Assembly: GCF_009708005.2 (NCBI RefSeq)
Contig: NZ_CP052757.1
Coordinates: 2,728,001-2,792,000, forward strand
From: Cellulosimicrobium protaetiae
Lineage (GTDB): Bacteria; Actinomycetota; Actinomycetes; Actinomycetales; Cellulomonadaceae
DNA: 64,000 nucleotides
Reading direction: 5' to 3'
This document shows positions 1-64,000 of this stretch, one piece after another; position 1 is the stretch's first letter; each line of letters starts with the position of its first letter. The position numbers were made by a program, and so were the translations under genes. Under the pieces are notes generated by a model. It saw only the letters and a program-made list of their open reading frames with translations. It was not told the origin of the DNA and did not search any database.

Positions 1-1244
1 CCGGACATCACGGCCGAGTGGAGGTCGTTGAGGATGTTCTGGACGATGGCGGTCTGGGTCGCGACCGGGTTCTCAGGACGGGTGTCGTGCGTCGAGAACG
101 CGAACTTCGACAGGTCGTCGCCGGGCACGCCGTCGAGCGCGAAGAAGGTCTCCGTGACCGCGTCGTTGGTGAGCGCGGGGGTGATCCCGATCTCGGCGAG
201 CGCCTGCGCGCCCTCCTCGCCGGCCGCGAACGCGAGGAAGTCCTTCGCGGCGGCGACCTTCGCCTCGTCGACCTTGGGGTTGATGCCGAGGCCGGTCGGG
301 TCGCCGAAGGTCACCGGCGTGGCGTCGGTGCCCGTGGTCGAGGCGTCGGCCTGCGGGATCGGCGCGATGCCCCACTCGAACTCGTTGGCCTCGCCCGACG
401 CCTGCTGCGCGATGAGGGTCGCGGTGTACCACGTGCCCATGGGCAGCATCGCGGCCTTCTGCAGCCCGAACTCACCCTGGTAGGTCAGGGTGTTCGTCGT
501 GATCGTGCCGAAGTCCACCTGCGCGCCGGCGTCCTGCAGGGCCAGGGCGCGCTCGTAGTACGGCGCGAGGTAGGAGTAGTCGCCCGAGAGCAGGTCGGCG
601 TCCTCGCCCTGGGCGAGCGCGAAGCCCTGGACCGTCGACTGCCAGTTGTGGAGGTAGGTGCCCTTCACCCCGTCGCCGGAGAGCGCCGCGGAGATGTCCT
701 GCGCGGCCTGGTCGTAGTCGTCCCACGTCCACGACCCGTCGGGCTCGGCGACGCCCGCCTGCGCGAAGAGGTCCTTGTCGTAGTACAGGACCCACGAGTC
801 CTGGCGATACGGCACCGCGTACGACTTGCCGTCCTCGGCCTCGTACTGGTCCAGGCCGCCCGTCGCCGGGTCCAGCTCGCCCACGACGTCGGACACGTCG
901 AGGAGCTGCGCGCCGTTCGAGTAGGTCACGAAGTCCTTGAGGTTCTTCAGGACGTACACGTCGGGCGCGGTGCCCGCGGCGAGGTCGGCGGTCATTGCCG
1001 TGGCGTAGTCGTTGCCCGCGGGGTACTCGACGACGTCGACCGTCACGTCGGGGTTCGCCTCGTGGTAGGCGTCGGCGAGGGTCTGGAACTCCGGCGTGGA
1101 GTCGAGGCTCCAGCCCGCCAGGGTGAGGGTGACGGGGCCGTCGGCCGTCGTCTCCGCACCACCGTCGGCGCCACCGCCGCAGGCCGTCAGGGTCAGGGCG
1201 ACGGCGGCGGTGGCACCGATCGCGATCGGGGTCGTGCGCTTCAT
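1..1244 (-). CDS. Sugar ABC transporter substrate-binding lipoprotein (partial, C-terminus outside window)
   Basis: N-terminal 414 residues of an extracellular solute-binding protein of the family 1 (maltose-binding-like) type, which captures a saccharide and hands it to an ABC permease. A lipoprotein signal ends in LTAC with the acylated Cys at residue 22, followed by a Gly-rich linker; segments such as PDVYVLKNL and YYDKDLFAQAGV are typical of the family. ATG at 1244 has AAGGAG about eight bases upstream. The gene lies 88 bases behind the DUF2264 gene on the same strand, so the permease genes are expected left of the window. The bound sugar is unknown; an oligosaccharide from the neighbouring galactan-type enzymes is an inference. 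Confidence 0.9.
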   Translation of the reverse strand, partial: MKRTTPIAIGATAAVALTLTACGGGADGGAETTADGPVTLTLAGWSLDSTPEFQTLADAYHEANPDVTVDVVEYPAGNDYATAMTADLAAGTAPDVYVLKNLKDFVTYSNGAQLLDVSDVVGELDPATGGLDQYEAEDGKSYAVPYRQDSWVLYYDKDLFAQAGVAEPDGSWTWDDYDQAAQDISAALSGDGVKGTYLHNWQSTVQGFALAQGEDADLLSGDYSYLAPYYERALALQDAGAQVDFGTITTNTLTYQGEFGLQKAAMLPMGTWYTATLIAQQASGEANEFEWGIAPIPQADASTTGTDATPVTFGDPTGLGINPKVDEAKVAAAKDFLAFAAGEEGAQALAEIGITPALTNDAVTETFFALDGVPGDDLSKFAFSTHDTRPENPVATQTAIVQNILNDLHSAVMS

Positions 1245-1268
1245 TCCTTGCTCTCCTTCGAGTTCGGC

Positions 1269-1284
1269 GGCCCGACGTCGGGCC
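1269..1284. repeat. 16-bp perfect palindrome between DUF2264 and binding-protein genes
   Basis: GGCCCGACGTCGGGCC is a perfect palindrome in the 88-base gap before the binding-protein gene. In RNA it could form a short hairpin just upstream of the ribosome binding site. Such intercistronic hairpins often let a binding protein be expressed differently from the rest of its operon, but the role here is a guess. Confidence 0.4.
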
Positions 1285-1332
1285 TGGTCCCGGCCCGGCT
1301 CCAGTCGCCGGTCGGGGTCGTCCGTGGGTGTG

Positions 1333-3282
1333 TCAGGGCAGGTCGGTGAGGGTCCGCTCGCCGTCCGGCCAGTGCACGACGGCAGCTCGGCCTGCCGCCG
1401 TGAGCTCGGGTGCCGGCACCGTGCGGCGCGGGACCGAGGGGAACGTGTCGCGGGGCGGGCCCGCGAGGGTGAGGAGCACGGCGCGCCAGCGTCCGGGCTC
1501 GACGGGCAGGTCGACCACGTCCACCGTGGACCGCGGGCCCAGCGGTGAGGCGTCGCCGCGGTGCTCGCGCCGTACGGCCGGGGCACCCGGCCCCAGCGCC
1601 ACGACGTCGGTGACGAGCCCGTCGCCCGCGACGACGGGCCAGCCGCCCACGCGCAGACGCAGGTCGTGAGGGTCGAGGCCTGCGGCGAGCTCGTCGACGC
1701 GCACGAGGCGCACCTCCCACGGCCCGCGCACGAACGAGACCACCGTGAGCGTGGCCGCGTCGGTCGCGACGCCCGGCAGCCCGGAGCCGTGGTCGCGCCC
1801 GTCCGTGTCGGCGTCGAGCCAGTGCGCGCGCGCCACGGAGCCCGAGACGCCGACGGGCACCCGGCCCGCGCTGTCGTCGACGCGCGTGTCGAGCGAGCGC
1901 CAGCCCGTGCGGTGCGTCGCGCGGCCGGCCGCGTCGACGAGCGTGACGCTCTGGTCGACGGGCGAGACGCGGCTCGCGAGGTCGGACCACGGCGCGGTCG
2001 CGGTCGAGTAGCCGAGGCGGGCGTAGAGCGGGGAGTCGCCGACGCGGTCGCCCTCGCGGGCGTGGTCGGTGCCGTGGTTGACGACGCGCACGACGCCGTC
2101 GGCGCGCGTCCCGCTGACGACCCAGCCGGGGGCGGCGACGGCGCGCAGCACGTCGCCGCGCTCGACGGGCAGCGGTTCCTCGGGCGTCGTCCACGCCGGG
2201 TGGTCGGCGGGCAGGGCGAGCCCGAGCAGACCCTTGCTCGCCCAGTACGGCGAGCCCGGACCGCTGTACGACTGCGAGATCGGCAGCCACTCGTGGTGCC
2301 AGCCCTGCGTGAGCAGGCCCCGCGCGTCGGGCGCGCCGTGGCGTGCGAAGTGGTCGACGACGCCGGACGCCGCACGGCGCAGCAGCCCGGGCGAGTGCGA
2401 CGGGACGTCGGCGATCGCGCCGACCCAGAACGGGGCGGCCGCGGCGAAGCGGTAGGTGAGCGAGCGCCCCTGCAGGAGCGGCGAGCCGTCGGCGCCGACG
2501 AGCGCGAGCGCGTCGTCGAGGAAGCGGTCGAGGAGCTGCACGTCGCGCTCGCGGCGCGGCGCGGCGAGGTCCTCGGCGCCCCGCATGCGGGCCCACAGCG
2601 TGGGGTACAGGTGCAGCGCCCAGCCGGCGTAGTGGTCGTAGGACCGCTCGTCGCCGTCGGCGAGCCAGCCGTCGGCGCGCACGAACGTGTCGTGCGTGGC
2701 GAGGTCCTCGGCCATCTCGTCGAGCGAGTGCGGGCCGCCGACGGAGCGCAGGAAGGTCTGCACGACGAGGCGGAACCAGACCCAGTTGATGCGCGGGTAG
2801 GTGTCGTCGCCGACGGCCTCCGCGAGGTAGTCGACGAGCTGCTCCTGCACGAGCGGCGACAGCCCGTCCCAGATCCACTCGCGCGTGAGGTCGAGCACGA
2901 GCGCGAGCGACGCGGCCTCGACCTTGGCCTGCGCGTGCTCCGAGAGGCGCAGCCACCGGTCGGGCGCGTGCGGGTCGGAGCCGGCGGCGAGGCCCTCGGC
3001 GTACCACTGGGCGTACCCGTGCGGGTCGGCGCCACGCTCGCCGGCGAGGCGGAACCCGGCGAGCAGGAACGTTCGCGCGAACCCCTCGAGGCCGTCGACC
3101 GCGCGGCCGTACCCGCCCTCGGGGCCGGGCAGCGTGATGCGGGCGTGCCCGGGGGAGGCGTAGGGGAGCGCGGACGCGAGCAGGTGGTCGCCGAACGCCG
3201 CCCACCGCGCACGGTCCCACCCGGTGAGGGGGTTCGTGGGGAGCGAGGCGGTCGGCTGCGACCGCGTGCTCTCGAACGTCAT
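1333..3282 (-). CDS. DUF2264 domain-containing protein
   Basis: 649-residue protein matching DUF2264 across its length. The start region LTGWDRARWAAFGDHLL, followed by PGPEGGYGRAVDGLEGFART, is the family signature. No signal peptide is seen, so it is probably cytoplasmic. DUF2264 proteins have an alpha-helical toroid-like N-terminal part and are commonly found in carbohydrate-utilisation loci; the reaction is not established. ATG at 3282 has GGAGG five bases upstream. It is transcribed divergently from the heparinase-like gene and is the first gene of an operon continuing into the sugar-binding lipoprotein. A role in processing imported oligosaccharides is inferred from context. Confidence 0.85.
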   Translation of the reverse strand: MTFESTRSQPTASLPTNPLTGWDRARWAAFGDHLLASALPYASPGHARITLPGPEGGYGRAVDGLEGFARTFLLAGFRLAGERGADPHGYAQWYAEGLAAGSDPHAPDRWLRLSEHAQAKVEAASLALVLDLTREWIWDGLSPLVQEQLVDYLAEAVGDDTYPRINWVWFRLVVQTFLRSVGGPHSLDEMAEDLATHDTFVRADGWLADGDERSYDHYAGWALHLYPTLWARMRGAEDLAAPRRERDVQLLDRFLDDALALVGADGSPLLQGRSLTYRFAAAAPFWVGAIADVPSHSPGLLRRAASGVVDHFARHGAPDARGLLTQGWHHEWLPISQSYSGPGSPYWASKGLLGLALPADHPAWTTPEEPLPVERGDVLRAVAAPGWVVSGTRADGVVRVVNHGTDHAREGDRVGDSPLYARLGYSTATAPWSDLASRVSPVDQSVTLVDAAGRATHRTGWRSLDTRVDDSAGRVPVGVSGSVARAHWLDADTDGRDHGSGLPGVATDAATLTVVSFVRGPWEVRLVRVDELAAGLDPHDLRLRVGGWPVVAGDGLVTDVVALGPGAPAVRREHRGDASPLGPRSTVDVVDLPVEPGRWRAVLLTLAGPPRDTFPSVPRRTVPAPELTAAGRAAVVHWPDGERTLTDLP

Positions 3283-3465
3283 CGTGTCCTCCGTCGTGCG
3301 CCGTGCCTCCGTGCGCGGCGGTCTGTCGTGCTCGTGATGCGGGTCACGGTGTGTGACCGCTCACCGAACACGTTCGGAGTCAATCGCTCAGAAACGGACG
3401 CTGTCAAGTGCGTGCCTATTCTGTTATGATCGTTTCTGATCGTGCTACCGCCTCGACGGAGAGAG
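3283..3465. promoter_or_regulatory. Divergent promoter/operator region of the polysaccharide locus
   Basis: This gap separates the divergent DUF2264 and heparinase-like genes and is visibly richer in AT. It holds an inverted repeat CCGAAC-AC-GTTCGG (3364-3377), a -10-like TATGAT (3425-3430) serving the rightward gene, and a GATCGT direct repeat (3428-3433 and 3438-3443). ATGATCG (3426-3432) overlaps the -10 element and recurs before the GH43-like gene. A TTGACA reads leftward at 3407-3402, but no good -10 follows it. Binding by the DeoR/LacI-type regulator encoded at 5499 is an inference. Confidence 0.45.
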
Positions 3466-5502
3466 ATGTTCACGCCCTTCACCGGCCCGCTCGCCGCGGC
3501 CTTCGACGGCCGGACCGGCGACGCCCCCGCGCGCCGCGACGCCCTCGCGTCCCTGCTCGTCGACCCCGCGCACGCCCTGCCCGTCCCGCCCGCGACCGAC
3601 CGATCGGCCTGGTCGCGGGGCGAGGGGCGCGCCGACCGCGAGACCGTGGCGGCGGTGCTGGCCCGGGCGCGCGACGACCTCGGCACGCCGTGGCCGCTGC
3701 CGCTCGCGAGCACCGCCGCGCGGCTGCACCGCGACGGCAACCGGACGGCGCACGAGGAGCTGGTCTTCACCCGTCAGCAGCGTCTGTCGCGCGCGGTCGT
3801 TGCGGCCGCCGTCACGGGCGAGGACGTCTGGCTCGACGAGGTCGCCGACGGCGTGTTGGCACTGTGCGAGCAGTCGTCGTGGTGCTGGCCGGCGCACGAC
3901 GACGCGTTCGCGACCCGCGGCTGGGTCGTCCCGGACACGGACCGCCCCTACCTCGACCTCGGCGCCGGGGAGGTGGTCGGCCAGCTCGCCTGGACCGACC
4001 ACGTGCTCGGCGACCTCCTCCAGGTGCGCTACCCGGGCCTGCGCGAGCGCGTGCGGGCCGAGGCACGACGCCGCGTGGTCGATCCCTTCGTCGAGCGGCG
4101 CGACTGGCACTGGATCGGCCTCGACGGCGACGTGCACAACTGGAACCCCTGGATCCACGGCAACGTCCTCGTGGCTGCCCTGCGCCTGCTCGACGACCCC
4201 GCCGACGCCGCGCTGCGCGCGCACGTCGTGGAGCTCGCGGTCGAGGGCCTGGACCGGTACGTCGCCGTCCTGCCCGTCGACGGCGCGATCGACGAGGGCT
4301 ACGAGTACTGGTGGAACGGTGCGTGCCGGGCGCTGGAGGCCCTCGACGTGCTCGCGCACGCCACCGGCGGCGCGCTCGACGCGCTCGACCCGGCGGCCCC
4401 CGTGCGCGCGCTGCGGGCGACCGTCGCGTTCCCGCACCGCATGCACCTGGGCGGCGACTGGTACCTCGACCTCGCCGACGGGCGCGCGCGCCCGCCGGTC
4501 GAGCAGCCCTGGCACGCGCTGCACCGTGCCGCGCGCCGGGCCGGCGACGAGGACGCGCGCCGCCACGCGGCGTCGTACCGGGTGCCGGGCGCACCCGTCG
4601 CGGACGAGACCGCGGGCCTGGCGCGGCTCCTGCGCGCCCTGACTGACGACGCGTGGCTCGCCGCGGCGCCGGCCGCGGCGCCCCTGCCGCGCGACGTGTG
4701 GCTCGGCTCCACGCAGGTGCTCCTCGCGCGCGAGCGCGCCGGCAGCCCACGCGGGCTGACGCTGGCGGTCAAGGGCGGGCACAACGGCGAGCACCACAAC
4801 CACAACGACGTCGGCTCGTTCGTCGTCGCGACCGACGGGGTGCCCGTCCTCGTCGACGCGGGCCGCCCCACGTACACGGCGCAGACGTTCGGGCCCGACC
4901 GGTACGCGATCTGGACCATGCAGAGCTCGTGGCACAACGTGCCCGAGGTCGCGGGCACCCCGCAGGAGGCAGGTGAGCGGTTCGCCGCGCGCGACGTGGC
5001 CGTGGGGGACGGCGAGCTGTCGCTCGACCTCGCGGGCGCGTACCCGGTCCTCGGGCCGGCGTCGTGGCGCCGGGCCGCGCGGCTCGAGCGCGACGCCACG
5101 CCCGTCCGGGTCGTGGTCGACGACGAGTGGGACCTCGGCCCGGCCGCGTCGGCCGTCGTGCACCTCGTGCTCGCGGGCGACGTGAGGACCGCGCCCGGCG
5201 AGGCGCGCGTCGTCCCGCTCGACGGCGCGACCCCCGTCGTCGTGCGCTGGCCCGCGGACGTCCCGGTCGACGTGACCGTGCGCGAGCTCGACGACCCCAT
5301 GCTCACCGGTGTCTGGGGCGAGCGCCTGACGCGCCTCGCGCTCGACGCGACCGGCCGCGGACGCCTGCGGGTCGTCGTCGAGCAGGACGACACGCCGGGG
5401 CCTGCGACGCCCAGGACGCCCGCCGGGGGGCTGACCACCGGCATCATCGACCCGACCGGTGGCACCGATGCCGCCGGGACCACCCAGGAGGGGGCACCGT
5501 GA
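3466..5502 (+). CDS. Heparinase II/III family protein
   Basis: 678-residue protein of the heparinase II/III type: an alpha-helical toroid N-terminal half and a beta-rich C-terminal half. The catalytic-region signature EHHNHNDVGSF lies near residue 445, followed by VDAGRPTY and a Trp/His-rich stretch. Family members are polysaccharide lyases acting on uronic-acid-containing glycans. No signal peptide is present, so an intracellular oligosaccharide lyase is likely. ATG at 3466 is preferred over the in-frame GTG at 3442 because GGAGAG lies just before it, although the spacing is short. Its stop overlaps the next gene's GTG by four bases (GTGA). Uronate-capped galactan oligosaccharides are a possible substrate but unproven. 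Confidence 0.85.
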   Translation: MFTPFTGPLAAAFDGRTGDAPARRDALASLLVDPAHALPVPPATDRSAWSRGEGRADRETVAAVLARARDDLGTPWPLPLASTAARLHRDGNRTAHEELVFTRQQRLSRAVVAAAVTGEDVWLDEVADGVLALCEQSSWCWPAHDDAFATRGWVVPDTDRPYLDLGAGEVVGQLAWTDHVLGDLLQVRYPGLRERVRAEARRRVVDPFVERRDWHWIGLDGDVHNWNPWIHGNVLVAALRLLDDPADAALRAHVVELAVEGLDRYVAVLPVDGAIDEGYEYWWNGACRALEALDVLAHATGGALDALDPAAPVRALRATVAFPHRMHLGGDWYLDLADGRARPPVEQPWHALHRAARRAGDEDARRHAASYRVPGAPVADETAGLARLLRALTDDAWLAAAPAAAPLPRDVWLGSTQVLLARERAGSPRGLTLAVKGGHNGEHHNHNDVGSFVVATDGVPVLVDAGRPTYTAQTFGPDRYAIWTMQSSWHNVPEVAGTPQEAGERFAARDVAVGDGELSLDLAGAYPVLGPASWRRAARLERDATPVRVVVDDEWDLGPAASAVVHLVLAGDVRTAPGEARVVPLDGATPVVVRWPADVPVDVTVRELDDPMLTGVWGERLTRLALDATGRGRLRVVVEQDDTPGPATPRTPAGGLTTGIIDPTGGTDAAGTTQEGAP

Positions 5503-6605
5503 CCACGGAGGAGATGCAGCGGGCACCGCTCGCCGCGGAGCGCCGGGCGCACCTGCTCGCGTCGCTCGAGCGCGACGGCGTCGTGCGCGTCGCGGACCTG
5601 ACGGAGGAGCTCGGCGTGACGGCCGTGACCGTCCGCCGCGACATCGCCCAGCTCGAGCGCGAGGGCCTCCTGGCCCGCGTGCACGGCGGCGCGGTGCCGG
5701 TGGACGGCAAGGAAGGGACGCCCGACCGCGCCCCGACCGCGACGATCGGCGTGCTCGTGCCGTCGCTCGACTACTACTGGCCGGGCGTCGTGCGCGGCAT
5801 GGAGGAGGAGGCGCGCCGGCACGGGCTGCGGGTCGTGCTGCGGGGGTCGTCGTACGAGGCGGCGGACGAGCGTCCGGCGCTCGAACGCCTCGTCGCGGCG
5901 GAGAACCTGCGCGGCCTCGTGCTTGCGCCCCGCACCGACAGCCCGCACGCGCAGGAGCTCGTGCAGTGGCTCGCGCGCACCGAGGTGCCGTCCGTGCTCG
6001 TCGAGCGCGAGGCCGCGCTCGCGCCGCACCGCGAGGCGCTCGAGTCCGTGGTCTCCGACCACGCGCTCGGGGCGCTCATGGCCGTCCACCACCTCGCGGA
6101 CCTCGGCCACCGGCGGGTCGGCCTCGTCATCTCCCGGCAGTCCCCGACGTCGCGCAAGATCGCGGCCGGCTGGCGCGCGGCGTGCGCCGACCTCGGCCTG
6201 TCGTCCGAGGAGCACTTCGAACGGCTCGCCCCGGACCGTCACCGGCCCGAGTTCGCGAAGGCGATCGAGGAGGTCGTCGACACGGCCGTCGCCTCCGGCA
6301 CCACGGCGCTGCTGGCGCACTCCGACCCGGAGGCGTTCGCGATCGTGCAGAACGCGCAGGACCGCGGGCTCTCCGTCCCGGGCGACCTCTCGGTCGTCTC
6401 CTACGACGACGAGGTCGCCGGTCTCTTCAGCCCCGCGCTCACCGCGGTGCGCCCACCGCGGGCCGCCGTCGGGCACGCCGCCGTCGACCTGCTGGCGCGG
6501 CGGCTCGCCGACCCGTCGCGACCGGTGCACCGCGTCGCGATCAGCCCGAGGCTCGTGGTGCGGGAGTCGACCGGTCCCGTCGCACCCTCGGCACGCCGGA
6601 CCTGA
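5499..6605 (+). CDS. Transcriptional regulator with DeoR-type HTH and LacI-type sugar-sensing domain
   Basis: 368 residues. Residues about 5-65 form a DeoR-family winged helix, with the signature VTVRRDIAQLEREGLLARVH and the HGGAV that ends DeoR HTH domains. Residues about 75-360 are a periplasmic-binding-protein-like sensor of the LacI/GalR kind (IGVLVPSLDYYWPGVVRGM, then GHRRVGLV and SVVSYDDE). LacI proteins usually carry a different HTH, so this is a chimeric regulator. GTG at 5499 follows AGGAGGGG and overlaps the heparinase stop. It is likely the local sugar-responsive repressor; the ATGATCG/CGATCAT sites before the catabolic genes are candidate operators. Confidence 0.88.
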   Translation: MTTEEMQRAPLAAERRAHLLASLERDGVVRVADLTEELGVTAVTVRRDIAQLEREGLLARVHGGAVPVDGKEGTPDRAPTATIGVLVPSLDYYWPGVVRGMEEEARRHGLRVVLRGSSYEAADERPALERLVAAENLRGLVLAPRTDSPHAQELVQWLARTEVPSVLVEREAALAPHREALESVVSDHALGALMAVHHLADLGHRRVGLVISRQSPTSRKIAAGWRAACADLGLSSEEHFERLAPDRHRPEFAKAIEEVVDTAVASGTTALLAHSDPEAFAIVQNAQDRGLSVPGDLSVVSYDDEVAGLFSPALTAVRPPRAAVGHAAVDLLARRLADPSRPVHRVAISPRLVVRESTGPVAPSARRT

Positions 6606-6623
6606 CCCGACCCGTCCCGGGTA

Positions 6624-6665
6624 CGGCTCACCCCTCGCACCCAGGTCGGGGCGAGGGGTGAGCCG
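6624..6665. terminator. Bidirectional terminator hairpin
   Basis: CGGCTCACCCCTCGC (6624-6638) and its exact complement GCGAGGGGTGAGCCG (6651-6665) flank a 12-base loop, a perfect 15-bp stem between the convergent regulator and GH59 genes. There is no long U-tract, as is common in high-GC actinobacteria. Confidence 0.8.
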
Positions 6666-6711
6666 CATCGGACGGTCTGTGCCGGTCCCGTGGCCGGGCC
6701 CGGCGCGGGAC

Positions 6712-9700
6712 TCAGCAGGTGGGCGCCGGGTGGGCGACCTCCTCGACGCTCTCGCGGTCGTCGTCGCCCGTCGTGCGGGCGGTCACGGTCGCGGTGCCCT
6801 CGGTGGGCGTCGACCGCACGGCGAACGACTGGTACGCGCTCGTACCGGGCGCGACGGCCGTGAACGACCTGGACCCGTACGCGGTCTCGACGTCGACGTC
6901 GAGCGCGACGTCGTCGTCGTTGGTCACGCGCACCGCGAGGTACGGCTTGCCCGCGAGGCAGCGCGTCTCGACGACGGCGGTCGTGGCGACCCCGAGGTCG
7001 GCCACCTCGCCCGCGACGGCGACCCACGACAGGACCGGTGCCTCGGTGCCGCCGTCGTTCGCCACGGAGTACGTGACGACCGTCTGCTCGGTGAGCGTGA
7101 ACTCGCCCGAGAGCACCTGCGAGCGCCCGAGGCTGCCGTTGGGGAACGCGACCTTGCCGACGGGCATCGTGACGGCCTGGCCGTCGGCCCCGGTCCACGA
7201 GACCGAGGTCTGCATGTTCCGTGCCTTGCCGCTGCCCACGTTCCACCACTCGGTGTGGCCCGAGGACACGGTGTACGTGCCCGCGGGGAGCGTGAACCGG
7301 TACTGCAGCGGCGTGGCCGCGCCGGAGGTGTACCAGCCCGTCTCGCGCGTCTTGTCGTACGGGGACTGGTTCAGCAGGCCCTTCGCGGAGTAGCTCGCGA
7401 CCCGGCCCCAGCCGCGGTCGGCCGACCACGCGGCGTCGGCCTCGGCGTTGCGCAGCGCGCCGCCCGCGGCCTCGACGTGGCTCTTCACGGCGCCGAACGC
7501 CGAGGACGCCGGGACGGCGGGGGCGTTCGCGTCGACGAAGTACCGGACGCCGTCCGGCACGACCTCGACCTGGGCGGAGACGGCGAGCGACTCGTTGTCG
7601 ACGAATGTCCCCGTGACGGTCGCCATCGCGTACGGGGTGTCGAACGCGCCCGCGGGCACGAACCACTCGACGGGGGCGTCGATCGTCGTGCCGGCCTGCG
7701 ACGTCGCGCGGACCGTGGCGGGCAGCTCGGGCGCCTCGCCGACCGTGGTCGCGAGGCGCGCGACGGGCGTCGCGACCGTGACCGGCGTCGTCTCCGGGTC
7801 GGTGACGACCGGGTCCGCGCCGCCGACGAGCACGTCGACGCCGTCGAGCGTGAACGTGCCGCTGCGCACCGTGACGGTCACGGTGTGCGGCGTCGACCCG
7901 TCGAGGCCGCGCTGCCAGTACGACGTCTGGCGGTCGCCGGTCGCGCCGACGTCCACCGTGCGCACCGGCTGGTCGTCGACCGCGACGTCGATCGTCGCGG
8001 CGGCCGTCGCGCCGAACAGGTTGAACCCGGTGCCCTCGACCTCGAAGACGGCCGAGCGCCCCGCGGACAGCACGTGCTGCGTGCGGTTGAGGTGCGCGTA
8101 GCCGGCCTGCGTGTACGAGAAGCCGCCGGGGTAGGCGATGCGCGAGTCGGCGTCGTCGATCTTCGTCGACTCCCACGCCTGGCCCTCGATCGGGGTGATC
8201 GCCAGGTCGTCGTACTCGGTGTTGTAGTAGCCGCTCACGAGCGAGACGCGGCCCGTGAGGACCGGGTTCGCGCTCGCGTCGACGTAGCGGGCGAGCGGCT
8301 CGCCGTCGAGCGTGACGGTGATGACGGTGTCGCGCGCCTCGACGGACAGCGCGTGCCACGCGTCGGCGTCGAACCCCGCGACCGTGCCCGACGCGACCGC
8401 GGTGCCGAGCTTGCGCAGCTGCCACGACCCGTCGGCGTGGACGCGCACCGCGTACGTCGCGAGGTCCTCGCCCGTGGGCAGGAGCTGGCGCACGCCGAGG
8501 CCCGCGAAGTTCGCGAGCGACGCGTCGCGCACCTGCGTGTCGAGCCGGAAGTCGACGGACGCCGTGTAGTTCGCCCACGAGTGGTCGCCCAGCTGGGTGG
8601 CCGGGGGAGCGGTGGACGGGCGGTCCTGCGCGTGGCTGCCCCACACGTCCCACGTGAAGCCGCGGTTCTCGGCGTGGATCTTCTGCACGAGCACGTTGCC
8701 GCGCTCGCCGTCGCGCTCCTCGACCTCGAACGCACCGTTCTGGTCGGCCGTGTACCGCGGCGAGCCGCCGCGGCGCTCGACGTAGCCCATCGACGTGCCG
8801 TGGACGTCGGTCTCCGGGTAGCCGGCGTACTCGAAGTCGTCGGTGTACGGCAGCTCGAGCACGGTGTCCTGCACCGGGGAGGCGTAGTCGGCGCGGTCGT
8901 AGGCCTGCGTGGTGCCCTCGACGCCGAGGGGCAGGGTCGAGAGCGTCTGGATCGAGTAGGGCGCGATCTCGACCTGGTAGACCGCGTACTCCGTGCCGTC
9001 GACGGTCTCCGTGCGCACCGGCTCGACGTGGCCCGTGGGCCGCAGCCAGTTCGCGTCGTACTTCTCGTCGGCGTCCGGGCCGCGCGTCTCCCACACCGTC
9101 AGGGGCCGCGGCTCGCCGAGGTTGGCGACCTTGACCTCGAAGTGGCGCGCGGTCTTCGTGTTGTTCGCGTGCACCTGCGTGAAGTCCGGCTCGCCGCCGT
9201 CCGCGGCGGGCGTGCGCAGCGTCATGTACGTGCGGGTCGAGGTGTCGACGTTCGTGCCGCCGTCGCCCTTGGTCCCGTCGCCGTACGTGGCGCCCTCGAC
9301 GTACTCCCAGCCGGTCTCGGCGAACTGGTGGAAGTGCCGCACGAGCGCGACGCCGACGCCGCCCTCGTAGTAGCCCGACCACGGGTCGGACGCGCGGACG
9401 AGGTGCTTGGGCGAGTACTGCGTGCCCTCGTACATCGCGCTCACCGCGGGCTGGAACAGGAACGACGTCATGTGCGCCGGGTGCTCGCCCGCGCCGCTCC
9501 AGCGGTAGGCGTTGATGAACCGGTCCGCGATGTCGACGGCGCCCACGGTGCCGCCGAGGCCGCCGCGCGCGGGGTCGGCGTTGACGCGGTACTCGGGGTC
9601 GATCATCGGGGCGACGCCCTCGGAGTACAGCACCTCCATGCCGTACTCCTTGTTGAGGCGCGTGAGGTTCGGCCCGCCGGCGATGTCGTAGTGGTAGCCG

Positions 9701-10593
9701 ATCGCGTCGACCTGCTCGAGCGCGGCCGGGCTCGCGAGGATCGCCGCGGCGACGGGCTCGACGTTGCGGTACGTGTCGAGCGCGACGATCTTGATGTCGC
9801 CGTAGTCGTAGCGCGCGTCCTCGGCCTCGGCGTCCTCCTCGAGGCGCTCGGCGAAGTCGACCACCCACGCGAGCTCGGGCGCGATCGAGGCCTGGCGGAA
9901 GCTGCCGCCGACCTCGTTCTGCGACGGGGACATGTAGTCGAACTCGACGCCGTACGTGTCGTACGCGGCGTCGATCGTCTCCTTGTACCACTGGTAGCGC
10001 AGGTCGGGGTCGGTCTTCGTCCACGACGGCTCGCCCCAGCGCAGGGCCTCGGTCTCGATGTCGGGGTTGATCGACAGCGCGTCCGCGATGAAGTGGAACC
10101 CGGAGCCGCGCAGGACGTTGGCGGGCTCGTCGGCGCTGCGCTTCGTCGCGGGCTCGGTGCCCGAGGACGTGTTGTTGTCCGCGCCGAGCTCGACCTTGAT
10201 GTGCTTGAGGCCTGCGCCCGTCTCGGGGTCGAAGATGAGGCGCATGATGCGCCAGTACGCCTCGGGGTTCTCCTCCTTGTAGTCGAGCAGGAGGTTGCCC
10301 GTGTTGTTGCACGACACGGAGCCGAAGCCGCCGAACACGTTGTACGGCGTGCCGTCCGTGCGGCGCTCGACGTCCTCGCCGTCGACGAGGATCTGCGCCC
10401 AGTCGATCGAGGGGTCGTCGAAGCGCAGCTCGGGCAGGTCCGCGGGGACGGCGGAGGCGGCGGGCGCCGGGGCGTCCGGCGTCGACGCCGCGGGGGCGGC
10501 CGCGGCGAGCCCGGTGACGGCCAGCGCGAGCGCGGTCGTCACGGCCGTCGCCGCGCGCGCGGATCGGCGCCCGGGCGGTGCGTGGAGTCTCAT
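6712..10593 (-). CDS. Secreted glycoside hydrolase family 59 (galactocerebrosidase-like beta-galactosidase), multidomain
   Basis: 1293 residues with a Sec signal peptide (about 1-37). Residues about 80-480 match GH59: VFGGFGSVSCNNTGN, then HIKVELGADNN and SSGTEP. Glu227 in SPSQNE fits the acid/base and Glu325 in YSEG the nucleophile. A lectin-like segment follows (about 580-780, with a WDVWGSHAQDR motif), then beta-sandwich and Ig-like modules, and a final module of about 95 residues ending in Cys. That last module is shared with the next enzyme. GH59 enzymes remove terminal beta-galactose. ATG at 10593 follows AGGAAGG; an open frame continues upstream, but this start fits the signal peptide. 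It lies 95 bases behind the GH43-like gene, probably in one operon. Confidence 0.87.
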   Translation of the reverse strand: MRLHAPPGRRSARAATAVTTALALAVTGLAAAAPAASTPDAPAPAASAVPADLPELRFDDPSIDWAQILVDGEDVERRTDGTPYNVFGGFGSVSCNNTGNLLLDYKEENPEAYWRIMRLIFDPETGAGLKHIKVELGADNNTSSGTEPATKRSADEPANVLRGSGFHFIADALSINPDIETEALRWGEPSWTKTDPDLRYQWYKETIDAAYDTYGVEFDYMSPSQNEVGGSFRQASIAPELAWVVDFAERLEEDAEAEDARYDYGDIKIVALDTYRNVEPVAAAILASPAALEQVDAIGYHYDIAGGPNLTRLNKEYGMEVLYSEGVAPMIDPEYRVNADPARGGLGGTVGAVDIADRFINAYRWSGAGEHPAHMTSFLFQPAVSAMYEGTQYSPKHLVRASDPWSGYYEGGVGVALVRHFHQFAETGWEYVEGATYGDGTKGDGGTNVDTSTRTYMTLRTPAADGGEPDFTQVHANNTKTARHFEVKVANLGEPRPLTVWETRGPDADEKYDANWLRPTGHVEPVRTETVDGTEYAVYQVEIAPYSIQTLSTLPLGVEGTTQAYDRADYASPVQDTVLELPYTDDFEYAGYPETDVHGTSMGYVERRGGSPRYTADQNGAFEVEERDGERGNVLVQKIHAENRGFTWDVWGSHAQDRPSTAPPATQLGDHSWANYTASVDFRLDTQVRDASLANFAGLGVRQLLPTGEDLATYAVRVHADGSWQLRKLGTAVASGTVAGFDADAWHALSVEARDTVITVTLDGEPLARYVDASANPVLTGRVSLVSGYYNTEYDDLAITPIEGQAWESTKIDDADSRIAYPGGFSYTQAGYAHLNRTQHVLSAGRSAVFEVEGTGFNLFGATAAATIDVAVDDQPVRTVDVGATGDRQTSYWQRGLDGSTPHTVTVTVRSGTFTLDGVDVLVGGADPVVTDPETTPVTVATPVARLATTVGEAPELPATVRATSQAGTTIDAPVEWFVPAGAFDTPYAMATVTGTFVDNESLAVSAQVEVVPDGVRYFVDANAPAVPASSAFGAVKSHVEAAGGALRNAEADAAWSADRGWGRVASYSAKGLLNQSPYDKTRETGWYTSGAATPLQYRFTLPAGTYTVSSGHTEWWNVGSGKARNMQTSVSWTGADGQAVTMPVGKVAFPNGSLGRSQVLSGEFTLTEQTVVTYSVANDGGTEAPVLSWVAVAGEVADLGVATTAVVETRCLAGKPYLAVRVTNDDDVALDVDVETAYGSRSFTAVAPGTSAYQSFAVRSTPTEGTATVTARTTGDDDRESVEEVAHPAPTC

Positions 10594-10688
10594 GGTCTTG
10601 CCTTCCTGCCGCCGTCGTCGGCGGCGCGTGGGGACGGGTGCGGACCCGGGCCGGCGCGGTGCGCGCCGGCCCGGGCCTGCGGTCGGGC

Positions 10689-13274
10689 TCAGCCGCAGTG
10701 CGCGGCGGAGGTCGTGAGGTCGTGCCGGACGTCCACGCGCTCGCCGTCGACGACGGCGCTCGCGGTGACGGTCACGGCGTGCGCGCCGGTGCCGACGGCG
10801 CGCGTCGCGAACGACTGGTACGCGTTCTTCCCGGGGGCGACGGCCGCGACCGTGCGGGAGCCGAACGGCGTCGTGAGGGTCACGTCGACCGGCACCGTGT
10901 CGTCGTTCGTCGCGCGCACCGCGACGTACGCCGAGCCGGCGAGGCACCGCACCTCGGCGTGGGCGACGACGGCGAGCCCCGGCTCGGGGGCGGGGACCGT
11001 GCCCGGGATCGTCAGCTCGCCGATCTTCAGGTACGACCCGGGCGTGTCGAACGTCAGGCGCAGCGAGTCGGTCGTGACCGCGTCGAACGCGACCGAGGTG
11101 CGCGAGCCGTTCGGCCCGGGCGTGACGGCGCTCGCGGTCGTGGGCAGCCAGCGGCCGTCCGCGTCGCGGTGCTCGACGGTGACGCCCGTGATCGTGCCCT
11201 CGGTGTTGGTGAGGTGCACGGCGTCGACGCTCCAGGCCTGGGCGGCGGTCGCGGTGAAGGTCACGCGGTCCTTCTTGCCCGTGCCGCCGGCCCACGTGGA
11301 CCACGCGGTCGCGGGGTCCCCGTCGCACGCGAGCGCGGCGGGCATCGTGCCCCACTCGGTCTGGTGGAACGACGCGCTCACGGTGGTCCCGGGCTCGCGG
11401 CACACGTCCACAGGGCCGTCGACCTGGACGGTCGCCGTGACGTACCGGCCCGCGAGGGGGCCGTCGCCGGCGACGTGCCCGACGAGCGCGTGGGTGCCCC
11501 TCGCGGCGAACGCGGCGTCGAGGCTCGTGGTGCTCCAGTCGGCGGCGAGGCCGTCGTACCGGTTGCCGTCGACCGTGACGTCGAACGTCGGGTCGAACGT
11601 GTCGCGCTCGTCGACGTGGGCGGTGAAACTCAGCGGCTCGACGGGCTCGAGCGGGTGGAACAGGGTCGTGTTCGCGGGGTCCCAGTCCCCGACGTTCTCG
11701 ACCGTGACCCGGCCGTCGTCGCTCACCTGGATCGGCGCCCACACGTACCGTGAGCCCTCGCCCGCCGAGCCGGTCCCCGCGTCGACCGCCCAGCGGTCGC
11801 CCATGTACGCGAAGCGGCCCTCCTCCTGGTCGATCGTCAGGACGAACGTCGGCTGGGAGTCGAAGCAGCGCGTCGGGTCGGCCGTGCCGACGCCGGTGCG
11901 CGCGGCGTCGCCGACGCACGGGTTGCGCGGCTCGAGCCGCTCCCACTGCCCGGTGGACGGGTGCCGGTCGTTGTTCCCGACGACGGCCTCGGTCGGCGTG
12001 ATCATCGAGCGCGACCGGTAGCCGACGACGGGCGTCGAGGCCCAGCCGTCGGTGCCCGACGTGAGCATGTAGTACCAGCCGTCGTGCTTGAACACGCTGG
12101 AGGCCTCACGCGAGAAGTCCGGCAGCACGCGGTGAGAGAAGTCCTCGCCGAGCACGGCGTGGTCGCCCTCGGCGAGCGGGCCCGTGTACTCGGCGTTGAG
12201 CCGGGACACGTACATCCACTTGTTCATCTCGGAGGAGTAGACGGCGTACGCGTCGTCGGCGACCGGGTCGACGGCGTGCTCGCCCGCGTCCTGGAACACC
12301 GTCATGTCACGCGAGTCGCCCTCGCGGCCGGTGTTCGGGACGCCCTGCGCCCAGTTCATCTTCGTCGTGCTGACGAGCTTGAACGGGCCCCACGGCGTGT
12401 CGGACGTCGCGAACCCGATCTCGGCGCGCGAGTAGCGCGAGCCGATGTTGCGGTCCGCCGGGTCGCCGCCCGCGCGCACCCAGCGCACGAGGTCCGCGTT
12501 GTCGGGCAGCGGTCCGTCGGCGTGGTAGATGATGACGAACTTGCGGGTCTTGGCGTTCCAGAGCATCTTCGGACGCTCCATGATGTTGATGTTGCCGTTG
12601 AGGCGGTAGGTCGCGTTCGACAGCGCCGTCTCGTCGTACGTGGCGGCGACGCCCGCGGCCTCGTCGGCCCACGTCGCGACGTACGGCGCGACGACGTCCT
12701 TCGCGGCGTCGATCTGCGCCTGCGTGGACGTCGCGTCGGGCGCGGTCTTGTTCGCGACCGCCTTGAGCGCCTCGACCTTCGCCGGGTCGACCTCGACCGC
12801 CGTGCCAGCGGCGTTCACGCGCAGCGTGAGCTGCTGGTGGCTCGGCAGCACGAGGCCCATGTCGTGCCACGTCGTGAGGTCCGTGGACCAGTAGCCGCGC
12901 ACGCCGTCGACGGGCCGTGTCGCGTGCGTCTTGTCCTCGCCGTACCAGAGGTGGACCTCCTGGTCGGTGTTCCCGTCACCGGTGATGTCGAGGCCGACCT
13001 CGGCCTCGCGCACCGTGACGACGGAGCCGCCGTGGGCCCTGATCGCGTCACCGTCGGTGTCGGTCCAGACCGTGCCGTCGGGGGCGGGGACGGTCCCCGC
13101 CGCCGCGCCTGGGCTCGCGGTGGTCGCGACCGGAGTGGTCGTCGGTGCCGTGGCTGCCGTGGCGGGAGCGACGGCGAGCGTCGCGCCGACCGCGAGGGCG
13201 GTCGCGGCGGCATGGATCGGGCCGGGGCGTCGGCGGTGACGTGGTGGTCGACGGTCGGGTGCGGCAGCGGGCAC
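10689..13274 (-). CDS. Secreted GH43-like enzyme (exo-beta-1,3-galactanase-like, GH43_24 type) with discoidin-type domain
   Basis: 861 residues with an Arg-rich n-region and Ala-rich signal peptide (about 1-42). Residues about 70-520 look like a five-bladed propeller of the GH43_24 kind: IRAHGGSV, HLWYGEDKT, YWSTDLTTWHDMGLVL, MERPKMLWN, SRDMTVFQD and AVYSSEMN. An Ig-like part and a discoidin/F5-8-type carbohydrate-binding domain follow (about 620-765). The C-terminal 95 residues match the C-terminus of the GH59 protein. Characterised GH43_24 enzymes release galactose from beta-1,3-galactan. GTG at 13274 has AAGGAGAT seven bases upstream. It is first in a two-gene operon with GH59. Exact specificity cannot be read from sequence. 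Confidence 0.75.
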   Translation of the reverse strand: MPAAAPDRRPPRHRRRPGPIHAAATALAVGATLAVAPATAATAPTTTPVATTASPGAAAGTVPAPDGTVWTDTDGDAIRAHGGSVVTVREAEVGLDITGDGNTDQEVHLWYGEDKTHATRPVDGVRGYWSTDLTTWHDMGLVLPSHQQLTLRVNAAGTAVEVDPAKVEALKAVANKTAPDATSTQAQIDAAKDVVAPYVATWADEAAGVAATYDETALSNATYRLNGNINIMERPKMLWNAKTRKFVIIYHADGPLPDNADLVRWVRAGGDPADRNIGSRYSRAEIGFATSDTPWGPFKLVSTTKMNWAQGVPNTGREGDSRDMTVFQDAGEHAVDPVADDAYAVYSSEMNKWMYVSRLNAEYTGPLAEGDHAVLGEDFSHRVLPDFSREASSVFKHDGWYYMLTSGTDGWASTPVVGYRSRSMITPTEAVVGNNDRHPSTGQWERLEPRNPCVGDAARTGVGTADPTRCFDSQPTFVLTIDQEEGRFAYMGDRWAVDAGTGSAGEGSRYVWAPIQVSDDGRVTVENVGDWDPANTTLFHPLEPVEPLSFTAHVDERDTFDPTFDVTVDGNRYDGLAADWSTTSLDAAFAARGTHALVGHVAGDGPLAGRYVTATVQVDGPVDVCREPGTTVSASFHQTEWGTMPAALACDGDPATAWSTWAGGTGKKDRVTFTATAAQAWSVDAVHLTNTEGTITGVTVEHRDADGRWLPTTASAVTPGPNGSRTSVAFDAVTTDSLRLTFDTPGSYLKIGELTIPGTVPAPEPGLAVVAHAEVRCLAGSAYVAVRATNDDTVPVDVTLTTPFGSRTVAAVAPGKNAYQSFATRAVGTGAHAVTVTASAVVDGERVDVRHDLTTSAAHCG

Positions 13275-13286
13275 GAGGATCTCCTT

Positions 13287-13325
13287 CGATCATCCGTTGC
13301 GGCACGTCGCGATCATCGATGATCG
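13287..13325. promoter_or_regulatory. Candidate operator with CGATCAT/ATGATCG repeats
   Basis: Upstream of the GH43-like gene, CGATCAT occurs at 13287-13293. A perfect 16-bp palindrome CGATCATCGATGATCG lies at 13310-13325. The same heptamer (as ATGATCG) overlaps the -10 of the heparinase-like gene at 3426. This is a plausible site for the locus regulator. The heptamer also occurs by chance inside coding sequence, so position and palindromy carry the argument. Confidence 0.45.
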
Positions 13326-13484
13326 AATGTGTTTGATTACGTGCTGCAACGTTCGTTCGTGTCCGAAAGTAGAGGGAGGGAGAGAGGGGGTCAACCGGGT
13401 TCGACAACGTGAAGCGAAACGAACACGCCGACTCCGCGGGTGCCCCCAGGTCAGCCGCGGGCAGCTCTCCCGTACGGTCGGTGC

Positions 13485-13913
13485 GTGATCACCCACGACG
13501 AGGTCCGGGCGCGTTCCGCCGCGGCCGACGACACGTACCCGCTGCTCACGCTCGACGAGTTCTTCGACGGCAACGCGCAGGAGGACTCGATCGCGCCGAA
13601 CCAGTGGGGCTTCGGCCGCCCGCCGCTGGCCGAGATCGCGCGCAGGCTGCGTGAGCTGGAGCGGGACGACGCCGTGGCCTGGGTGCGGGTGCAGCTCCAC
13701 GAGGAGACGTTCGAGGACTCCGTCGAGGACGTGCTCGCGGAGGGCGTCGCGGTGTGCACCACGCTGGACGAGAGGGTCGTGGACGAGCGGCTCGACGCCG
13801 AGGAGCTGCAGTACGACGGAGCGTTCGAGGGGTTCGTGTACGACGAGCAGGCCTTCACGCAGGTCCCGGCCGTGCCCGAGGGGTACCGGGTGCTGTCGCT
13901 CGTCTGGGACTGA
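13485..13913 (+). CDS. Small hypothetical protein, leaderless
   Basis: 142-residue acidic soluble protein with no signal or membrane segment; I do not recognise the family. The residues are well mixed (TYPLLTLDEFFDGNAQEDS, GYRVLSLVWD at the end) and third positions are strongly GC, as expected of real coding sequence. GTG at 13485 is chosen because TACGGT (13473-13478) ends six bases before it, the layout of a leaderless actinobacterial promoter; an in-frame ATG-less extension to 13440 has no such support. It is followed 66 bases later by another small leaderless gene. Confidence 0.65.
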   Translation: MITHDEVRARSAAADDTYPLLTLDEFFDGNAQEDSIAPNQWGFGRPPLAEIARRLRELERDDAVAWVRVQLHEETFEDSVEDVLAEGVAVCTTLDERVVDERLDAEELQYDGAFEGFVYDEQAFTQVPAVPEGYRVLSLVWD

Positions 13914-13979
13914 CGGGCTGCTGGCACGGCCGCGCGTCCTCGCGGTCGGCCCGCCGGCGTCGCCGTAGGGTCGGTGGCC

Positions 13980-14528
13980 ATGACCGACCTCCCGCTCGCC
14001 CCCAGCCAGGACGCCTTCCCGACCCACGTCTTCGACGCCTTCGGTGTCCCTCCGGCCGTGCTGGACGAACGCATCGGCGGCTCGGTCATGGTCGTGGCCA
14101 AGCAGCCGGTCGACGGTCCTCTCACCCTCCTCACGGCGGGTGTCTCCCGGCTGCCGGTCGACGCCGGTCCGCCGGTCGAGCTGGCGGTCGAGGTCGTCGA
14201 GGGCCAGGAGGGCGCCGCGCTCGTCGCCCTGCGGATCGTGTGCGACGACATCGCCGTCAACCGTCGCACCCCACCTTTCGAGACACCGTGGCGCAACCGG
14301 GAGCCGTTCCTGTCCGGGACGCGGATCTCGGCGATCATGGCGACGGGCTCGCGGTGGGGCGCCGCGCTGGACGACGTGCTCGACCCGGCGGGGGACGTGG
14401 TCGGCCACGTCCGTACCTTGCGGCTGCTCACCGACGCGGAGGCGCAGACCGCCTCGAGCGTCGGGTGGTCGGGTCTCGTCGAGCAGGTCGGGTCGGTCGA
14501 CGCCCTCCTCGACGTCACCCGCGCGTGA
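13980..14528 (+). CDS. Small protein, possibly suppressor-of-fused (SUFU)-like
   Basis: 182-residue soluble protein. The pattern VMVVAKQPVDGPLTLLTAGV-SRLPVDAGPPVELAVEV resembles the SUFU-like fold found in bacterial proteins, several of which are immunity proteins of polymorphic toxins. That assignment is tentative. ATG at 13980 is favoured over the GTG at 13974 because TAGGGT (13966-13971) lies eight bases upstream, consistent with leaderless transcription. No toxin gene is adjacent. It lies convergent to the dockerin-bearing amidase gene. Confidence 0.55.
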   Translation: MTDLPLAPSQDAFPTHVFDAFGVPPAVLDERIGGSVMVVAKQPVDGPLTLLTAGVSRLPVDAGPPVELAVEVVEGQEGAALVALRIVCDDIAVNRRTPPFETPWRNREPFLSGTRISAIMATGSRWGAALDDVLDPAGDVVGHVRTLRLLTDAEAQTASSVGWSGLVEQVGSVDALLDVTRA

Positions 14529-14611
14529 GGACGCCCGGCCCGACGGCGGCCGGACCCGGGAGGGGGCCGGCCGCCGTCGGGCAGCACGTCACCTGACCGT
14601 CGCGGCCTGGC

Positions 14612-16462
14612 TCAGCCGAGCGGGCCGTAGAGCGCCGGGGAGGTCCGGGCGTGCGTCGCCTGCTCGAGCGCGAACGCGAGGCCGAGGAGCGGGCCCTCGT
14701 CGAAGTCACGCCCGAGCAGCTCGAGGTTGACGCCGCCGCCCGTGACGGTGGCGTCGGCCGCCGTCGCCTGGCCGATCGGCACCGTCACGGCGGGGAGGCC
14801 AGTGTTGGGGCTGAGCCGCAGGTTGGTGCCGATGGTCCCGTACGGGTTCGCGCTGGGGTAGACGAGCGCGTCGAGGTCGGCGTCGTCGAGCATCGCGGTG
14901 ACGAGCTGCTTGCCCTCGGCGAGCACCTTCGTGTGCGAGCCCTCGGGCCCGGCCCACGCCTGGTACGTCTCCTCGGTGATCGCGGCGCGCGACACGTAGG
15001 TGCTGCGCCGCGACGGGACGAAGCGACCCGACTCGACGATGCCCTCCAGCGACCGTGCCTCGACCTCGGGGGCGAGGTGGCCCGCGACGTACGCGTCGAG
15101 GTCGTGCCGGAACTCGTTGGTCGAGCCCGAGCCCTCGCTCAGCACGCTCGCGAACCCGTTCGGGAGCACGGGCGACCAGGTCGTGGGGGGCGTGACCTCG
15201 ACCACGGTGGCGCCCAGCGACTCGAGCGTGGCCCGGGTCTGCGTCCACAGGCGCAGGGTCGTGGCGTTGCTCCCCAGCATGGACGGCACGTAGCCGATGC
15301 GGGCGCCGTCGAGCGCGTCCGCGTCCAGGTACTGCGTGTACGAGGCGGGGACCGCGCCCTCCTGGCGCGACGTCACAGGGTCCGCCGGGTCGACGCCCAC
15401 GACCGCGTCGAGCGCGACGGCCGCGTCGAGGATGCTACGGGCCATCGGCCCGCCCGTGTCCTGGCTCAGCGCGAGCGGGATGATCCCGTCCCGGCTCGCG
15501 AGGCCCACGGTCGGGCGCACGCCCACGAGCTGGTTGTACGACGACGGCACGCGGATCGAGCCGCCCGTGTCCGTGCCGAACCCGAGCCCTGCGAGGTTCG
15601 CGGCGATCGCCGCGCCCGTGCCGCCGCTCGACCCGCCGGCCGTGCGGCTCGTGACGTACGGGCTCGCGACGAGCGTGCTCGTCCCCGCGTCCTGGTACGA
15701 CGAGAACTCGGACACGAAGCCGAACGCGAACTCGTCGAGGCTCGCCTTGGCCAGGACCACAGCCCCGTCGGCGCGCAGCCCCTCGACCATCGTCGCGTCC
15801 GTGGCGGTCTGGTTGCCGTCCCAGCACCCGCAGCCGCCGGTCGTGGGCATGTCCTTCGTGTCGTAGTTGTCCTTGACGGCGACGGGCACGCCGAGGAGCA
15901 GGCTCGTCATGCCGTCCGCGGCCCGTGCCGCGTCCGCGCGCGCAGCGGCCTCGAGCGCGACGTCGCTCGTCGTGATGATCGAGTGCAGGGGTCGCCCGCC
16001 CGCGCCCGTGTCGACGAGCGTCGTGTCGTAGGCAGCGATGCGGTCCAGGTACTCCTGGGTGATCGCGACCGACGAGGTGACCCCGGCGTTCATCGCCTCC
16101 TGCATGTCGAGCACCGAGGCCTCGACGAGCTCGAATGGCCCGTCGTCGTAGATCATCCGCTGGGAGACGGCCGCGAGGTCCGCGACGGTGATCGTGCCGT
16201 CGCGGTCCGTGTCGGCCGCCGCGGCGTCGTCCCACGCGGCGTCGTCGGCCGTCGCGCCGAGCGCCGCCGCGACGACGTCGAGGTCGTCGGCGGTCACCTG
16301 CTCGTCGCCCGTGAGGTCGAGCTCGGTCCAGTACGGCGCGAGGAACGGCGCGGCGGCGGGTGCCGCCGTCGCGGCGGGAGCCGCGGCGACGGTCAGCACG
16401 AGGGCGGTGACGGTGAGCGCGGCGAGACCGCCCGCCGCGGCTCGTCGGTGGGTGGTGGGCAC
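14612..16462 (-). CDS. Secreted amidase-signature hydrolase with N-terminal dockerin-like module
   Basis: 616 residues. A signal peptide (about 1-37) is followed by a dockerin-like pair of calcium loops, D49-LTGDEQVTAD-D60 and D84-TDRDGTITVA-D95, and then by a complete amidase-signature domain. The Ser-cisSer-Lys triad is intact: Lys197 in VAVKDNYD, Ser279 in GGSSGG and Ser302 in DTGGSIR. The family hydrolyses amide bonds; the substrate is unknown. GTG at 16462 has GGAG seven bases upstream and gives a normal signal peptide. An ATG at 16537 overlaps the stop of the upstream cohesin-like gene but yields an overlong n-region. It is the second gene of a two-gene operon, suggesting the enzyme docks on its neighbour. 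Confidence 0.85.
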   Translation of the reverse strand: MPTTHRRAAAGGLAALTVTALVLTVAAAPAATAAPAAAPFLAPYWTELDLTGDEQVTADDLDVVAAALGATADDAAWDDAAAADTDRDGTITVADLAAVSQRMIYDDGPFELVEASVLDMQEAMNAGVTSSVAITQEYLDRIAAYDTTLVDTGAGGRPLHSIITTSDVALEAAARADAARAADGMTSLLLGVPVAVKDNYDTKDMPTTGGCGCWDGNQTATDATMVEGLRADGAVVLAKASLDEFAFGFVSEFSSYQDAGTSTLVASPYVTSRTAGGSSGGTGAAIAANLAGLGFGTDTGGSIRVPSSYNQLVGVRPTVGLASRDGIIPLALSQDTGGPMARSILDAAVALDAVVGVDPADPVTSRQEGAVPASYTQYLDADALDGARIGYVPSMLGSNATTLRLWTQTRATLESLGATVVEVTPPTTWSPVLPNGFASVLSEGSGSTNEFRHDLDAYVAGHLAPEVEARSLEGIVESGRFVPSRRSTYVSRAAITEETYQAWAGPEGSHTKVLAEGKQLVTAMLDDADLDALVYPSANPYGTIGTNLRLSPNTGLPAVTVPIGQATAADATVTGGGVNLELLGRDFDEGPLLGLAFALEQATHARTSPALYGPLG

Positions 16463-16533
16463 GGGCTGCTCCTTCGTGGTGAGGGGCCGTCGGTGAGCGC
16501 GGACGGCGGGTGCGCCGGTCGTCGGGTCAGGGC

Positions 16534-17280
16534 TCATCGGGAGGCCACCGCCCGGCGACGTGCCCAGAGGATCCCGGCGCCCACCACGACGGCGAGGAGC
16601 GCGGCGCCCGCGAACCAGGCGACGCTCGCGCCCGTCGAGGCGAGCGAGCCCGAGCCGGCCGAGGTCGACGGCGAGTCGGACGCGTCGTCGGTCCCGGGGG
16701 CGGTCGTGCCGTCACCGGTCGGGGGCGCGGAGGTCGCGCCGTCCGTCGGGTCGTCGGTGGGTGGCGCCGTCGTGACGGCCGTGACGGTCGTCGTGGCGGA
16801 CGCGGCATCGGTGAGCGACGCGGTCGCGGCGTCGGCGCCGACGAGGGTGGCAGCCGGGACGGCGAACGGGGCGTCGCCGTCGGCCACGGCGGTGAACGTG
16901 AGCGTCGCGAGCGTGACGTCGCCCTCGAGACCGGGGGACGTGCCGAGCCGCGTGTGCGCGACGGCGACGGTCCCGGCCCCGTCGTCGGCGACGTCGGAGA
17001 ACCCGCCGTCGGGCATGACCGCGGAGTCCGCGACGAGCTCGACGAGGTCGGGGTCGTAGGAGACCGCCAGGTCGTAGGCGTAGAGGTCGACGGCGCCGGT
17101 CGCAGCGACGGTCACCGTGACCGGGGCGCCCACTTCGACGCTCGACGGCCCGTCGAGGGTCACGTCGGAGACGGACGGTGCGGCGTGCGCGGGGGCGGTG
17201 AGGGCGGTCGCGGCGACCGCCAGGCCGCCGACGAGCGCGGCGCGCCGGCCGAGCCGTCGGCGCGAGGAGGAGTGGGTCAT
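16534..17280 (-). CDS. Cell-wall-anchored cohesin-like protein (LAXTG sorting signal)
   Basis: 248 residues. A signal peptide with paired arginines (GRRAALVGG) is followed by a cohesin-like beta-sandwich at about 35-165: VGAPVTVTVAATG, YAYDLAVSYDPDLVELV, TLATLTFTAVADG. Next come a Pro/Thr/Asp/Ser-rich linker (about 166-210), the motif LASTG (213-217), a transmembrane helix and a basic tail (WARRRAVASR). LAXTG is the usual signal of actinobacterial class E sortases. Cohesins bind dockerins, and the next gene in the operon, 71 bases away, encodes a dockerin-like module on an amidase. An AGGAAGGA box lies about 12 bases before ATG 17280, a long spacing. The cohesin assignment is by pattern, not by search. 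Confidence 0.8.
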   Translation of the reverse strand: MTHSSSRRRLGRRAALVGGLAVAATALTAPAHAAPSVSDVTLDGPSSVEVGAPVTVTVAATGAVDLYAYDLAVSYDPDLVELVADSAVMPDGGFSDVADDGAGTVAVAHTRLGTSPGLEGDVTLATLTFTAVADGDAPFAVPAATLVGADAATASLTDAASATTTVTAVTTAPPTDDPTDGATSAPPTGDGTTAPGTDDASDSPSTSAGSGSLASTGASVAWFAGAALLAVVVGAGILWARRRAVASR

Positions 17281-17348
17281 GGAGGAGCTGGTCCTTCCTC
17301 GGGCGCGCGCCGACTGCGCGCACGACCGTGGTGGTGGTGGAGCCCCCT

Positions 17349-17384
17349 GCCGGGACCGATGCTCACAAGAGCCTGTTTCCCGGG
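17349..17384 (-). promoter_or_regulatory. Possible structured RNA in the leader of the cohesin-amidase operon
   Basis: On the minus strand the 205-base region before the cohesin-like gene can form an outer stem CCGGGA/TCCCGG (17378-17383 with 17350-17355). This encloses an internal loop and an inner stem GCTC/GAGC with a four-base loop (17361-17372). It does not match a riboswitch I know. It could be an attenuator, a protein-binding site or chance. Confidence 0.3.
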
Positions 17385-17486
17385 CGTTTCACGACGGTTA
17401 GCGCGAGCAACGAAGCGCGTCTCGGTCCGGTCACGGCCGCCGCGCGGGCCCCGGGGAGGTCGTCGTCGCGCGTCGTCCCGGCCGGC

Positions 17487-19082
17487 TCAGCCGAGGACCG
17501 GTGGCGCGTCCGCGCGCACCTCGGGATCGGGGATCCGTCGCATGCGCAGCGCGGCGACCACGCCGAGCAGTCCCGCGACGAGCGGGACGAGGAGCGCGAC
17601 CTGGAGCGCGCGGGCCCGGACGTCGTCGTTGATGCGGAGGATCTCGGCCTGCACCTCGGGCGGCTCGTCGGCGAGGAGCTCGACGAGCTGGGCGTCGCTC
17701 ATGATCTCGGCGTCGTCCTCGAGCACGGCCGCGACCTGCGCCTTGTCGTCCGGGGGCAGGACGGTGCTCGACCCGGCCTGCGCGCTGAAGCCCGTGGCGA
17801 GCGACGCGAGCATCACGGCGCCCGCGACGGCGAGGCCGAGCGAGAGCCCGAACGACCCCGCGGCGGAGCTGACACCGGCTGCCTCGCTCGCTCGTTCCTC
17901 CGGGACGGGGGAGAGCGTGTACGCGTTGAGCTGCGAGACGAGCAGACCGAGCCCCGCGCCCGCGACGACGAGCGGTAGCGCGAGCCACCAGCCCGACGTC
18001 GCGCGCGGCACCACCAGGACGGCTGCCGCGATCCCGAGGACGAGCAGCGCGAACCCGGCGAGCACGCGCGTGGCCGGGCGGCGTCGACCGGGGCGCTTGC
18101 CCGCGACGAGCGCGGCGGCGAACATCGTCAGCGACAACGGCGCGAGCGAGAGGCCCGCCAGGAGGGCGTCGTAGCCGAGCGCCATCTGGAGGAAGATCGG
18201 CAGGGCGATCATGGCGCCGCCGAGCGCGACCTGCTGCAGGAGCTGCTGCGAGACGCCGATGCGGAACGCGGGGGAGCGGAACAGACCGGGGTCCACGAGC
18301 GTCGTCCGACCGGCCCGCTCGCGGCGCACGAGCCAGACGGCGAGGCCGACCAGTCCCGCCGCCCCGACGAGGACGAGCGCGCCGACCGCCTCCCCGCCCT
18401 CCTGCCACACGAGGACGCCGAGCACGATCCCGCCCATCCCCACGACCGACAGGATCGTCCCCACCACGTCCACGGTGCGGTCGCCGGTGTACGGGACGTC
18501 GCGCACGAGCCGCACGCCCAGGAGCACCACGACGATCACCACGGCCTCGAGCCCGAAGGCCACGCGCCACGACAGCGTCGTCGTGATGACGCCGCCGAGC
18601 AGCGGCCCGACGGCCGCCGCGATCGACGCCGCAGCGCCCACGAGCGCGTAGGCGGACTTGCGCGCGGCGCCGTCGAAGTTGCCGTGCACGAGCGACTGCA
18701 TGGCCGGGAGCAGCAGCGCGGCCCCCAGGCCGCCGATGACCGACCAGAAGACCACGACCACGACGAGGTTCTGCGCGAGCATCATCGCGACCGCACCCGC
18801 CCCGTACGCGAGGAGCCCGACGACGTACGCCCGGCGGCGCCCGACGAGGTCGCCCACCTTGCTGCCCACGAGGATGAACGACGCGGACACGAGCGCCTCG
18901 AGCGCGATCGCGGTCTGCACCCCGCTCACGGTCGTGCCCAGGTCGCGCACGACGGCCGAGATCGACACGTTCATGAACGACGTGTCGACGACGAGGACGA
19001 ACATCGCGGCCGCGAGGAGCAGCGCGAGACGCCGGGCGGCCGCGGTCGGCCGACCGGCGGTGTTCTCGGTGCTCTGCTCCAC
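17487..19082 (-). CDS. MFS transporter, DHA2-type (14 TM) drug exporter-like
   Basis: 531-residue polytopic membrane protein of the major facilitator superfamily. The first helix carries VLVVDTSFMNVSISAVVRDL, then GSKVGDLVGRRRAY (MFS motif A) and GPLLGGVITTTLSWR (motif C of antiporters), as in EmrB/QacA-like proton-coupled exporters. A hydrophilic segment of about 60 residues near the C-terminus (DDKAQVAAVLEDDAEIMSD) precedes the last helix. The start is uncertain: GTG 19082 (VEQSTENT) gives a normal N-terminus, but the frame is open to 19136. Substrate unknown. No regulator is directly adjacent. Confidence 0.85.
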   Translation of the reverse strand: MEQSTENTAGRPTAAARRLALLLAAAMFVLVVDTSFMNVSISAVVRDLGTTVSGVQTAIALEALVSASFILVGSKVGDLVGRRRAYVVGLLAYGAGAVAMMLAQNLVVVVVFWSVIGGLGAALLLPAMQSLVHGNFDGAARKSAYALVGAAASIAAAVGPLLGGVITTTLSWRVAFGLEAVVIVVVLLGVRLVRDVPYTGDRTVDVVGTILSVVGMGGIVLGVLVWQEGGEAVGALVLVGAAGLVGLAVWLVRRERAGRTTLVDPGLFRSPAFRIGVSQQLLQQVALGGAMIALPIFLQMALGYDALLAGLSLAPLSLTMFAAALVAGKRPGRRRPATRVLAGFALLVLGIAAAVLVVPRATSGWWLALPLVVAGAGLGLLVSQLNAYTLSPVPEERASEAAGVSSAAGSFGLSLGLAVAGAVMLASLATGFSAQAGSSTVLPPDDKAQVAAVLEDDAEIMSDAQLVELLADEPPEVQAEILRINDDVRARALQVALLVPLVAGLLGVVAALRMRRIPDPEVRADAPPVLG

Positions 19083-19195
19083 GTCGACCCCCGTCCGCCG
19101 TCCATGCTCACGGGCCGCGCGGCACCCGCGCCTCACCCGTCGAGGGTGCTCCCGCTGCCCGGGCGCCGCGACGCGCGCGGTGCCACCATCGGCCT

Positions 19196-20032
19196 ATGGC
19201 TGCTGACGGGTGGCGTTCTCGCCACGTCGACGTGGACGGGCACGACGTCTTCGTGCGGATCGGGCCGGACGTGCCGGGCGCCGTCCCGATCGTCCACGTG
19301 CACGGCTTCGCCGTCTCCGGCACGTACCTCCTCCCGACCGCGGAACGCCTCGCGCACCGCGCGACCGCCGTCGTGCCGGACCTGCCCGGCTACGGGCGCA
19401 GCGAGCGGTGGGGGCACACCCTCGGGATCCCCTCGCTCGCCTGGGCGCTGCTCTCGCTGCTCGACGCGCTCGAGCTCGACCGGGTGATCCTCGTCGGCAA
19501 CTCGATGGGCGGCCCGATCGGCCTCGAGGTCGCGCACGCCGCACCCGAGCGCGTCGCGGGCATCGTGCTCGCGTCCCCGGCCGGAGGCGTGCACAACCAG
19601 CCGTTCGCGCGCGCGCTCACCCAGCTCGCGCGCGACGCCGGCCGGGAGAGCCCGCGCATGGCGCGCATCGCCGTGCCCGACTACGCCCGCTTCGGTGCCG
19701 TCAACGCGCTGCACCTGTTCGCCGAGCTCGTCCGGTTCCCGTCGCTCGAGCGCATCGTCCGCGTGCCCGTCCCGACGCTCGGGGTCGTCGGCACACGGGA
19801 CCCGCTCATGCCACCGCCCCGGCGCGTGCGTGAGGTCGGCACGCTCGCGCCCCCGCACGTGACGATCGTCGCGATCGACGGCGCCGCCCACGCCATGAAC
19901 TTCAGCCACCCCGGCGAGCTGGCCCACGTCATCGAGTGCTGGCTCGACGGGCGCGAGATCACCGACGACCCCGACCAGCCGGGCGTCTCCCGCGTGCTCC
20001 AGATCGCCCAGGGCTCCGGCCCGGTCGTCTGA
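19196..20032 (+). CDS. Alpha/beta-fold hydrolase
   Basis: 278 residues with the full alpha/beta hydrolase layout: oxyanion-hole HVHGFAVSG near residue 35, nucleophile elbow GNSMGG near residue 103, acidic residue in GTRDPLM and catalytic His in DGAAHAMNFSHP near residue 240. It is probably cytoplasmic. ATG at 19196 has no clear Shine-Dalgarno, and a CACCAT element upstream hints at leaderless expression. Substrate unknown. It is divergent from the MFS exporter. Confidence 0.85.
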   Translation: MAADGWRSRHVDVDGHDVFVRIGPDVPGAVPIVHVHGFAVSGTYLLPTAERLAHRATAVVPDLPGYGRSERWGHTLGIPSLAWALLSLLDALELDRVILVGNSMGGPIGLEVAHAAPERVAGIVLASPAGGVHNQPFARALTQLARDAGRESPRMARIAVPDYARFGAVNALHLFAELVRFPSLERIVRVPVPTLGVVGTRDPLMPPPRRVREVGTLAPPHVTIVAIDGAAHAMNFSHPGELAHVIECWLDGREITDDPDQPGVSRVLQIAQGSGPVV

Positions 20033-20070
20033 CAGTCACGTCTGTTGGCGCCCCGGGCTAGCCTGCGGAC

Positions 20071-21162
20071 GTGGCGATCACGTGGGCGCAGGCCCTCGCT
20101 TGGCGCGCGCGGCGGCACCTGCTCGACCCGGTCGGCGACGAACCGGCCGAGGGGGTCGTCGGGCGGCTGGGCGCCGTCCCGGCGGCCTCCGACGACGTGG
20201 CCGAGCTCGCGGTCCGCGTCCGGCAGCGCGCGTCCGAGGCGGGCGAGGTCGGGCGGGCGCTCGCGGACGGGAGCCTCGTGCGCACCTACGCGTTCCGCGG
20301 GGCGACGCACCTCGTCACGCCCGAGGACGGCGGCGCGTACCTGGCGCTGCGCTGGGCGGGCCGCATGTGGGAGCGCGCGAGCTGGCGGGAGTACTACCGG
20401 CTCGAGCCCGAGGACTGGCCCGGCCTGCGCGCCGTCGTGCGCGACGCCCTGGCGGACGGCCCGCTCACGCGGTCCGCGCTGGGCGACGCCGTTGCGGCGC
20501 ACGCGCGGTTCGCCCACCTGCGACCGTCGTTCGGCGACGGGACGGACACGCTGCTCAAGCCGCTCACGTGGTTCGGCGACATGAGCTTCGCGCCCGCGCG
20601 CGACGGGCGCACGACGTTCCAGCGCCTCGACACCAACCCGCGCTGGGTCGACTGGCCCGACCTCGACGCCGCGGGCCGGCACGCGATCCTCGCGTACCTT
20701 GGCACGTACGGACCCGCGACGCCCGAGCACGTGCACTACTGGCTCGGGCAGGGACTAGGCGCCGGCCGTGCCCGCCTGAACCGGTGGCTGGCGGAGCTGC
20801 GCGACGACGCGCTCGTCGAGGTCGACGTCGAGGGCGACCGCGCCCTCGTGCTTCGCGAGCACGTCGACGAGCTCGCGGGCACGCGCGCGTCGGAGGCGGT
20901 GCTGTTCCTTCCCGCGCTCGACCAGTGGGTGCTCGGCCCCGGCACCGCGGACCCGAACGTCGTGCCACCGGCGCACCGCGGCGTGGTGAGCCGCGGGGCG
21001 GCCGTCGTCACCGTTGGCGGGGTCGTCGCGGGGACGTGGGCGCTCGCGGGCGAGGAGGTGCGCGTCACGTGGTTCGACGGCGTTCGCGCGCCCGACGACG
21101 CCCTCGCCGGGGCGGTCGCACGGCTGGGTAGTGTGCTCGGGCGGGACCTGCGCGCCGCGTGA
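20071..21162 (+). CDS. Winged-helix DNA-binding protein of the AlkZ/YcaQ-like (HTH_42) family, altered active-site motif
   Basis: 363-residue protein of the HTH_42 family, which includes DNA glycosylases that unhook interstrand crosslinks. The family patterns RARRHLLDP, VRTYAFRGATHLV and GPATPEHVHYWLG are present. At the place where active members have a Gln-x-Gln (usually GVQAQ), this protein reads GAVPAASDD, so catalysis by that mechanism is doubtful. GTG at 20071 lies six bases after TAGCCT (20059-20064), a leaderless layout. Its stop lies 33 bases before the Imm5-like gene. Confidence 0.8.
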   Translation: MAITWAQALAWRARRHLLDPVGDEPAEGVVGRLGAVPAASDDVAELAVRVRQRASEAGEVGRALADGSLVRTYAFRGATHLVTPEDGGAYLALRWAGRMWERASWREYYRLEPEDWPGLRAVVRDALADGPLTRSALGDAVAAHARFAHLRPSFGDGTDTLLKPLTWFGDMSFAPARDGRTTFQRLDTNPRWVDWPDLDAAGRHAILAYLGTYGPATPEHVHYWLGQGLGAGRARLNRWLAELRDDALVEVDVEGDRALVLREHVDELAGTRASEAVLFLPALDQWVLGPGTADPNVVPPAHRGVVSRGAAVVTVGGVVAGTWALAGEEVRVTWFDGVRAPDDALAGAVARLGSVLGRDLRAA

Positions 21163-21194
21163 CGGAGCGTGCAGGGCGGCGGAGGGAGTGGCAG

Positions 21195-21737
21195 GTGGCG
21201 ACGACTGGCGGGATCGAGCTGAGCACGGACGACCTGCGGGAGGTCACCGGGTACGCGGCCCGGTGCGCGGAGCAGGTGCTGGAGATCGTCGAGGCGGTGC
21301 GGCCGGACGACGTCCGTCCCCGCGAGGCGGTCGACGCGGCGTGGGCCTTCGCCCGTGGCGGCCCGCGGGGCAAGGCTTTGCGGGACACCGCGTGGGCGGC
21401 GCTCCGGGCCGCCAAGGAGGCGGAGCAGCCGGACGCCGCCGAGGCCGCGCGAGCCGCGATGGCGGCGGCGGGTGCCGCGTACCTGCACCCGATCGCCGAC
21501 GCCCACCAGGTGAAGCACATCCTCGGTTCGGCAGCCCACGCGGCGCACGCCGCGCAGCTCGCCGCGGGCGGGGACGAGTCTGCTGCCGTCGCCCGACTCG
21601 TCGCGGCGCGGTCGTTCACGACGTCCGCGCTCGTGGACGTGCTGCGCCGCTACCCGCCGGCGCCCGGCGGCGGTGGCCGGGTGGGCGAGCTGGTCCGCCT
21701 GCTGGACGCGTCACTCCGGGACGGCGAGCGCCGATGA
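21195..21737 (+). CDS. Imm5-like putative immunity protein
   Basis: 180-residue Ala-rich helical protein. The pattern AARCAEQVLEIVEAVRPDD-VRPREAVDAAWAFARGG, followed by AARAAMAAAGAAYLHPIADA, matches the Imm5 immunity family of polymorphic toxin systems. GTG at 21195 has GGAGGGAG seven bases upstream; a GTG at 21159 overlapping the previous stop is possible but lacks this. No toxin gene is nearby, so it is either an orphan immunity gene or a domesticated relative. Expression is likely coupled to the AlkZ-like gene. Confidence 0.7.
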   Translation: MATTGGIELSTDDLREVTGYAARCAEQVLEIVEAVRPDDVRPREAVDAAWAFARGGPRGKALRDTAWAALRAAKEAEQPDAAEAARAAMAAAGAAYLHPIADAHQVKHILGSAAHAAHAAQLAAGGDESAAVARLVAARSFTTSALVDVLRRYPPAPGGGGRVGELVRLLDASLRDGERR

Positions 21738-21819
21738 GTTCCTCCCACGCGGCGGGTCGTTGCGGATGACCCTCGTCGGGCGGCGTGCGCCGGTCGGCAC
21801 CGACAACGCGGAGGACACC

Positions 21820-22602
21820 ATGACGACCACGCCCAGCAGCCCGGCCGCCTCCCTGCCCGGACGACCGCCCGTCGTCGACCTCGCGACCTGGCAGGCCGCC
21901 CGGGACGAGCTCCTCGTGCGAGAGAAGGCGCACACCCACGAGGGCGACGCCATCGCGGCGGCGCGCCGCCGGCTGCCCATGGTGGAGATCGACGGGTCGG
22001 TCGAGGTCGTCGGCCCGGACGGCCCGGTGCCGTTCCTCGACCTGTTCGAGGGCCGGGACGAGCTCGTGGTCTACCAGCACATGTGGCACGACGGCGCGCC
22101 GCACCAGGGGCAGTGCGAGGGCTGCACCTGGACGGCGTGGCACCTGCGGGACGCCGTCTACCTCAACGCGCGCGGCGTCTCCTTCGCGATCCTCACGATC
22201 GGCCGGTGGGAGGAGGTCGAGCCCTACGTCGAGTTCATGAGCTACACCCAGCCCTGGTACTCGGTCCACGGGCTGGAGGAGCCGGTCGGGGGAGAGATGG
22301 GCTACGTGAGCTGCTTCCTGCGCGACGGCGACCGCGTCTTCCTCACGTACCGGTCGACGGGACGCGGCAACGAGCCGACGAGCCCCCACTTCGCCCTGCT
22401 CGACATGACGCCCTACGGACGCGGCGAGGCGTGGGAGGACAACCCCGATGGCTGGCCCGAGGGTCGGGACGTCTGCTGGTACTGGCGCTCCGACGCCGAC
22501 GGCGTCGCCTCCTGGGGCGAGACCACGCGCCCGGTGCCGCAGTGGACGCGTCCGGGCGCGACCCCGGTGGAGAGTCTCGGCCGGACGGGGCACCACCACT
22601 GA
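21820..22602 (+). CDS. DUF899 family thioredoxin-like protein
   Basis: 260 residues matching DUF899: ARDELLVREKAHTHEGDAIA near the N-terminus, FLDLFEGRDELVVYQHMW, a Cys pair in QGQCEGCTWTAWH, and the C-terminal WYWRSDADGVASWGE. The fold is thioredoxin/peroxiredoxin-like; the activity is not established. ATG at 21820 has GGAGGA a few bases upstream. The gene is convergent with the Fic gene, only 19 bases away. Confidence 0.85.
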   Translation: MTTTPSSPAASLPGRPPVVDLATWQAARDELLVREKAHTHEGDAIAAARRRLPMVEIDGSVEVVGPDGPVPFLDLFEGRDELVVYQHMWHDGAPHQGQCEGCTWTAWHLRDAVYLNARGVSFAILTIGRWEEVEPYVEFMSYTQPWYSVHGLEEPVGGEMGYVSCFLRDGDRVFLTYRSTGRGNEPTSPHFALLDMTPYGRGEAWEDNPDGWPEGRDVCWYWRSDADGVASWGETTRPVPQWTRPGATPVESLGRTGHHH

Positions 22603-22621
22603 GGCGGGCCTTGGGGCGCGC

Positions 22622-23832
22622 TCAGCGACGGCGGATCCCCTGCGCGAAGACGTCGAGGACGGCGAGGATCCCGTCGTGCTGCCACACGCGGTTCCGTCGG
22701 AGGCCGCTGCGCTCTCGGAGGACGCCCGCGTCGGTGAGCTGGCTCAGCGCGCGCTGCGCGGTCACGTCCTGGAAGCCCAGGTGGTCGCGGAGGAAGGTGG
22801 CGTTGACCACCGGGTGGGCGACGAGGTGCGGGACGACCTTCCAGGCGGAAGCCTGCGGGCGCAGACCGGAGAGACGGTCCCTTGCGTCGGTGACCTGTGC
22901 CGCGAGGTCGTCGACGAGCCGCGCGCCGGCGGTCGCGGCGAACCTGCTCGCACGCGTGAGCTGCTCCACGATCGGCCAGGCGTTCCCGGCGCGGTAGGCG
23001 GTCAGGGCGTCGAAGTAGGCCTCGGTGTCCACGAGCAGACCGGCGGAGACCGGAGCGATCGTGTTCCGGGTCAGTCCCTTCGAGCGGAGCATGGCGTGCA
23101 CGAGGGCCCGCCCGGTGCGTCCGTTGCCGTCCGTGAACGGGTGGATCGTCTCGAGCTGGGCGTGCGCGACGGCTGCCTGGACCAGGACGGGGAGGTCTTC
23201 CCGGCGGATGAAGGCGACGAGGTCGGCCATGGCTGCGGGCACCAGCGCGGGCTGTGGCCCGACGTGCGTCGCTCCCCGCGGGCTGATGCTCGACGATCCG
23301 ACCCAGACGAGGGTGCTCCGGTATCGGCCCGCGTGGAGCTCCCACCCGGGCTGCCCTTCGAGAAGCTCGCGGTGCATCGTGAGGATCGAGTCCTCGTCGA
23401 GCCTGTCGGCGAGGTCCAGCGCCGCCTGCACGGCGCGCACGTTCGCGACGACGGTGCGTGCGTTGGCGCTCGTCGTCTGGTCGATCTCGGCGAGCGCGAG
23501 CTGCTTGGCACCGACGGTCAGGTTCTCGATCTGCGACGAGGAGGCCGACTCGGTGCGCAGCAGGATCGATGCCATCGGTCCGAGCGCGGGGTTCTCCGGG
23601 CCGAGCGTCGCGCTCGCGTACGAGTCGAAGCGTGCGAGGGCGGCCGCTGCCTCCTCGGCGTCGGCGGACTGCTGCGGAGAGAGTGCGGGAGCGTAGTCCG
23701 CGATGGGGGCGGGGACGCTCGACTCGTACGGACCCGAGCCGGTGGCGACCTGGGCACGGAGTCGTTCTCGGCCACCCAGTAGTGGGTCTCGCGGGCGACG
23801 GGTGCGATGTCGAGTGCGTCACGTGCCTCCAC
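22622..23832 (-). pseudogene. Fic family protein gene with an apparent frameshift near its 5' end
   Basis: The body (frame beginning upstream of 23575) encodes a Fic enzyme: SSQIEN near the start fits the (S/T)xxxE(G/N) inhibitory motif, and HPFTDGNGRTGR is an intact AMP-transfer motif. A winged-helix C-terminus follows. The expected N-terminal part lies in two frames. GTG 23832 opens MEARDALDIAPVARETHYWV in one frame, while GSGPYESSVPAPIADYAPAL continues in another. The switch falls at about 23755-23765, and the second frame has no ATG or GTG before 23575. A one-base loss would explain it; a sequencing error is possible. The GTG lies seven bases after a TAAGGT -10 inside an inverted repeat, so the gene may once have been autoregulated. 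Confidence 0.75.
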
Positions 23833-23841
23833 GCGGTCTAC

Positions 23842-23874
23842 CTTACTTACAGTTTCGGCGAAAATGTAAGTAAG
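23842..23874. promoter_or_regulatory. 10-bp inverted repeat over the Fic-gene promoter
   Basis: CTTACTTACA (23842-23851) and TGTAAGTAAG (23865-23874) are perfect inverted copies 13 bases apart. The left arm overlaps the minus-strand -10 TAAGGT (23845-23840) that precedes the leaderless GTG of the Fic gene. This is the geometry of a repressor operator. Confidence 0.6.
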
Positions 23875-23965
23875 GATGGTGCTGAAGCGTCGCTTGAGGG
23901 TTGCCGCGCGGATGTGGCGAGCGCCACGGGCGTGCGGTGCGACTCCGGTCGATGTTGCGCACCAG

Positions 23966-23986
23966 ATAGATGCATCATGTATCTAT
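23966..23986. promoter_or_regulatory. GntR-type operator overlapping the regulator start
   Basis: A 21-base dyad with arms ATAGAT (23966-23971) and ATCTAT (23981-23986), pairing at nine of ten positions, runs into the start codon of the GntR gene. AT-rich dyads of this kind are typical autoregulatory sites of GntR proteins. Confidence 0.6.
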
Positions 23987-24629
23987 GCCTCGAACGACCA
24001 GCGGTTCTGCCACGGAGCAGGCCTACCGGCACGTGAAGTCCCTCGTCCTGGACGGCAGCCTGCCCGGCGGGTCCATGACGAGCGAGGGCGAGATCGCCGA
24101 GCGGCTCGGCATGAGCCGTACGCCTGTGCGCGAGGCGTTCCTGCGGCTGGAGACCGAGGGGCTGTTGCGCCTGTACCCGAAGCGGGGCGCGCTCGTCGTG
24201 CCCGTCGCGCCGGGGGAGGCGGACGACGTGCTCGACGCGCGCCTGCTCGTCGAGACCCACGCGGCGCAGAGCGTGGTCCGACTGCCCGACACGGAGCTCG
24301 CCACCCTCGTCGCGCTCCTGCGTGACCTCGTCACCGCCCAGGAGGCGGCGGTCGCGGACGGCGACGTCGCGGAGTACGCGACGCTCGACGCGCGCTTCCA
24401 CCAGGAGATCGTCGCGGCGGGCGGCAACGCGCTCCTCACGACGTTCTCCGTGGGCCTGCGCGAACGACAGCAGCGCATGATCGCGCACAGCGTCCGGTGG
24501 GACCCGGGCCGTGCGAAGACGTTCGTCGCCGGGCACCGCGCCCTCGTCGACGCGCTCGAGGTGCGCGACACCCGCACCTACAAGCGCCGCATCCAGCGCC
24601 ACCTTGAGGACGCGAGGGCGGGCCTGTGA
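23985..24629 (+). CDS. GntR family transcriptional regulator (FadR subfamily)
   Basis: 214 residues. An N-terminal GntR winged helix (EGEIAERLGMSRTPVREAFL, EGLLRLYPKRGALVVPV) is followed by an all-helical FCD ligand-binding domain (about 80-210) with the metal-site residues in DARFHQEIV and AGHRALVDAL. ATG at 23985 is chosen over 23970 because it sits right after the operator dyad and starts MPRTTSGS. Its stop overlaps the next gene by four bases (GTGA), so it probably controls that transporter. Effector unknown. Confidence 0.9.
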   Translation: MPRTTSGSATEQAYRHVKSLVLDGSLPGGSMTSEGEIAERLGMSRTPVREAFLRLETEGLLRLYPKRGALVVPVAPGEADDVLDARLLVETHAAQSVVRLPDTELATLVALLRDLVTAQEAAVADGDVAEYATLDARFHQEIVAAGGNALLTTFSVGLRERQQRMIAHSVRWDPGRAKTFVAGHRALVDALEVRDTRTYKRRIQRHLEDARAGL

Positions 24630-26038
24630 GCGCGGCGACGCCCGTGTCCACCTCGGCGTCGACGTCCGCGTCGTCCTCTGCGTCGTCCTCGGTGGCGACC
24701 GAGGGCGAGACGGCCGCGTCCGTGCACGGAGCGGGGGCCGCCGTCGGGCCACGTGCCTGGGTGGCCGTCGCGGCGGTCATGTTCGCCGTCGCGTGGGGCG
24801 GCAACGAGTTCACGCCGCTGCTCGTCATGTATCGGGAGGTTGGACACTTCTCGGCCGTGACGGTCGACGCGCTGCTCGCCGCGTACGTGCTCGGCATCGT
24901 CCCGGCGCTGCTGCTCGGCGGACCGCTGTCCGACCGTTACGGGCGCCGGCCGTTGTTGCTGCCTGCCGCGCCGATCGCCCTCGTCGGGTCGCTCGTGCTC
25001 GCGGCGGGGGAGTCGTCCGCGGCGCTGCTCGCGACGGGCCGCGTGCTCTGCGGCGTCGCGCTCGGGCTCGTGATGGCGGTCGGCACCACCTGGGTCAAGG
25101 AGCTCACCGACGCCGCGGCGGTCGCGTCCGGGGTGCCTGACGGCGGATCCGGCGCTCGCCGCGCGGGCCTCGCCCTCACGCTGGGGTTCCTCGTCGGGGC
25201 GGGCGTCGCGGCGGTGCTCGCGCAGTGGGCGCCCTGGCCCACGCACACGGCGTACGTGCTGCACGCGGCGCTCGCGGCCGTCGCGGGCGTGTGGGTGCTC
25301 GGGGTGCCGGAGACGCGTGTCGTCTCGGCCGGTGGCGAGCGCGGGCGCCTGCGGGACGACCTGCGCGTGCCGGCCGTCGCGCACCGGAGGTTCCTGCGCG
25401 TCGTGGTGCCGGTCGCGCCGTGGGTGTTCGGGTGCGCCGGCAGTGCGTACGCGGTGCTGCCGGGGCTGCTGTCGACGAGCGCGGGGAGCGCGCCGATCGC
25501 GTTCTCCGGGCTCATGACCGTGCTGGGGCTCGGCTGCGGCGTCGGGATCCAGGTGCTCGGGCGCCTCATCGACACCCGGCACAGCGCGCGGGCATCCGTC
25601 GTGGCGATGTCGATCGTCGTGGTCGGGATGGGGCTCGGTGCGCTCGCGTCCGCGCGGCTCGACCTCCCGACGGCGCTCGTCGCCGCTGCGGTGCTCGGGG
25701 CCGGGTACGGGCTCGCGCTCGTCGCCGGGCTGAGCGAGGTCCAGCGCATCGCGACGCCCGACGACCTCGCCGGGCTCACGGCCGTGTACTACTCGCTGAC
25801 GTACGTCGGGTTCTGCGTGCCGGTCGTGCTCGCGGCGCTGTCGGTGCGGTGGACGTACACCCAGATGTTCCTCGGCGGGCTGGTCATCGCCGCCGTGTGC
25901 CTCGCGATCGTCGCGAGCGCATGGCGCGCCCATCTGCCGACGGGGGAGCAGGGCGCCGGCACCGGTGTGCCCGGCGAGACCGACCGCACAGCCCCGACCG
26001 GGGCAAACGGTGCGCTGGAGACGTCGCGGATGGGGTAG
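24626..26038 (+). CDS. MFS transporter co-transcribed with GntR regulator
   Basis: 470-residue polytopic protein of about 12 helices after a Ser/Thr/Ala-rich N-terminal tail (about 1-45). The motif A region GGPLSDRYGRRPLLLPA is clear, and WGGNEFTPLLVMYRE in helix 1 resembles transporters of small organic substrates. GTG 24626 overlaps the GntR stop (GTGA), implying translational coupling. Substrate unknown; the FCD-type regulator suggests an organic acid or related metabolite. Confidence 0.85.
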   Translation: MSAATPVSTSASTSASSSASSSVATEGETAASVHGAGAAVGPRAWVAVAAVMFAVAWGGNEFTPLLVMYREVGHFSAVTVDALLAAYVLGIVPALLLGGPLSDRYGRRPLLLPAAPIALVGSLVLAAGESSAALLATGRVLCGVALGLVMAVGTTWVKELTDAAAVASGVPDGGSGARRAGLALTLGFLVGAGVAAVLAQWAPWPTHTAYVLHAALAAVAGVWVLGVPETRVVSAGGERGRLRDDLRVPAVAHRRFLRVVVPVAPWVFGCAGSAYAVLPGLLSTSAGSAPIAFSGLMTVLGLGCGVGIQVLGRLIDTRHSARASVVAMSIVVVGMGLGALASARLDLPTALVAAAVLGAGYGLALVAGLSEVQRIATPDDLAGLTAVYYSLTYVGFCVPVVLAALSVRWTYTQMFLGGLVIAAVCLAIVASAWRAHLPTGEQGAGTGVPGETDRTAPTGANGALETSRMG

Positions 26039-26068
26039 AGTATCCGAGGCTTCACGGGGTCCGATCCG

Positions 26069-26103
26069 CACTCCATATGGACTTCTAAGCTCCACATGGA
26101 GTG
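26069..26103. repeat. Nested palindromes upstream of tRNA-Pro
   Basis: TCCATATGGA (26072-26081) is a perfect palindrome and CTCCA-CA-TGGAG (26090-26101) is an inverted repeat. The outer halves CACTCCAT (26069-26076) and ATGGAGTG (26096-26103) also pair. They lie between the MFS stop and the tRNA. A terminator for the MFS operon or a processing structure is possible. Confidence 0.45.
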
Positions 26104-26121
26104 GACCCAGTGTTCCAGCCA

Positions 26122-26195
26122 CGGGCTGTGGCGCAGCTTGGTAGCGCACCTGACTGGGGGTCAGGGGGTCGCAGGTTCAAATCCTGTCAGCCCGA
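26122..26195 (+). tRNA. tRNA-Pro (anticodon GGG)
   Basis: 74 bases folding as a cloverleaf: acceptor CGGGCTG (26122-26128) pairs with CAGCCCG (26188-26194), with discriminator A. The D arm has GCGC/GCGC, the anticodon arm CCTGA-CTGGGGG-TCAGG places GGG at positions 34-36, and the T arm contains GGTTCAAAT. CCA is not encoded. Confidence 0.95.
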
Positions 26196-26217
26196 CAGTG
26201 TGATGTCGCAGGACATG

Positions 26218-26257
26218 CGAATGGCCGGACCTACGTTTTCGTAGGTCCGGCCATTCG
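26218..26257 (+). terminator. Strong hairpin terminator after tRNA-Pro
   Basis: A perfect 18-bp stem, CGAATGGCCGGACCTACG and its complement, with a TTTT tetraloop, starts 22 bases after the tRNA. It also lies ahead of the 3' end of the leftward nuclease-like gene and could act in both directions. Confidence 0.85.
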
Positions 26258-26386
26258 TCGTTTGCGGTGTGATCAGCTCTCGGGAGGGTGTGGGCTGGCT
26301 TACGTCGACCTCAAGGGGATCGTGGTCGCGCGAGAAGCTTGCCGACGAACACTCGTGTACCGATAGCCCGAGTGGCGCGGTCCTGG

Positions 26387-27481
26387 TCAGAGGTAGTTGT
26401 GGACGGTCTTGCGGATGTGCTCGGCGTGCTCGTAGATCTCGTCGAGGGTCGTGATGGAGTGCCGCGTCTCCACCTTGTTCTCGTCGAAGAGTCCGAGGTA
26501 CTTCTGCCCGGTATTGAAGTGGAGCCGGGCGATCGGCTTGCGGTTGTTGTCGTCGAGCAACACCCCCATGTAGCTCTTCGTGTCGCGGTGGACGATCCGC
26601 GTTGGCGAGACTTCGCTGCATGCGATGGCGCGCACGATCTGGTAGCCCTCGACCTCTTCGAGGGTGGTCTCGATCCCGCGTTCGTCGGCGTGCTTCGCTT
26701 CGGCAACGCTCTCCTCGGCGGCCTCGGCACCAGTCAGCGGCGAGGTACCCATGTCTGGGTAGGCCTGGCCACCGAGGGCGGCCTTGAGGCGGTCGTTGAC
26801 CTGATCGGCCAGGAACTGCTTCATCGCCTTCGCCACCAGGACGCGGAACTGCTCCTTGACCTTCTGGGTAAACGCCCCGTCATAGACCCGGTTGGTCAGT
26901 GCCTTGATCCACTCGTCGTCTGGTTCGCGGAATTGGACGGCCAGGGCGCGTTTGAGTGCGCCGATGTACTTGAGCTCCTCCGCTGCGGACACGACCGAGT
27001 CGAGGTCGAACGCATCCTTGGTCAGCTTCTGGACCTCGGGGATCAGAGTCTCGTCGAGATCGAGGAGGTCGAGCTGCAGGAACGGCTTCTCGTCCATGCG
27101 GTTCGGTCTGTCGAGGTCGGTGAAGAAGTGGAAGTGCTGCCCGTTGGTGAGGATGGCGATGCGCGCGTTCGTCGTGGCGAAGTAGCGGAAGAGCTGCGAG
27201 GCGTGGTTCAGGTTCAAGGGCGAGCCCACCGTCTTGGCCTCGATCAGCATCTGTAGTTCGCGATCCTTGACGATGGCGTAGTCGATCTTCTCGCCCTTCT
27301 TCGTCCCGACGTCCGCAGTGAACTCGGGGATCACCTCGTTCGGGTTGAAGACGTCGTATCCCAGGACGAGTGAGATGAAGGGCATGACGAACGCGTTCTT
27401 CGTCGCCTCTTCGGTCTGGATCGCCGCCTTCTGCTGTCGGACCTTCGTCGCCAGTGACGCCAGTCGTTCACTGATTTCCAC
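26387..27481 (-). CDS. Orphan type I restriction HsdR N-terminal-like nuclease domain protein
   Basis: 364 residues. Residues about 25-150 resemble the HsdR N-terminal nuclease: EEATKNAFVMPFISLVLGYD, then GEKIDYAIV and QMLIEAKTV, giving the D...ExK pattern of a PD-(D/E)xK site (Asp in KIDYAI, Glu-Ala-Lys in IEAKT). The rest is helical, with a coiled region and a C-terminal segment (LARLHFNTGQKYLGLFDEN-like) seen in related stand-alone proteins. There is no helicase domain, methylase or specificity gene. GC is visibly lower than in the neighbours, and the gene sits next to a tRNA, suggesting horizontal acquisition. A defence role is an inference. Confidence 0.75.
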   Translation of the reverse strand: MEISERLASLATKVRQQKAAIQTEEATKNAFVMPFISLVLGYDVFNPNEVIPEFTADVGTKKGEKIDYAIVKDRELQMLIEAKTVGSPLNLNHASQLFRYFATTNARIAILTNGQHFHFFTDLDRPNRMDEKPFLQLDLLDLDETLIPEVQKLTKDAFDLDSVVSAAEELKYIGALKRALAVQFREPDDEWIKALTNRVYDGAFTQKVKEQFRVLVAKAMKQFLADQVNDRLKAALGGQAYPDMGTSPLTGAEAAEESVAEAKHADERGIETTLEEVEGYQIVRAIACSEVSPTRIVHRDTKSYMGVLLDDNNRKPIARLHFNTGQKYLGLFDENKVETRHSITTLDEIYEHAEHIRKTVHNYL

Positions 27482-27678
27482 CGTGCACCCCTTGCATTCC
27501 GCCGTGGTTTTGCGCGGAGCCTAGCCCGTGACCACCACGCGGGCTAGAGCTCACGGTCCCGGAATGCGGGTGAAGATGCATCGGGCTAGCGTCCGCGGTC
27601 CCGTCCATGGTCTCCAGGGCAGCGGTCCGAGCGCGCACGAGTGGGCTGCCTGTCGGTGGATCTCACTAGGTTTGTTGC

Positions 27679-28425
27679 GTGACCCGGGGGCGAACGTACA
27701 CAGACACTCAGCTCGTCGGCGCCATTCGTGCCTCCACCTCGTGGCGTGGGGTCCTGCGTGAGTTAGGCATGGCCGCGACATCGTCGGCGGCGATGAGGTC
27801 CGTTCGGGCACATGCGGATCGCCTCGGTGCAGACCACAGTCATTTCGTCGGACAGCGGCGCTGGAGCGACGACGTGCTTCGTGCCGCGGTGCTCTCGGCG
27901 GAATCCTGGTCGGACGTCATCGAGACCCTGGGGCTGAGGGGCGCTACGGACGTCGCGCTGGTCAAGGGGCATGCCGTCCGACTGGGTCTGGACATCGCGC
28001 ACCTGATGGACTCGGCGCCCGCTCCACTGGCGAACGGGTTCCGCCCCGACAGCTCCCAACTCGGTCGCGCGGGATCGTTGTTGGCCGCTGCGTGGTTCAC
28101 GTTGTGTGGATGTGCCGTCTCGTGGCCCCTCGAACCATGCCGCTACGACCTGCTGGTCGGTACTGACGGGGGACTTAGGCGAGTGCAGGTGAAGACGACG
28201 ACGGTACGAGTCGGCGCGACATGGAAGGCCTATCTCTCGAAGGGGGACCGTGGTCGGAAGACCTACGACCCGGACGAGATCGATGACTTCTTCGTCATCG
28301 CCGCGGACGGTTCGTCCTACCTCATCCCCGCTGTCGCCGTCGGGGGTCTGCACGCGATCCACCTCAGCGCTTACGAGAGGTATCGGGTCGAGCCGATGTA
28401 TGCCGAGTCCGACAGCGAGAAATGA
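27679..28425 (+). CDS. Tandem HTH-like repeats fused to PD-(D/E)xK-type endonuclease domain
   Basis: 248 residues. Two similar N-terminal repeats (about 8-57 and 62-110) each run from an (S/T)D-x-x-L start through a W(R/S)(G/D)V segment to RLG(A/L)D-x-(S/A)H, like DNA-binding repeats in phage and intron-associated nucleases. The C-terminal domain has CRYDLLVG-TDGGLRRVQVKTTT, the D-x(n)-QxK core of PD-(D/E)xK enzymes (PDDEXK_5-like). The acidic residue usually found in the preceding helix appears replaced (LGRAGSLLAAAW). GTG at 27679 lies six bases after TAGGTT (27667-27672), a leaderless layout. Lower GC and the tRNA neighbourhood suggest transfer. Confidence 0.7.
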   Translation: MTRGRTYTDTQLVGAIRASTSWRGVLRELGMAATSSAAMRSVRAHADRLGADHSHFVGQRRWSDDVLRAAVLSAESWSDVIETLGLRGATDVALVKGHAVRLGLDIAHLMDSAPAPLANGFRPDSSQLGRAGSLLAAAWFTLCGCAVSWPLEPCRYDLLVGTDGGLRRVQVKTTTVRVGATWKAYLSKGDRGRKTYDPDEIDDFFVIAADGSSYLIPAVAVGGLHAIHLSAYERYRVEPMYAESDSEK

Positions 28426-28907
28426 TAAAGCGCATCAGTAGTCGCGGACGTACGGCGCCGAGCGCAGGAGCTCACACGGAGAGGCGTCGAGCACCTGGTG
28501 CTCGAGGTGCTGGCGTATGCCGCGGTTGAGTCCGAGGACCGTGGCAGGGCTCCGCCGTCGTGACGCCGCACGCGCGTCGGGCGCGGCCGTCACCGACGAC
28601 GGTCGCGGGACCGCGACGGCTCCCCGACGACACATGCCGGTTCGTCACGAAGCGGCATGTCGAAGCGAGACCCGCGGTGCTCTGACGCGCCGCAGCCGTC
28701 GATGCTTCCGGACGGACGCGCCCGACGGGGAGTGTCAGTAGTCGGCGCGCTCAGCGTCGAGCTGGCGCACACCAGCCGTGGGTTGAACGGCTGCGCGCTC
28801 GACGCCGTCCTGGGCGTGGCCGTCATCGTGCTGGCGATCGTCGCCTGAGGCCGGGCCGCGCTCGCGCGTCGCCCACCTCAGCCGGCGGACCCGCCTACGC
28901 TCGGGGC
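28426..28907. other. Gene-free stretch, possibly decayed sequence
   Basis: No convincing gene is present. A 17-base palindrome CGAGCACC-T-GGTGCTCG lies at 28488-28504. On the minus strand, a frame ending at 28435 reads NRGIRQHLEHQVLDASPCEL, which looks protein-like, but its upstream part is Arg/Ala-rich shadow-type sequence. It may be the tail of a lost gene. The -10 TACGCT for the phosphatase gene is at 28896-28901. Confidence 0.4.
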
Positions 28908-29645
28908 ATGCCGACCGTCCTCCTCGTCCGTCATGGCCGCACCACCGCGAACGTCGGGGGGATCCTCGCCGGGAGGTCTGCCGGGGTCCGGCTGGACACG
29001 GTCGGTCACGACCAGGCGGCCCGCACCGCCGAGCGCGTCGCGGGAGTGCCGCTCGCTCGCGTCGTGACGAGCCCGCTGGAGCGGTGCCGACAGACCGCGC
29101 AGGCCCTGCTCGACTGCCAGACGGCCGCGCCGAAGTCCGTCACCGAACCGGGTATCACCGAGTGCGACTACGGGCAGTGGCAGGGCCGCGCGCTGAAGGA
29201 CCTCGCCCGGGAGCCGTTGTGGTCCGTCGTGCAGGCGCAGCCGTCGGCAGCCGTCTTTCCGGGCGGGGAGTCACTGACCGCGATGCAGGCCCGGAGCGTC
29301 GAGGCCGTCCGGCGGCACGACGCCGAGGTCGCGGAGCGCTACGGCGTCGACGCGGTGTGGGCGGCCGTCTCGCACGGAGACGTGATCAAGTCTGTGCTGG
29401 CGGACGCGCTGGGGATGCACCTGGACCTGTTCCAGCGCATCGTCGTCGGGCCTGCGTCGATCTCGATCGTCCGGTACGGCCCGCACCGCCCGGAGGTGGT
29501 GGCCGTCAACACCGACGCCGGCGACCTCTCCTGGTTGCGCGCGGCCGCACCGGTCGGTGACGCGCCGGTCGGGGGTGGTGCTGGGCACGGACAGCCCGAC
29601 GACCAGAGCCAGCCCGACGACCCGAGCGAACCGCGGGCGTCTTGA
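28908..29645 (+). CDS. Histidine phosphatase family protein (MSMEG_4193-type)
   Basis: 245 residues of the histidine phosphatase superfamily. LLVRHGRTTAN holds the phosphohistidine RHG motif near residue 8; TSPLERCRQTA and ITECDYGQWQG follow, and VSHGDVIKSVLAD supplies the second catalytic His. A Gly/Asp/Gln-rich tail (about 210-245) is not conserved. ATG at 28908 is six bases after TACGCT (28896-28901), so it is probably leaderless. With the next two genes it forms a cluster conserved across actinobacteria; the substrate is not known. Confidence 0.9.
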   Translation: MPTVLLVRHGRTTANVGGILAGRSAGVRLDTVGHDQAARTAERVAGVPLARVVTSPLERCRQTAQALLDCQTAAPKSVTEPGITECDYGQWQGRALKDLAREPLWSVVQAQPSAAVFPGGESLTAMQARSVEAVRRHDAEVAERYGVDAVWAAVSHGDVIKSVLADALGMHLDLFQRIVVGPASISIVRYGPHRPEVVAVNTDAGDLSWLRAAAPVGDAPVGGGAGHGQPDDQSQPDDPSEPRAS

Positions 29646-29701
29646 GAGTCCGACCCGCGGCCGCTCGACACGAGGGGCGCGACCGCTCGTAGAGTGGGCG
29701 C

Positions 29702-30253
29702 ATGCCCACTCTCGTCCACGAGTACGACTGGCCCGACCGCGTCGTCGTGGGGACGGTCGGTATGCCCGGCTCCCGCACGTTCTACCTCCAGGCCCGCGCG
29801 GGCACCCGCACGACGAGCGTCGCGCTCGAGAAGGAGCAGTCCGCCGTCCTCGCCGACACCATCCAGCGTCTGCTCGACGAGCTGATGGAGCAGCCCGACA
29901 ACCGGTACAGCGTCCCCGCCGACGTGCCGGACGAGCTCATCGACGACGACCCGCTGGACCTCCCCGTCGAGGAGGAGTTCCGCACCGGGTCGATGCGGCT
30001 GGCCTGGGACCCGCGCACGGCGCAGGTCGTCGTCGAGGCGTTCCCCCTCGTGGACGACGACGAGGAGCTGGACCCCGAGGCGGACGAGCCCGAGCCCGCC
30101 GAGTCGCTCCTGGTCCGGATGCCCGTCGGGACGGCGCGCGCCTTCGCGCAGCGCACGCGCGCCGTCGTGCGCGCGGGCCGCCCCACCTGCCCCCGCTGCG
30201 GTGGACCGGTCGACCCCGACGGGCACGAGTGCGTGCTGCCCGACGAGGCGTGA
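29702..30253 (+). CDS. DUF3090 family protein
   Basis: 183-residue conserved actinobacterial protein. It starts MPTLVHEYDWPDRVVVGTVG, has FYLQARAG and ALEKEQ-type family motifs, an acidic middle (DDDEELDPEADEPE) and a C-terminal zinc-ribbon-like CPRCGGPVDPDGHEC. ATG at 29702 is six bases after TAGAGT (29690-29695), giving it its own leaderless promoter despite the operon-like context. Its stop overlaps the SCO1664-type gene by four bases. Function unknown. Confidence 0.9.
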   Translation: MPTLVHEYDWPDRVVVGTVGMPGSRTFYLQARAGTRTTSVALEKEQSAVLADTIQRLLDELMEQPDNRYSVPADVPDELIDDDPLDLPVEEEFRTGSMRLAWDPRTAQVVVEAFPLVDDDEELDPEADEPEPAESLLVRMPVGTARAFAQRTRAVVRAGRPTCPRCGGPVDPDGHECVLPDEA

Positions 30254-31125
30254 CGACCCCGCACGACGACGTCGACCCGACGCCGCTCGACGTGATGCCG
30301 CCCGACACGACGCCGCCCGACACGACGCCGCCTGACGCGACGCCGCTCGACGTCGTCGGTCGCATCCGCGCCGCGTCCAACGCGACGTTTCTCGCCCGGA
30401 TCGGCGAGGTCGAGGTCGTGTACAAGCCGGTGGCGGGCGAGAAGCCGCTGTGGGACTTTCCGGACGGCACGCTGGCGTCGCGGGAGGTCGCCGCGTACCT
30501 CGTGTCGGAGGCGCTCGGCTGGGGGATCGTGCCGCGCACGTGGCTGCGCGACGGACCGCTGGGTCCGGGCATGGTGCAGCTCTGGCAGGAGGTCGACGGC
30601 GCGCAGTCGCCGGTCGACGTCGTCCCGACGGACGAGGTGCCGGAGGTCGGCGTGCGGACGGTGCTGGAGGGTGTCGACGACGAGGACCGTCCGGTGAGCG
30701 TGATCCACGAGGACACCCCGGCGCTGCGGCGCATGGCGGTGTTCGACGCGGTGGTGAACAATGCCGACCGCAAGGGCGGGCACGTGCTGCCGCTGCCCGA
30801 CGGGCGGCGCCTCGGCGTCGACCACGGCGTCACCTTCCACGTCGAGCCCAAGCTGCGGACGGTGCTGTGGGGCTGGCTCGGTGAGAGCCTCGACGACGAC
30901 GAGCTTGCGGGCGTCGAGCGCGTGCGCGCGGGCCTCGGGGTCGGCGTCACCACGGGTACAGGCACGACGTCCGGCACCGACGGCGAGCTCGGCCACCGGC
31001 TCCGAGGCTTCCTCGCGCCCGACGAGGTGGGCGCCCTCGCCGAGCGCTGCGACCGGCTGCTGAGCACGGCACGGTTCCCCGCGCCCGAGGGCGACATGCC
31101 CGCCGTCCCCTGGCCGTTGTTCTAG
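30250..31125 (+). CDS. SCO1664 family protein (PI3/4-kinase-like fold)
   Basis: 291 residues, third gene of the conserved phosphatase/DUF3090/SCO1664 cluster. The core shows EVVYKPVAGEKPLWDFPDGT (a nucleotide-binding Lys strand), SREVAAYLVSEALGWGIVP, VVNNADRKGGH and LGVDHGVTFH. These correspond to the catalytic and metal-binding loops of PI3/4-kinase-like proteins. GTG 30250 overlaps the DUF3090 stop (GTGA). The N-terminal 35 residues are low-complexity repeats encoded by a 15-bp tandem repeat. Biochemical role unknown. Confidence 0.88.
   Translation: MTTPHDDVDPTPLDVMPPDTTPPDTTPPDATPLDVVGRIRAASNATFLARIGEVEVVYKPVAGEKPLWDFPDGTLASREVAAYLVSEALGWGIVPRTWLRDGPLGPGMVQLWQEVDGAQSPVDVVPTDEVPEVGVRTVLEGVDDEDRPVSVIHEDTPALRRMAVFDAVVNNADRKGGHVLPLPDGRRLGVDHGVTFHVEPKLRTVLWGWLGESLDDDELAGVERVRAGLGVGVTTGTGTTSGTDGELGHRLRGFLAPDEVGALAERCDRLLSTARFPAPEGDMPAVPWPLF
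30280..30354 (+). repeat. Five tandem 15-bp repeats at the 5' end of the SCO1664-type gene
   Basis: Five consecutive units of the form ACGCCGCCCGACACG (with substitutions) occupy 30280-30354 and encode a TPPDT-like pentapeptide repeat. The repeat stays in frame, so copy-number change would alter only a flexible N-terminal arm. Confidence 0.85.
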
Positions 31126-31187
31126 CCCGCCGCGTCCGAAGCCGCCGCGGCAAGACACCCAGCCCCGCGCGGCCGCCGTCCCGCGTC

Positions 31188-31952
31188 TCAGCGGCCGTGC
31201 GGGTCCGCCGCGTTGAGCACGCGCACGACCTCGTCGTAGTCGCCGCGCGCCTCGCCGAACCGGAGGAACTTCACGCGCTCGACGAGGATCTCGTGCGCGT
31301 CCGGCTGCGTGCGGAGCAGGTCGACGACCTCGGTGACGAACTCGTCGAGCGGCATCGCGAAGGCGCTCTCGCGCTGGCCCGGCATGAGGTCGGTCGCCAC
31401 CGAAGGCGGGACGAGCTCGACGACGTCGACGTCCGTGTCCGCGAGCTGGAGCCGCAGCGCCTCGCTGAGCATGTGGATCGCGGCCTTGGACGCGTCGTAC
31501 GTCGGCGTGACCGCGAGCGGCGCGAACGCGAGCCCGGACGACACCGTGACGATGGTCGCGTGCGGCCGGGTCTGCAGGTGCTCCACGAACGCGCCGATGA
31601 GGCGGATCGGGCCGAGCACGTTGGTCGTGACGATCTCCTCGGCGGTGTCGAGGAAGCCCTCGGGGTGGTGCCAGTCCTCGACGCGCATGATGCCGGCCAT
31701 CGTGACGAGGGTGTCGAGGTCGGGGTGGCGGTCGAGCACCTCCTTGGCGGCCGACGCGATGCTCTCCGGGTCGGTCGTGTCGATGCGCACGGTGTCGAGG
31801 CCGGGGTGCTCGGTCGCGATCTGCTCCAGCAGTTCGGTGCGGCGCCCGCCGACGACGACGGTGCTGCCCTGCTCGTGGAGCGCGACCGCGAGCGCCAGCC
31901 CGATACCGCTCGTCGCGCCGGGGATGAAGACGGTGCTGTTCGTGATGTCCAT
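31188..31952 (-). CDS. Short-chain dehydrogenase/reductase (DltE-like)
   Basis: 254 residues, classical SDR: cofactor motif GATSGIGLALAVAL near residue 12, the NAG-equivalent TMAGIM, catalytic Ser in VTVSSG, and the YDASK motif supplying Tyr and Lys. The tail (RFGEARGDYDEVVRVLN) resembles DltE-type oxidoreductases. ATG 31952 opens MDITNSTVFIPG; the frame is open further upstream, but this start fits the Rossmann fold. It is divergent from an XRE regulator, which probably controls it. Confidence 0.87.
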   Translation of the reverse strand: MDITNSTVFIPGATSGIGLALAVALHEQGSTVVVGGRRTELLEQIATEHPGLDTVRIDTTDPESIASAAKEVLDRHPDLDTLVTMAGIMRVEDWHHPEGFLDTAEEIVTTNVLGPIRLIGAFVEHLQTRPHATIVTVSSGLAFAPLAVTPTYDASKAAIHMLSEALRLQLADTDVDVVELVPPSVATDLMPGQRESAFAMPLDEFVTEVVDLLRTQPDAHEILVERVKFLRFGEARGDYDEVVRVLNAADPHGR

Positions 31953-32052
31953 GCCTCGATCCTCGGCGCGGTGCGAGCGGCGCGGCAGAGTCCGTCGAAC
32001 GGGGGACCGGCGATCCCTGGCACGCGGCGCGCGCACCCCGGACGATGGACCC

Positions 32053-32913
32053 ATGGACCGCCCCGCCCTCGCCGACTTCCTCCGCCGTCGCCGTGAGTCG
32101 CTGCAGCCGGGCGACGTCGGGCTCCCGCCCGGGCTGCGCCGTCGGGCACCGGGCCTGCGCCGCGAGGAGGTGGCGCAGCTCGCGCTCATGTCCACGGACT
32201 ACTACACGCGCCTCGAGCAGCAGCGCGGCCCCCAGCCGAGCACGCAGATGCTCGCGTCGATCGCGCGGGCGCTGCGCCTGTCCGACGACGAGCGCGACTA
32301 CCTCTACCGGGTCGCCGGGCACGGGGTGCCCGACCGGGCGAACGACCCCGGCCACGTGGCCCCCGCGCTGCAGCGCGTGCTCGACCGCCTCGGTGACACA
32401 CCCGCGCTGATCCTCAACCCGCTCGCGGAGACGCTCGCGCAGAACGACCTCGCCCGCGCGCTGTACGGTGACGCGACGGCGCGCACGGGGTGGGACCGCA
32501 GCGAGATCTACCGGTGGTTCGCCCACCCGGGCACCGCGCGCGGCATCTACCCGCCGGACGACCGGGACCGGCAGGGGCGCGCGCTCGTCGCGAGCCTGCG
32601 CTCCGCCGTCGCCGTGCTCGGGCCGTCCTCGCGTGCGGGTGAGCTGGTGCGGGTCCTGTCCCGGACGAGCCCGGAGTTCGCGGCCCTGTGGGACCGGCAG
32701 GAGGTCGCGCGACGGTTCGTGGACCACAAGACGCTCGTGCACCCGGTGGTGGGGGAGATCGAGGTGGACTGCCAGGCCCTCGCCACCGAGGACCAGCTCC
32801 AGGTGCTCCTCGTGCTCACGGCGGCGCCGGGCACCGAGGCGGCGGACCGGATCCGGCTGCTCGGCGTCGTGGGCACGCAGGACCTCGCCGCGCACCGTTC
32901 CGCCCCCCGGTAG
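32053..32913 (+). CDS. XRE-family transcriptional regulator with MmyB-like ligand domain
   Basis: 286 residues. The N-terminal HTH (about 1-90) includes LRRRAPGLRREEVAQLALMS, TDYYTRLEQQRGPQPS and LRLSDDERDYLYRVAG. The C-terminal part (about 105-260), with LNPLAETLAQNDLARALYGD and RWFAHPGTAR, matches the MmyB-like sensor fold. ATG 32053 has no strong Shine-Dalgarno; GACGAT six bases upstream may be a weak leaderless -10. This family commonly represses a divergent SDR gene, as arranged here. Confidence 0.88.
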   Translation: MDRPALADFLRRRRESLQPGDVGLPPGLRRRAPGLRREEVAQLALMSTDYYTRLEQQRGPQPSTQMLASIARALRLSDDERDYLYRVAGHGVPDRANDPGHVAPALQRVLDRLGDTPALILNPLAETLAQNDLARALYGDATARTGWDRSEIYRWFAHPGTARGIYPPDDRDRQGRALVASLRSAVAVLGPSSRAGELVRVLSRTSPEFAALWDRQEVARRFVDHKTLVHPVVGEIEVDCQALATEDQLQVLLVLTAAPGTEAADRIRLLGVVGTQDLAAHRSAPR

Positions 32914-32953
32914 CCCTCGGCGGGTGCGCCCGAGGGTTGTTACCGTGCCGGGG

Positions 32954-33619
32954 ATGGCTTCCCGATGGAGACGACGACGCGCGGCCCGGCGGCTCAGGCC
33001 CGGTGACGGGCACCCGCTGCAACGCTTCCGGTGGTGGCAGCCGTTCTCCCGCGCCCTGCTCGCCGTCACCCTGGCGGGCGAGGACGGGCGTCCGCAGGAG
33101 TGGTCCGTGGACGTCCGCCTCTGGGGCGACTCGGACGGCGAGGTGTTCGCCCGCCTCTACCAGGACGGCCGGCACCAGGCGAGCTCGAAGCTGCCCGCCG
33201 CGTTCCCCGTCCCGGGCGGCACGATCGAGGTGGAGGCCAGCGGCTACGGGCTCAAGCGTTGCCACTACGTGCCGGACGACGGCGGGCCCGAGCGTCAGCT
33301 CGCGCCGGACCCGGCGTCGGCGGAGGGGCGTCGCGCACGCCTCGAGCGCGACCACCCCGGGGCGAGCCGCGGGCTCGGCGCCGTCTCGTGGACCGTCCTG
33401 GTCGTCGCGCTCGTCCTCGGTGTCCCGCAGATCGTCGAGCAGGTGTCGCAGATCCCGCCCGTCGCGGAGCACGTGGGGACGTTCACGTCCCCGTTCCACC
33501 TGCCCGCGACGCTCAACGTGGCCCTCGTCGTCGCGACGCTGCTGGCCAGCACCGAGCGTGCGCTGCGCCTGCGCTACCACTGGCTGCTCGACGGCGGACT
33601 CTTCGACGGCGACGAGTAG
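32954..33619 (+). CDS. Small membrane protein of unknown function
   Basis: 221 residues. A basic N-terminus (MASRWRRRRAARR) and a soluble beta-rich part (VTLAGEDGRPQEWSVDV, EVFARLYQDG) are followed by two hydrophobic helices at about 140-160 and 185-205 (SWTVLVVALVLGV, LNVALVVATLLA). No family is recognised. ATG 32954 lies seven bases after TACCGT (32941-32946), consistent with leaderless expression. It sits between the XRE regulator and an AI-2E family gene in the same direction. Confidence 0.7.
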   Translation: MASRWRRRRAARRLRPGDGHPLQRFRWWQPFSRALLAVTLAGEDGRPQEWSVDVRLWGDSDGEVFARLYQDGRHQASSKLPAAFPVPGGTIEVEASGYGLKRCHYVPDDGGPERQLAPDPASAEGRRARLERDHPGASRGLGAVSWTVLVVALVLGVPQIVEQVSQIPPVAEHVGTFTSPFHLPATLNVALVVATLLASTERALRLRYHWLLDGGLFDGDE

Positions 33620-33684
33620 CGCGGCGGGTGCGGCGCGACCGTGGCAGGGTGGCGGTCACACGCGTGCGGAGAGAGGGAGCAGGG

Positions 33685-34968
33685 ATGGGTCTGGGCAGGC
33701 GGCGGTCGGAGAAGCGGACGGGCGATCACGCCGACGGGAGCGCCGACGCCCGGCCGGCGGACGCGGTGCGCGAGGAGCCGACCCCGCCGGGCGACGCGCC
33801 GAGCGGCGACTCGCCCGCCGCCCCCGAAGCACGCACGGCCACCGACGCACCCCGGCCACGCCCGGCCACGGTGTCCGCGCTGTGGGCGGACGGCGTCGGC
33901 CGCGCGGGGACGCGCTCGGTGCAGGTCCTGGCGATCCTCGCGCTCGTCGCCGTCGCGGTGTTCGCGGTCACGCGGCTCACCCTCGTCGTCATCCCGGTGC
34001 TCATCGCGCTCGTGCTCGCGGCGGCGATCTCCCCGCTCGTGAGCCTGCTGCGGCGCAAGGGCGTGCCGTCGTTCCTCGCGACGGTGGTCGCGCTGCTCGC
34101 GCTCGTGGTCGTGCTCGGGGTCGTGGTGTGGCTCGTCGTGGCGGCGGTCGTCAACCAGTGGCCCGAGCTGCGCGACCAGGCCATCGAGGGGTTCGACGAG
34201 CTCCAGGCGTACGTGGAGGGCCTGCCGTTCCAGATCACCGAGGAGCAGATCGCGTCGGTGCGGGACTCGCTCGTCGGGCTGCTCCAGTCCGACGCCGTGG
34301 GCGCGGGTGCGCTCGCGGGCGCCTCGCAGACGGTCGACTTCGTCGCCGGGTTCTTCATCATGGTCGTCGTGCTGTTCTTCTTCCTCAAGGACGGCCCGGC
34401 GATCTGGGAGTTCCTGCTGCGCCCGTTCGAGGGGGCGCGGTACGCGCGGGGGCAGCGGATCGGCGAGTCGACGGTCCGCACGCTCGGCGGCTACGTGCGC
34501 GGCACAGCGATCGTCGCGGCGGTCGACGCCGTCGCGATCGGTATCGGGCTCGCGATCGTCGGGGTGCCGCTCGTCGTCCCGCTGTCCGTGCTCGTGTTCC
34601 TGCTGGCGTTCATCCCGCTCGTCGGCGCGACGCTCGCCGGGGTCCTGTGCGCGCTCGTCGCGCTCGTCGCCGTCGGGCCGGTCGAGGCGCTCATCGTGGT
34701 CGCCATCGTCATCGCCGTGAACCAGCTCGAGGGCGACCTGCTGCAGCCGGTCGTCATGGGGCGCACGCTCCGCCTGCACCCGCTCGTGATCCTGGTCGCG
34801 CTCACCGCCGGCACCGTCCTCGCCGGCCTCACCGGGGCCGTGCTCGCCGTGCCCGTCGCCGCGTCGATCTGGCGCGCGATCCAGGTCTGGGACGGGCCCG
34901 ACCTCCCGGCACGGTTCGCGCGCCAGAAGCGGCACGAGTCGGTCGAGGCCGAGCACGCCTCGCCGTAA
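33685..34968 (+). CDS. AI-2E family transporter
   Basis: 427-residue polytopic membrane protein. After a polar N-terminal tail (about 1-70) come two helices, the amphipathic linker NQWPELRDQAIEGFDELQAY, and the rest of the AI-2E/TqsA/PerM-like fold with FFFLKDGPAIWEFLLRPF and NQLEGDLLQPVVMGRTLRLHP, both family signatures. ATG 33685 follows GAGGGAGCAGGG. Family members export small molecules or act as ion antiporters; the substrate here is unknown. Confidence 0.9.
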   Translation: MGLGRRRSEKRTGDHADGSADARPADAVREEPTPPGDAPSGDSPAAPEARTATDAPRPRPATVSALWADGVGRAGTRSVQVLAILALVAVAVFAVTRLTLVVIPVLIALVLAAAISPLVSLLRRKGVPSFLATVVALLALVVVLGVVVWLVVAAVVNQWPELRDQAIEGFDELQAYVEGLPFQITEEQIASVRDSLVGLLQSDAVGAGALAGASQTVDFVAGFFIMVVVLFFFLKDGPAIWEFLLRPFEGARYARGQRIGESTVRTLGGYVRGTAIVAAVDAVAIGIGLAIVGVPLVVPLSVLVFLLAFIPLVGATLAGVLCALVALVAVGPVEALIVVAIVIAVNQLEGDLLQPVVMGRTLRLHPLVILVALTAGTVLAGLTGAVLAVPVAASIWRAIQVWDGPDLPARFARQKRHESVEAEHASP

Positions 34969-35001
34969 CGCCCGCCTCGGCGTAGCGCGCGACGGGTGCG
35001 C

Positions 35002-35697
35002 TCAGCGAGGGGCGCCCAGCGCGACCGCCAGCTCGACGAGACCGCCGACCGCCAGGTCGAAGTCGTCGTCGGTGGTCGGCGGGTCGCCCACCGGTCGGTC
35101 GACGTACGCCGTGCTCATCCCGACGTCGCGGGCGCCGCGCAGGTCCCACGCGTGGGCGGCGACCATTAGCGCACGGTCGGGCTCGCAGCGCGCGACGGCG
35201 AGGGCGTGGCGGTAGATCGCGGGATCGGGCTTGTACGCGCCCACCGATTCGCTCGACGCGGTGTGGTGCCAGCGCAGCCCGGCGTGCGCGTCGAGCCGCA
35301 GGAGCGACGCCGACGACGCGTTGGACAGCGCGACGACCGGGAACCGGCCTGCGAGGAGGTCGAGGCCGTGGACCGTGTCCTCCCAGGCAGGGAGGCGCTG
35401 CGCGTACGTGGCCAGGTGCGCCACGGCGTCGGCGTCCGTGATGCCGGCGCTCGTCGCGACCTGTCGGGCGGCCTCGGCGTCGAGGACGTCGGAGTCGACG
35501 TAGTCTCGCCGCCGCGCTGCGACGAGGAGCTGCTGCGTCTCGACGTGCTCCTCCCACCCGCGGGCGAGAGCGCGGACCGACTCCTCGCTCGCGTCCGGGA
35601 GGACGTCGTGGAGCGCGGTCCGCAGGCCGCGCGGCTGGTCCACGAGCGTCCCGAGGACGTCGATCACGACGACCTCCACGTCGAGGGTCGGGCGCAT
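35002..35697 (-). CDS. HAD-superfamily haloacid dehalogenase type II-like hydrolase
   Basis: 231 residues with the four HAD motifs: nucleophile Asp in VVIDVLGTLVD near residue 13, Ser in VALSNASS, Lys in YKPDPAIY, and the acidic motif IV replaced by the HAWDLRGAR form typical of 2-haloacid dehalogenases. ATG 35697 is preferred over 35742 because AGGAG lies six bases upstream. It ends 33 bases from the convergent AI-2E family gene. Natural substrate unknown. Confidence 0.85.
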   Translation of the reverse strand: MRPTLDVEVVVIDVLGTLVDQPRGLRTALHDVLPDASEESVRALARGWEEHVETQQLLVAARRRDYVDSDVLDAEAARQVATSAGITDADAVAHLATYAQRLPAWEDTVHGLDLLAGRFPVVALSNASSASLLRLDAHAGLRWHHTASSESVGAYKPDPAIYRHALAVARCEPDRALMVAAHAWDLRGARDVGMSTAYVDRPVGDPPTTDDDFDLAVGGLVELAVALGAPR

Positions 35698-35824
35698 CCA
35701 GGGCTCCTGTGCGGACGGTGGGTGGAGGATCGAGCGTCTCACGGTGATCGGCGGGGGCGCACCGACCGGCGCCCGTGCGCCGTATCACGACGCTCGACGG
35801 TCTCCTCCCTCTCGGAGAAGGACC

Positions 35825-37528
35825 GTGACGACGGGGTCGCGGCCCGCTGCGCGGACCGAGGTGAGGGCAGTGGGGGAGAACAGCAGGACCAACGGGGAAG
35901 CGGTCAAGGGCCGGACGTACCTGCGGCAGGCTGTCGTCATCGTCCACGGCATGGGTGAGCAGAGGCCCGGCGGGACGCTGGAACAGTTCAGCGACTTCCT
36001 CGGACCGGAACGGTCGTCGCGGCCCGATGTGGCGAGCGGGACGTACGACGGCCGGTACACGATCTTCCCGGCACCTGACCGTGACCCCGGCGCGAACGGG
36101 TCCGCGGATGCTCGGGTCCAGACCGACGTCTACGAGTACCACTGGTCGCACCTGATGCAGGGCAACCGCCTGGACGACCTCTGGCCCACGGTGCGTCGCG
36201 TCCTGTTCCCCGTCTCGGGGACGTGGTGGCGCGCGCTCGCGCTGCTGTTGCTGGCCGCGGTGGCCGGCGCGGTCGTCTGGCAGGAGTACCCGGTGGGTGG
36301 GCCAGAGCCGCGGTGGGTCGGCTATGCGGCTCTCGGGGCCGCGCTTGTCCTGCTCCTCGCGGTGCTGTGGCGCTGGGTCCCGCCGAACCTGCGCGGGCTC
36401 TGGGTCCTGCTCTGGGGCGTGATCGTGGGCGGGGCGTGGCTCGTCGCGTGGCTCGTCGTGGATCGTGCCGACGAGCTCGGTGCCGGACTGGAGACCGGGG
36501 GCGCTCTCGCCGCAGTCGTCGCCGTCGTCGGAGGCGGTGCCGCGGTCACCTTCATCGTCGCGTTCGTGGTGACGCGGGTGCTTCCGTCGTGGCTGACGGC
36601 GAGCTTCGTCGACGTCGTCCGGTACGTCGACACGTCGCCCCGCTCGTACGCGGTCCGGACCGAGATCCGCAAGGGGATGGTCGATCTCCTGGAGAGGCTG
36701 CACACGGAGACGTCGGGCGATGAGCCCCGCTACCACCGCATCGTCGTCCTCGGGCACAGCCTGGGCAGCTTCATCGCGTACGACGGGATCAGGGCGCTGT
36801 GGGTGCTCCGCCGCGCCCATCTCACCGTCCCGGTCGCGCACCAGGACGTCCTCGCGCGCGTCACCCACGCCGCGCGCCGCCTCGACGACGGTGGCGAGGA
36901 CGCCGCCGAGTTCCGCTCGGGCCAGCGCGACCTCTGGGAGGTCCTCGACTCGCGGTGGCGCATCACCGACTTCGTCTCCTTCGGCAGCCCGCTGACGTTC
37001 GCGCACATGCTGGTCACGCGTGACGAACGAACGTTCGAGCGGTGGTGCCGGGACCGCGTGCTCGTCACGAGCCCGCCGGTGCCGGACGACGCGACCCCGG
37101 GGGTGCCGTTCCGCCTCACCCGCAAGCAGCGTGACACGTCGACGGTCGGTGTCCTGCACGAGTCCGCGCCCTTCGCCGTCGTGCGTTGGACGAACCTGTA
37201 CTACCGCGCGCGGATGAGCTTCTTCGGAGACTGGTTCGGAGGTCCGCTCGCGCGCCGCTTCGGCCGCGGGGTCCTCGACCTCGACGTCCCGGGCGACGGC
37301 TGGCGGGCGTGGATGCCGGCGTGGGCGCACGCCCTCTACCTCACGTCACGGGCACGCGCCAGGACCGCGACGAAACCGACGTTCCGGGACCTCGTCCTCC
37401 AGCACGTCGACCTCGACCTGCTCGGTCGCACCACGATCCCGGGTGCATCCGCTCGACACCCGCAGAGCGTGCCGGGCATGGCCGTGCCCCACATGCCAGC
37501 GTCGAACGCGCCTGTGCCCAGCAGGTGA
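35825..37528 (+). CDS. Membrane-embedded alpha/beta hydrolase (lipase-like)
   Basis: 567 residues. VVIVHGMGEQRPGG near residue 40 forms the oxyanion region and GHSLGSFIAYDG near residue 312 carries the nucleophile Ser. Between them lie about 130 residues with four probable membrane helices (WWRALALLLLAAVAGAVVW and following). SFGSPLTFAHML and WTNLYYRARMSFFGDWFGG are further lipase-like features. GTG 35825 is chosen for the adjacent GAGAAGGA; the frame is open from 35744. The protein would place a serine hydrolase at the inner membrane face. Substrate unknown. Confidence 0.75.
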   Translation: MTTGSRPAARTEVRAVGENSRTNGEAVKGRTYLRQAVVIVHGMGEQRPGGTLEQFSDFLGPERSSRPDVASGTYDGRYTIFPAPDRDPGANGSADARVQTDVYEYHWSHLMQGNRLDDLWPTVRRVLFPVSGTWWRALALLLLAAVAGAVVWQEYPVGGPEPRWVGYAALGAALVLLLAVLWRWVPPNLRGLWVLLWGVIVGGAWLVAWLVVDRADELGAGLETGGALAAVVAVVGGGAAVTFIVAFVVTRVLPSWLTASFVDVVRYVDTSPRSYAVRTEIRKGMVDLLERLHTETSGDEPRYHRIVVLGHSLGSFIAYDGIRALWVLRRAHLTVPVAHQDVLARVTHAARRLDDGGEDAAEFRSGQRDLWEVLDSRWRITDFVSFGSPLTFAHMLVTRDERTFERWCRDRVLVTSPPVPDDATPGVPFRLTRKQRDTSTVGVLHESAPFAVVRWTNLYYRARMSFFGDWFGGPLARRFGRGVLDLDVPGDGWRAWMPAWAHALYLTSRARARTATKPTFRDLVLQHVDLDLLGRTTIPGASARHPQSVPGMAVPHMPASNAPVPSR

Positions 37529-37543
37529 CCCGGCGGCGGGTAC

Positions 37544-37567
37544 CGGGCTCGGTCGAGGACGAGCCCG
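37544..37567. terminator. Bidirectional terminator
   Basis: CGGGCTCG (37544-37551) and CGAGCCCG (37560-37567) form an 8-bp stem with an 8-base loop in the 39-base gap between the convergent lipase-like and WYL genes. Confidence 0.6.
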
Positions 37568-38587
37568 TCATCGAGCCGCGTGACCCAGGGCAAGCCTTCC
37601 CGCGACGGCGTCGCACGCCGCGACCAGGTCCGCGGGTCCCGCGGCGAGCACGTCCGTGTCGAACGCGGCGACGCGCGCGGCGAGCGCGACCCAGGACCAC
37701 GAGCCCAGCCCGACCCGGCACCGGTCGGGGCCGAGCGCCTCGACGGCGCCGTCCTCGACGAACGGTGAGACGGCAGAGGCCGGCGCCGCGAGCTCGACCC
37801 ACCCCGTGCAGGGCCACCCCGGTGCGGCCGGTGCCGAACCCGCGAAGCGCGCCGCGACGAACGCGCCGACGTCACCGCCCGGAATCTCGCGGGGCGTGAA
37901 GCGCGGTCCGGTCGGCACGCGCGGCGTCGCGCGGTCGAGCCGGAACGTGCGCCAGTCGTCGCGGTCGAGGTCCCACGCCACGAGGTACCAGCGCCCGTCC
38001 CGGACGACGACGTGGTGGGGCTCCACGCGGCGTGGTGCGCGGGGCTCGCCGGGTACGCCACCCGCACCCCCTGCCGGCGCGGAGGCCGAGCCGGCGGCCG
38101 CGTAGTCGAGGCGCAGCACCTCTCGCCGTCGGACCGCCGTGCTCACGGCGAGCAGGATGTCGAGGTCCACCGACGGCGTCGGGTGACCCGGACCGGCCGG
38201 GACCGGGGCGACGTCGACGGCGTCGGCCCGCTGCCTCAGCCGCGCGGGCAGCACCTGGCGCACGGTCGCGAGCGCGCGGACGGCCGCCTCCTCGATCGCG
38301 TCGCCCGGTGCGGCCGCCGCGACGGTGCGCAGGGCGACCGTGAGCGCGACCACCTGCTCGTCGTCGAACAGCAGGGGCGGGAGCTCCGCACCCGCGTCGA
38401 GGCGGTAGCCGCCGTCGCGCCCGCGCGTCGCGACGACCTGGTAGCCGAGGTCGCGCAGCCGTTCGACGTCGCGGCGCACGGTCCGGGGGTCGACGCCGAG
38501 GCGTCGTGCGAGCTCGGGGCCCGTCCGGTCCGGGCGGGCCTGGAGGAGCGAGAGCAGGAGCAGGGTGCGGCGTGCCGTCTCGGTCAT
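37568..38587 (-). CDS. YafY-type WYL-domain transcriptional regulator
   Basis: 339 residues. The N-terminal HTH_11 winged helix has GPELARRLGVDPRTVRRDVE and LRDLGYQVVATRGRDGGYRL. The WYL domain (about 150-240) includes HHVVVRDGRWYLVAWDLDRD and DWRTFRLDRA, and a WCX-type C-terminal extension follows. ATG 38587 has GGAGG four bases upstream. It is divergent from a VOC-family gene 130 bases away, which it probably regulates. Confidence 0.9.
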   Translation of the reverse strand: MTETARRTLLLLSLLQARPDRTGPELARRLGVDPRTVRRDVERLRDLGYQVVATRGRDGGYRLDAGAELPPLLFDDEQVVALTVALRTVAAAAPGDAIEEAAVRALATVRQVLPARLRQRADAVDVAPVPAGPGHPTPSVDLDILLAVSTAVRRREVLRLDYAAAGSASAPAGGAGGVPGEPRAPRRVEPHHVVVRDGRWYLVAWDLDRDDWRTFRLDRATPRVPTGPRFTPREIPGGDVGAFVAARFAGSAPAAPGWPCTGWVELAAPASAVSPFVEDGAVEALGPDRCRVGLGSWSWVALAARVAAFDTDVLAAGPADLVAACDAVAGRLALGHAAR

Positions 38588-38717
38588 GCCTCCATGCTCG
38601 CGCGGAAAGAGGACACCACCCGTCCGCATGGACCGGAAGAGTCGTGACGTACCCCGGGTCGAGGACCCGGGCGCCGGCTCCGCGACCGCGGGCCGACGAC
38701 CGAACGAAGGAGACGAC

Positions 38718-39128
38718 ATGTCCGTCCAGACCACCCCTCACCTCAACTTCCGCGGTGACGCCCGCACCGCGCTCGAGCACTACCGCACGGTGTTCGGGGG
38801 TGAGCTCGTCGTGACCACCTACGGAGACCTGGGTCAGGCGCCCGACCCCGCCGAGGCGGACCTCGTCGTGTGGGGCCAGGTCAGCGCGCCCAGCGGCTTC
38901 CGCGTCATGGCCTACGACGTCCCCGCGTCCCGCCCCTGGAGCCCGGGCGAGGCACCGTTCTTCGTCTCGGTGCGCGGCGACGACGTCGAGGAGGTCCGCC
39001 GCTACTGGGACGCGTTGGTCGACGGCGCGACCGTCGTGGCGCCGCTCGCGTCCTCGGAGTGGGCACCCGCGTACGGGATGCTCACGGACCGGTTCGGCGT
39101 GACGTGGGTCCTCGACGTCGCGCACTGA
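38718..39128 (+). CDS. VOC family protein (PhnB-like)
   Basis: 136 residues, a glyoxalase/bleomycin-resistance fold of the PhnB/3-demethylubiquinone type: TPHLNFRGDARTALEHYRTVFGG-style opening, a central VSVRGDDVEEVRRYWDALVD helix and the closing GMLTDRFGVTWVLDV. ATG 38718 follows AAGGAGA. Binding of a small hydrophobic molecule is typical; the ligand is unknown. Confidence 0.88.
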   Translation: MSVQTTPHLNFRGDARTALEHYRTVFGGELVVTTYGDLGQAPDPAEADLVVWGQVSAPSGFRVMAYDVPASRPWSPGEAPFFVSVRGDDVEEVRRYWDALVDGATVVAPLASSEWAPAYGMLTDRFGVTWVLDVAH

Positions 39129-39133
39129 CCGGA

Positions 39134-39613
39134 TCAGCCGCTGGCTGCCGCCTCCCCGGAGCGTGAGCGGGCGTCGACGTCCCGGCGGCGGGCGAGGATC
39201 TGCTCGCCCGCCGAGACGTAGCCGTCGAAGAGCGCCACGACGTCCTCGAGCCGGCCGCGCGCCGGGGAGTCGGCCGGCACGAGCTCCTCGCCGTCCCGCA
39301 GGGCGGCGATGAAGAGTCGTGCCCGGCGGTGCGACGCGTCCAGCAGGGTGTCGAGGCCGGCCTCAGCCTCGATGTACAGCCGGCGCCCGCCGTGGCGCGT
39401 CGTGGCCCGGGCCAGGCCCCAGCTCGTGAGCTCGCGGACGGACGTGCTCGTCTGACCCTTGCTGAGCCCCGTGTCGTCCTGCAGCGCGTCGAGCGTCACG
39501 GGGACGTCGCTGAGCAGGAGGGCCGCGTAGACGCGGCCGGTCGCGCGCGGCAGGTTCCACGAGGCGAGGAGGTCCGCGAGCCCGTCGGCGAAGCGTTCGC
39601 GGCGGTCATCCAC
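39134..39613 (-). CDS. GbsR/MarR-type transcriptional regulator
   Basis: 159 residues of the GbsR branch of MarR-like regulators: FADGLADLLASWNLPRATGR, VYAALLLSDVPVTLDALQDD, then LSKGQTSTSVRELTSWGLAR. GTG 39613 overlaps the 3' end of the upstream hydrolase gene by eight bases, so the two are translationally coupled. It probably represses its own operon through the dyad at 40407-40424. Confidence 0.85.
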   Translation of the reverse strand: MDDRRERFADGLADLLASWNLPRATGRVYAALLLSDVPVTLDALQDDTGLSKGQTSTSVRELTSWGLARATTRHGGRRLYIEAEAGLDTLLDASHRRARLFIAALRDGEELVPADSPARGRLEDVVALFDGYVSAGEQILARRRDVDARSRSGEAAASG

Positions 39614-40415
39614 GGTGACCCACCGCCGTCGCGAGGAAGGTGAGCAGTGCGGCGTCGACCGCGTCGGGGGCGTCGAGCATGACGACGTGGCCGGCACCCG
39701 GCACCACGACCTCCTGGACACCCTCCGTTGCGGCCCAGCAGGGCATCGCCGTCGCGATGTTCCCGGTGCGGTCCGCCGCGCCGCGCAGCAGCAGGAGCGG
39801 GACGGGCGTGCGGTAGTCCGGCTCGGGCGCGACGAGCTGCGTCGTCGCCCGCCACGCCCCGAGGAACTCGGGCTTGGACTGGACCGTGAAGATCGCACGC
39901 AGCACCGCACGGGCGGCGGGGGTGACGGCCGAGGCGTCCGCCATGAGGCGGGGGAGCGAGCGGGACGGGACCAGCCGCAGGAGCGGCGCCGCCGCGCGCA
40001 GCGCGAGGTGCTCGCCCCGCGTGAGCGGCCCGGTGCTCCACGTGGCGTCCAGGACGGCGAGCGCCGCGTAGCGGTCGGGCGAGCGGCGCACGAGGTGCTG
40101 GGCGAGGTTGCCGCCGAGCGAGTGACCCACGAGCACGGGCCGGTCGAGGTCGAGGTGGTCGACGAGCGCCTCGACGTCCGCGAGGAGACGGTCCGCGGAG
40201 AGCGGCGCACCGCCCGGCCGCGAGGCGCCATGGCCACGGAGGTCGGGGAGCACGGGGCGGTAGCCGGCCGATGCGAGCGCGGCGCCCTGGGCGGCGAACG
40301 TGCTGCGGTCGGTCCCGGCTCCGTGCAGCAGGACGACGGGGGTGCCGTCGCCCCCGCTGTCCTCGAAGTGCAGCGTGCACCCGTCGACCCGTAGTTGCGA
40401 AGGTAGATTCAGCAT
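39606..40415 (-). CDS. Alpha/beta-fold hydrolase, leaderless
   Basis: 269 residues: oxyanion HGAGTDRSTF near residue 31, nucleophile elbow VGHSLGGNLAQHLV near residue 98, Asp in RGAADRTGN and His in VPGAGHVVMLDAPD. ATG 40415 is exactly six bases after TATATT (40427-40422), a near-consensus -10, so the mRNA is probably leaderless. It is first in an operon with the GbsR/MarR-type regulator. Substrate unknown. Confidence 0.88.
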   Translation of the reverse strand: MLNLPSQLRVDGCTLHFEDSGGDGTPVVLLHGAGTDRSTFAAQGAALASAGYRPVLPDLRGHGASRPGGAPLSADRLLADVEALVDHLDLDRPVLVGHSLGGNLAQHLVRRSPDRYAALAVLDATWSTGPLTRGEHLALRAAAPLLRLVPSRSLPRLMADASAVTPAARAVLRAIFTVQSKPEFLGAWRATTQLVAPEPDYRTPVPLLLLRGAADRTGNIATAMPCWAATEGVQEVVVPGAGHVVMLDAPDAVDAALLTFLATAVGHRG

Positions 40416-40424
40416 CTACTGAAT
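40407..40424. promoter_or_regulatory. Operator-like dyad over the -10 and start codon of the hydrolase gene
   Basis: ATTCAG (40407-40412) and CTGAAT (40419-40424) are inverted copies six bases apart. The right arm overlaps the -10 TATATT and the spacer contains the start codon. A bound repressor, most likely the co-transcribed GbsR/MarR protein, would block transcription. Confidence 0.55.
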
Positions 40425-40485
40425 ATAGCCGCCTCGGCCGCCGACGTTCCGCACGAGGACGCGGGCCTGCGGCGCCTCGCGGCGA

Positions 40486-41076
40486 TCAGGCCCGGAAGCC
40501 GACCAGTGCGGCGTCCAGCGCCGCGAGCATGCCCCGGCGCAGCACGACGGGGTCGTCGGTCTCGCGCGCGAGGGCCAGCCCGGCGGCCTCGACCGCGCCC
40601 ACCCCGGCGCCGACCATGGGCGCGACGTCGCGCAGCGGGATCCGCGTCCCGCGGGCGACGCGGTCGGCGAGCCCGGCGACGAGCGTCGCGAGCCGGACCG
40701 CGAGCGAGGCGGGTGCCCGGCCGCTCTCGCCCAGCGCCGAGCGGGCCCGTGCTTGGGCGACCAGGGCGGCGTCCGCGGTGGCGGCGTCGACGAGGGCGCG
40801 CAGCGCGGCGTCGACCCGGGCCGCGGCGGAGGGGGTGCGTGACTCCTCCGCGACGCGCCAGGCGAGCTCGGTGAACCCGTGCACGTGGTCGAAGAGGAGG
40901 TCCTCCTTGGTGGGGAAGTGCAGGTAGAACGTGCGCTCGGAGACGTCCGCGGCGCGCGCGACCTCGGCCACCGTCGTGCCGGCGAACCCCTGCGCCTCGA
41001 AGAGGCGGGCCGCGCTCGCCAGGATCGCCTCGTGGGTGCGCCGCCGCCGCGCGTCGTGGCCGTTCTCGCTCGTCAC
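40486..41076 (-). CDS. TetR family transcriptional regulator
   Basis: 196 residues. The N-terminal HTH is textbook TetR: THEAILASAARLFEAQGFAG, TTVAEVARAADVSERTFYLHF, PTKEDLLFDHV. The C-terminal helical domain is variable. GTG 41076 lies six bases after TAGGCT (41088-41083), a leaderless layout. It is divergent from an SDR gene 64 bases away, the probable target. Confidence 0.9.
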   Translation of the reverse strand: MTSENGHDARRRRTHEAILASAARLFEAQGFAGTTVAEVARAADVSERTFYLHFPTKEDLLFDHVHGFTELAWRVAEESRTPSAAARVDAALRALVDAATADAALVAQARARSALGESGRAPASLAVRLATLVAGLADRVARGTRIPLRDVAPMVGAGVGAVEAAGLALARETDDPVVLRRGMLAALDAALVGFRA

Positions 41077-41108
41077 GCGACGAGCCTAGCGGTGCCCGGG
41101 GCTATTTA

Positions 41109-41120
41109 TGCAGATCTGTA
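41109..41120. promoter_or_regulatory. Candidate TetR operator
   Basis: TGCAGATCTGTA, with a perfect CAGATCTG core, lies in the AT-richer 64-base gap between the divergent TetR and SDR genes. It is placed just upstream of the SDR gene's CAGGGT -10-like element (41129-41134). Confidence 0.4.
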
Positions 41121-41140
41121 GTTTGTGGCAGGGTGGGTCC

Positions 41141-41995
41141 ATGGAGCCCACGCACCACCCCCGCCGGTACGTCGTCACCGGGGCGGACTCTGGCCTCGGG
41201 GACGAGGTCGCCCGCCTGCTCGCCCGCACGGGCGACGTCGTCACGTGCGGGGTGGGCCCCGGCGTCGACGTCCGCGCCGACCTCGCGCGCCCGGCCGGTC
41301 GTGCCGCGCTCGTCGAGCAGGTGCGGGACCTGACGGGGGGCCGCCTCGACGCCGTCGTCGCGGTCGCCGGGACCGGGGCCCCGCGACCGGAGACCGTCGC
41401 CCTGAACTACTTCGGCACGGTCGAGGTCCTCGACGGGCTCCGACCCGCGCTCGCGGCCGCTCCCGCGCCGGCGGCCGTCGTCGTGTCCTCCTCCTCGACG
41501 CTCCACCGCGGCAGCGCCGCGCTCGTCCGCGCGTGCGAGGGCGGCGACGAGGCACGGGCGCTCGCGACCGCCCGTCACCTGACGCGGACCCGGCGCGGGA
41601 GCCAGCTCTACCGGTCGAGCAAGATCGCCCTGAACCACTGGGTCCGCACGGCCGCCCCGCGCGGTCCGTGGGCCGGGCAGGGCATCGTGCTGAACGCCGT
41701 CGCCCCGGGCATCCTCGCGACCGAGGCGGTCACCCGGACCTGGGACCGCGACCGGGCCCTGCTGGAGACGGCGCTCCCGCAGCCGCTCGGAGCACCCGGG
41801 CCGGTCGCGCCCGTCGCGCACCTGCTCGCCCACCTGGTGTCTGCGGAGAACCGCTCGACCACCGGGCAGGTCGTGTACTGCGACGGCGGCACGGACGCGC
41901 TCGTGCGCGGCACCCGGCCGCAGCGGACCTACCTGCGCTACGGGGCCCGCGACGTCGTCGCGATGTGGCGCGCCGCACGGTCGAGCACGGCGTAG
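41141..41995 (+). CDS. Short-chain dehydrogenase/reductase
   Basis: 284 residues. TGADSGLGDEVARLLAR is the cofactor loop, DAVVAVAGTG the NAG-like turn, VVVSSSSTL carries the catalytic Ser and SQLYRSSKIALNHWVR gives YxxxK. The C-terminus TGQVVYCDGGTDAL is standard for SDRs using NAD(P), often hydroxysteroid dehydrogenase-like. ATG 41141 is six bases after CAGGGT, so it may be leaderless. Substrate unknown. Confidence 0.87.
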   Translation: MEPTHHPRRYVVTGADSGLGDEVARLLARTGDVVTCGVGPGVDVRADLARPAGRAALVEQVRDLTGGRLDAVVAVAGTGAPRPETVALNYFGTVEVLDGLRPALAAAPAPAAVVVSSSSTLHRGSAALVRACEGGDEARALATARHLTRTRRGSQLYRSSKIALNHWVRTAAPRGPWAGQGIVLNAVAPGILATEAVTRTWDRDRALLETALPQPLGAPGPVAPVAHLLAHLVSAENRSTTGQVVYCDGGTDALVRGTRPQRTYLRYGARDVVAMWRAARSSTA

Positions 41996-42008
41996 CCGGC
42001 ACCCGGCC

Positions 42009-42824
42009 TCAGTCCCACGTGGCCGTCGCCGGGTCCACCCCGTGCGAGCGCGCGTTCGCCTCGACGGAGGCGCGCAGCCACTCCGCCAGGCCGGGCGCAG
42101 CGCCGTCGTAGTGGGCGCGGAACCCGTCGTCCTCCATGAACCGCCGGGCCAGGCACACGTGCCGGGCCGGGGTGCAGTCGAAGTGCGCGCCGATCGAGGC
42201 GCGGTGGCGCTCGGCCAGCGCGAGCCCGCGTGCGGACGCCGGGTCGACACCCGCACGGCACGCGGCGGCGAGGTCGGACTCGAGCGCGGCGACGTCGTCG
42301 GCGAGTTCCTGCCAGTCGTCGAGCGTCCGCTCGGCGGACCGCTCCGCGTACTGGGCCCACTGCGGGGTGTCGCCCCAGCGCTCGCGCGCCTCGGCGGGCC
42401 ACGCGGGGTCCCACGTCTCGCCGAACAGCACGGCCTGCTCCGCGGGGGTGAGCAGCAGGCCGCGCTCCCGGGCGTCGAGGAGCCGGTCGAGCGCGTGCGC
42501 GGTCCGTTCCATGCGTGCGATCCGCTCGCGGAGCAGCGCCCGGTGGTGGCGCAGCGCCTCGACCGCGTCGTCCCCGGGCGCGTCGAGCAGCCCGGGGACG
42601 TCCTCGAGCGAGACGTCGAGCTCGCGGTACGCGACGACCCGGCGCAGGCGCGCGACGTCGGACGGCGCGTACAGCCGGTAGCCCGCCGCGGTGCGCGCCG
42701 ACGGCCGGACGAGCCCGACGGCGTCCCAGTGGTGCAGGGTCCGGACCGTGACCCCGACCGCGGCGGCCGCGTCCCCGACGGTGAGCGCGTCGGCGACGCG
42801 GTGGGGTGCGCGATCCGTGGTCAC
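42009..42824 (-). CDS. MerR family regulator with TipAS-type antibiotic-recognition domain
   Basis: 271 residues. The N-terminal MerR HTH has LTVGDAAAAVGVTVRTLHHW, DAVGLVRPSARTAAGYRLY, then the dimerisation helix. The C-terminal half (about 125-265), with GETWDPAWPAEARERWGDTP and HFDCTPARHVCLARRFMEDD, matches the TipAS fold that binds thiopeptide-like drugs. GTG 42824 is chosen since it opens the HTH; a GACACT element is seven bases upstream. It lies 32 bases behind a VOC gene on the same strand, suggesting a drug-responsive pair. Confidence 0.88.
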   Translation of the reverse strand: MTTDRAPHRVADALTVGDAAAAVGVTVRTLHHWDAVGLVRPSARTAAGYRLYAPSDVARLRRVVAYRELDVSLEDVPGLLDAPGDDAVEALRHHRALLRERIARMERTAHALDRLLDARERGLLLTPAEQAVLFGETWDPAWPAEARERWGDTPQWAQYAERSAERTLDDWQELADDVAALESDLAAACRAGVDPASARGLALAERHRASIGAHFDCTPARHVCLARRFMEDDGFRAHYDGAAPGLAEWLRASVEANARSHGVDPATATWD

Positions 42825-42856
42825 GCGCCCCAGTGTCACCCGGGCGACGCCCCCCG

Positions 42857-43363
42857 TCATGCGGTGGGAGCCTCGATCCCGATGCCGTCGAGGAAGCGTG
42901 CTGCGTCGCTCTCGGGGTCGTACGGCCGCGCCGCCGTCATGACGACGCGCGTGCTCTCGGGCGTGCGGACCTCGACCTCGACCGAGCCCCACGGCATCTC
43001 CCGGGGGCCGGTCGTGCACCCGGGCGAGACGTCCTCGCACGCGGCGACGATCCCGTCGAGCTGCGACAGCACGCACGAGAAGCTCACGGTCAGCGCGCCC
43101 GGCTCCCGCGCCGGCGTGCCCGGGACGAGCAGGACGTCCTGGAACGCCCAGCGCCGCAGGTGCACGAGGCCGCCCGGGACGGAGAAGAGGTCGAAGAACC
43201 CGAGGCCCCGGGTCCAGAGGTCGACGGACGCGGCGAGGTCCGCCGTCGGGACCGTGACGAACTGCGGCATGCCGTAGAGGCCGCGGAACGGCTCGGGGGC
43301 GACGGCGTCAGGCCCGGGGACGGGGACGGGGGAGAGGTCGAAGGCGGGGTACGTGTCGGTCAT
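42857..43363 (-). CDS. VOC family protein
   Basis: 168 residues with a glyoxalase/bleomycin-resistance-like fold: GMPQFVTVPTADLAASVDLW opens the first beta-alpha unit and WGSVEVEVRTPESTRVVMTA closes the domain. No metal ligands can be assigned with confidence. It is followed by the TipAS-type regulator and preceded by a GNAT gene, all leftward. Confidence 0.78.
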   Translation of the reverse strand: MTDTYPAFDLSPVPVPGPDAVAPEPFRGLYGMPQFVTVPTADLAASVDLWTRGLGFFDLFSVPGGLVHLRRWAFQDVLLVPGTPAREPGALTVSFSCVLSQLDGIVAACEDVSPGCTTGPREMPWGSVEVEVRTPESTRVVMTAARPYDPESDAARFLDGIGIEAPTA

Positions 43364-43396
43364 GCGGCCAGCGTGAGCCCTGACGTCGCGTGAGGG

Positions 43397-43993
43397 TCAA
43401 GCCCCGCCCCGCGGCTCGTCGGCGAGCAGCGCGTACGTCACGCCGTCGACCCAGCCGAGGTCGCGGTGCAGCGAGTCGCGCACGCCCACGCCCTCGCGGC
43501 GCATGCCGACGCGCTCCATGAGCCGCCACGACGGCTCGTTGTCCGCGAACGCGTTCGCGACGACGCGCCGCAGGCCGAGGTCCTCGAAGCAGACGCGCAG
43601 CAGGGCGCGGACGGCCTCGGTCGCGTACCCGTGCCCCTGGTGCGACGGTGCGAACGCCCAGCCGATCTCCGCCTCGTCCGGGCGGGGGCGGTCGACGACG
43701 TCCTGCTGCGCCCAGCCGTCGCGCACGGCGAGGTAGAGGTCGCCGACGACGTCGCCGTCGCGCTCCACGACGAGCGTCGTCGCGAGCCGGTCGGGCTCGC
43801 CGTGGTGGGCGCGCCACTCCTCGACGCGCGTGAAGCGTTGCGTGAGCCAGCGGTCCACCACGGGCAGGCTGCGGTAGGCGAAGAGCGCGTCGGCGTCCTC
43901 GGGCAGCGCGCGGCGCAGCACGAGGCGCGGGGTCGCGACGGGCCAGTCGACCCGGTCGAGGGTGTCCTGACGGACGTCGGTGGTGTCGGCCAT
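43397..43993 (-). CDS. GNAT family N-acetyltransferase (RimJ-like)
   Basis: 198 residues of the RimJ/RimL type: TPRLVLRRALPEDADALFAY at the start, EIGWAFAPSHQGHGYATEAV containing the acetyl-CoA-binding Q/RxxGxG/A loop, and ANAFADNEPSWRLMERVGMR. ATG 43993 is six bases after CAGGGT read leftward, a possible leaderless start. Acceptor unknown. Confidence 0.88.
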   Translation of the reverse strand: MADTTDVRQDTLDRVDWPVATPRLVLRRALPEDADALFAYRSLPVVDRWLTQRFTRVEEWRAHHGEPDRLATTLVVERDGDVVGDLYLAVRDGWAQQDVVDRPRPDEAEIGWAFAPSHQGHGYATEAVRALLRVCFEDLGLRRVVANAFADNEPSWRLMERVGMRREGVGVRDSLHRDLGWVDGVTYALLADEPRGGA

Positions 43994-44056
43994 GGCACCA
44001 CCCTGGCACGCGGTCGACCCGGGGACCGAGGAGATTTCCGTGGGGGTGCCGGGACG

Positions 44057-44083
44057 TGTCACACAGCGAGGGTGTCTCCGGTC
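44057..44083 (+). promoter_or_regulatory. ECF41-type promoter before the NAD(P)-binding protein gene
   Basis: TGTCACA (44057-44063), 16 bases, then GGTC (44080-44083), fifty bases before the 44133 gene. The same two boxes with the same spacing occur twice before the ECF41-type sigma gene. Known ECF41 promoters have TGTCACA as -35 and a CGTC-like -10. Confidence 0.75.
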
Positions 44084-44132
44084 GAGAGGGTGACAGGGCG
44101 GCGCGCGCCGCACGCAGCGACAGGAGGACACC

Positions 44133-44891
44133 ATGAAGATCGTCGTGATCGGCGGTACGGGGCTCATCGGCTCGAAGCTCGTCACCGTGCTGCGGGACCG
44201 CGGCCACGAGGCCGTCCCTGCCTCGCCCAACTCGGGCGTCAACACCCTCACCGGGGAGGGCGTCGCGGAGGTGGTCGAGGGCGCGGACGTCGTGGTCGAC
44301 GTCTCGAACTCGCCCTCGTTCGAGGACCAGGCGGTCCTCGACTTCTTCCGCACCTCGACGGGCAACCTCCTGGCGGCCGAGGAGAAGGCCGGTGTCGGCC
44401 ACCACGTGGCGCTGTCCGTCGTGGGGACGCGGGGCCTGACCGAGAGCGGGTACTTCCGCGCGAAGATCGCGCAGGAGGAGCTCATCGCGAGCTCGCCGGT
44501 GCCGTACTCGATCGTCCACGCGACGCAGTTCTTCGAGTTCCTCAAGTCCATCACGGACGGTGCGACGCAGGACGGCGTCGTGCACCTCGCGCCGGTCCGG
44601 TTCCAGCCGATCGCGGCGGCCGACGTGGCCGTCGCGGTGGCGGACGTCGCCACGGGAGCGCCCGTGCGCGGCGTCGTCGAGGTCGCCGGGCCGCAGGAGT
44701 TCCGGCTCGACGAGCTCGTGCGGACCACGCTCGCGTCGCTCGACGACCCGCGCGAGGTCGTCGCCGACCCGGACGCGCGGTACTTCGGCGCACCGCTCTC
44801 CGAGTCCTCGCTGGTCCCGGGCGACGGCGCGGTGGTCGGGGCGACCCGGCTCGCGGACTGGCGGCAGCAGCAGGCCGCCGCGGCGCGGTAG
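44133..44891 (+). CDS. NAD(P)-binding oxidoreductase/epimerase-like protein (atypical SDR), probable ECF41 target
   Basis: 252 residues. MKIVVIGGTGLIGSKLVTVL is a clean NmrA/atypical-SDR cofactor loop; DVVVDVSNSPSF, HHVALSVVGTRG and YSIVHATQFFEFL follow. ATG 44133 has AGGAGGA at good spacing. The TGTCACA-N16-GGTC promoter upstream matches those of the sigma gene at 49461, and ECF41 sigma factors typically control carboxymuconolactone-decarboxylase, oxidoreductase or epimerase genes, which fits. Reaction unknown. Confidence 0.87.
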   Translation: MKIVVIGGTGLIGSKLVTVLRDRGHEAVPASPNSGVNTLTGEGVAEVVEGADVVVDVSNSPSFEDQAVLDFFRTSTGNLLAAEEKAGVGHHVALSVVGTRGLTESGYFRAKIAQEELIASSPVPYSIVHATQFFEFLKSITDGATQDGVVHLAPVRFQPIAAADVAVAVADVATGAPVRGVVEVAGPQEFRLDELVRTTLASLDDPREVVADPDARYFGAPLSESSLVPGDGAVVGATRLADWRQQQAAAAR

Positions 44892-44935
44892 CCACCGCGC
44901 CGTCCCGCCGCGGCCCGACCAGTTGATCACCCCGC

Positions 44936-44995
44936 GCTGAGCAGGCGGTCCTGGTGCGTCCCCCGATGAGGTCGCGCCAGGACCGCCTGCTCGGC
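44936..44995. terminator. Long inverted repeat between oxidoreductase and AfsR-like genes
   Basis: GAGCAGGCGGTCCTGG (44939-44954) and its exact complement (44977-44992) form a 16-bp stem. It extends inward by four pairs (one G-U) and outward by two more pairs past a G-U wobble, with a 14-base loop. It probably ends the oxidoreductase transcript. It also lies only 44 bases before the AfsR-like start, so leader regulation is possible. Confidence 0.6.
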
Positions 44996-45038
44996 ATCGA
45001 GACGGTTCCCAGCCCTGCCAGGGCATGAAGAGGTGAGC

Positions 45039-47354
45039 ATGGACACGGAAGCGCTCGGCCCGACGGTGCGTCGGCTCCGGCTCGCCGCGGACCTGACGCT
45101 GGAGCGGCTCTCCGAGCTCTCGGGCGTCAGCGACCGGGCCCTCAGCGACATCGAGCGGGGCGCGGCCCGGGGACCCCAGCACCGCACGATGCTGGCCGTC
45201 GTCGACGCGCTCGGCCTCGACGAGCGCGACCGGGCGGCGGTCCTGCGCGCCGCGCGCGAGGGACGCCGCCGGGCACGGCCGGAGCCCGGGTGGCGCCTCC
45301 CGCTGCCGCGCGGGACGGCCGACTTCACCGGCCGCGCGGCGGAGCTCGACCGCGTGACGCGCGCGCTGCGGGCCGTCCCGGACGCACCGCCGCCCGTCGT
45401 GGTCGTCACCGGTCCACCCGGGTACGGCAAGACGAGCCTCGCCGTGCGCGCCGCGCAGCGGCTCCAGGCCGAGTTCGACGACCAGCTCTTCCTCGAGCTC
45501 GCGGGCACGAGCCCCGACACCGTCAGCCCGGGGACCGTGGTCGCGCGGCTGGTCCAGGCGCTCGTCGGGACGGGGCCCCGGGGCAGCGACGACCCGTCCC
45601 GGCTGCGGGCGCTCCTCGCGGGCCGGCGCGTCCTCGTCGTGCTCGACGACGCGCACGACGAGGCGCAGGTGCGGGCCGCGCTCCCGACGGCGGGCCCCGC
45701 GGCGGTCCTCGTCACCAGCCGACGGCACCTCGAAGGTCTCGAGGACGTCGTGCGCGTCGACCTCGAGCGCCTGCCCTCCGGTGACTCGCGTGCCCTGCTC
45801 GCGCGGATCGTCCCCGAGCAGCAGGCGTCCGAGGCAGACCTCGCACGCCTCGCCGCGCTGTGCGACGACGTCCCGCTCGCGCTCCGTATCGCCGCCAACC
45901 GGCTCGCGAGCCGGGCGACCTGGACCGTGGACGCGCTCGCCTCGCGCCTCGCGGTCGCGGACCGCCGCCTCGACGCCCTGGCCGCCGGCGACCTCTCGGT
46001 GCGCGCCGCGATCGACCTCTCGTTCGACCAGCTCGGGCCGGCCGCGCAGCGGCTGTTCCGCCGCCTCGCGCTCGCCGACGGCCGGGACGTCGGCGCCGGG
46101 TTGGCCGCGACCCTCGCGCAGGGGCCGGTCTGGACGACCGAGGAGCTGCTCGACGAGCTGGTGTCCCTCAGCCTCGTCCGCCCGGCCGAGCACGACCGTT
46201 ACGCGATGCACGACCTCCTGCGCCTCTACGCGCAGCGCGCGCTCGCGGAGGCCGAGCCGGCCGAGGTCCGCGCGGACGTCCGCGGCCGGGCCGACGCCTG
46301 GCTGCTGCGCACCACCGTGCGTGCCGGGCGCTGGTTCGAGCCCGACGTGCTGGGGGAGGGGTCCGCGGACCTCGCGGACGTCGTCGGGCTGCGCTCGGTC
46401 GAGGAGGCTCGGACGTGGCTCACCGACGAGGCGGCGAGCTGGCTCGCCGCGTTCACCCGGGCCGCGCGGGACGGGGACCACGGGTCCGTCGTCGAGGTCG
46501 CGGAGGCGCTGCACTGGTTCTCTGACCTGTGGCCCTACTGGGGCCACTGGCACGAGGTCTACGGGGCCTCGGCCGCCGCCGCCGCTGCGCTGGGGGACGA
46601 CGGCCTCCTGTCGACCCACCTCGGCTACCTCGCGTGGGCCCTGGTCCACTGCCAGGGGGACGTGGTGGCCGGTGCCGCGGCGGCCGACAGAGGGCTCGCC
46701 GCGGCCGAGCGGGTGGGCGACCCGGGGTTGCGCGCGTGGGCCGCCTACTACGTCGGCTGGTGCGAGAGCGCAGCCGGTGACCACGCACGGAGCGTCGAGA
46801 CGTCGGAGCAGGCGATCGCGCTCTTCCGCCGGGCCGACGACCGCGAGGGGCTCCCGCAGGCGCTGTTCCAGCGCTCCCAGGGCCTGGCCGCGCTGGGACG
46901 GGGGGAGGAGGCGATCGCGCACCTGCGTGACGTCGTCGCGCTCGTGCGCGACCCCCGCACGGCGCCGCGCGGGCAGGTCGCCGAGTTCACGGCGCTGCAC
47001 GCGCTCGGCACGATCGCGCGCATCAGCCTGGACCGGCAGGACTGGGCGACCACGCGGAGCGTCGCGGACGAGGCGATCACCGGGTTCCTCGCGCAGGACG
47101 CCCGGCCGTCGGCAGCGCACATGCACGTGTTCCGCGCGCACGCCCGGCGCGCGGAGGACGACCACGCGGGCGCGCGCGCCGACCTGGCGCGCGCCGTCGA
47201 GCTCTTCGAGGGGTCGGGCGACGTCGAGGGCCTCGCGGCCGCCCAGGCCGCGGGCGCCCTGGTGACCGTCGGGGACGACGCCGGCCCCCGTCGCCGGGAC
47301 GACGGGGGCCGGACGGGTCGACGCGTCAGGAGACGGCGGCGACCGCGTCGATGA
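45039..47354 (+). CDS. XRE HTH + NB-ARC ATPase + TPR regulator (AfsR-like)
   Basis: 771 residues. An N-terminal XRE HTH (about 5-60) is followed by a STAND/NB-ARC ATPase with P-loop GPPGYGKTS (Lys131), Walker B VLVVLDDAHD near 205, a sensor VLVTSRRHLEG and the GLPL-equivalent DDVPLALRIAANRL. A helical TPR region fills about 480-750. Such proteins act as signal-integrating regulators in actinobacteria. ATG 45039 follows GAGGTGA; GTG 45033 is an alternative. The last 25 residues are Arg/Gly-rich, are encoded by the terminator stem at 47281-47312, and overlap the convergent hydrolase gene by 29 bases. The original stop may therefore have been lost. Confidence 0.87.
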   Translation: MDTEALGPTVRRLRLAADLTLERLSELSGVSDRALSDIERGAARGPQHRTMLAVVDALGLDERDRAAVLRAAREGRRRARPEPGWRLPLPRGTADFTGRAAELDRVTRALRAVPDAPPPVVVVTGPPGYGKTSLAVRAAQRLQAEFDDQLFLELAGTSPDTVSPGTVVARLVQALVGTGPRGSDDPSRLRALLAGRRVLVVLDDAHDEAQVRAALPTAGPAAVLVTSRRHLEGLEDVVRVDLERLPSGDSRALLARIVPEQQASEADLARLAALCDDVPLALRIAANRLASRATWTVDALASRLAVADRRLDALAAGDLSVRAAIDLSFDQLGPAAQRLFRRLALADGRDVGAGLAATLAQGPVWTTEELLDELVSLSLVRPAEHDRYAMHDLLRLYAQRALAEAEPAEVRADVRGRADAWLLRTTVRAGRWFEPDVLGEGSADLADVVGLRSVEEARTWLTDEAASWLAAFTRAARDGDHGSVVEVAEALHWFSDLWPYWGHWHEVYGASAAAAAALGDDGLLSTHLGYLAWALVHCQGDVVAGAAAADRGLAAAERVGDPGLRAWAAYYVGWCESAAGDHARSVETSEQAIALFRRADDREGLPQALFQRSQGLAALGRGEEAIAHLRDVVALVRDPRTAPRGQVAEFTALHALGTIARISLDRQDWATTRSVADEAITGFLAQDARPSAAHMHVFRAHARRAEDDHAGARADLARAVELFEGSGDVEGLAAAQAAGALVTVGDDAGPRRRDDGGRTGRRVRRRRRPRR
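47281..47312. terminator. Terminator hairpin inside the 3' end of the AfsR-like frame
   Basis: CCGGCCCCCGTCG (47281-47293) and CGACGGGGGCCGG (47300-47312) form a perfect 13-bp stem with a 6-base loop. It lies where the convergent AfsR-like and hydrolase genes meet. Confidence 0.75.
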
Positions 47355-48045
47355 TCGTGGCCGCGACCTCCGCGGGGTGCGAGACCGACAGCGCGTGGGA
47401 CGCGCCCGCGACCGCGGTGGTCCCGCGCGCACCCGCGCGCTCGGCCATGAAGCGCTCGAGCTCGGCGGGGATGTTCTTGTCCTCCTCGCCGAACACGAAC
47501 CACGACGGGACCTGCCGCCAGGCGGCCTCCGCCCCGGGCAGGCCCTCGGTGAGCGCCAGCTCGGTGACGGGACGCTGCTCGGCCGCCATGACGACGGCGC
47601 GCTCGACGGGCACGTCGTGCGCGAACTGCGTCGGGAACGCGTCGCCGCGGATGCGCAGCTCGTTCCCGCCGCTCGTCAGCGGGTACCCGATCAGTGTCTC
47701 GCCGAGCGTGCTGCCGGGGAACTTGCCCGACAGCTGCAGCGCGGACTCGCCGGCGTCGGGCGCGAACGCCGCGACGTAGACGAGGGCCTTGACGGCGTCG
47801 TTGCCCGCGGCGGCACCGGTGACGACGATGCCGCCGTACGAGTGTCCGACGAGGACGACGGGTCGACCGATCGCCGCGATCACGTCGCGGACGTACTCGG
47901 CGTCGCCCGTGACGGAGCGCAGCGGGTTGGCGAGGGCGACGACGTCGACCGACTGCGCGAGGAGGCGCTCGACGACGCCGTCCCAGCTGTCGGAGCCGGC
48001 GAACGCGCCGTGGACCAGGAGGACGATGGGCTTCGTGGTGGACAT
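47326..48045 (-). CDS. Alpha/beta-fold hydrolase (EstC-like)
   Basis: 239 residues: oxyanion LLVHGAFAGSDSW near residue 10, nucleophile VLVGHSYGGIVVTGAA near residue 70, Asp in FGEEDKNIP and His in AGASHALSVSHP. The pattern resembles small esterase/hydroxynitrile lyase-like proteins. ATG 48045 follows AGAAGGAAG. It is downstream of an HSL-type esterase gene on the same strand. Confidence 0.88.
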   Translation of the reverse strand: MSTTKPIVLLVHGAFAGSDSWDGVVERLLAQSVDVVALANPLRSVTGDAEYVRDVIAAIGRPVVLVGHSYGGIVVTGAAAGNDAVKALVYVAAFAPDAGESALQLSGKFPGSTLGETLIGYPLTSGGNELRIRGDAFPTQFAHDVPVERAVVMAAEQRPVTELALTEGLPGAEAAWRQVPSWFVFGEEDKNIPAELERFMAERAGARGTTAVAGASHALSVSHPAEVAATIIDAVAAVS

Positions 48046-48126
48046 GGTTCTTCCTTCTCTCGGTACTGCTCGGATGTTCGGGTGCTCGGCGCGGGCGTGC
48101 CCGCCGCGGGCTCGGCTCGGGGCCGG

Positions 48127-49077
48127 TCAGGAGGTGCCGAGCGCGGTGCGCAGCACGTGGACCGCCTGCTCGACCGCGGCCGTGGTGGCACGGGACGGAC
48201 GCAGCGGGTTGAGCATCATGAAGTCGTGGATCGTGCCGTTGTAGCGCAGGCTCGTCGTGGGCACACCGGCCTGGAGCAGCCGCCGCGCGTACGCCTCGCC
48301 CTCGTCGCGCAGGACGTCGTTCTCGTCGACGACGACGAACGCGGGCGGGAGCCCGGCGAGGTCGTCGAGAGACGCGCGCAGCGGCGACGCGGTGATCTCG
48401 GACCGGCGGTCGACGTCGGGCAGGTAGCTGTCCCAGAACCACGCCATGGCCCGCGCCGTGAGGTGCGGTCCGTCCTTGAACTCGCGATAGCTCGCCGTGT
48501 CCTGCGCGGCGTCCGTCACGGGGTAGTACAGCGACTGGTGGACGAACGTCACGTCGCCCCGCTGCTTGGCGAGCAGCGTGAGGGCGGCCGTGAGGTTGCC
48601 GCCCACCGAGTCGCCCGCGACGGCGAGGCGTGAGGCGTCGAGCCCGAGGGTGGCGCCGTCGGTCGTGATCCAGCGCGCCGCCGCGTACCCCTGCTCGAGC
48701 GCGACGGGGTAGCGCGCCTCGGGGGAGCGGTCGTACTCGACGAACGCGACCGCCGCGCGGGCGCCGACCGCGAGCTCGCGCACGAGGCGGTCGTGCGTGC
48801 CGGCGTCGCCCAGCACCCAGCCGCCGCCGTGCATGTAGAGCACGACGGGCAGCGACCCGGTCGTGCCGCGTGGCGTCACCACGCGGACGCGGACCGAGCC
48901 GTCGCCCGCGGGGACGGTCACCCAGGTCTCCTCGACCTGGGCCATCTCGATGAGCTGCGCCTGCAGGTCGTCGAGGACCTTGCGGGCGCGCTCCGGGCCG
49001 AGCTCGTCGACGAACGGCGGTGCCGCGACGGCGTCGGCGAACGCCTGCGCCTCCGGTTCCAGGACGGGTTCGCTCAT
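48127..49077 (-). CDS. Hormone-sensitive-lipase-family esterase
   Basis: 316 residues. LYMHGGGWVLGDAGTHDRL is the HGGG oxyanion motif, AGDSVGGNLTAALTLLAKQ the GDSxGG nucleophile elbow, DENDVLRDEG supplies the Asp and YNGTIHDFMMLN the His, which is the HSL/Aes pattern. ATG 49077 has AAGGAGAG upstream. The next gene, 81 bases downstream, encodes another hydrolase. No ECF41 site faces this gene. Confidence 0.9.
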   Translation of the reverse strand: MSEPVLEPEAQAFADAVAAPPFVDELGPERARKVLDDLQAQLIEMAQVEETWVTVPAGDGSVRVRVVTPRGTTGSLPVVLYMHGGGWVLGDAGTHDRLVRELAVGARAAVAFVEYDRSPEARYPVALEQGYAAARWITTDGATLGLDASRLAVAGDSVGGNLTAALTLLAKQRGDVTFVHQSLYYPVTDAAQDTASYREFKDGPHLTARAMAWFWDSYLPDVDRRSEITASPLRASLDDLAGLPPAFVVVDENDVLRDEGEAYARRLLQAGVPTTSLRYNGTIHDFMMLNPLRPSRATTAAVEQAVHVLRTALGTS

Positions 49078-49183
49078 GGTCTTCTCTCCTTCGGTGCGAT
49101 GGATCCCCTGCCCCTCCAGCCTGCGAACCCGCGGACCCGGGCACCACGAAGAACGCACGCAGGACTCGCGTTCCGCGCACGTG

Positions 49184-49210
49184 TGTCACAGGCCGGGCGT
49201 GCGCCCGGTC
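49184..49210 (+). promoter_or_regulatory. ECF41-type promoter, distal, before the sigma gene
   Basis: TGTCACA (49184-49190), 16 bases, GGTC (49207-49210). The 383-base gap upstream of the sigma gene contains this and a second identical pair of boxes, with no gene between. Confidence 0.65.
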
Positions 49211-49371
49211 GGACGGGTGCAGCAGGACGACGCGCGTCGGACGGGTCCGGTCGAGTCGTGAGGTAAGAGCGGGAGCACCGGGTTTCAGGCGGCCCTTCGC
49301 GGGTACGCGCCAAGCAGATCGCGGCTGGTCCCACCCGCCGCCGGACCCGTGCGCGACGGTGCGCCCTGCCC

Positions 49372-49398
49372 TGTCACAGATCACGGCCCTGTCCGGTC
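49372..49398 (+). promoter_or_regulatory. ECF41-type promoter, proximal, before the sigma gene
   Basis: TGTCACA (49372-49378), 16 bases, GGTC (49395-49398), about 60 bases before the sigma-factor start. It indicates autoregulation. Confidence 0.75.
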
Positions 49399-49460
49399 GG
49401 GTGGGGGAAGGGCGTCCGGCCGAGCGGCCGGGGGCGACGGCGACACGAGAGCGGGCGAGG

Positions 49461-50348
49461 ATGGCGGACGTGGACGGGCAGGCGGCGGACCTGACGGTGG
49501 CGGAGCAGCAGTTCAGCGCGGCGCGTCGCAGGCTGTTCGGGATCGCGTACCGGATCCTCGGCAGCGCGGCCGAGGCCGACGACGTGCTCCAGGACGCGTG
49601 GGTGCGCTGGCAGACGTACGACCGCTCGACCGTGCGCAACCCGGACGCGTTCCTCACGACGACGGTGACGCGGCTCGCGATCAACGTCGCCCAGTCCGCG
49701 CGCGTGCGCCGCGAGACGTACATCGGGCCGTGGCTGCCCGAGCCCGTGGACACGAGCGCCGACCCGACGCTCGGCGCCGAGCGGGGCGAGGCGCTCGAGG
49801 TCGCGCTGCTCATGCTCCTCGAGAAGCTCACGCCGACCGAGCGCGCGGCGTACGTGCTGCGCGAGGCGTTCGACTACCCGTACGAGCAGATCGCGGAGAT
49901 CATCGGCCACTCGCAGGCCAGCGTGCGCCAGCTCGTGAGCCGGGCGCGCCGTCATCTCGGCGAGGAGCGCCGCGCGCCGGTCGCCCCGGAGGCGCAGCGC
50001 CGCCTGCTCACCGCGTTCGTGGCCGCCGCGAAGGCGGGCGACGTCGCGCTCCTGGAACAGCTGTTCGCCGAGGACGTGATCTCCTACTCCGACGGTGGCG
50101 GGGCGGTCCGCGCGTCGAAGTTCCCGGTCGTCGGGCGTCCGCGCGTCGCGAAGTACCACCACGCGTTCGCGTCGCGCTTCTGGGTGGGGGTCGACGTCGA
50201 GCCCGCGGACATCAACGGCCACCCGGCCGTGCGGCTCTCGCACGACGGGCAGCTCTTCGCCGTGCTCACGGTCCGGGCCACGGTCGACGGCATCGATCGC
50301 GTGCTGTGGATGATGAATCCGCAGAAGCTCGCGGCGCTCCCCGCGTAG
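49461..50348 (+). CDS. ECF41-type RNA polymerase sigma factor with SnoaL-like C-terminal domain (SigJ-like)
   Basis: 295 residues. Sigma region 2 (RRRLFGIAYRILGSAAEADD, VLQDAWVRWQTYD), a linker with WLPEP, region 4 (LTPTERAAYVLREAFDYPYE, GHSQASVRQLVSRARRHL), then a SnoaL-like domain (about 180-295) with DGGGAVRA and NPQKL. WLPEP, DGGG and NP(D/Q)KL are the hallmarks of ECF41 factors, whose C-terminal domain controls activity instead of a separate anti-sigma factor. ATG 49461 has a close GGGCGAGG. Two TGTCACA-N16-GGTC promoters lie upstream and one lies before the 44133 gene. The next gene encodes a lone copy of the SnoaL-like domain. Confidence 0.92.
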   Translation: MADVDGQAADLTVAEQQFSAARRRLFGIAYRILGSAAEADDVLQDAWVRWQTYDRSTVRNPDAFLTTTVTRLAINVAQSARVRRETYIGPWLPEPVDTSADPTLGAERGEALEVALLMLLEKLTPTERAAYVLREAFDYPYEQIAEIIGHSQASVRQLVSRARRHLGEERRAPVAPEAQRRLLTAFVAAAKAGDVALLEQLFAEDVISYSDGGGAVRASKFPVVGRPRVAKYHHAFASRFWVGVDVEPADINGHPAVRLSHDGQLFAVLTVRATVDGIDRVLWMMNPQKLAALPA

Positions 50349-50355
50349 GCGCGGC

Positions 50356-50763
50356 ATGCGTCAGAGGAACGGCCGGGCACGGGCCCGGCGCGACCGGGAC
50401 CGGGCGGCGCACGCGCGCGTCGTCGCGGCGCTCCGCCGCGCGGCGGGGGCGGGCGACCGGGACGCCGTGCGCGCCCTGGTCGAGCCTGCCGCGACCCTGT
50501 GGGTCGACGCCGCGGGGAGCGCCGCCGCGACCCCCGGGGTCGTCGAGGGCGCCGACGAGACGGCACGGGCGCTGAGCCGGATCCTGCACCCCGGCCCGGG
50601 CGTCGAGGTGGTGGTGTGCTCGGTGAACGGCCTGGACGGCCTCGTGGTGCGCCACGACGGCGTCGTGACGGGTGTCGTGAGCGTGGCGGTGCGCTCGGAG
50701 CGGGTCTCGGAGGCCTGGGTCGTGCTCAGCCCGCCCAAGCTCGAACGGTGGAACCGCGACTGA
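50356..50763 (+). CDS. Stand-alone SnoaL-like protein related to the ECF41 C-terminal domain
   Basis: 135 residues. After an Arg-rich start it aligns with the C-terminal domain of the adjacent sigma factor: VVAALRRAAGAGDRDAVRAL against LLTAFVAAAKAGDVALLEQL, VDAAGSAAA against SDGGGAVRA, LDGLVVRHDGVVTGVVSVAV against HPAVRLSHDGQLFAVLTVRA, and SPPKLERW against NPQKLAAL. It starts seven bases after the sigma stop, so the two are likely co-translated. A role as a modulator of the sigma factor is an inference. Confidence 0.75.
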   Translation: MRQRNGRARARRDRDRAAHARVVAALRRAAGAGDRDAVRALVEPAATLWVDAAGSAAATPGVVEGADETARALSRILHPGPGVEVVVCSVNGLDGLVVRHDGVVTGVVSVAVRSERVSEAWVVLSPPKLERWNRD

Positions 50764-50870
50764 CGTGCCCGGGATGGGCGGCGGACGGGCCGACCGGCGC
50801 GGCGACGCGGTCGGCACGGCCGTGATGGCCGCGGTCGTGCGGGACGCGCCCGACCTGGCCTGAGCGGGCG

Positions 50871-51653
50871 CTACGCCGTCGGGGGCCGGTCGTCGGCCCG
50901 ACCGCCCACGAGGGTGCGCACCCGTTCCCACCGGGCCTGGTACCGCGCCCCGAACCGTTCCTGCGCCCGGGCCAGCCGGTGCGGTCGGCGCGCGTACCGA
51001 CGTCGGGCCCAGGGCGACGAGGGCTTGGCGAGGCGCACCGCGCCGACGAACGCGACGACCGGGACGACGATCCCGACGAGGCCGGTCGCGAGCTTGCCCT
51101 TGAGCACGCAGAGGAACGCCAGCGCGAGATGGACGACGACCGTCACGGTGTACGCGAGCCAGCCGCCCTGCGCGTCCTCGGACGTGATTCCGATCGGCGA
51201 CGCGGACAGGAGCAGCGCGCCCCCGAGCGCGCCGCCCACGAGGATCGCGTCGATCGAGCGCTGCCCCTCCTCGGACCAGTAGACGTCGTCGACGTACAGC
51301 CACAGCGCGAACTCGTCGAGCGCGAGCGCGGCCCCCGCGCCGAACAGGAGCGCGAGCACCTCCGACCACGGGTGCCCGGGGGAGTACCGGAACTGGAGCA
51401 TGCCGGTGAGCAGCACGAGCAGGATGCCCCAGACCTGGTGGTGCACGTGCACGCCGCCGAGGGACACGTCGCCGAGGAGGGCGCGGCGGGGCCGACGGTC
51501 GGGGTCGGGGGTGGACGTCCGTGCGGCCTCACGGCGCGCGCGGATGCGGCGCGTGATCGACCGCACGACGACGAAGGTGACGACGAACCCGACGAGCGCG
51601 AACAGGGCCGGCGCGCGCCCGGTGTCGACGACGTGCGTGGTGTACCAGTCCAC
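50871..51653 (-). CDS. Multi-pass membrane protein of unknown function
   Basis: 260 residues with about six hydrophobic segments (ALFALVGFVVTFVVV, GILLVLLTGMLQF, LALLFGAGAALALDEFALWL and later ones). Conserved-looking polar residues are embedded: GVHVHHQVWG, DEFALWLYVDDVYW and GQRSIDAILVGG. A basic soluble tail follows. I do not recognise an assigned function. GTG 51653 is chosen because GGGAGG lies about seven bases upstream. It sits downstream of the ABC-F gene, same direction. Confidence 0.75.
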   Translation of the reverse strand: MDWYTTHVVDTGRAPALFALVGFVVTFVVVRSITRRIRARREAARTSTPDPDRRPRRALLGDVSLGGVHVHHQVWGILLVLLTGMLQFRYSPGHPWSEVLALLFGAGAALALDEFALWLYVDDVYWSEEGQRSIDAILVGGALGGALLLSASPIGITSEDAQGGWLAYTVTVVVHLALAFLCVLKGKLATGLVGIVVPVVAFVGAVRLAKPSSPWARRRYARRPHRLARAQERFGARYQARWERVRTLVGGRADDRPPTA

Positions 51654-51779
51654 GGGTGCACCTCCCGGCGCGTCACGGCCACGGTGCGGTCCGTGCCCAC
51701 CCCGGGCGCGGGAACCATGCCCTCGGCCCATCGTCGCCGGTCCGGGGGCGCCCCCGCGAGCGGACGCCCCCGGACCGGG

Positions 51780-53393
51780 TCAACGACCGGGGACCGCCAC
51801 GCGGTGGAGGGCGCCGTCCGCGTCGAGCCGGAGCGCGACGTCGACCCCGAGCCGGGCGAGGAAGCCGTCGTCGTGACTGACGACGAGCAGGGCGCCCGCG
51901 TACCCCGACAGGGCCTCCACGAGCCGGTCGACGCTGCGCACGTCGAGGTTGTTCGTCGGCTCGTCGAGCACGAGGAGCTGGGCGGGCGGCTCGGCGAGCA
52001 GGAGCCGCGCGAGCGAGACGCGGAACCGCTCGCCGCCCGACAGGGTGGACACCGGGCGATCCACGCTCGACCCGCGCAGCAGGAGGCGCGCGAGCTGGTT
52101 GCGGATCGTGCCCGGGGCGGCGTCCGGCGCCCCGTCGCGCACGTTCTCGAGCGCGCTCCGGGCGTCGTCGAGCCCGTCGAGGCGCTGGGGCAGGTACCCG
52201 ACGCGGTCGGTGAGCAGCACGCCGCCAGCCCGCCCGGGCTCCGGAGCGCGTCCGGCGAGCAGGTTCTCCAGGAGCGTCGTCTTGCCGGACCCGTTCGCGC
52301 CGACGAGCGCGACGCGCTCCGGCCCCTGCACGACGACGGTTCCGTTCGTCCCGTGCAGCTCGGCGAGGCGACGACCGCGCGGCACGTCCGGGTCGGGGAG
52401 CACGAGGTGCACGTGCTCGTCGTCCCGCACGCGGGCCGCCGCGGCGTCGAGCGCGTCCTGCGCGGCCTGGACCTTCGCGTCCAGGCCCTGGCGCATCGAG
52501 CCGGCGGACACCTGCGCGGCGGACGCGCGCAGCCCCATGGAGATGCGCGACCCGGTGCGGTTCGCCTGGGCGGTGCGCGCCGTCCGCTCGCGGCGCGCGA
52601 GCTTGGTCTCGGCCTCGACGCGCTGGCGCTTCTCGGCGCGGAGCGTCTGCTCGGCGGTCCGCGCGGCCTGCGCCGCGGCGGCCTGGTCCGCGTCGAGCTG
52701 GTCGCGCCACGCGCTGTACGGGCCGCCGAACGTCGTGAGGCGCCCGGCGTGCAGCTCCGCGGTCTCGTCCATGTGCTCGAGCAGGTCGAGGTCGTGGCTC
52801 ACGACGACGAGCGTCCCGGGCCAGCCGTCGACGAGCGCCGCGAGCCGCGCCCGGGTACCGCGGTCGAGGTTGTTGGTCGGCTCGTCGAGCAGCGTGATGG
52901 CGCTGCGCCGCACGCGCAGCCCGCTGATCGCGACGAGCATCGCCTCCCCGCCGGACAGCTCGCCCACGCGCCGGTCGAGGCCGACGCCGTCGAGCCCGAT
53001 CTCGGCGAGCGCCTGCGCGGCGCGCGCCTCGACGTCCCAGTCGTCGCCGACGGCGTCGAAGTGGCGCTCGTCCACGTCCCCGGACTCGATGGCGCGCAGC
53101 GCTTCGAGCGTGCCGTCGATGCCGAGGAGGCGCGCGACGCTCGCGTCCCGGCCGAGGGTCAGGGTCTGGGGCAGGTAGGCGACGTCGCCGGTGGTCGTGA
53201 CGCGCCCGGACGTCGGGGTGAGCAGGCCGGCGACGAGGCGCAGCAGGGTGGACTTGCCGGCGCCGTTGTCGCCGACGAGGCCCGTGCGTCCGGCGCCGAA
53301 CGTGCCGGTGAGGTGCGAGAGCGCGACGGTGCCGTCGGGCCACTCGAAGGTGAGGTCGGTCAGGGTCACCGCGGAGCGGTGCGGGGTGGACAT
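51780..53393 (-). CDS. ABC-F family ATP-binding protein (ribosome-acting/antibiotic-resistance type)
   Basis: 537 residues with two ABC domains and no membrane domain: Walker A GDNGAGKST and GANGSGKTT, signatures ELSGGEAML and TLSGGERFR, Walker B LLDEPTNNLD and VLDEPTNNLD. An Arg/Lys/Ala-rich inter-domain linker (about 240-300) lies between them. ABC-F proteins bind the ribosomal E site and many give ribosome-protection resistance. ATG 53393 follows GAGGAG; an in-frame GTG at 53492 would add a proline-rich extension and is less likely. A leader of about 200 bases with a hairpin precedes it. Confidence 0.9.
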   Translation of the reverse strand: MSTPHRSAVTLTDLTFEWPDGTVALSHLTGTFGAGRTGLVGDNGAGKSTLLRLVAGLLTPTSGRVTTTGDVAYLPQTLTLGRDASVARLLGIDGTLEALRAIESGDVDERHFDAVGDDWDVEARAAQALAEIGLDGVGLDRRVGELSGGEAMLVAISGLRVRRSAITLLDEPTNNLDRGTRARLAALVDGWPGTLVVVSHDLDLLEHMDETAELHAGRLTTFGGPYSAWRDQLDADQAAAAQAARTAEQTLRAEKRQRVEAETKLARRERTARTAQANRTGSRISMGLRASAAQVSAGSMRQGLDAKVQAAQDALDAAAARVRDDEHVHLVLPDPDVPRGRRLAELHGTNGTVVVQGPERVALVGANGSGKTTLLENLLAGRAPEPGRAGGVLLTDRVGYLPQRLDGLDDARSALENVRDGAPDAAPGTIRNQLARLLLRGSSVDRPVSTLSGGERFRVSLARLLLAEPPAQLLVLDEPTNNLDVRSVDRLVEALSGYAGALLVVSHDDGFLARLGVDVALRLDADGALHRVAVPGR

Positions 53394-53563
53394 GAGGTGC
53401 TCCTCGAGCCCGCGGTGGGGCGGGCGGGTCGTGCCGGGGACGGACAGGGCGGCGCGGGAGCGGTGCGGCGGATCCAGGCACGACGAGGCCACGGCAGGTG
53501 CCGGGAGGGCTCGCCCACGGGGACTCCGTCAAGGAGCCGGGGCGGGAGGGTGCGCTGGGACGG

Positions 53564-53583
53564 GCCGCCGACGGCTCGGCGGC
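53564..53583 (-). promoter_or_regulatory. Hairpin in the leader of the ABC-F gene
   Basis: GCCGCCGA and TCGGCGGC flank a four-base loop, a perfect 8-bp stem in the 240-base gap between the LysR stop and the ABC-F start. It could end the LysR transcript or act as an attenuator for the ABC-F gene, a common mode for this family. The sequence does not decide between these. Confidence 0.4.
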
Positions 53584-53634
53584 TAGAGTCTGTCGACCTC
53601 GATGAGCACCTACCGATGCTATCAGCGCCTCCCG

Positions 53635-54528
53635 TCAGCGAGGCGCCGACGAGCTCCCGAGCGCGTGCACGAGCCCGGCCACCAGGGCCGCGGCCGCCGC
53701 GCTCGGGTGCGGCCGGGTCACGAGCCCGAGGGACCACGCCTCGGGCGCGTCGAGCGGGACCGCGACCGCGCCGTCGGCGGGCTCGTACATGTCGGCCGGC
53801 ACGACGGCGACCCCGAACCCTGCGGCCACGAACGCGGGCAGGTCCCCGACGTCCGCGACCTCCGTGTCGGCGCGCGGCGCGACGCCCGCGTGCGCGAACG
53901 CGCGCTCGGCGACCACGCGGTTGCCGAACCCGCGCGGCGTCGTCACGACGCGCTCGTCGGCCAGGTCGCCGGGCGCGACCGACGCCGCCCCCGCGCGCGC
54001 GTGCCCGGCGGGCAGGACCGCGACGAACGTCGCGGACGTCAGGCGCGTGTACCGCAGGCCCGGATGGTCCTGCGGGTCCAGCCCCGTGAAGGCGACGTCG
54101 ACGACCCCCCGACGCACGTCTTCCCCGAGACCGGTCGAGCCGGCAGGGCTGGGCGTCAAGCGCAGCTCGACGCCCGGGTGGCGCTCGCGGAACGCCGCGA
54201 GCACGCGTGGCAGGCCGAGGTAGCCGAGGTTGGTGAAGACCCCGAGGCGGACGGTGCCGCGCACGAGGTGCGGGCCGGGCGCGACGGCGGCGCGCGCCTC
54301 GTCGACGGCGTCGAGGACCGCGCGGGCCCGGGGGAGCAGCGCCTCGCCCTGCGAGGTGAGCGCGACGGCGCGCTTGGTGCGTTCGAACAGCCGGGCGCCC
54401 AGCTCGGTCTCGAGCGCCCGCACCCCCGCGGACACGCTCGACTGCACGGCGAACACGCGGGCCGCCGCGCGCGTGAAGCTCAGCTCCTCGGCCACGGCGA
54501 CGAAGTACTCGAGCTGGCGCGTCTCCAT
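53635..54528 (-). CDS. LysR family transcriptional regulator
   Basis: 297 residues. The N-terminal HTH is classical (RQLEYFVAVAEELSFTRAAA, QSSVSAGVRALETELGARLF), and the remainder is the two-lobed effector domain. ATG 54528 opens METRQLEYF. It is divergent from an MFS transporter gene 94 bases away, which is its likely target through the T-N11-A box at 54549. Effector unknown. Confidence 0.92.
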   Translation of the reverse strand: METRQLEYFVAVAEELSFTRAAARVFAVQSSVSAGVRALETELGARLFERTKRAVALTSQGEALLPRARAVLDAVDEARAAVAPGPHLVRGTVRLGVFTNLGYLGLPRVLAAFRERHPGVELRLTPSPAGSTGLGEDVRRGVVDVAFTGLDPQDHPGLRYTRLTSATFVAVLPAGHARAGAASVAPGDLADERVVTTPRGFGNRVVAERAFAHAGVAPRADTEVADVGDLPAFVAAGFGVAVVPADMYEPADGAVAVPLDAPEAWSLGLVTRPHPSAAAAALVAGLVHALGSSSAPR

Positions 54529-54548
54529 GGGGCGAGGCTACCCAAGAA

Positions 54549-54563
54549 ATCGGTGAAGGCGAT
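54549..54563. promoter_or_regulatory. LysR-type T-N11-A box
   Basis: ATCG-N7-CGAT contains the T-N11-A pattern (T 54550, A 54562) characteristic of LysR binding sites. It lies in the intergenic region between the divergent LysR and MFS genes, 21 bases before the LysR start. Confidence 0.55.
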
Positions 54564-54622
54564 CAGAGGTATCGACACAAGTCGTTGGACACGATCAGCC
54601 GACCGGGCGCACGGTGGTGCGC

Positions 54623-55867
54623 ATGACCACCACCTCGACGCGCACCCCGGGCCTCGCCGGAACCGCCCCGCGGGCAGCCCGACGGCGTCCGCTCGTCTCC
54701 CACGGCTCCGGGTTCCTCGTCGTGGCGCTCGCGTTCGCCACGGCGATGGCGTTCTCGACCGTCCCGACCCCGCTCTACCCCCTCTACCAGGTGCGCGACG
54801 GGCTCCCCACGGTCGCCGTGACCGTCGTCTTCGCCGCCTACGCGGTCGGCGTGGCGGCGAGCCTCTACCTCGTCGGCCACCTCAGCGACCGGTTCGGGCG
54901 TCGGCGCGTGCTGCTCCTCGGCCTCGCGGCCGAGCTCGTCGCAGCGCTGCTCTTCCTCGCGCTCGACGGGCTGGGCGGGCTCGTGGTCGCGCGGCTCGTC
55001 TCCGGAGCGGGGATCGGCGCCGTCACCGCGACGGCGACGGCGCACCTCGCCGAGCTGCGCGCGGTCGCGCGCCCGGACGGGCCGCGCGACGCGAGCGCGG
55101 TCGCCGGCCTGGCGAACATCGGCGGCCTCGCGCTCGGCCCGCTCGTCGGCGGACTCCTGGCCCAGGCCGCACCCGCTCCGCTCACGACGCCGTACGTCGC
55201 GTTCGCCGTCCTGCTCGCCGCCGCGGTCCTCGCCGCCGCGCTCGTACCCGAGACGGTCGCGCCGTCGGTCGGCCCGTACGCGTACCGCCCGCAGCGCGTC
55301 GCGGTGCCGCGGTCGGGGCGCGGCACGTTCGTCGCCGCGGCGGCGGCCGCGTTCGCCGGCTTCGCCGTGTTCGGGCTCTTCACGTCGCTCACGCCGAGCG
55401 TGCTCGCGACGGTCATGCACGAGGACTCGCGACTCGTCGCGGGTCTCGTGTCCGCCGCGGTGTTCGCGTCCGCCGCCCCCGCCCAGCTCGCCTCCGGGCG
55501 GCTCGCCCCGGCGCGGCAGGTGGCGCTCGCGGTCGGGCTCACCCTGACCGGGCTCGTCGTCCTCGCCGCGTCGGTCGGGTTCGCGTCGCTGCCCGGCTTC
55601 GTCGCCAGCGCGGTCGTCGCGGGGGCGGGCGTCGGCATCCTCTTCCGCGGCGCGCTCGCGACGGCGGGGTCGCTCGCCGGACCGCACCGGCGCGGCGAGG
55701 TGCTCGCGGGGATCTTCCTCGTCGCCTACCTCGGGCTCGCCGTCCCGGTGCTCCTCCTGGGCCTCTCGTTGACCGTCGAACCCTTGCGTCTCATGGTCGT
55801 CGTCTTCGCGGCGGCGACCGCCGTCCTCGTCGCCCTCGCGGCCCCGGGCCTGGCTCGCCGGTCGTGA
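54623..55867 (+). CDS. MFS transporter
   Basis: 414-residue protein with about 12 membrane helices. Helix 1 has TVPTPLYPLYQVRDG, followed by the motif A loop GHLSDRFGRRRVLLLG and GPLVGGLLAQAAP. ATG 54623 is supported by the short gap to the LysR gene. Probably an exporter controlled by the divergent LysR protein; substrate unknown. Confidence 0.88.
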   Translation: MTTTSTRTPGLAGTAPRAARRRPLVSHGSGFLVVALAFATAMAFSTVPTPLYPLYQVRDGLPTVAVTVVFAAYAVGVAASLYLVGHLSDRFGRRRVLLLGLAAELVAALLFLALDGLGGLVVARLVSGAGIGAVTATATAHLAELRAVARPDGPRDASAVAGLANIGGLALGPLVGGLLAQAAPAPLTTPYVAFAVLLAAAVLAAALVPETVAPSVGPYAYRPQRVAVPRSGRGTFVAAAAAAFAGFAVFGLFTSLTPSVLATVMHEDSRLVAGLVSAAVFASAAPAQLASGRLAPARQVALAVGLTLTGLVVLAASVGFASLPGFVASAVVAGAGVGILFRGALATAGSLAGPHRRGEVLAGIFLVAYLGLAVPVLLLGLSLTVEPLRLMVVVFAAATAVLVALAAPGLARRS

Positions 55868-55941
55868 CACGGTGAGCCGACGAACCCGGGTCTGCCCTTC
55901 AGGCGAGGCGCCCGCTGACGAGGAACCCGGGCCCGGCTGCT

Positions 55942-55999
55942 GGCTAGCGCTTTCCGTCCTCGGTGTGCCAGACTCGGCGACGCCGGTGGGGAACCGGTT
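55942..55999. promoter_or_regulatory. LacI-type operator-like palindromes before the pectate lyase gene
   Basis: GGCTAGCGCTTTCC (55942-55955), with an AGCGCT core, reads GGAAAGCGCTAGCC on the other strand, like LacI-family operators of actinobacteria. A second palindrome AACCGGTT lies at 55992-55999. Both precede the pectate lyase start at 56026. Confidence 0.4.
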
Positions 56000-56025
56000 T
56001 CTCGCACCGACGAAGGAGTTGGGTG

Positions 56026-57696
56026 ATGGCAGGACGGTGGGTGAGGGTCCCGCTGGCCGCGGTGACCGCGGTCGTGATGGCGGTGACGGGGACCGCGCTG
56101 ACGAGCAGCGCAGCGCCGAACACCGCGGGAGGGGACGGCACGGTCCCGGGCGGCCCCGGCGCGGCGGACCTCGGGCGGCAGGTGCTCGGCGCGAGCGACG
56201 GCTGGGGCGCCGCCAACGGCGGCACCACGGGCGGCAGTGCGGCGAGCGCCGAGCACGTGTACGTCGTCGACACCTGGGACGAGCTGCGTGCCGCGCTGGG
56301 CGGGGCCGGGGCGCGGACCGACACGACGCCGCGCATCGTGTACGTCGACGGACGCATCGACGCGTTCGCCGGGACGACCTGCGAGGCCATCGCGGCGACC
56401 GTCCCGGTCGCGGGGAGCGACGACCCGTTCTCGATGGACGACTACGTCGCGGCCTACGACCCGGCGACGTACGGGTGGGTGGACCCGGCCGGTCCGCTCG
56501 AGGACGCGCGGGTGGCCGCCGCCGCGGAGCAGGCGACGCTCACGCTCCAGCACGTCGGGTCGAACGTGACGATCGTCGGCCTGGGCGCGGACGCGCAGCT
56601 CGTGGGCGCGAGCCTGCGGATCCGCGACGCGCGCAACGTCATCGTCCGCAACGTCACGTTCTCCGACGCGCGCGACTGCTTCCCCGCGTGGGACCCGGGC
56701 GACGGCGACGCCGGCAACTGGAACTCGGCGTACGACAACGTGTCGGTGTGGACCTCGGAGAACGTCTGGGTGGACCACAGCACGTTCGACGACGGCGAGC
56801 ACCCGCCCTCGTCGCTCCCGACGGTGTTCGGCCGCCCGTACGAGATCCACGACGGGCTGCTCGACATCACGCACGGCTCGGACCACGTGACCGTCTCCTA
56901 CAACCACTTCTCCGACCACGACAAGACGGCGATCCTCGGCTCGTCGGACAGCCGGACCCAGGACGCGGGCAAGCACAAGGTGACGTACCACCACAACCGG
57001 TGGACCGACGTCGGGCAGCGCGCCCCGCGCGTGCGCTTCGGCGACGTGCACGTCTACAACGAGCTCTACGAGCAGACGCGCGAGGGCATCTTCCAGTACT
57101 ACTGGGGCGCGGGCGTCGACTCGAGCATCTACGCCGAGAACAACGCGTTCGAGCTCGCCCCGGGCGTCGACCCGGCGCGGATCATCGGCCGGTACAAGGG
57201 CGAGCGGCTGTTCGAGACGGGCTCGACGGTGAACGGCGTGCCCGTCGACCTCCTCGCGGCCTACAACGCCTCGGTGGCGGAGGCCGACCGGCTCGCCGAC
57301 GAGGCGCGCTGGACGCCGACCCTGCACGGGAGCGTCGACCCGACGTGGGCCGTGCCCGCGATCGTGCGGTCGTCGGCGGGCGCGGGTCGTCTCGGCCCGG
57401 TCGACGCCCCGGCCTACGACCCGCACGCGACGTACGGCGCGGGCGACGTCGTCGTGCACGACGGCGCGGTGTTCCGCGCCCAGTGGTACGCGCGGGGAAC
57501 GACCCCGGGCGCGGCGTGGGGGCCGTGGGAGGAGCTCGCCACCGACGGTCGCGGTGTGCCGGTCTGGACCCCGACGCGCGTGTTCCGCGCCGGTGACGCG
57601 GTCGTGCACGACGGCGCGGTGTGGGTCGCGCAGTGGTGGTCGCGCGGGCAGGAGCCGGGCACCGGCTCGTGGGGGCCGTTCCGCGCGGTCGGCTGA
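56026..57696 (+). CDS. Secreted pectate lyase (PL1) with two CBM5/12-like repeats
   Basis: 556 residues with a signal peptide (about 1-29). The PL1 beta-helix (about 50-390) is recognised by WVDHSTFDDGEHPPSS, EIHDGLLDITHGSDHVTVSY, NHFSDHDKTAILGSSDS (Lys and Asp of the calcium site) and GQRAPRVRFGDVHVYN (catalytic Arg). Two C-terminal repeats of about 45 residues follow, each with Y/F-x-A-GD-x-V-x-H-x-G-x-x-(F/W)-x-A-Q-W-(Y/W), a CBM5/12-like polysaccharide-binding pattern. ATG 56026 follows AAGGAG. The enzyme cleaves polygalacturonate by beta-elimination. It stands alone, 42 kb from the galactan locus. Confidence 0.9.
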   Translation: MAGRWVRVPLAAVTAVVMAVTGTALTSSAAPNTAGGDGTVPGGPGAADLGRQVLGASDGWGAANGGTTGGSAASAEHVYVVDTWDELRAALGGAGARTDTTPRIVYVDGRIDAFAGTTCEAIAATVPVAGSDDPFSMDDYVAAYDPATYGWVDPAGPLEDARVAAAAEQATLTLQHVGSNVTIVGLGADAQLVGASLRIRDARNVIVRNVTFSDARDCFPAWDPGDGDAGNWNSAYDNVSVWTSENVWVDHSTFDDGEHPPSSLPTVFGRPYEIHDGLLDITHGSDHVTVSYNHFSDHDKTAILGSSDSRTQDAGKHKVTYHHNRWTDVGQRAPRVRFGDVHVYNELYEQTREGIFQYYWGAGVDSSIYAENNAFELAPGVDPARIIGRYKGERLFETGSTVNGVPVDLLAAYNASVAEADRLADEARWTPTLHGSVDPTWAVPAIVRSSAGAGRLGPVDAPAYDPHATYGAGDVVVHDGAVFRAQWYARGTTPGAAWGPWEELATDGRGVPVWTPTRVFRAGDAVVHDGAVWVAQWWSRGQEPGTGSWGPFRAVG

Positions 57697-57878
57697 GGCG
57701 CGCGGTCGTGACCCGACCACGCGCGGATGACGAGGGGACCGGTCGGCACGGCGCGCTGGGGGCGTCGTGCCGACCGGGTGCCGGGTGCGCTCGGCGTGTC
57801 CCTCGACGCCCGGGCGTTGTCCCGGCAGACTCTCGCCGTCAGTCGTCCCTCAAGAATCGACGTCGGGAGTATGCGCGG

Positions 57879-58364
57879 GTGCGAGCGAAGCGGTGGGCAG
57901 TGGTGACGACGGCGGTGCTGGGCGCCGTGGTCCTGGGCGGCTGTGACGGCGACGGCGACGGTGAGGCCGGCGCCGCGCCGCAGGCTCCGGCCGCCGCGGA
58001 GGTGGGCGACGCCGCGGGAGACAGCGCTGCGGAGGACGCCGCGGCCTGCGCCGCCTACGGCGACGTGCTGACGATCCTGGAGAACGCCGACATCGGTCTC
58101 GCCGACGGCCGCATGGAGGCGCAGGAGCACGACGGCTGGTACCGGCTGGCGACCCGCGTGCTCGATCGTCTGCCGTCCGGCGGGGACAGCGCCGTGCAGA
58201 CGGCGATCGGCGAGCTCCAGGAAGCCGCGCCGGTCGCGTCCGGGGCGTCGGCGGAGCCGACCGGCGTGCACTCCCCGGAGTGGGACGACGCCGAAGCCGA
58301 CCTCGGTGACGCGTGCGACGCCGTCGGCGCACCGCTGACCATCGCCGTGTTCACCGGCGGATGA
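57879..58364 (+). CDS. Small lipoprotein of unknown function
   Basis: 161 residues with a lipoprotein signal (KRWAVVTTAVLGAVVLGGC, Cys near residue 21), an acidic linker (DGDGDGEAGAAPQAPAAAEV) and a helical domain with several Cys (ACAAYGDVLTILENADIGLA, LGDACDAVGAP). No family is recognised. GTG 57879 starts the signal peptide; GGGAG lies about ten bases upstream. An ATG at 57871 is out of frame. The 182 bases between it and the pectate lyase show no gene. Confidence 0.75.
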   Translation: MRAKRWAVVTTAVLGAVVLGGCDGDGDGEAGAAPQAPAAAEVGDAAGDSAAEDAAACAAYGDVLTILENADIGLADGRMEAQEHDGWYRLATRVLDRLPSGGDSAVQTAIGELQEAAPVASGASAEPTGVHSPEWDDAEADLGDACDAVGAPLTIAVFTGG

Positions 58365-58377
58365 CGCTGGGACCGGG

Positions 58378-58743
58378 TCAGGCGGGCTCGGCAGCGGGTG
58401 CGAGCGTGGCGGCCAGGACGCGCCAGCCCTCGTCCGCGCGCACCCAGAGGCGCGTGTAGACCAACCGCGCCGACACCGCGGTGCCGTCCTGGATCGCCTC
58501 CACGGCGGCGACCAGCCGGGTCACCCCGCTCGCGGCGTCCTCCTGGACGTCGAGCGACTCCTCCTCGAGGCGGGTGACCCGCAGCCGACCGGAGCGGTAG
58601 CCCTCCAGGTCGTCCTCCTTGGAGAAGACCGACCCGTCCGGGCCGGCGCCGACGCACCGTGGGTGCAGCAACGCGTCCAGCGCGTCGACGTCACCGGCAC
58701 GCTGGGCGGCGTGGAGCGCATGCTCAGCAGCGAGAAGACTCAT
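58378..58743 (-). CDS. NTF2-like/DUF4440-type small protein
   Basis: 121 residues with an NTF2-like fold: LLAAEHALHAAQRAGDVDAL, DALLHPRCVGAGPDGSVFSK, then LVYTRLWVRADEGWRVLAAT. ATG 58743 lies six bases after TAGACT (58755-58750), so it is probably leaderless. It is convergent with the lipoprotein gene. Function unknown. Confidence 0.8.
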   Translation of the reverse strand: MSLLAAEHALHAAQRAGDVDALDALLHPRCVGAGPDGSVFSKEDDLEGYRSGRLRVTRLEEESLDVQEDAASGVTRLVAAVEAIQDGTAVSARLVYTRLWVRADEGWRVLAATLAPAAEPA

Positions 58744-58831
58744 CGCCCGAGTCTACGGACCGGGGCCCCGGGGCCGGTCTCGGGACCGGCCCCGGGGGAG
58801 TGCGGAAGCGCGGCGCGTGCCACGGACGACG

Positions 58832-60604
58832 TCAGGCGTCCCGGGCTGCGAGCTCGACGCGTTCGACGCCCCAGCCGAGCGCCTCGTGGTGCACGACGCC
58901 CCAGCCGGCGCGCTCGGCGAGGCGTGCGACGTCGTCGGGCGTGCGCGGCGCGGCGCCGGTGGTGGCGAGCGAGAGCAGGGCGTGCTCGTGCGCGTGCGGG
59001 CTGAGCCCGTCGGGCGTGAAGTCCTCGACGAGGACGGCGCGCGGGGCGGCGGCGCGCATCGCGACGAGGAGGTCGACGACCTCGTCGTCGGTGCGGTGAC
59101 CCGCCCCGAGCGCGCACACCGCGACGTCGGCCGCGGGCCACGCCTCGGACGCGGCGTGCGCGGTGCCGGGGCCCGCCTGCTCGCGGAGGAGTCCGAGCGG
59201 CACCGCGTCCTCGACGAGCGTGGTCGTGCGCTCGCCCGGGACCTCGGCGAGCAGGTCGGCCAGGACGAGCGCGCCGGGACCGCCGAGCGCGACGGACCGC
59301 GCTTCCGCCCAGACCGGCCAGGTGCCGAGGCCCGTGAGCACGTACGGGAGCACCCCGGCACCCTCGACGACGTCTGCGGCGCGAGCGGCGTCCGCCTCGA
59401 CCTCGGCGCGCAGCGTCCGTCCGCGCGCGTGCGACCAGGCGGGGACGCCCTCGCGCAGCGCGGGGGCGAGCGCGGCGAGCGCCAGGACGGCGTCCGCCTC
59501 CAGGCCCTCGTACTCCTCGCGCTCGTGCTCGTCGTCGAGGAGTTCCTCGCCCGCGTCGTCCAGGGCGACCTTGTCGCCGTCGAACGTGACGACGCCCGAC
59601 GCCGCGAGCACGCCCACCAGGGCGCGCACCGCGCCCGGCGCGACGCGCGCGACCTCGGCGAGGGTCGCGACGTCGCGCGGCCCCGCGCCGAGCTCGTCGA
59701 GCAGGCCGAGCCGGAGCGCGGCGCGGGTCGCGAACCACGGCACGGGCGACGGCACGCCCGCGGGCTGCGGCTCCGCCTCGGCGGGTCCTTCGGCGGGCGC
59801 CGACGTGGCGGCGGGCTCGGCGTGCCAGTAGCCCGTGACGTCGACGTGCGTGCGCGGCACGGCGCGCTCGCGCGTGAGGTAGCGCCGCACGGGCAGGAGC
59901 GCACGGCTCTCGCTTGCCGCCCACGCGTAGACCTGGCCGGGCCACCACTCCAGGGCGCGCACGGCTTCGTCGAGCGCGGCGCGGTCGCCCTCCGGCGCGA
60001 CGACCCACCGCAAGGTGTCGCCCTCGCGCAGGGCGATGTCCTGCCGGGCGGACTCCGCGCCGACCGTGACGACGACCTGCACGGGCACGTCGACCGGCCG
60101 CTCGTCGAGGAAGCGGCCGATCGCGGGCAGCGCCGTCTCGTCGCCGGCGAGCAGCGCCCAGTCGACGTCGTCCGGCCAGACCGTCGACGCCTTGGGGCCG
60201 ACGAACCACAGCTCGCTGCCCGGGCGCGCCGCCTGGGCCCACGCCGCGGCCGGACCGTCGCCGTGCAGCACGAGGTCGAGGTCGAGCTCGCCCGCCGCCG
60301 CGTCCCAGCGGCGCGGCGTGTAGTCGCGACCCTGCCGGTTCGGCGCGGGCGGCCAGTCGATGCCGTGCGCGCGCTGCACGGGCAGCGCGGACGCGACGTC
60401 GCCGTCGGACGCGAGCACGATCTTCACGTGGTCGTCGAACCACGGTGCGTCGAACGCGGGCATCGGGAGCCCGTCGCGCTCGAACGCCTCGAGCTCGGGT
60501 CCGACGAGCGTCACGCGGCGCATGCGGGGGGTGACGTCGACGACGCGCGCGACCTCGGCGCGCCGCAGGACCAGAGGGTGCGTGCGCAGGCGGTGCTGGG
60601 CCAT
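58832..60604 (-). CDS. Siderophore-interacting protein fused to a methyltransferase-like domain
   Basis: 590 residues. Residues about 1-276 are a SIP flavoreductase: VTPRMRRVTLVGPELEAF, the FAD motif RDYTPRRW near 93-100, LLAGDETALPAIGRFL and VDVTGYWHAEP. These proteins reduce ferric siderophores to release iron. After an acidic linker, residues about 290-590 resemble a small-molecule O-methyltransferase: a winged-helix dimerisation part (FATRAALRLGLLDELGAG) and a Rossmann part with a weak SAM loop (ALVLADLLAEVPGERT). ATG 60604 shares one base with the stop of the upstream iron-binding lipoprotein gene (TGATG). The second domain may be non-catalytic. Confidence 0.82.
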   Translation of the reverse strand: MAQHRLRTHPLVLRRAEVARVVDVTPRMRRVTLVGPELEAFERDGLPMPAFDAPWFDDHVKIVLASDGDVASALPVQRAHGIDWPPAPNRQGRDYTPRRWDAAAGELDLDLVLHGDGPAAAWAQAARPGSELWFVGPKASTVWPDDVDWALLAGDETALPAIGRFLDERPVDVPVQVVVTVGAESARQDIALREGDTLRWVVAPEGDRAALDEAVRALEWWPGQVYAWAASESRALLPVRRYLTRERAVPRTHVDVTGYWHAEPAATSAPAEGPAEAEPQPAGVPSPVPWFATRAALRLGLLDELGAGPRDVATLAEVARVAPGAVRALVGVLAASGVVTFDGDKVALDDAGEELLDDEHEREEYEGLEADAVLALAALAPALREGVPAWSHARGRTLRAEVEADAARAADVVEGAGVLPYVLTGLGTWPVWAEARSVALGGPGALVLADLLAEVPGERTTTLVEDAVPLGLLREQAGPGTAHAASEAWPAADVAVCALGAGHRTDDEVVDLLVAMRAAAPRAVLVEDFTPDGLSPHAHEHALLSLATTGAAPRTPDDVARLAERAGWGVVHHEALGWGVERVELAARDA

Positions 60605-61644
60605 CAGGAGAACTGCTCCTCGACGACGTCGAGCAGGGCCATGGCCTCGTGGAAGTCGCCGCGGATCGTCCACGTGGGCAGCTCGTGCGCCGCGCCGGCC
60701 GCGAACGACGGCAGCCCCGCGTACACCGGGTCGGCGGCGAGCGCGTCGAAGTCGACCTCCGCGCCGTTGAACCCGATGACGAAGACGTTCGGCGCCGTGA
60801 CCACCGACGTCACCTGCTCGGCCGACACCTCGAACATGTCGCCGCCCGGCGTGTACGGCTCGGCGCCGGTCTGCTCCTGGACCGGCTGGATCGCGAAGCC
60901 GAGCTCCGTGAACGTGTTCGGCAGTGCCGTCCCCTCGATGAGCGCGAACGTCTTGCCCTCCGACGTCAGCGCGAGGAACGCCGTCTCGCCCTCCGGGACG
61001 GTGATGGCGTCGGCGACCTCGGCGACCCGGTCGTCGTACCCGGCCACGAGCTCGTCGTACGTCGCGGTGTCGTCGAGCACGTCCTGCGCGAGGAACGCGA
61101 ACTGCTCCTGCCACGTCGTGTACGTGCCGCTCACGAGGACGGTCGGGGCGATCTGGCTCAGGCCGTCGTAGACGTCGGTGGCCTGCTTGAGCGGGAAGCC
61201 CCACCCGCCGCCCACGATGAGGTCCGGCTCCAGGGCGAGGATCGCCTCGAGGTTGTAGCCGTCCGCGCTCCACTCGATGAGCTCGGTGCCGTCGGCCTCG
61301 GCCTCCTCCGCCCAGAACTCGGAGAACTTCGGGTCGGGGTCGTCCGTCACCTCGGGCACGACCGCGAGCACGGGGACGTCGAGCGCGTACAGGTACCCGG
61401 CGAGGGCGTGGTTGAGCACGACGACGCGCTGCGGGTCGGTCGGGACGGTGACGTCACCCTGGTCGGTCGCCACGACCCGCTCGGCGGCGGTCTCGGTGGC
61501 GGTCGCACCGGGGTCGGCGGAGGGCTCGGAGCCCGCGCCGGACGTCGTGCCGGCGGAGCAGCCCGCCAGCACGAGCGACGCGGTGGCGGCGAGCGCGGCC
61601 AGCGCGGCGAGCGGACGGCGGGCGGGGCGACGTGACGACAGCAT
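60604..61644 (-). CDS. Iron-siderophore ABC transporter substrate-binding lipoprotein
   Basis: 346 residues with a lipoprotein signal (LVLAGC, Cys at about 29) and an FhuD/FepB-like binding fold: TDPQRVVVLNHALAGYLYAL, ILALEPDLIVGGGWGF and the final WTIRGDFHEAMALLDVVEEQ. It binds ferric siderophore outside the membrane. Transcription should be iron-repressed through the IdeR/DtxR box 60 bases upstream. It overlaps the downstream SIP fusion gene by one base. The permease genes are not in this window. Confidence 0.9.
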   Translation of the reverse strand: MLSSRRPARRPLAALAALAATASLVLAGCSAGTTSGAGSEPSADPGATATETAAERVVATDQGDVTVPTDPQRVVVLNHALAGYLYALDVPVLAVVPEVTDDPDPKFSEFWAEEAEADGTELIEWSADGYNLEAILALEPDLIVGGGWGFPLKQATDVYDGLSQIAPTVLVSGTYTTWQEQFAFLAQDVLDDTATYDELVAGYDDRVAEVADAITVPEGETAFLALTSEGKTFALIEGTALPNTFTELGFAIQPVQEQTGAEPYTPGGDMFEVSAEQVTSVVTAPNVFVIGFNGAEVDFDALAADPVYAGLPSFAAGAAHELPTWTIRGDFHEAMALLDVVEEQFS

Positions 61645-61703
61645 GGAACCTCACACTCGGCAGCAGGAAGCGGGGGCCGCACGGCGTACCGGGGCGCACC
61701 TCG

Positions 61704-61722
61704 CGAGGTTAGGCTAACCACA
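61704..61722. promoter_or_regulatory. IdeR/DtxR iron box
   Basis: GGTTAGGCTAACC at 61707-61719 is a perfect match to the core of the 19-base DtxR/IdeR consensus (15 of 19 over the full site). It lies between the divergent iron-binding lipoprotein and AraC genes, so one site could repress both under iron sufficiency. Confidence 0.85.
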
Positions 61723-61800
61723 CCCGTCGCACCGGACGTGCCCGAACAGGACACGACGTCTCCCGGACGCGACACACCGGGACTGAGGGAGAGGAGCACC

Positions 61801-62586
61801 GTGACCCCCACCGCGCTGGGCGCCGTCGTCCCCGGGAACTCCATCCGGTTCCTCGGCCACGACACGCACGAGCACGACGAGCCGCACCTCGTCCACGTCG
61901 TGGCCGGGACCGCGAAGCTCGTCGTCGACGGCGCGGCCCTCACCCTGCGGGCGCACGAGAACCTGTGGCTCGCCCCGCACGTGCCGCACTCGATGCGCCT
62001 GCCCGGAGAGTCGATGGCGCTCGGGCCCGTCCTCTCGCCCGGCGTCGAGCCGCCCTCGCGCGTCCACCGGCTCGGCGTCGTGCCGGCGATCACGTCGGTG
62101 CTCACGGCCGTGATGTGCGCCTCCCCGGCGACGCCCGAGCAGGTCGTGCCGTTCCGCGCCGCGCTCGAGGACGTCCTGCGGGGCCTCGCGGGCGACTACT
62201 TCGCCCTGACCCTGCCCGTGCACCCCGTCGCCCGGGCCGTGGCCGAGGACGCGCGCCGCGGTGCCGCGACCCTCGACGAGCTCGCCGACCGGCGGCGCGC
62301 CAGCGCGCGGCACGTCCAGCGCCTCTTCGTCGAGGAGACCGGGCTCGCCTTCGGCCGGTGGCGCACTCGTGCCCACCTCAACCTGGCCGTCGCCCGCCTG
62401 CGGGGCGGGTCGCACCTCGACGCCGCGGCCCGTGCCGCGGGCTACGCCTCGCGCGCCGGGCTGCTGCGAGCCCTGAGCCGAGAGACCGGGATCTCCGTCG
62501 CGGACCTGGCGCGCGACCCGGTCACGGCGCTCGCCGCCCCGCGCGTCGAGGACGCGGGCGGGCGGCTGGTGGCAGCGAGCGCCTGA
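61801..62586 (+). CDS. AraC family transcriptional regulator
   Basis: 261 residues. An N-terminal cupin-like sensor (FLGHDTHEHDEPHLVHVVAG, ENLWLAPHVPHSMRL) is followed by a C-terminal AraC double HTH (TLDELADRRRASARHVQRLF, TGLAFGRWRTRAHLNLAVA, DAAARAAGYASRAGLLRALS). GTG 61801 has GAGAGGAG at good spacing. It is divergent from the iron-siderophore operon and shares the IdeR box, so it is likely a siderophore-responsive activator. Confidence 0.9.
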   Translation: MTPTALGAVVPGNSIRFLGHDTHEHDEPHLVHVVAGTAKLVVDGAALTLRAHENLWLAPHVPHSMRLPGESMALGPVLSPGVEPPSRVHRLGVVPAITSVLTAVMCASPATPEQVVPFRAALEDVLRGLAGDYFALTLPVHPVARAVAEDARRGAATLDELADRRRASARHVQRLFVEETGLAFGRWRTRAHLNLAVARLRGGSHLDAAARAAGYASRAGLLRALSRETGISVADLARDPVTALAAPRVEDAGGRLVAASA

Positions 62587-62608
62587 ACCGACCTGGGCCG
62601 CGCCCTTC

Positions 62609-63190
62609 CTACTCCTGCGTGCCCTGCGGGTTCGTGGACGGTCGGACGACCCGGTAGCGCAGGGCGGTGCGCACGCCGACCTCCTCGACGCTCACCTTCT
62701 CCAGCGCCGCCGGCGCGTCGCCGTCGAACAGGCGCACGCCGTCGCCGAGCAGGACCGGCATGACCTCCACCGCGAGCTCGTCGACGAGCCCCGCGGCCCA
62801 GAGCTGGTGGAACAGGTCGGCACCCCCGATGAACGTCACGTCGAGGTCGCCCGCGGCCGCGCACGCCTGCCGGACGGCCGAGGCGACGCCATCGGTGACG
62901 AACGTGACCCAGAGTCGATCGTTGCGCTTCGGGGCGACCGGTGGCGGCGTGTGCGTGACGACGAAGATCGGCACCTGGAACTCGTAGCCGTCCGCGTAGC
63001 CGTCGGGGTCCGGGGCCATGTCGTACGTGCGCCGGCCCATGAGGACGGCGCCGGTCCGCTCCTGGAGCGCCCGCAGGTACGCGCTGCGCCCCAGCTCCTC
63101 GAAGTCCGCGTAGAGCGCCTCGATGCTCCCGTGGGCGTCCTGGACGAAGCCGTCGAGCGACACCGCCGCGCCTGCGACCACCGTGGCCAT
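62609..63190 (-). CDS. Dihydrofolate reductase family protein (RibD C-terminal-like)
   Basis: 193 residues: VAGAAVSLDGFVQDAHGSIE, GAVLMGRRTYDMAPDPDGYA, FVVTHTPPP and VTFIGGADLFHQLWAAGLVD follow the YyaP/YwjB-type DHFR-like pattern with an NADPH-binding GG. ATG 63190 opens MATVVAGAAV. Substrate unknown. It is convergent with the AraC gene, 22 bases away. Confidence 0.88.
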   Translation of the reverse strand: MATVVAGAAVSLDGFVQDAHGSIEALYADFEELGRSAYLRALQERTGAVLMGRRTYDMAPDPDGYADGYEFQVPIFVVTHTPPPVAPKRNDRLWVTFVTDGVASAVRQACAAAGDLDVTFIGGADLFHQLWAAGLVDELAVEVMPVLLGDGVRLFDGDAPAALEKVSVEEVGVRTALRYRVVRPSTNPQGTQE

Positions 63191-63337
63191 GGGTCCTCCT
63201 GCGTTCGTGGGTCCTGGGTCGAGGGGTGAGACCCGCGCCGGGCCGACGACTCATCGGTCCTGGCGGCACCGGCACCGGTCGGGCACGTCCACGGGCACCT
63301 CCGAGGGCGATCACCGCGCACACGCCAGACTGGGTCC

Positions 63338-64000
63338 ATGACCGTCGAGAAGGGCGCCCCGCCCCGTCCACCCGTCGCCGCCGACCCGTCGACCGCGGTG
63401 ACGGACGCGGGTGCGCTCGTGGCGCGCGTGCGCGCGCTCGTGGAGCGGTCACGGGGCGGGCGGGTGGTCGTCGGGATCACGGGCAGCCCCGGCGCGGGCA
63501 AGACGACGCTCGCGACGCGGCTCGTCGCAGCGCTTGGCACCGACGCGATGCACCTGCCGATGGACGGCTTCCACCTCGCGAACGCGACGCTCGACCGGCT
63601 CGGCCGCCACGACCGCAAGGGCGCGCTCGACACGTTCGACGGCGCGGGCTTCGTCGCGCTGCTGCGCCGCGTGCGCGAGGAGCGCGACCGCACCGTGTAC
63701 GCGCCGTCGTTCCACCGCGAGGTCGACGAGCCCGTGGCGGGGGAGATCGCCGTCGACCCGGCGCACCGCGTCGTCGTGGTCGAGGGGAACTACCTCCTCG
63801 TCGCGGAGGACCCCTGGGGGCGGGTGCGCGGCCTGCTCGACGAGGCGTGGTTCTGCAGCACCGGCGGCGCCGAGCGCGAGCGCCGCCTCGTCGACCGGCA
63901 CACGCGCCACGGCCGCACGGTCGAGGCCGCGACCGCCTGGGCGAGCGAGGTCGACGGGCGCAACGCGCTCCTCGTCGAGTCGACGCGGCCGCGCGCCGAC
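63338..64000 (+). CDS. Nucleoside/nucleotide kinase family P-loop protein (partial, 3' end outside window)
   Basis: First 221 residues of a uridine-kinase/pantothenate-kinase-like protein: Walker A VVGITGSPGAGKTTLATRL near residue 52, LPMDGFHLANATLDRLGR (the substrate-binding DGFH motif), HRVVVVEGNYLLVAEDPWG and WFCSTGGAERERRLVDRHTR. It phosphorylates a small sugar or nucleoside; the exact substrate is unknown. ATG 63338 is six bases after CAGACT, a possible leaderless start. The gene runs off the right edge. Confidence 0.85.
   Translation, partial: MTVEKGAPPRPPVAADPSTAVTDAGALVARVRALVERSRGGRVVVGITGSPGAGKTTLATRLVAALGTDAMHLPMDGFHLANATLDRLGRHDRKGALDTFDGAGFVALLRRVREERDRTVYAPSFHREVDEPVAGEIAVDPAHRVVVVEGNYLLVAEDPWGRVRGLLDEAWFCSTGGAERERRLVDRHTRHGRTVEAATAWASEVDGRNALLVESTRPRAD

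Follow-up and report, generated by a model that had tools for sequence, protein, structure and literature searches.

Two adjoining genes in the 4.78 Mb genome of Cellulosimicrobium protaetiae probably make up a system for displaying a single enzyme on the cell surface, independent of any cellulosome, in which a cohesin on the cell wall docks a dockerin-bearing amidase. Both lie on the minus strand of the 64,000-nucleotide stretch of DNA analysed here (the window; 69-77% G+C). Observed are the domain make-up of the two proteins, the cohesin fold, the intact triad of the amidase, a class E sortase gene, the joint presence and adjacency of the two genes across genomes, and their natural fusions. 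The product of gene 1 would be exported and probably joined to the cell wall at its LASTG end by a class E sortase, with its single cohesin facing outward on a flexible linker. The gene 2 product, a peptide-amidase-like hydrolase, would also be exported; its N-terminal dockerin would fold on two calcium ions and bind the gene 1 cohesin, and the docked amidase would be kept on the wall and not lost by diffusion. Its substrate would most likely be terminal or side-chain peptide amides, for nitrogen or peptide use. We infer docking and wall localization, and likewise calcium dependence and substrate.

The genes and a probable anchoring route

Both open reading frames lie where an earlier note on this DNA had placed them. 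Gene 1 (16534 to 17280) encodes a protein of 248 residues with a signal peptide read by eye (about residues 1-34; 17179 to 17280), a Pfam cohesin domain (residues 40-160; 16801 to 17163), a Pro/Thr-rich linker, the sorting motif LASTG (residues 213-217; 16630 to 16644), which is kept in relatives, a hydrophobic stretch that by eye is a membrane helix (residues 222-239; 16564 to 16617), and a basic tail with RRR (residues 240-248; 16537 to 16563). The match to Pfam Cohesin (PF00963) scores 39.5 bits against a cut-off of 24.1, or 40.8 bits in the whole-genome search, and the cohesin jelly-roll fold, which the earlier note had set as a test of its cohesin-like region, is present. The C-terminal LAXTG, membrane helix and basic tail that the note had read are likewise there in the sequence and have the layout of a class E sortase substrate, with the NCBIfam LAVTG sorting-signal model scoring 24.1 bits, slightly below its cut-off of 27. 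Class E sortases are reported to display proteins with LAXTG signals (PMC5148588), and the enzyme that this route needs is encoded elsewhere in the genome (NF033747, 215.7 bits, cut-off 160). A second sortase is nearest to class F but scores 117.2 bits, under the cut-off of 166; its gene (1760-3717, minus strand, of locus L200) adjoins a gene whose exported product has, by eye, a membrane stretch at its C-terminus.

Gene 2 (14612 to 16462) follows gene 1 on the same strand after a gap of 71 bases. Its open reading frame of 641 codons opens at 16537, and the true start is likely a GTG at 16462, six bases past AAGGAG (16469 to 16474), a likely ribosome-binding site, because a Val is conserved at this position in relatives whose upstream sequences differ. 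From that start, a signal peptide of about 33 residues (16364 to 16462) can be read by eye; residue numbers below are those of the longer frame. The dockerin-like module occupies residues 74-127 (16157 to 16318), and the amidase signature domain residues 159-636 (14630 to 16063), with the best Pfam stretch at 159-505 and an NCBIfam match reaching 636.

A search of the whole genome (E up to 1) finds one cohesin and one dockerin, adjoining, the latter borne by the amidase, and because there is one of each, a wall-linked cohesin that docks the amidase is the simplest reading. A cellulosome, with a multi-cohesin scaffoldin and several dockerin-bearing glycosidases, was considered and rejected, as the genome yields one cohesin, one dockerin and no dockerin-bearing glycosidase. 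Neighbouring GH43 and MFS genes were not taken as parts of the module, since neighbour families other than the pair occur in at most 11 of the 80 related loci described below. The downstream gene (10689 to 13274, minus strand) encodes an exported enzyme that combines a GH43-like region (31.8 bits, slightly below the cut-off of 32.2) and an F5/8 type C domain, and a plus-strand frame at 13974 to 14528, which has a weak SUFU-domain match (19.4 bits, cut-off 25), adjoins a frame of 157 residues that matches no Pfam family at E up to 0.01. A promoter and terminator scan found nothing, and a plasmid search found only amidases of less than 60% identity.

Joint occurrence in related genomes

The earlier note had made conservation of the pair a test of its proposal, and the two genes are conserved together. 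Both modules are present in all 17 genomes sampled from the genus. Among 150 genomes of the family the cohesin is found in 24 and a Pfam dockerin in 26, and an amidase orthologue was seen in those 24 genomes with both modules and, as a distant match, in G076. In 21 of the 24 the two modules are neighbours on a single contig; in the other three (G134, G040 and G140) each lies at a contig end. Gene order is reversed, with the dockerin-amidase first, in G023, G043 and G058. A Pfam dockerin with no cohesin found was seen in G122 and G037, and G058 has a second Pfam dockerin. Most of the sampled Cellulomonas relatives may well be without the pair.

In a wider sample of 297 genomes of the order, 17 carry the cohesin, and the full dockerin occurs in those 17 and no others; they come from 11 of 95 genera, and every pair is on one contig within 2 kb. 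Neither partner was seen without the other in a search to E 1e-5 that scored no more than 13 to 16 candidates per genome. This count omits an eighteenth genome, G784, in which the match spans model positions 68-100 only and the protein (L194) is a different amidase without a dockerin; in G599 the weaker of two matches (28.9 bits) likewise falls on a different amidase (L195). The chance that two independent sets of 17 overlap exactly is about 5e-28, a figure that, with related genomes and linked genes, serves only as a guide. Of 396 genomes sampled across the phylum, just four, including the window's own, have a Pfam cohesin match.

Genome contigs were also scanned with the amidase, and the best 80 of 458 relatives were analysed, some of them from genomes already counted above. 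A dockerin profile matches all 80, one (L136) only partly, and an adjacent cohesin profile match is found in 73; the other seven have fewer than 450 bases upstream before the contig ends. The titles of the loci carry 19 genus names, including Microbacterium, Curtobacterium, Leifsonia, Mycetocola, Georgenia, Cellulomonas and Nocardioides, and several loci are metagenome bins. The genus count omits a Stenotrophomonas label that is probably contamination: the dockerin-amidase on a 3.6 kb contig titled Stenotrophomonas maltophilia P13 (L150) looks actinobacterial. A crude gene caller, which recovered the cohesin family itself in only 32 of the 80 loci, found no family other than the pair in more than 11 of them; because of this crudeness, the count by homology (73 of 80) is the better one for the pair.

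In these relatives, each of the 70 cohesins compared (a set that omits L098, L136 and L165) carries the motif [TS][RK]LGxSP, and 67 of 69 cohesin genes (L157 also omitted) have the sorting motif LxxTG, as LAxTG in 54 and LPxTG in eight. Of the remaining two, one has LATGG and the other, from Isoptericola sp. AK164 (L103, 7896-8285), has no sorting signal, the pair being present there with the cohesin gene downstream of the amidase. In Microbacterium sp. Marseille-Q6648 (L136, 4780-7641) the cohesin frame stops before the anchor and the dockerin is without its second calcium loop; this apparent damage to both partners could be an assembly error or joint decay.

Several matches fall on other kinds of proteins. 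Cohesin matches lie in frames of about 2,100-2,200 residues in three genomes of about 2 Mb from another actinobacterial family (L084, L085 and L086). In other genomes of the family, G122 and G037 among them, Pfam dockerin matches were seen on frames of 1375 residues (L076, 3486-7610) and 1850 residues (L077, 1593-7142), and one on a 222-residue frame (L083, 6507-7172) looks weak.

Possible substrate, putative docking module and natural fusions

Gene 2 belongs to the amidase signature family (PF01425, 257.8 bits), and the Ser-cisSer-Lys triad is intact, as had been noted from the window alone: Lys222, cisSer304 and Ser327 (spanning 15557 to 15874), which we take to be catalytic as in other amidases of the family, are unchanged in 81 of 81 sequences (the window and the 80 loci). 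The closest solved chain is Pam, a peptide amidase from Stenotrophomonas maltophilia (PDB 1m21, 5ac3; E 1.3e-60), whose triad is of the same type and which, to our knowledge, has neither a dockerin nor a wall-anchored partner. The best-scoring NCBIfam model, PRK08137, gives 312.6 bits, under its cut-off of 534; the enzyme is thus related to the Pam-type peptide amidase group without being an established member of it, and because of this score its substrate is a guess. An unlikely alternative is the same docking with another target, namely amidated stems or cross-bridges in the peptidoglycan of the cell itself in place of outside peptides. Such a target would suit the inferred wall location and the lack, among the 80 loci, of a conserved neighbour gene suggesting an outside substrate; however, peptide amidase, the closest solved enzyme, acts on C-terminal peptide amides, and a patchy presence in 17 of 297 order genomes is ill-suited to a basic wall function.

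The identity of the calcium module bears on the docking itself. Its match to Pfam Dockerin_1 (PF00404) is 23.2 bits in the window, barely above the cut-off of 22.9, and reaches 34.9 bits in relatives, with scores above the cut-off in 24 of the 26 family genomes that match. The earlier note had described two perfect calcium loops. This is very nearly so: loop 2 (residues 109-120; 16178 to 16213) is canonical (D-x-D-x-D...D), while loop 1 (residues 74-85; 16283 to 16318) has Thr at position 3, a position that is Ser or Thr in 80 of 80 related loci. Allowing D or close substitutes at positions 3 and 5, the loop pattern is found in 80 of 80 related loci for loop 1 and 79 of 80 for loop 2.

It is rather improbable, in our estimate, that this module braces the amidase structurally, in the manner of an EF-hand, and makes no contact with the cohesin, the two being co-expressed surface proteins of one process. 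Type I dockerins differ from EF-hand pairs in that their paired F-hands lack E helices. Three sequence searches of solved structures with the module give calmodulins as the nearest chains, with no dockerin among the best 60 of 186-204 matches in each, and EF-hand_7 also matches 42 of the 52 aligned 100-residue members at E up to 0.1. Dockerin_1, in contrast, matches all 52 at the same threshold, with a best E of 3.4e-10 against 1.3e-6 for EF-hand_7, and in all 52 rows each loop has Asp both at position 1 and at position 12, whereas canonical EF-hands have Glu at position 12. Cohesins with known partners bind dockerins, and the failure to find either partner alone among the order genomes (E up to 1e-5) also argues against a brace. 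We therefore call the module dockerin-like, on the strength of its score above the Pfam threshold and its constant cohesin partner, the likeness being weaker against solved structures. The trees of the two modules carry no signal beyond that of the amidase: across 71 pairs, the partial correlation of cohesin and dockerin given the amidase is 0.217, and 23 of 60 null values from amidase segments (mean 0.158, sd 0.122) are at least as high.

Three natural proteins have both modules in one chain. In Microbacterium sp. 2FI (L157), a signal peptide, cohesin, dockerin and amidase are in one frame with no anchor; in Nocardioides cremeus (L165), dockerin, amidase and cohesin share a frame that breaks later; and in a 69%-complete genome (G715, locus L198), a single frame of 980 residues runs from dockerin through amidase and cohesin to LAVTG, a membrane helix and a basic tail. 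Pfam confirms the cohesin in L157 and L198; that of L165 has no Pfam cohesin match and is called by the family profile (107 bits). Module calls beyond Pfam in these fusions come from family profiles: Pfam dockerin scores of 21.0 bits (L198) and 17.2 bits (L165) are both under the cut-off, and full-length L157 has no Pfam dockerin match at E up to 0.1. In L136, too, a single frame can be read through cohesin and amidase, but the anchor lies in a different frame, and the locus was therefore left out of the fusions. An AlphaFold2 model of the L157 fusion (pLDDT 50.8) was too poor to use, its alignment including shifted self-reads of L157 and few amidase rows.

Fusion of this kind is classically read as a sign of joint action by the separate proteins, and it raises the question of why both modules stay once they are joined. 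The fusions also count against the display model, as both modules share a chain and docking is not needed for anchoring; the AK164 cohesin and the L194 amidase, both without an anchor, weigh on the same side. We consider it very unlikely that cohesins and dockerins of neighbouring molecules, or of one fused chain, chiefly link amidases into chains or clusters with anchoring secondary, for while the three fusions and the missing wall anchors of L157 and AK164 would fit such self-assembly, most of the 73 loci encode two proteins with one module each, which permits pairing but not chaining, and the LxxTG anchor is retained in 67 of 69 separate cohesin genes.

Of three distant amidases seen without a dockerin, two have other anchors. 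One (L195, 1283-4444) has a C-terminal LPSTG followed by a hydrophobic tail, scored by the Pfam anchor model at 18.0 bits (cut-off 20), and a weak Big_3_5 match, another (L197, 2792-6388) has SLH repeats (82.7 bits), and no anchor was seen in the third, L194. The anchors of L195 and L197 would fit a need to hold such enzymes at the surface.

Relation to known cohesin-dockerin systems

The cohesin and dockerin of the archaeon Archaeoglobus fulgidus are, like the window pair, non-cellulosomal, but are not known to have a sortase anchor or an amidase. Also non-cellulosomal, and closest to the window cohesin by sequence and fold, are the cohesins of Clostridium perfringens GH84C and GH33, which lie inside secreted glycosidases and join exoenzymes to one another, whereas the window cohesin is a small and probably wall-anchored receptor for an amidase. 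Gene 1 would resemble ScaE of Ruminococcus flavefaciens in being a sortase-linked wall cohesin protein, but ScaE belongs to a large cellulosome and the window system is a single enzyme with no scaffoldin. Ruminococcus cellulosomes are described as often attached to the wall by a sortase-linked cohesin protein (PMC11557425).

The genome of Cellulosimicrobium cellulans F16 is stated to hold no cohesin or dockerin modules (PMC4562250), and much the same is said of three Cellulomonas genomes (PMC3544764). The presence of the pair in every one of the genus genomes sampled, which are of strains other than theirs, calls for caution with such statements of absence. A search of 305,693 genomes for multi-cohesin proteins with dockerin glycosidases would by its design pass over this pair (PMC11557425). 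Within the open-access literature, as distinct from subscription journals, no description of a cohesin-dockerin amidase pair was found among the matches listed, in agreement with the earlier remark that no amidase handled in this way had been described. A 2009 survey of non-cellulosomal modules may list some of these proteins.

On balance we favour, with less assurance than for the window pair itself, a class of cohesin-dockerin systems across the Micrococcales that is not directed at cellulose, in which a sortase-anchored single cohesin (TRLGTSP) would hold a calcium-folded dockerin-amidase on the wall, the two being joined in some lineages in a single chain that may dock on itself or on neighbours. 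Such a small natural pair would lend itself to tests of docking specificity and may offer surface display a new orthogonal pair. Cohesin-dockerin contacts have been studied mainly in anaerobic builders of cellulosomes; here they would serve soil and plant actinobacteria as a stand-alone device of one socket and one enzyme, with a cargo that is not a glycosidase and a known route of anchoring.
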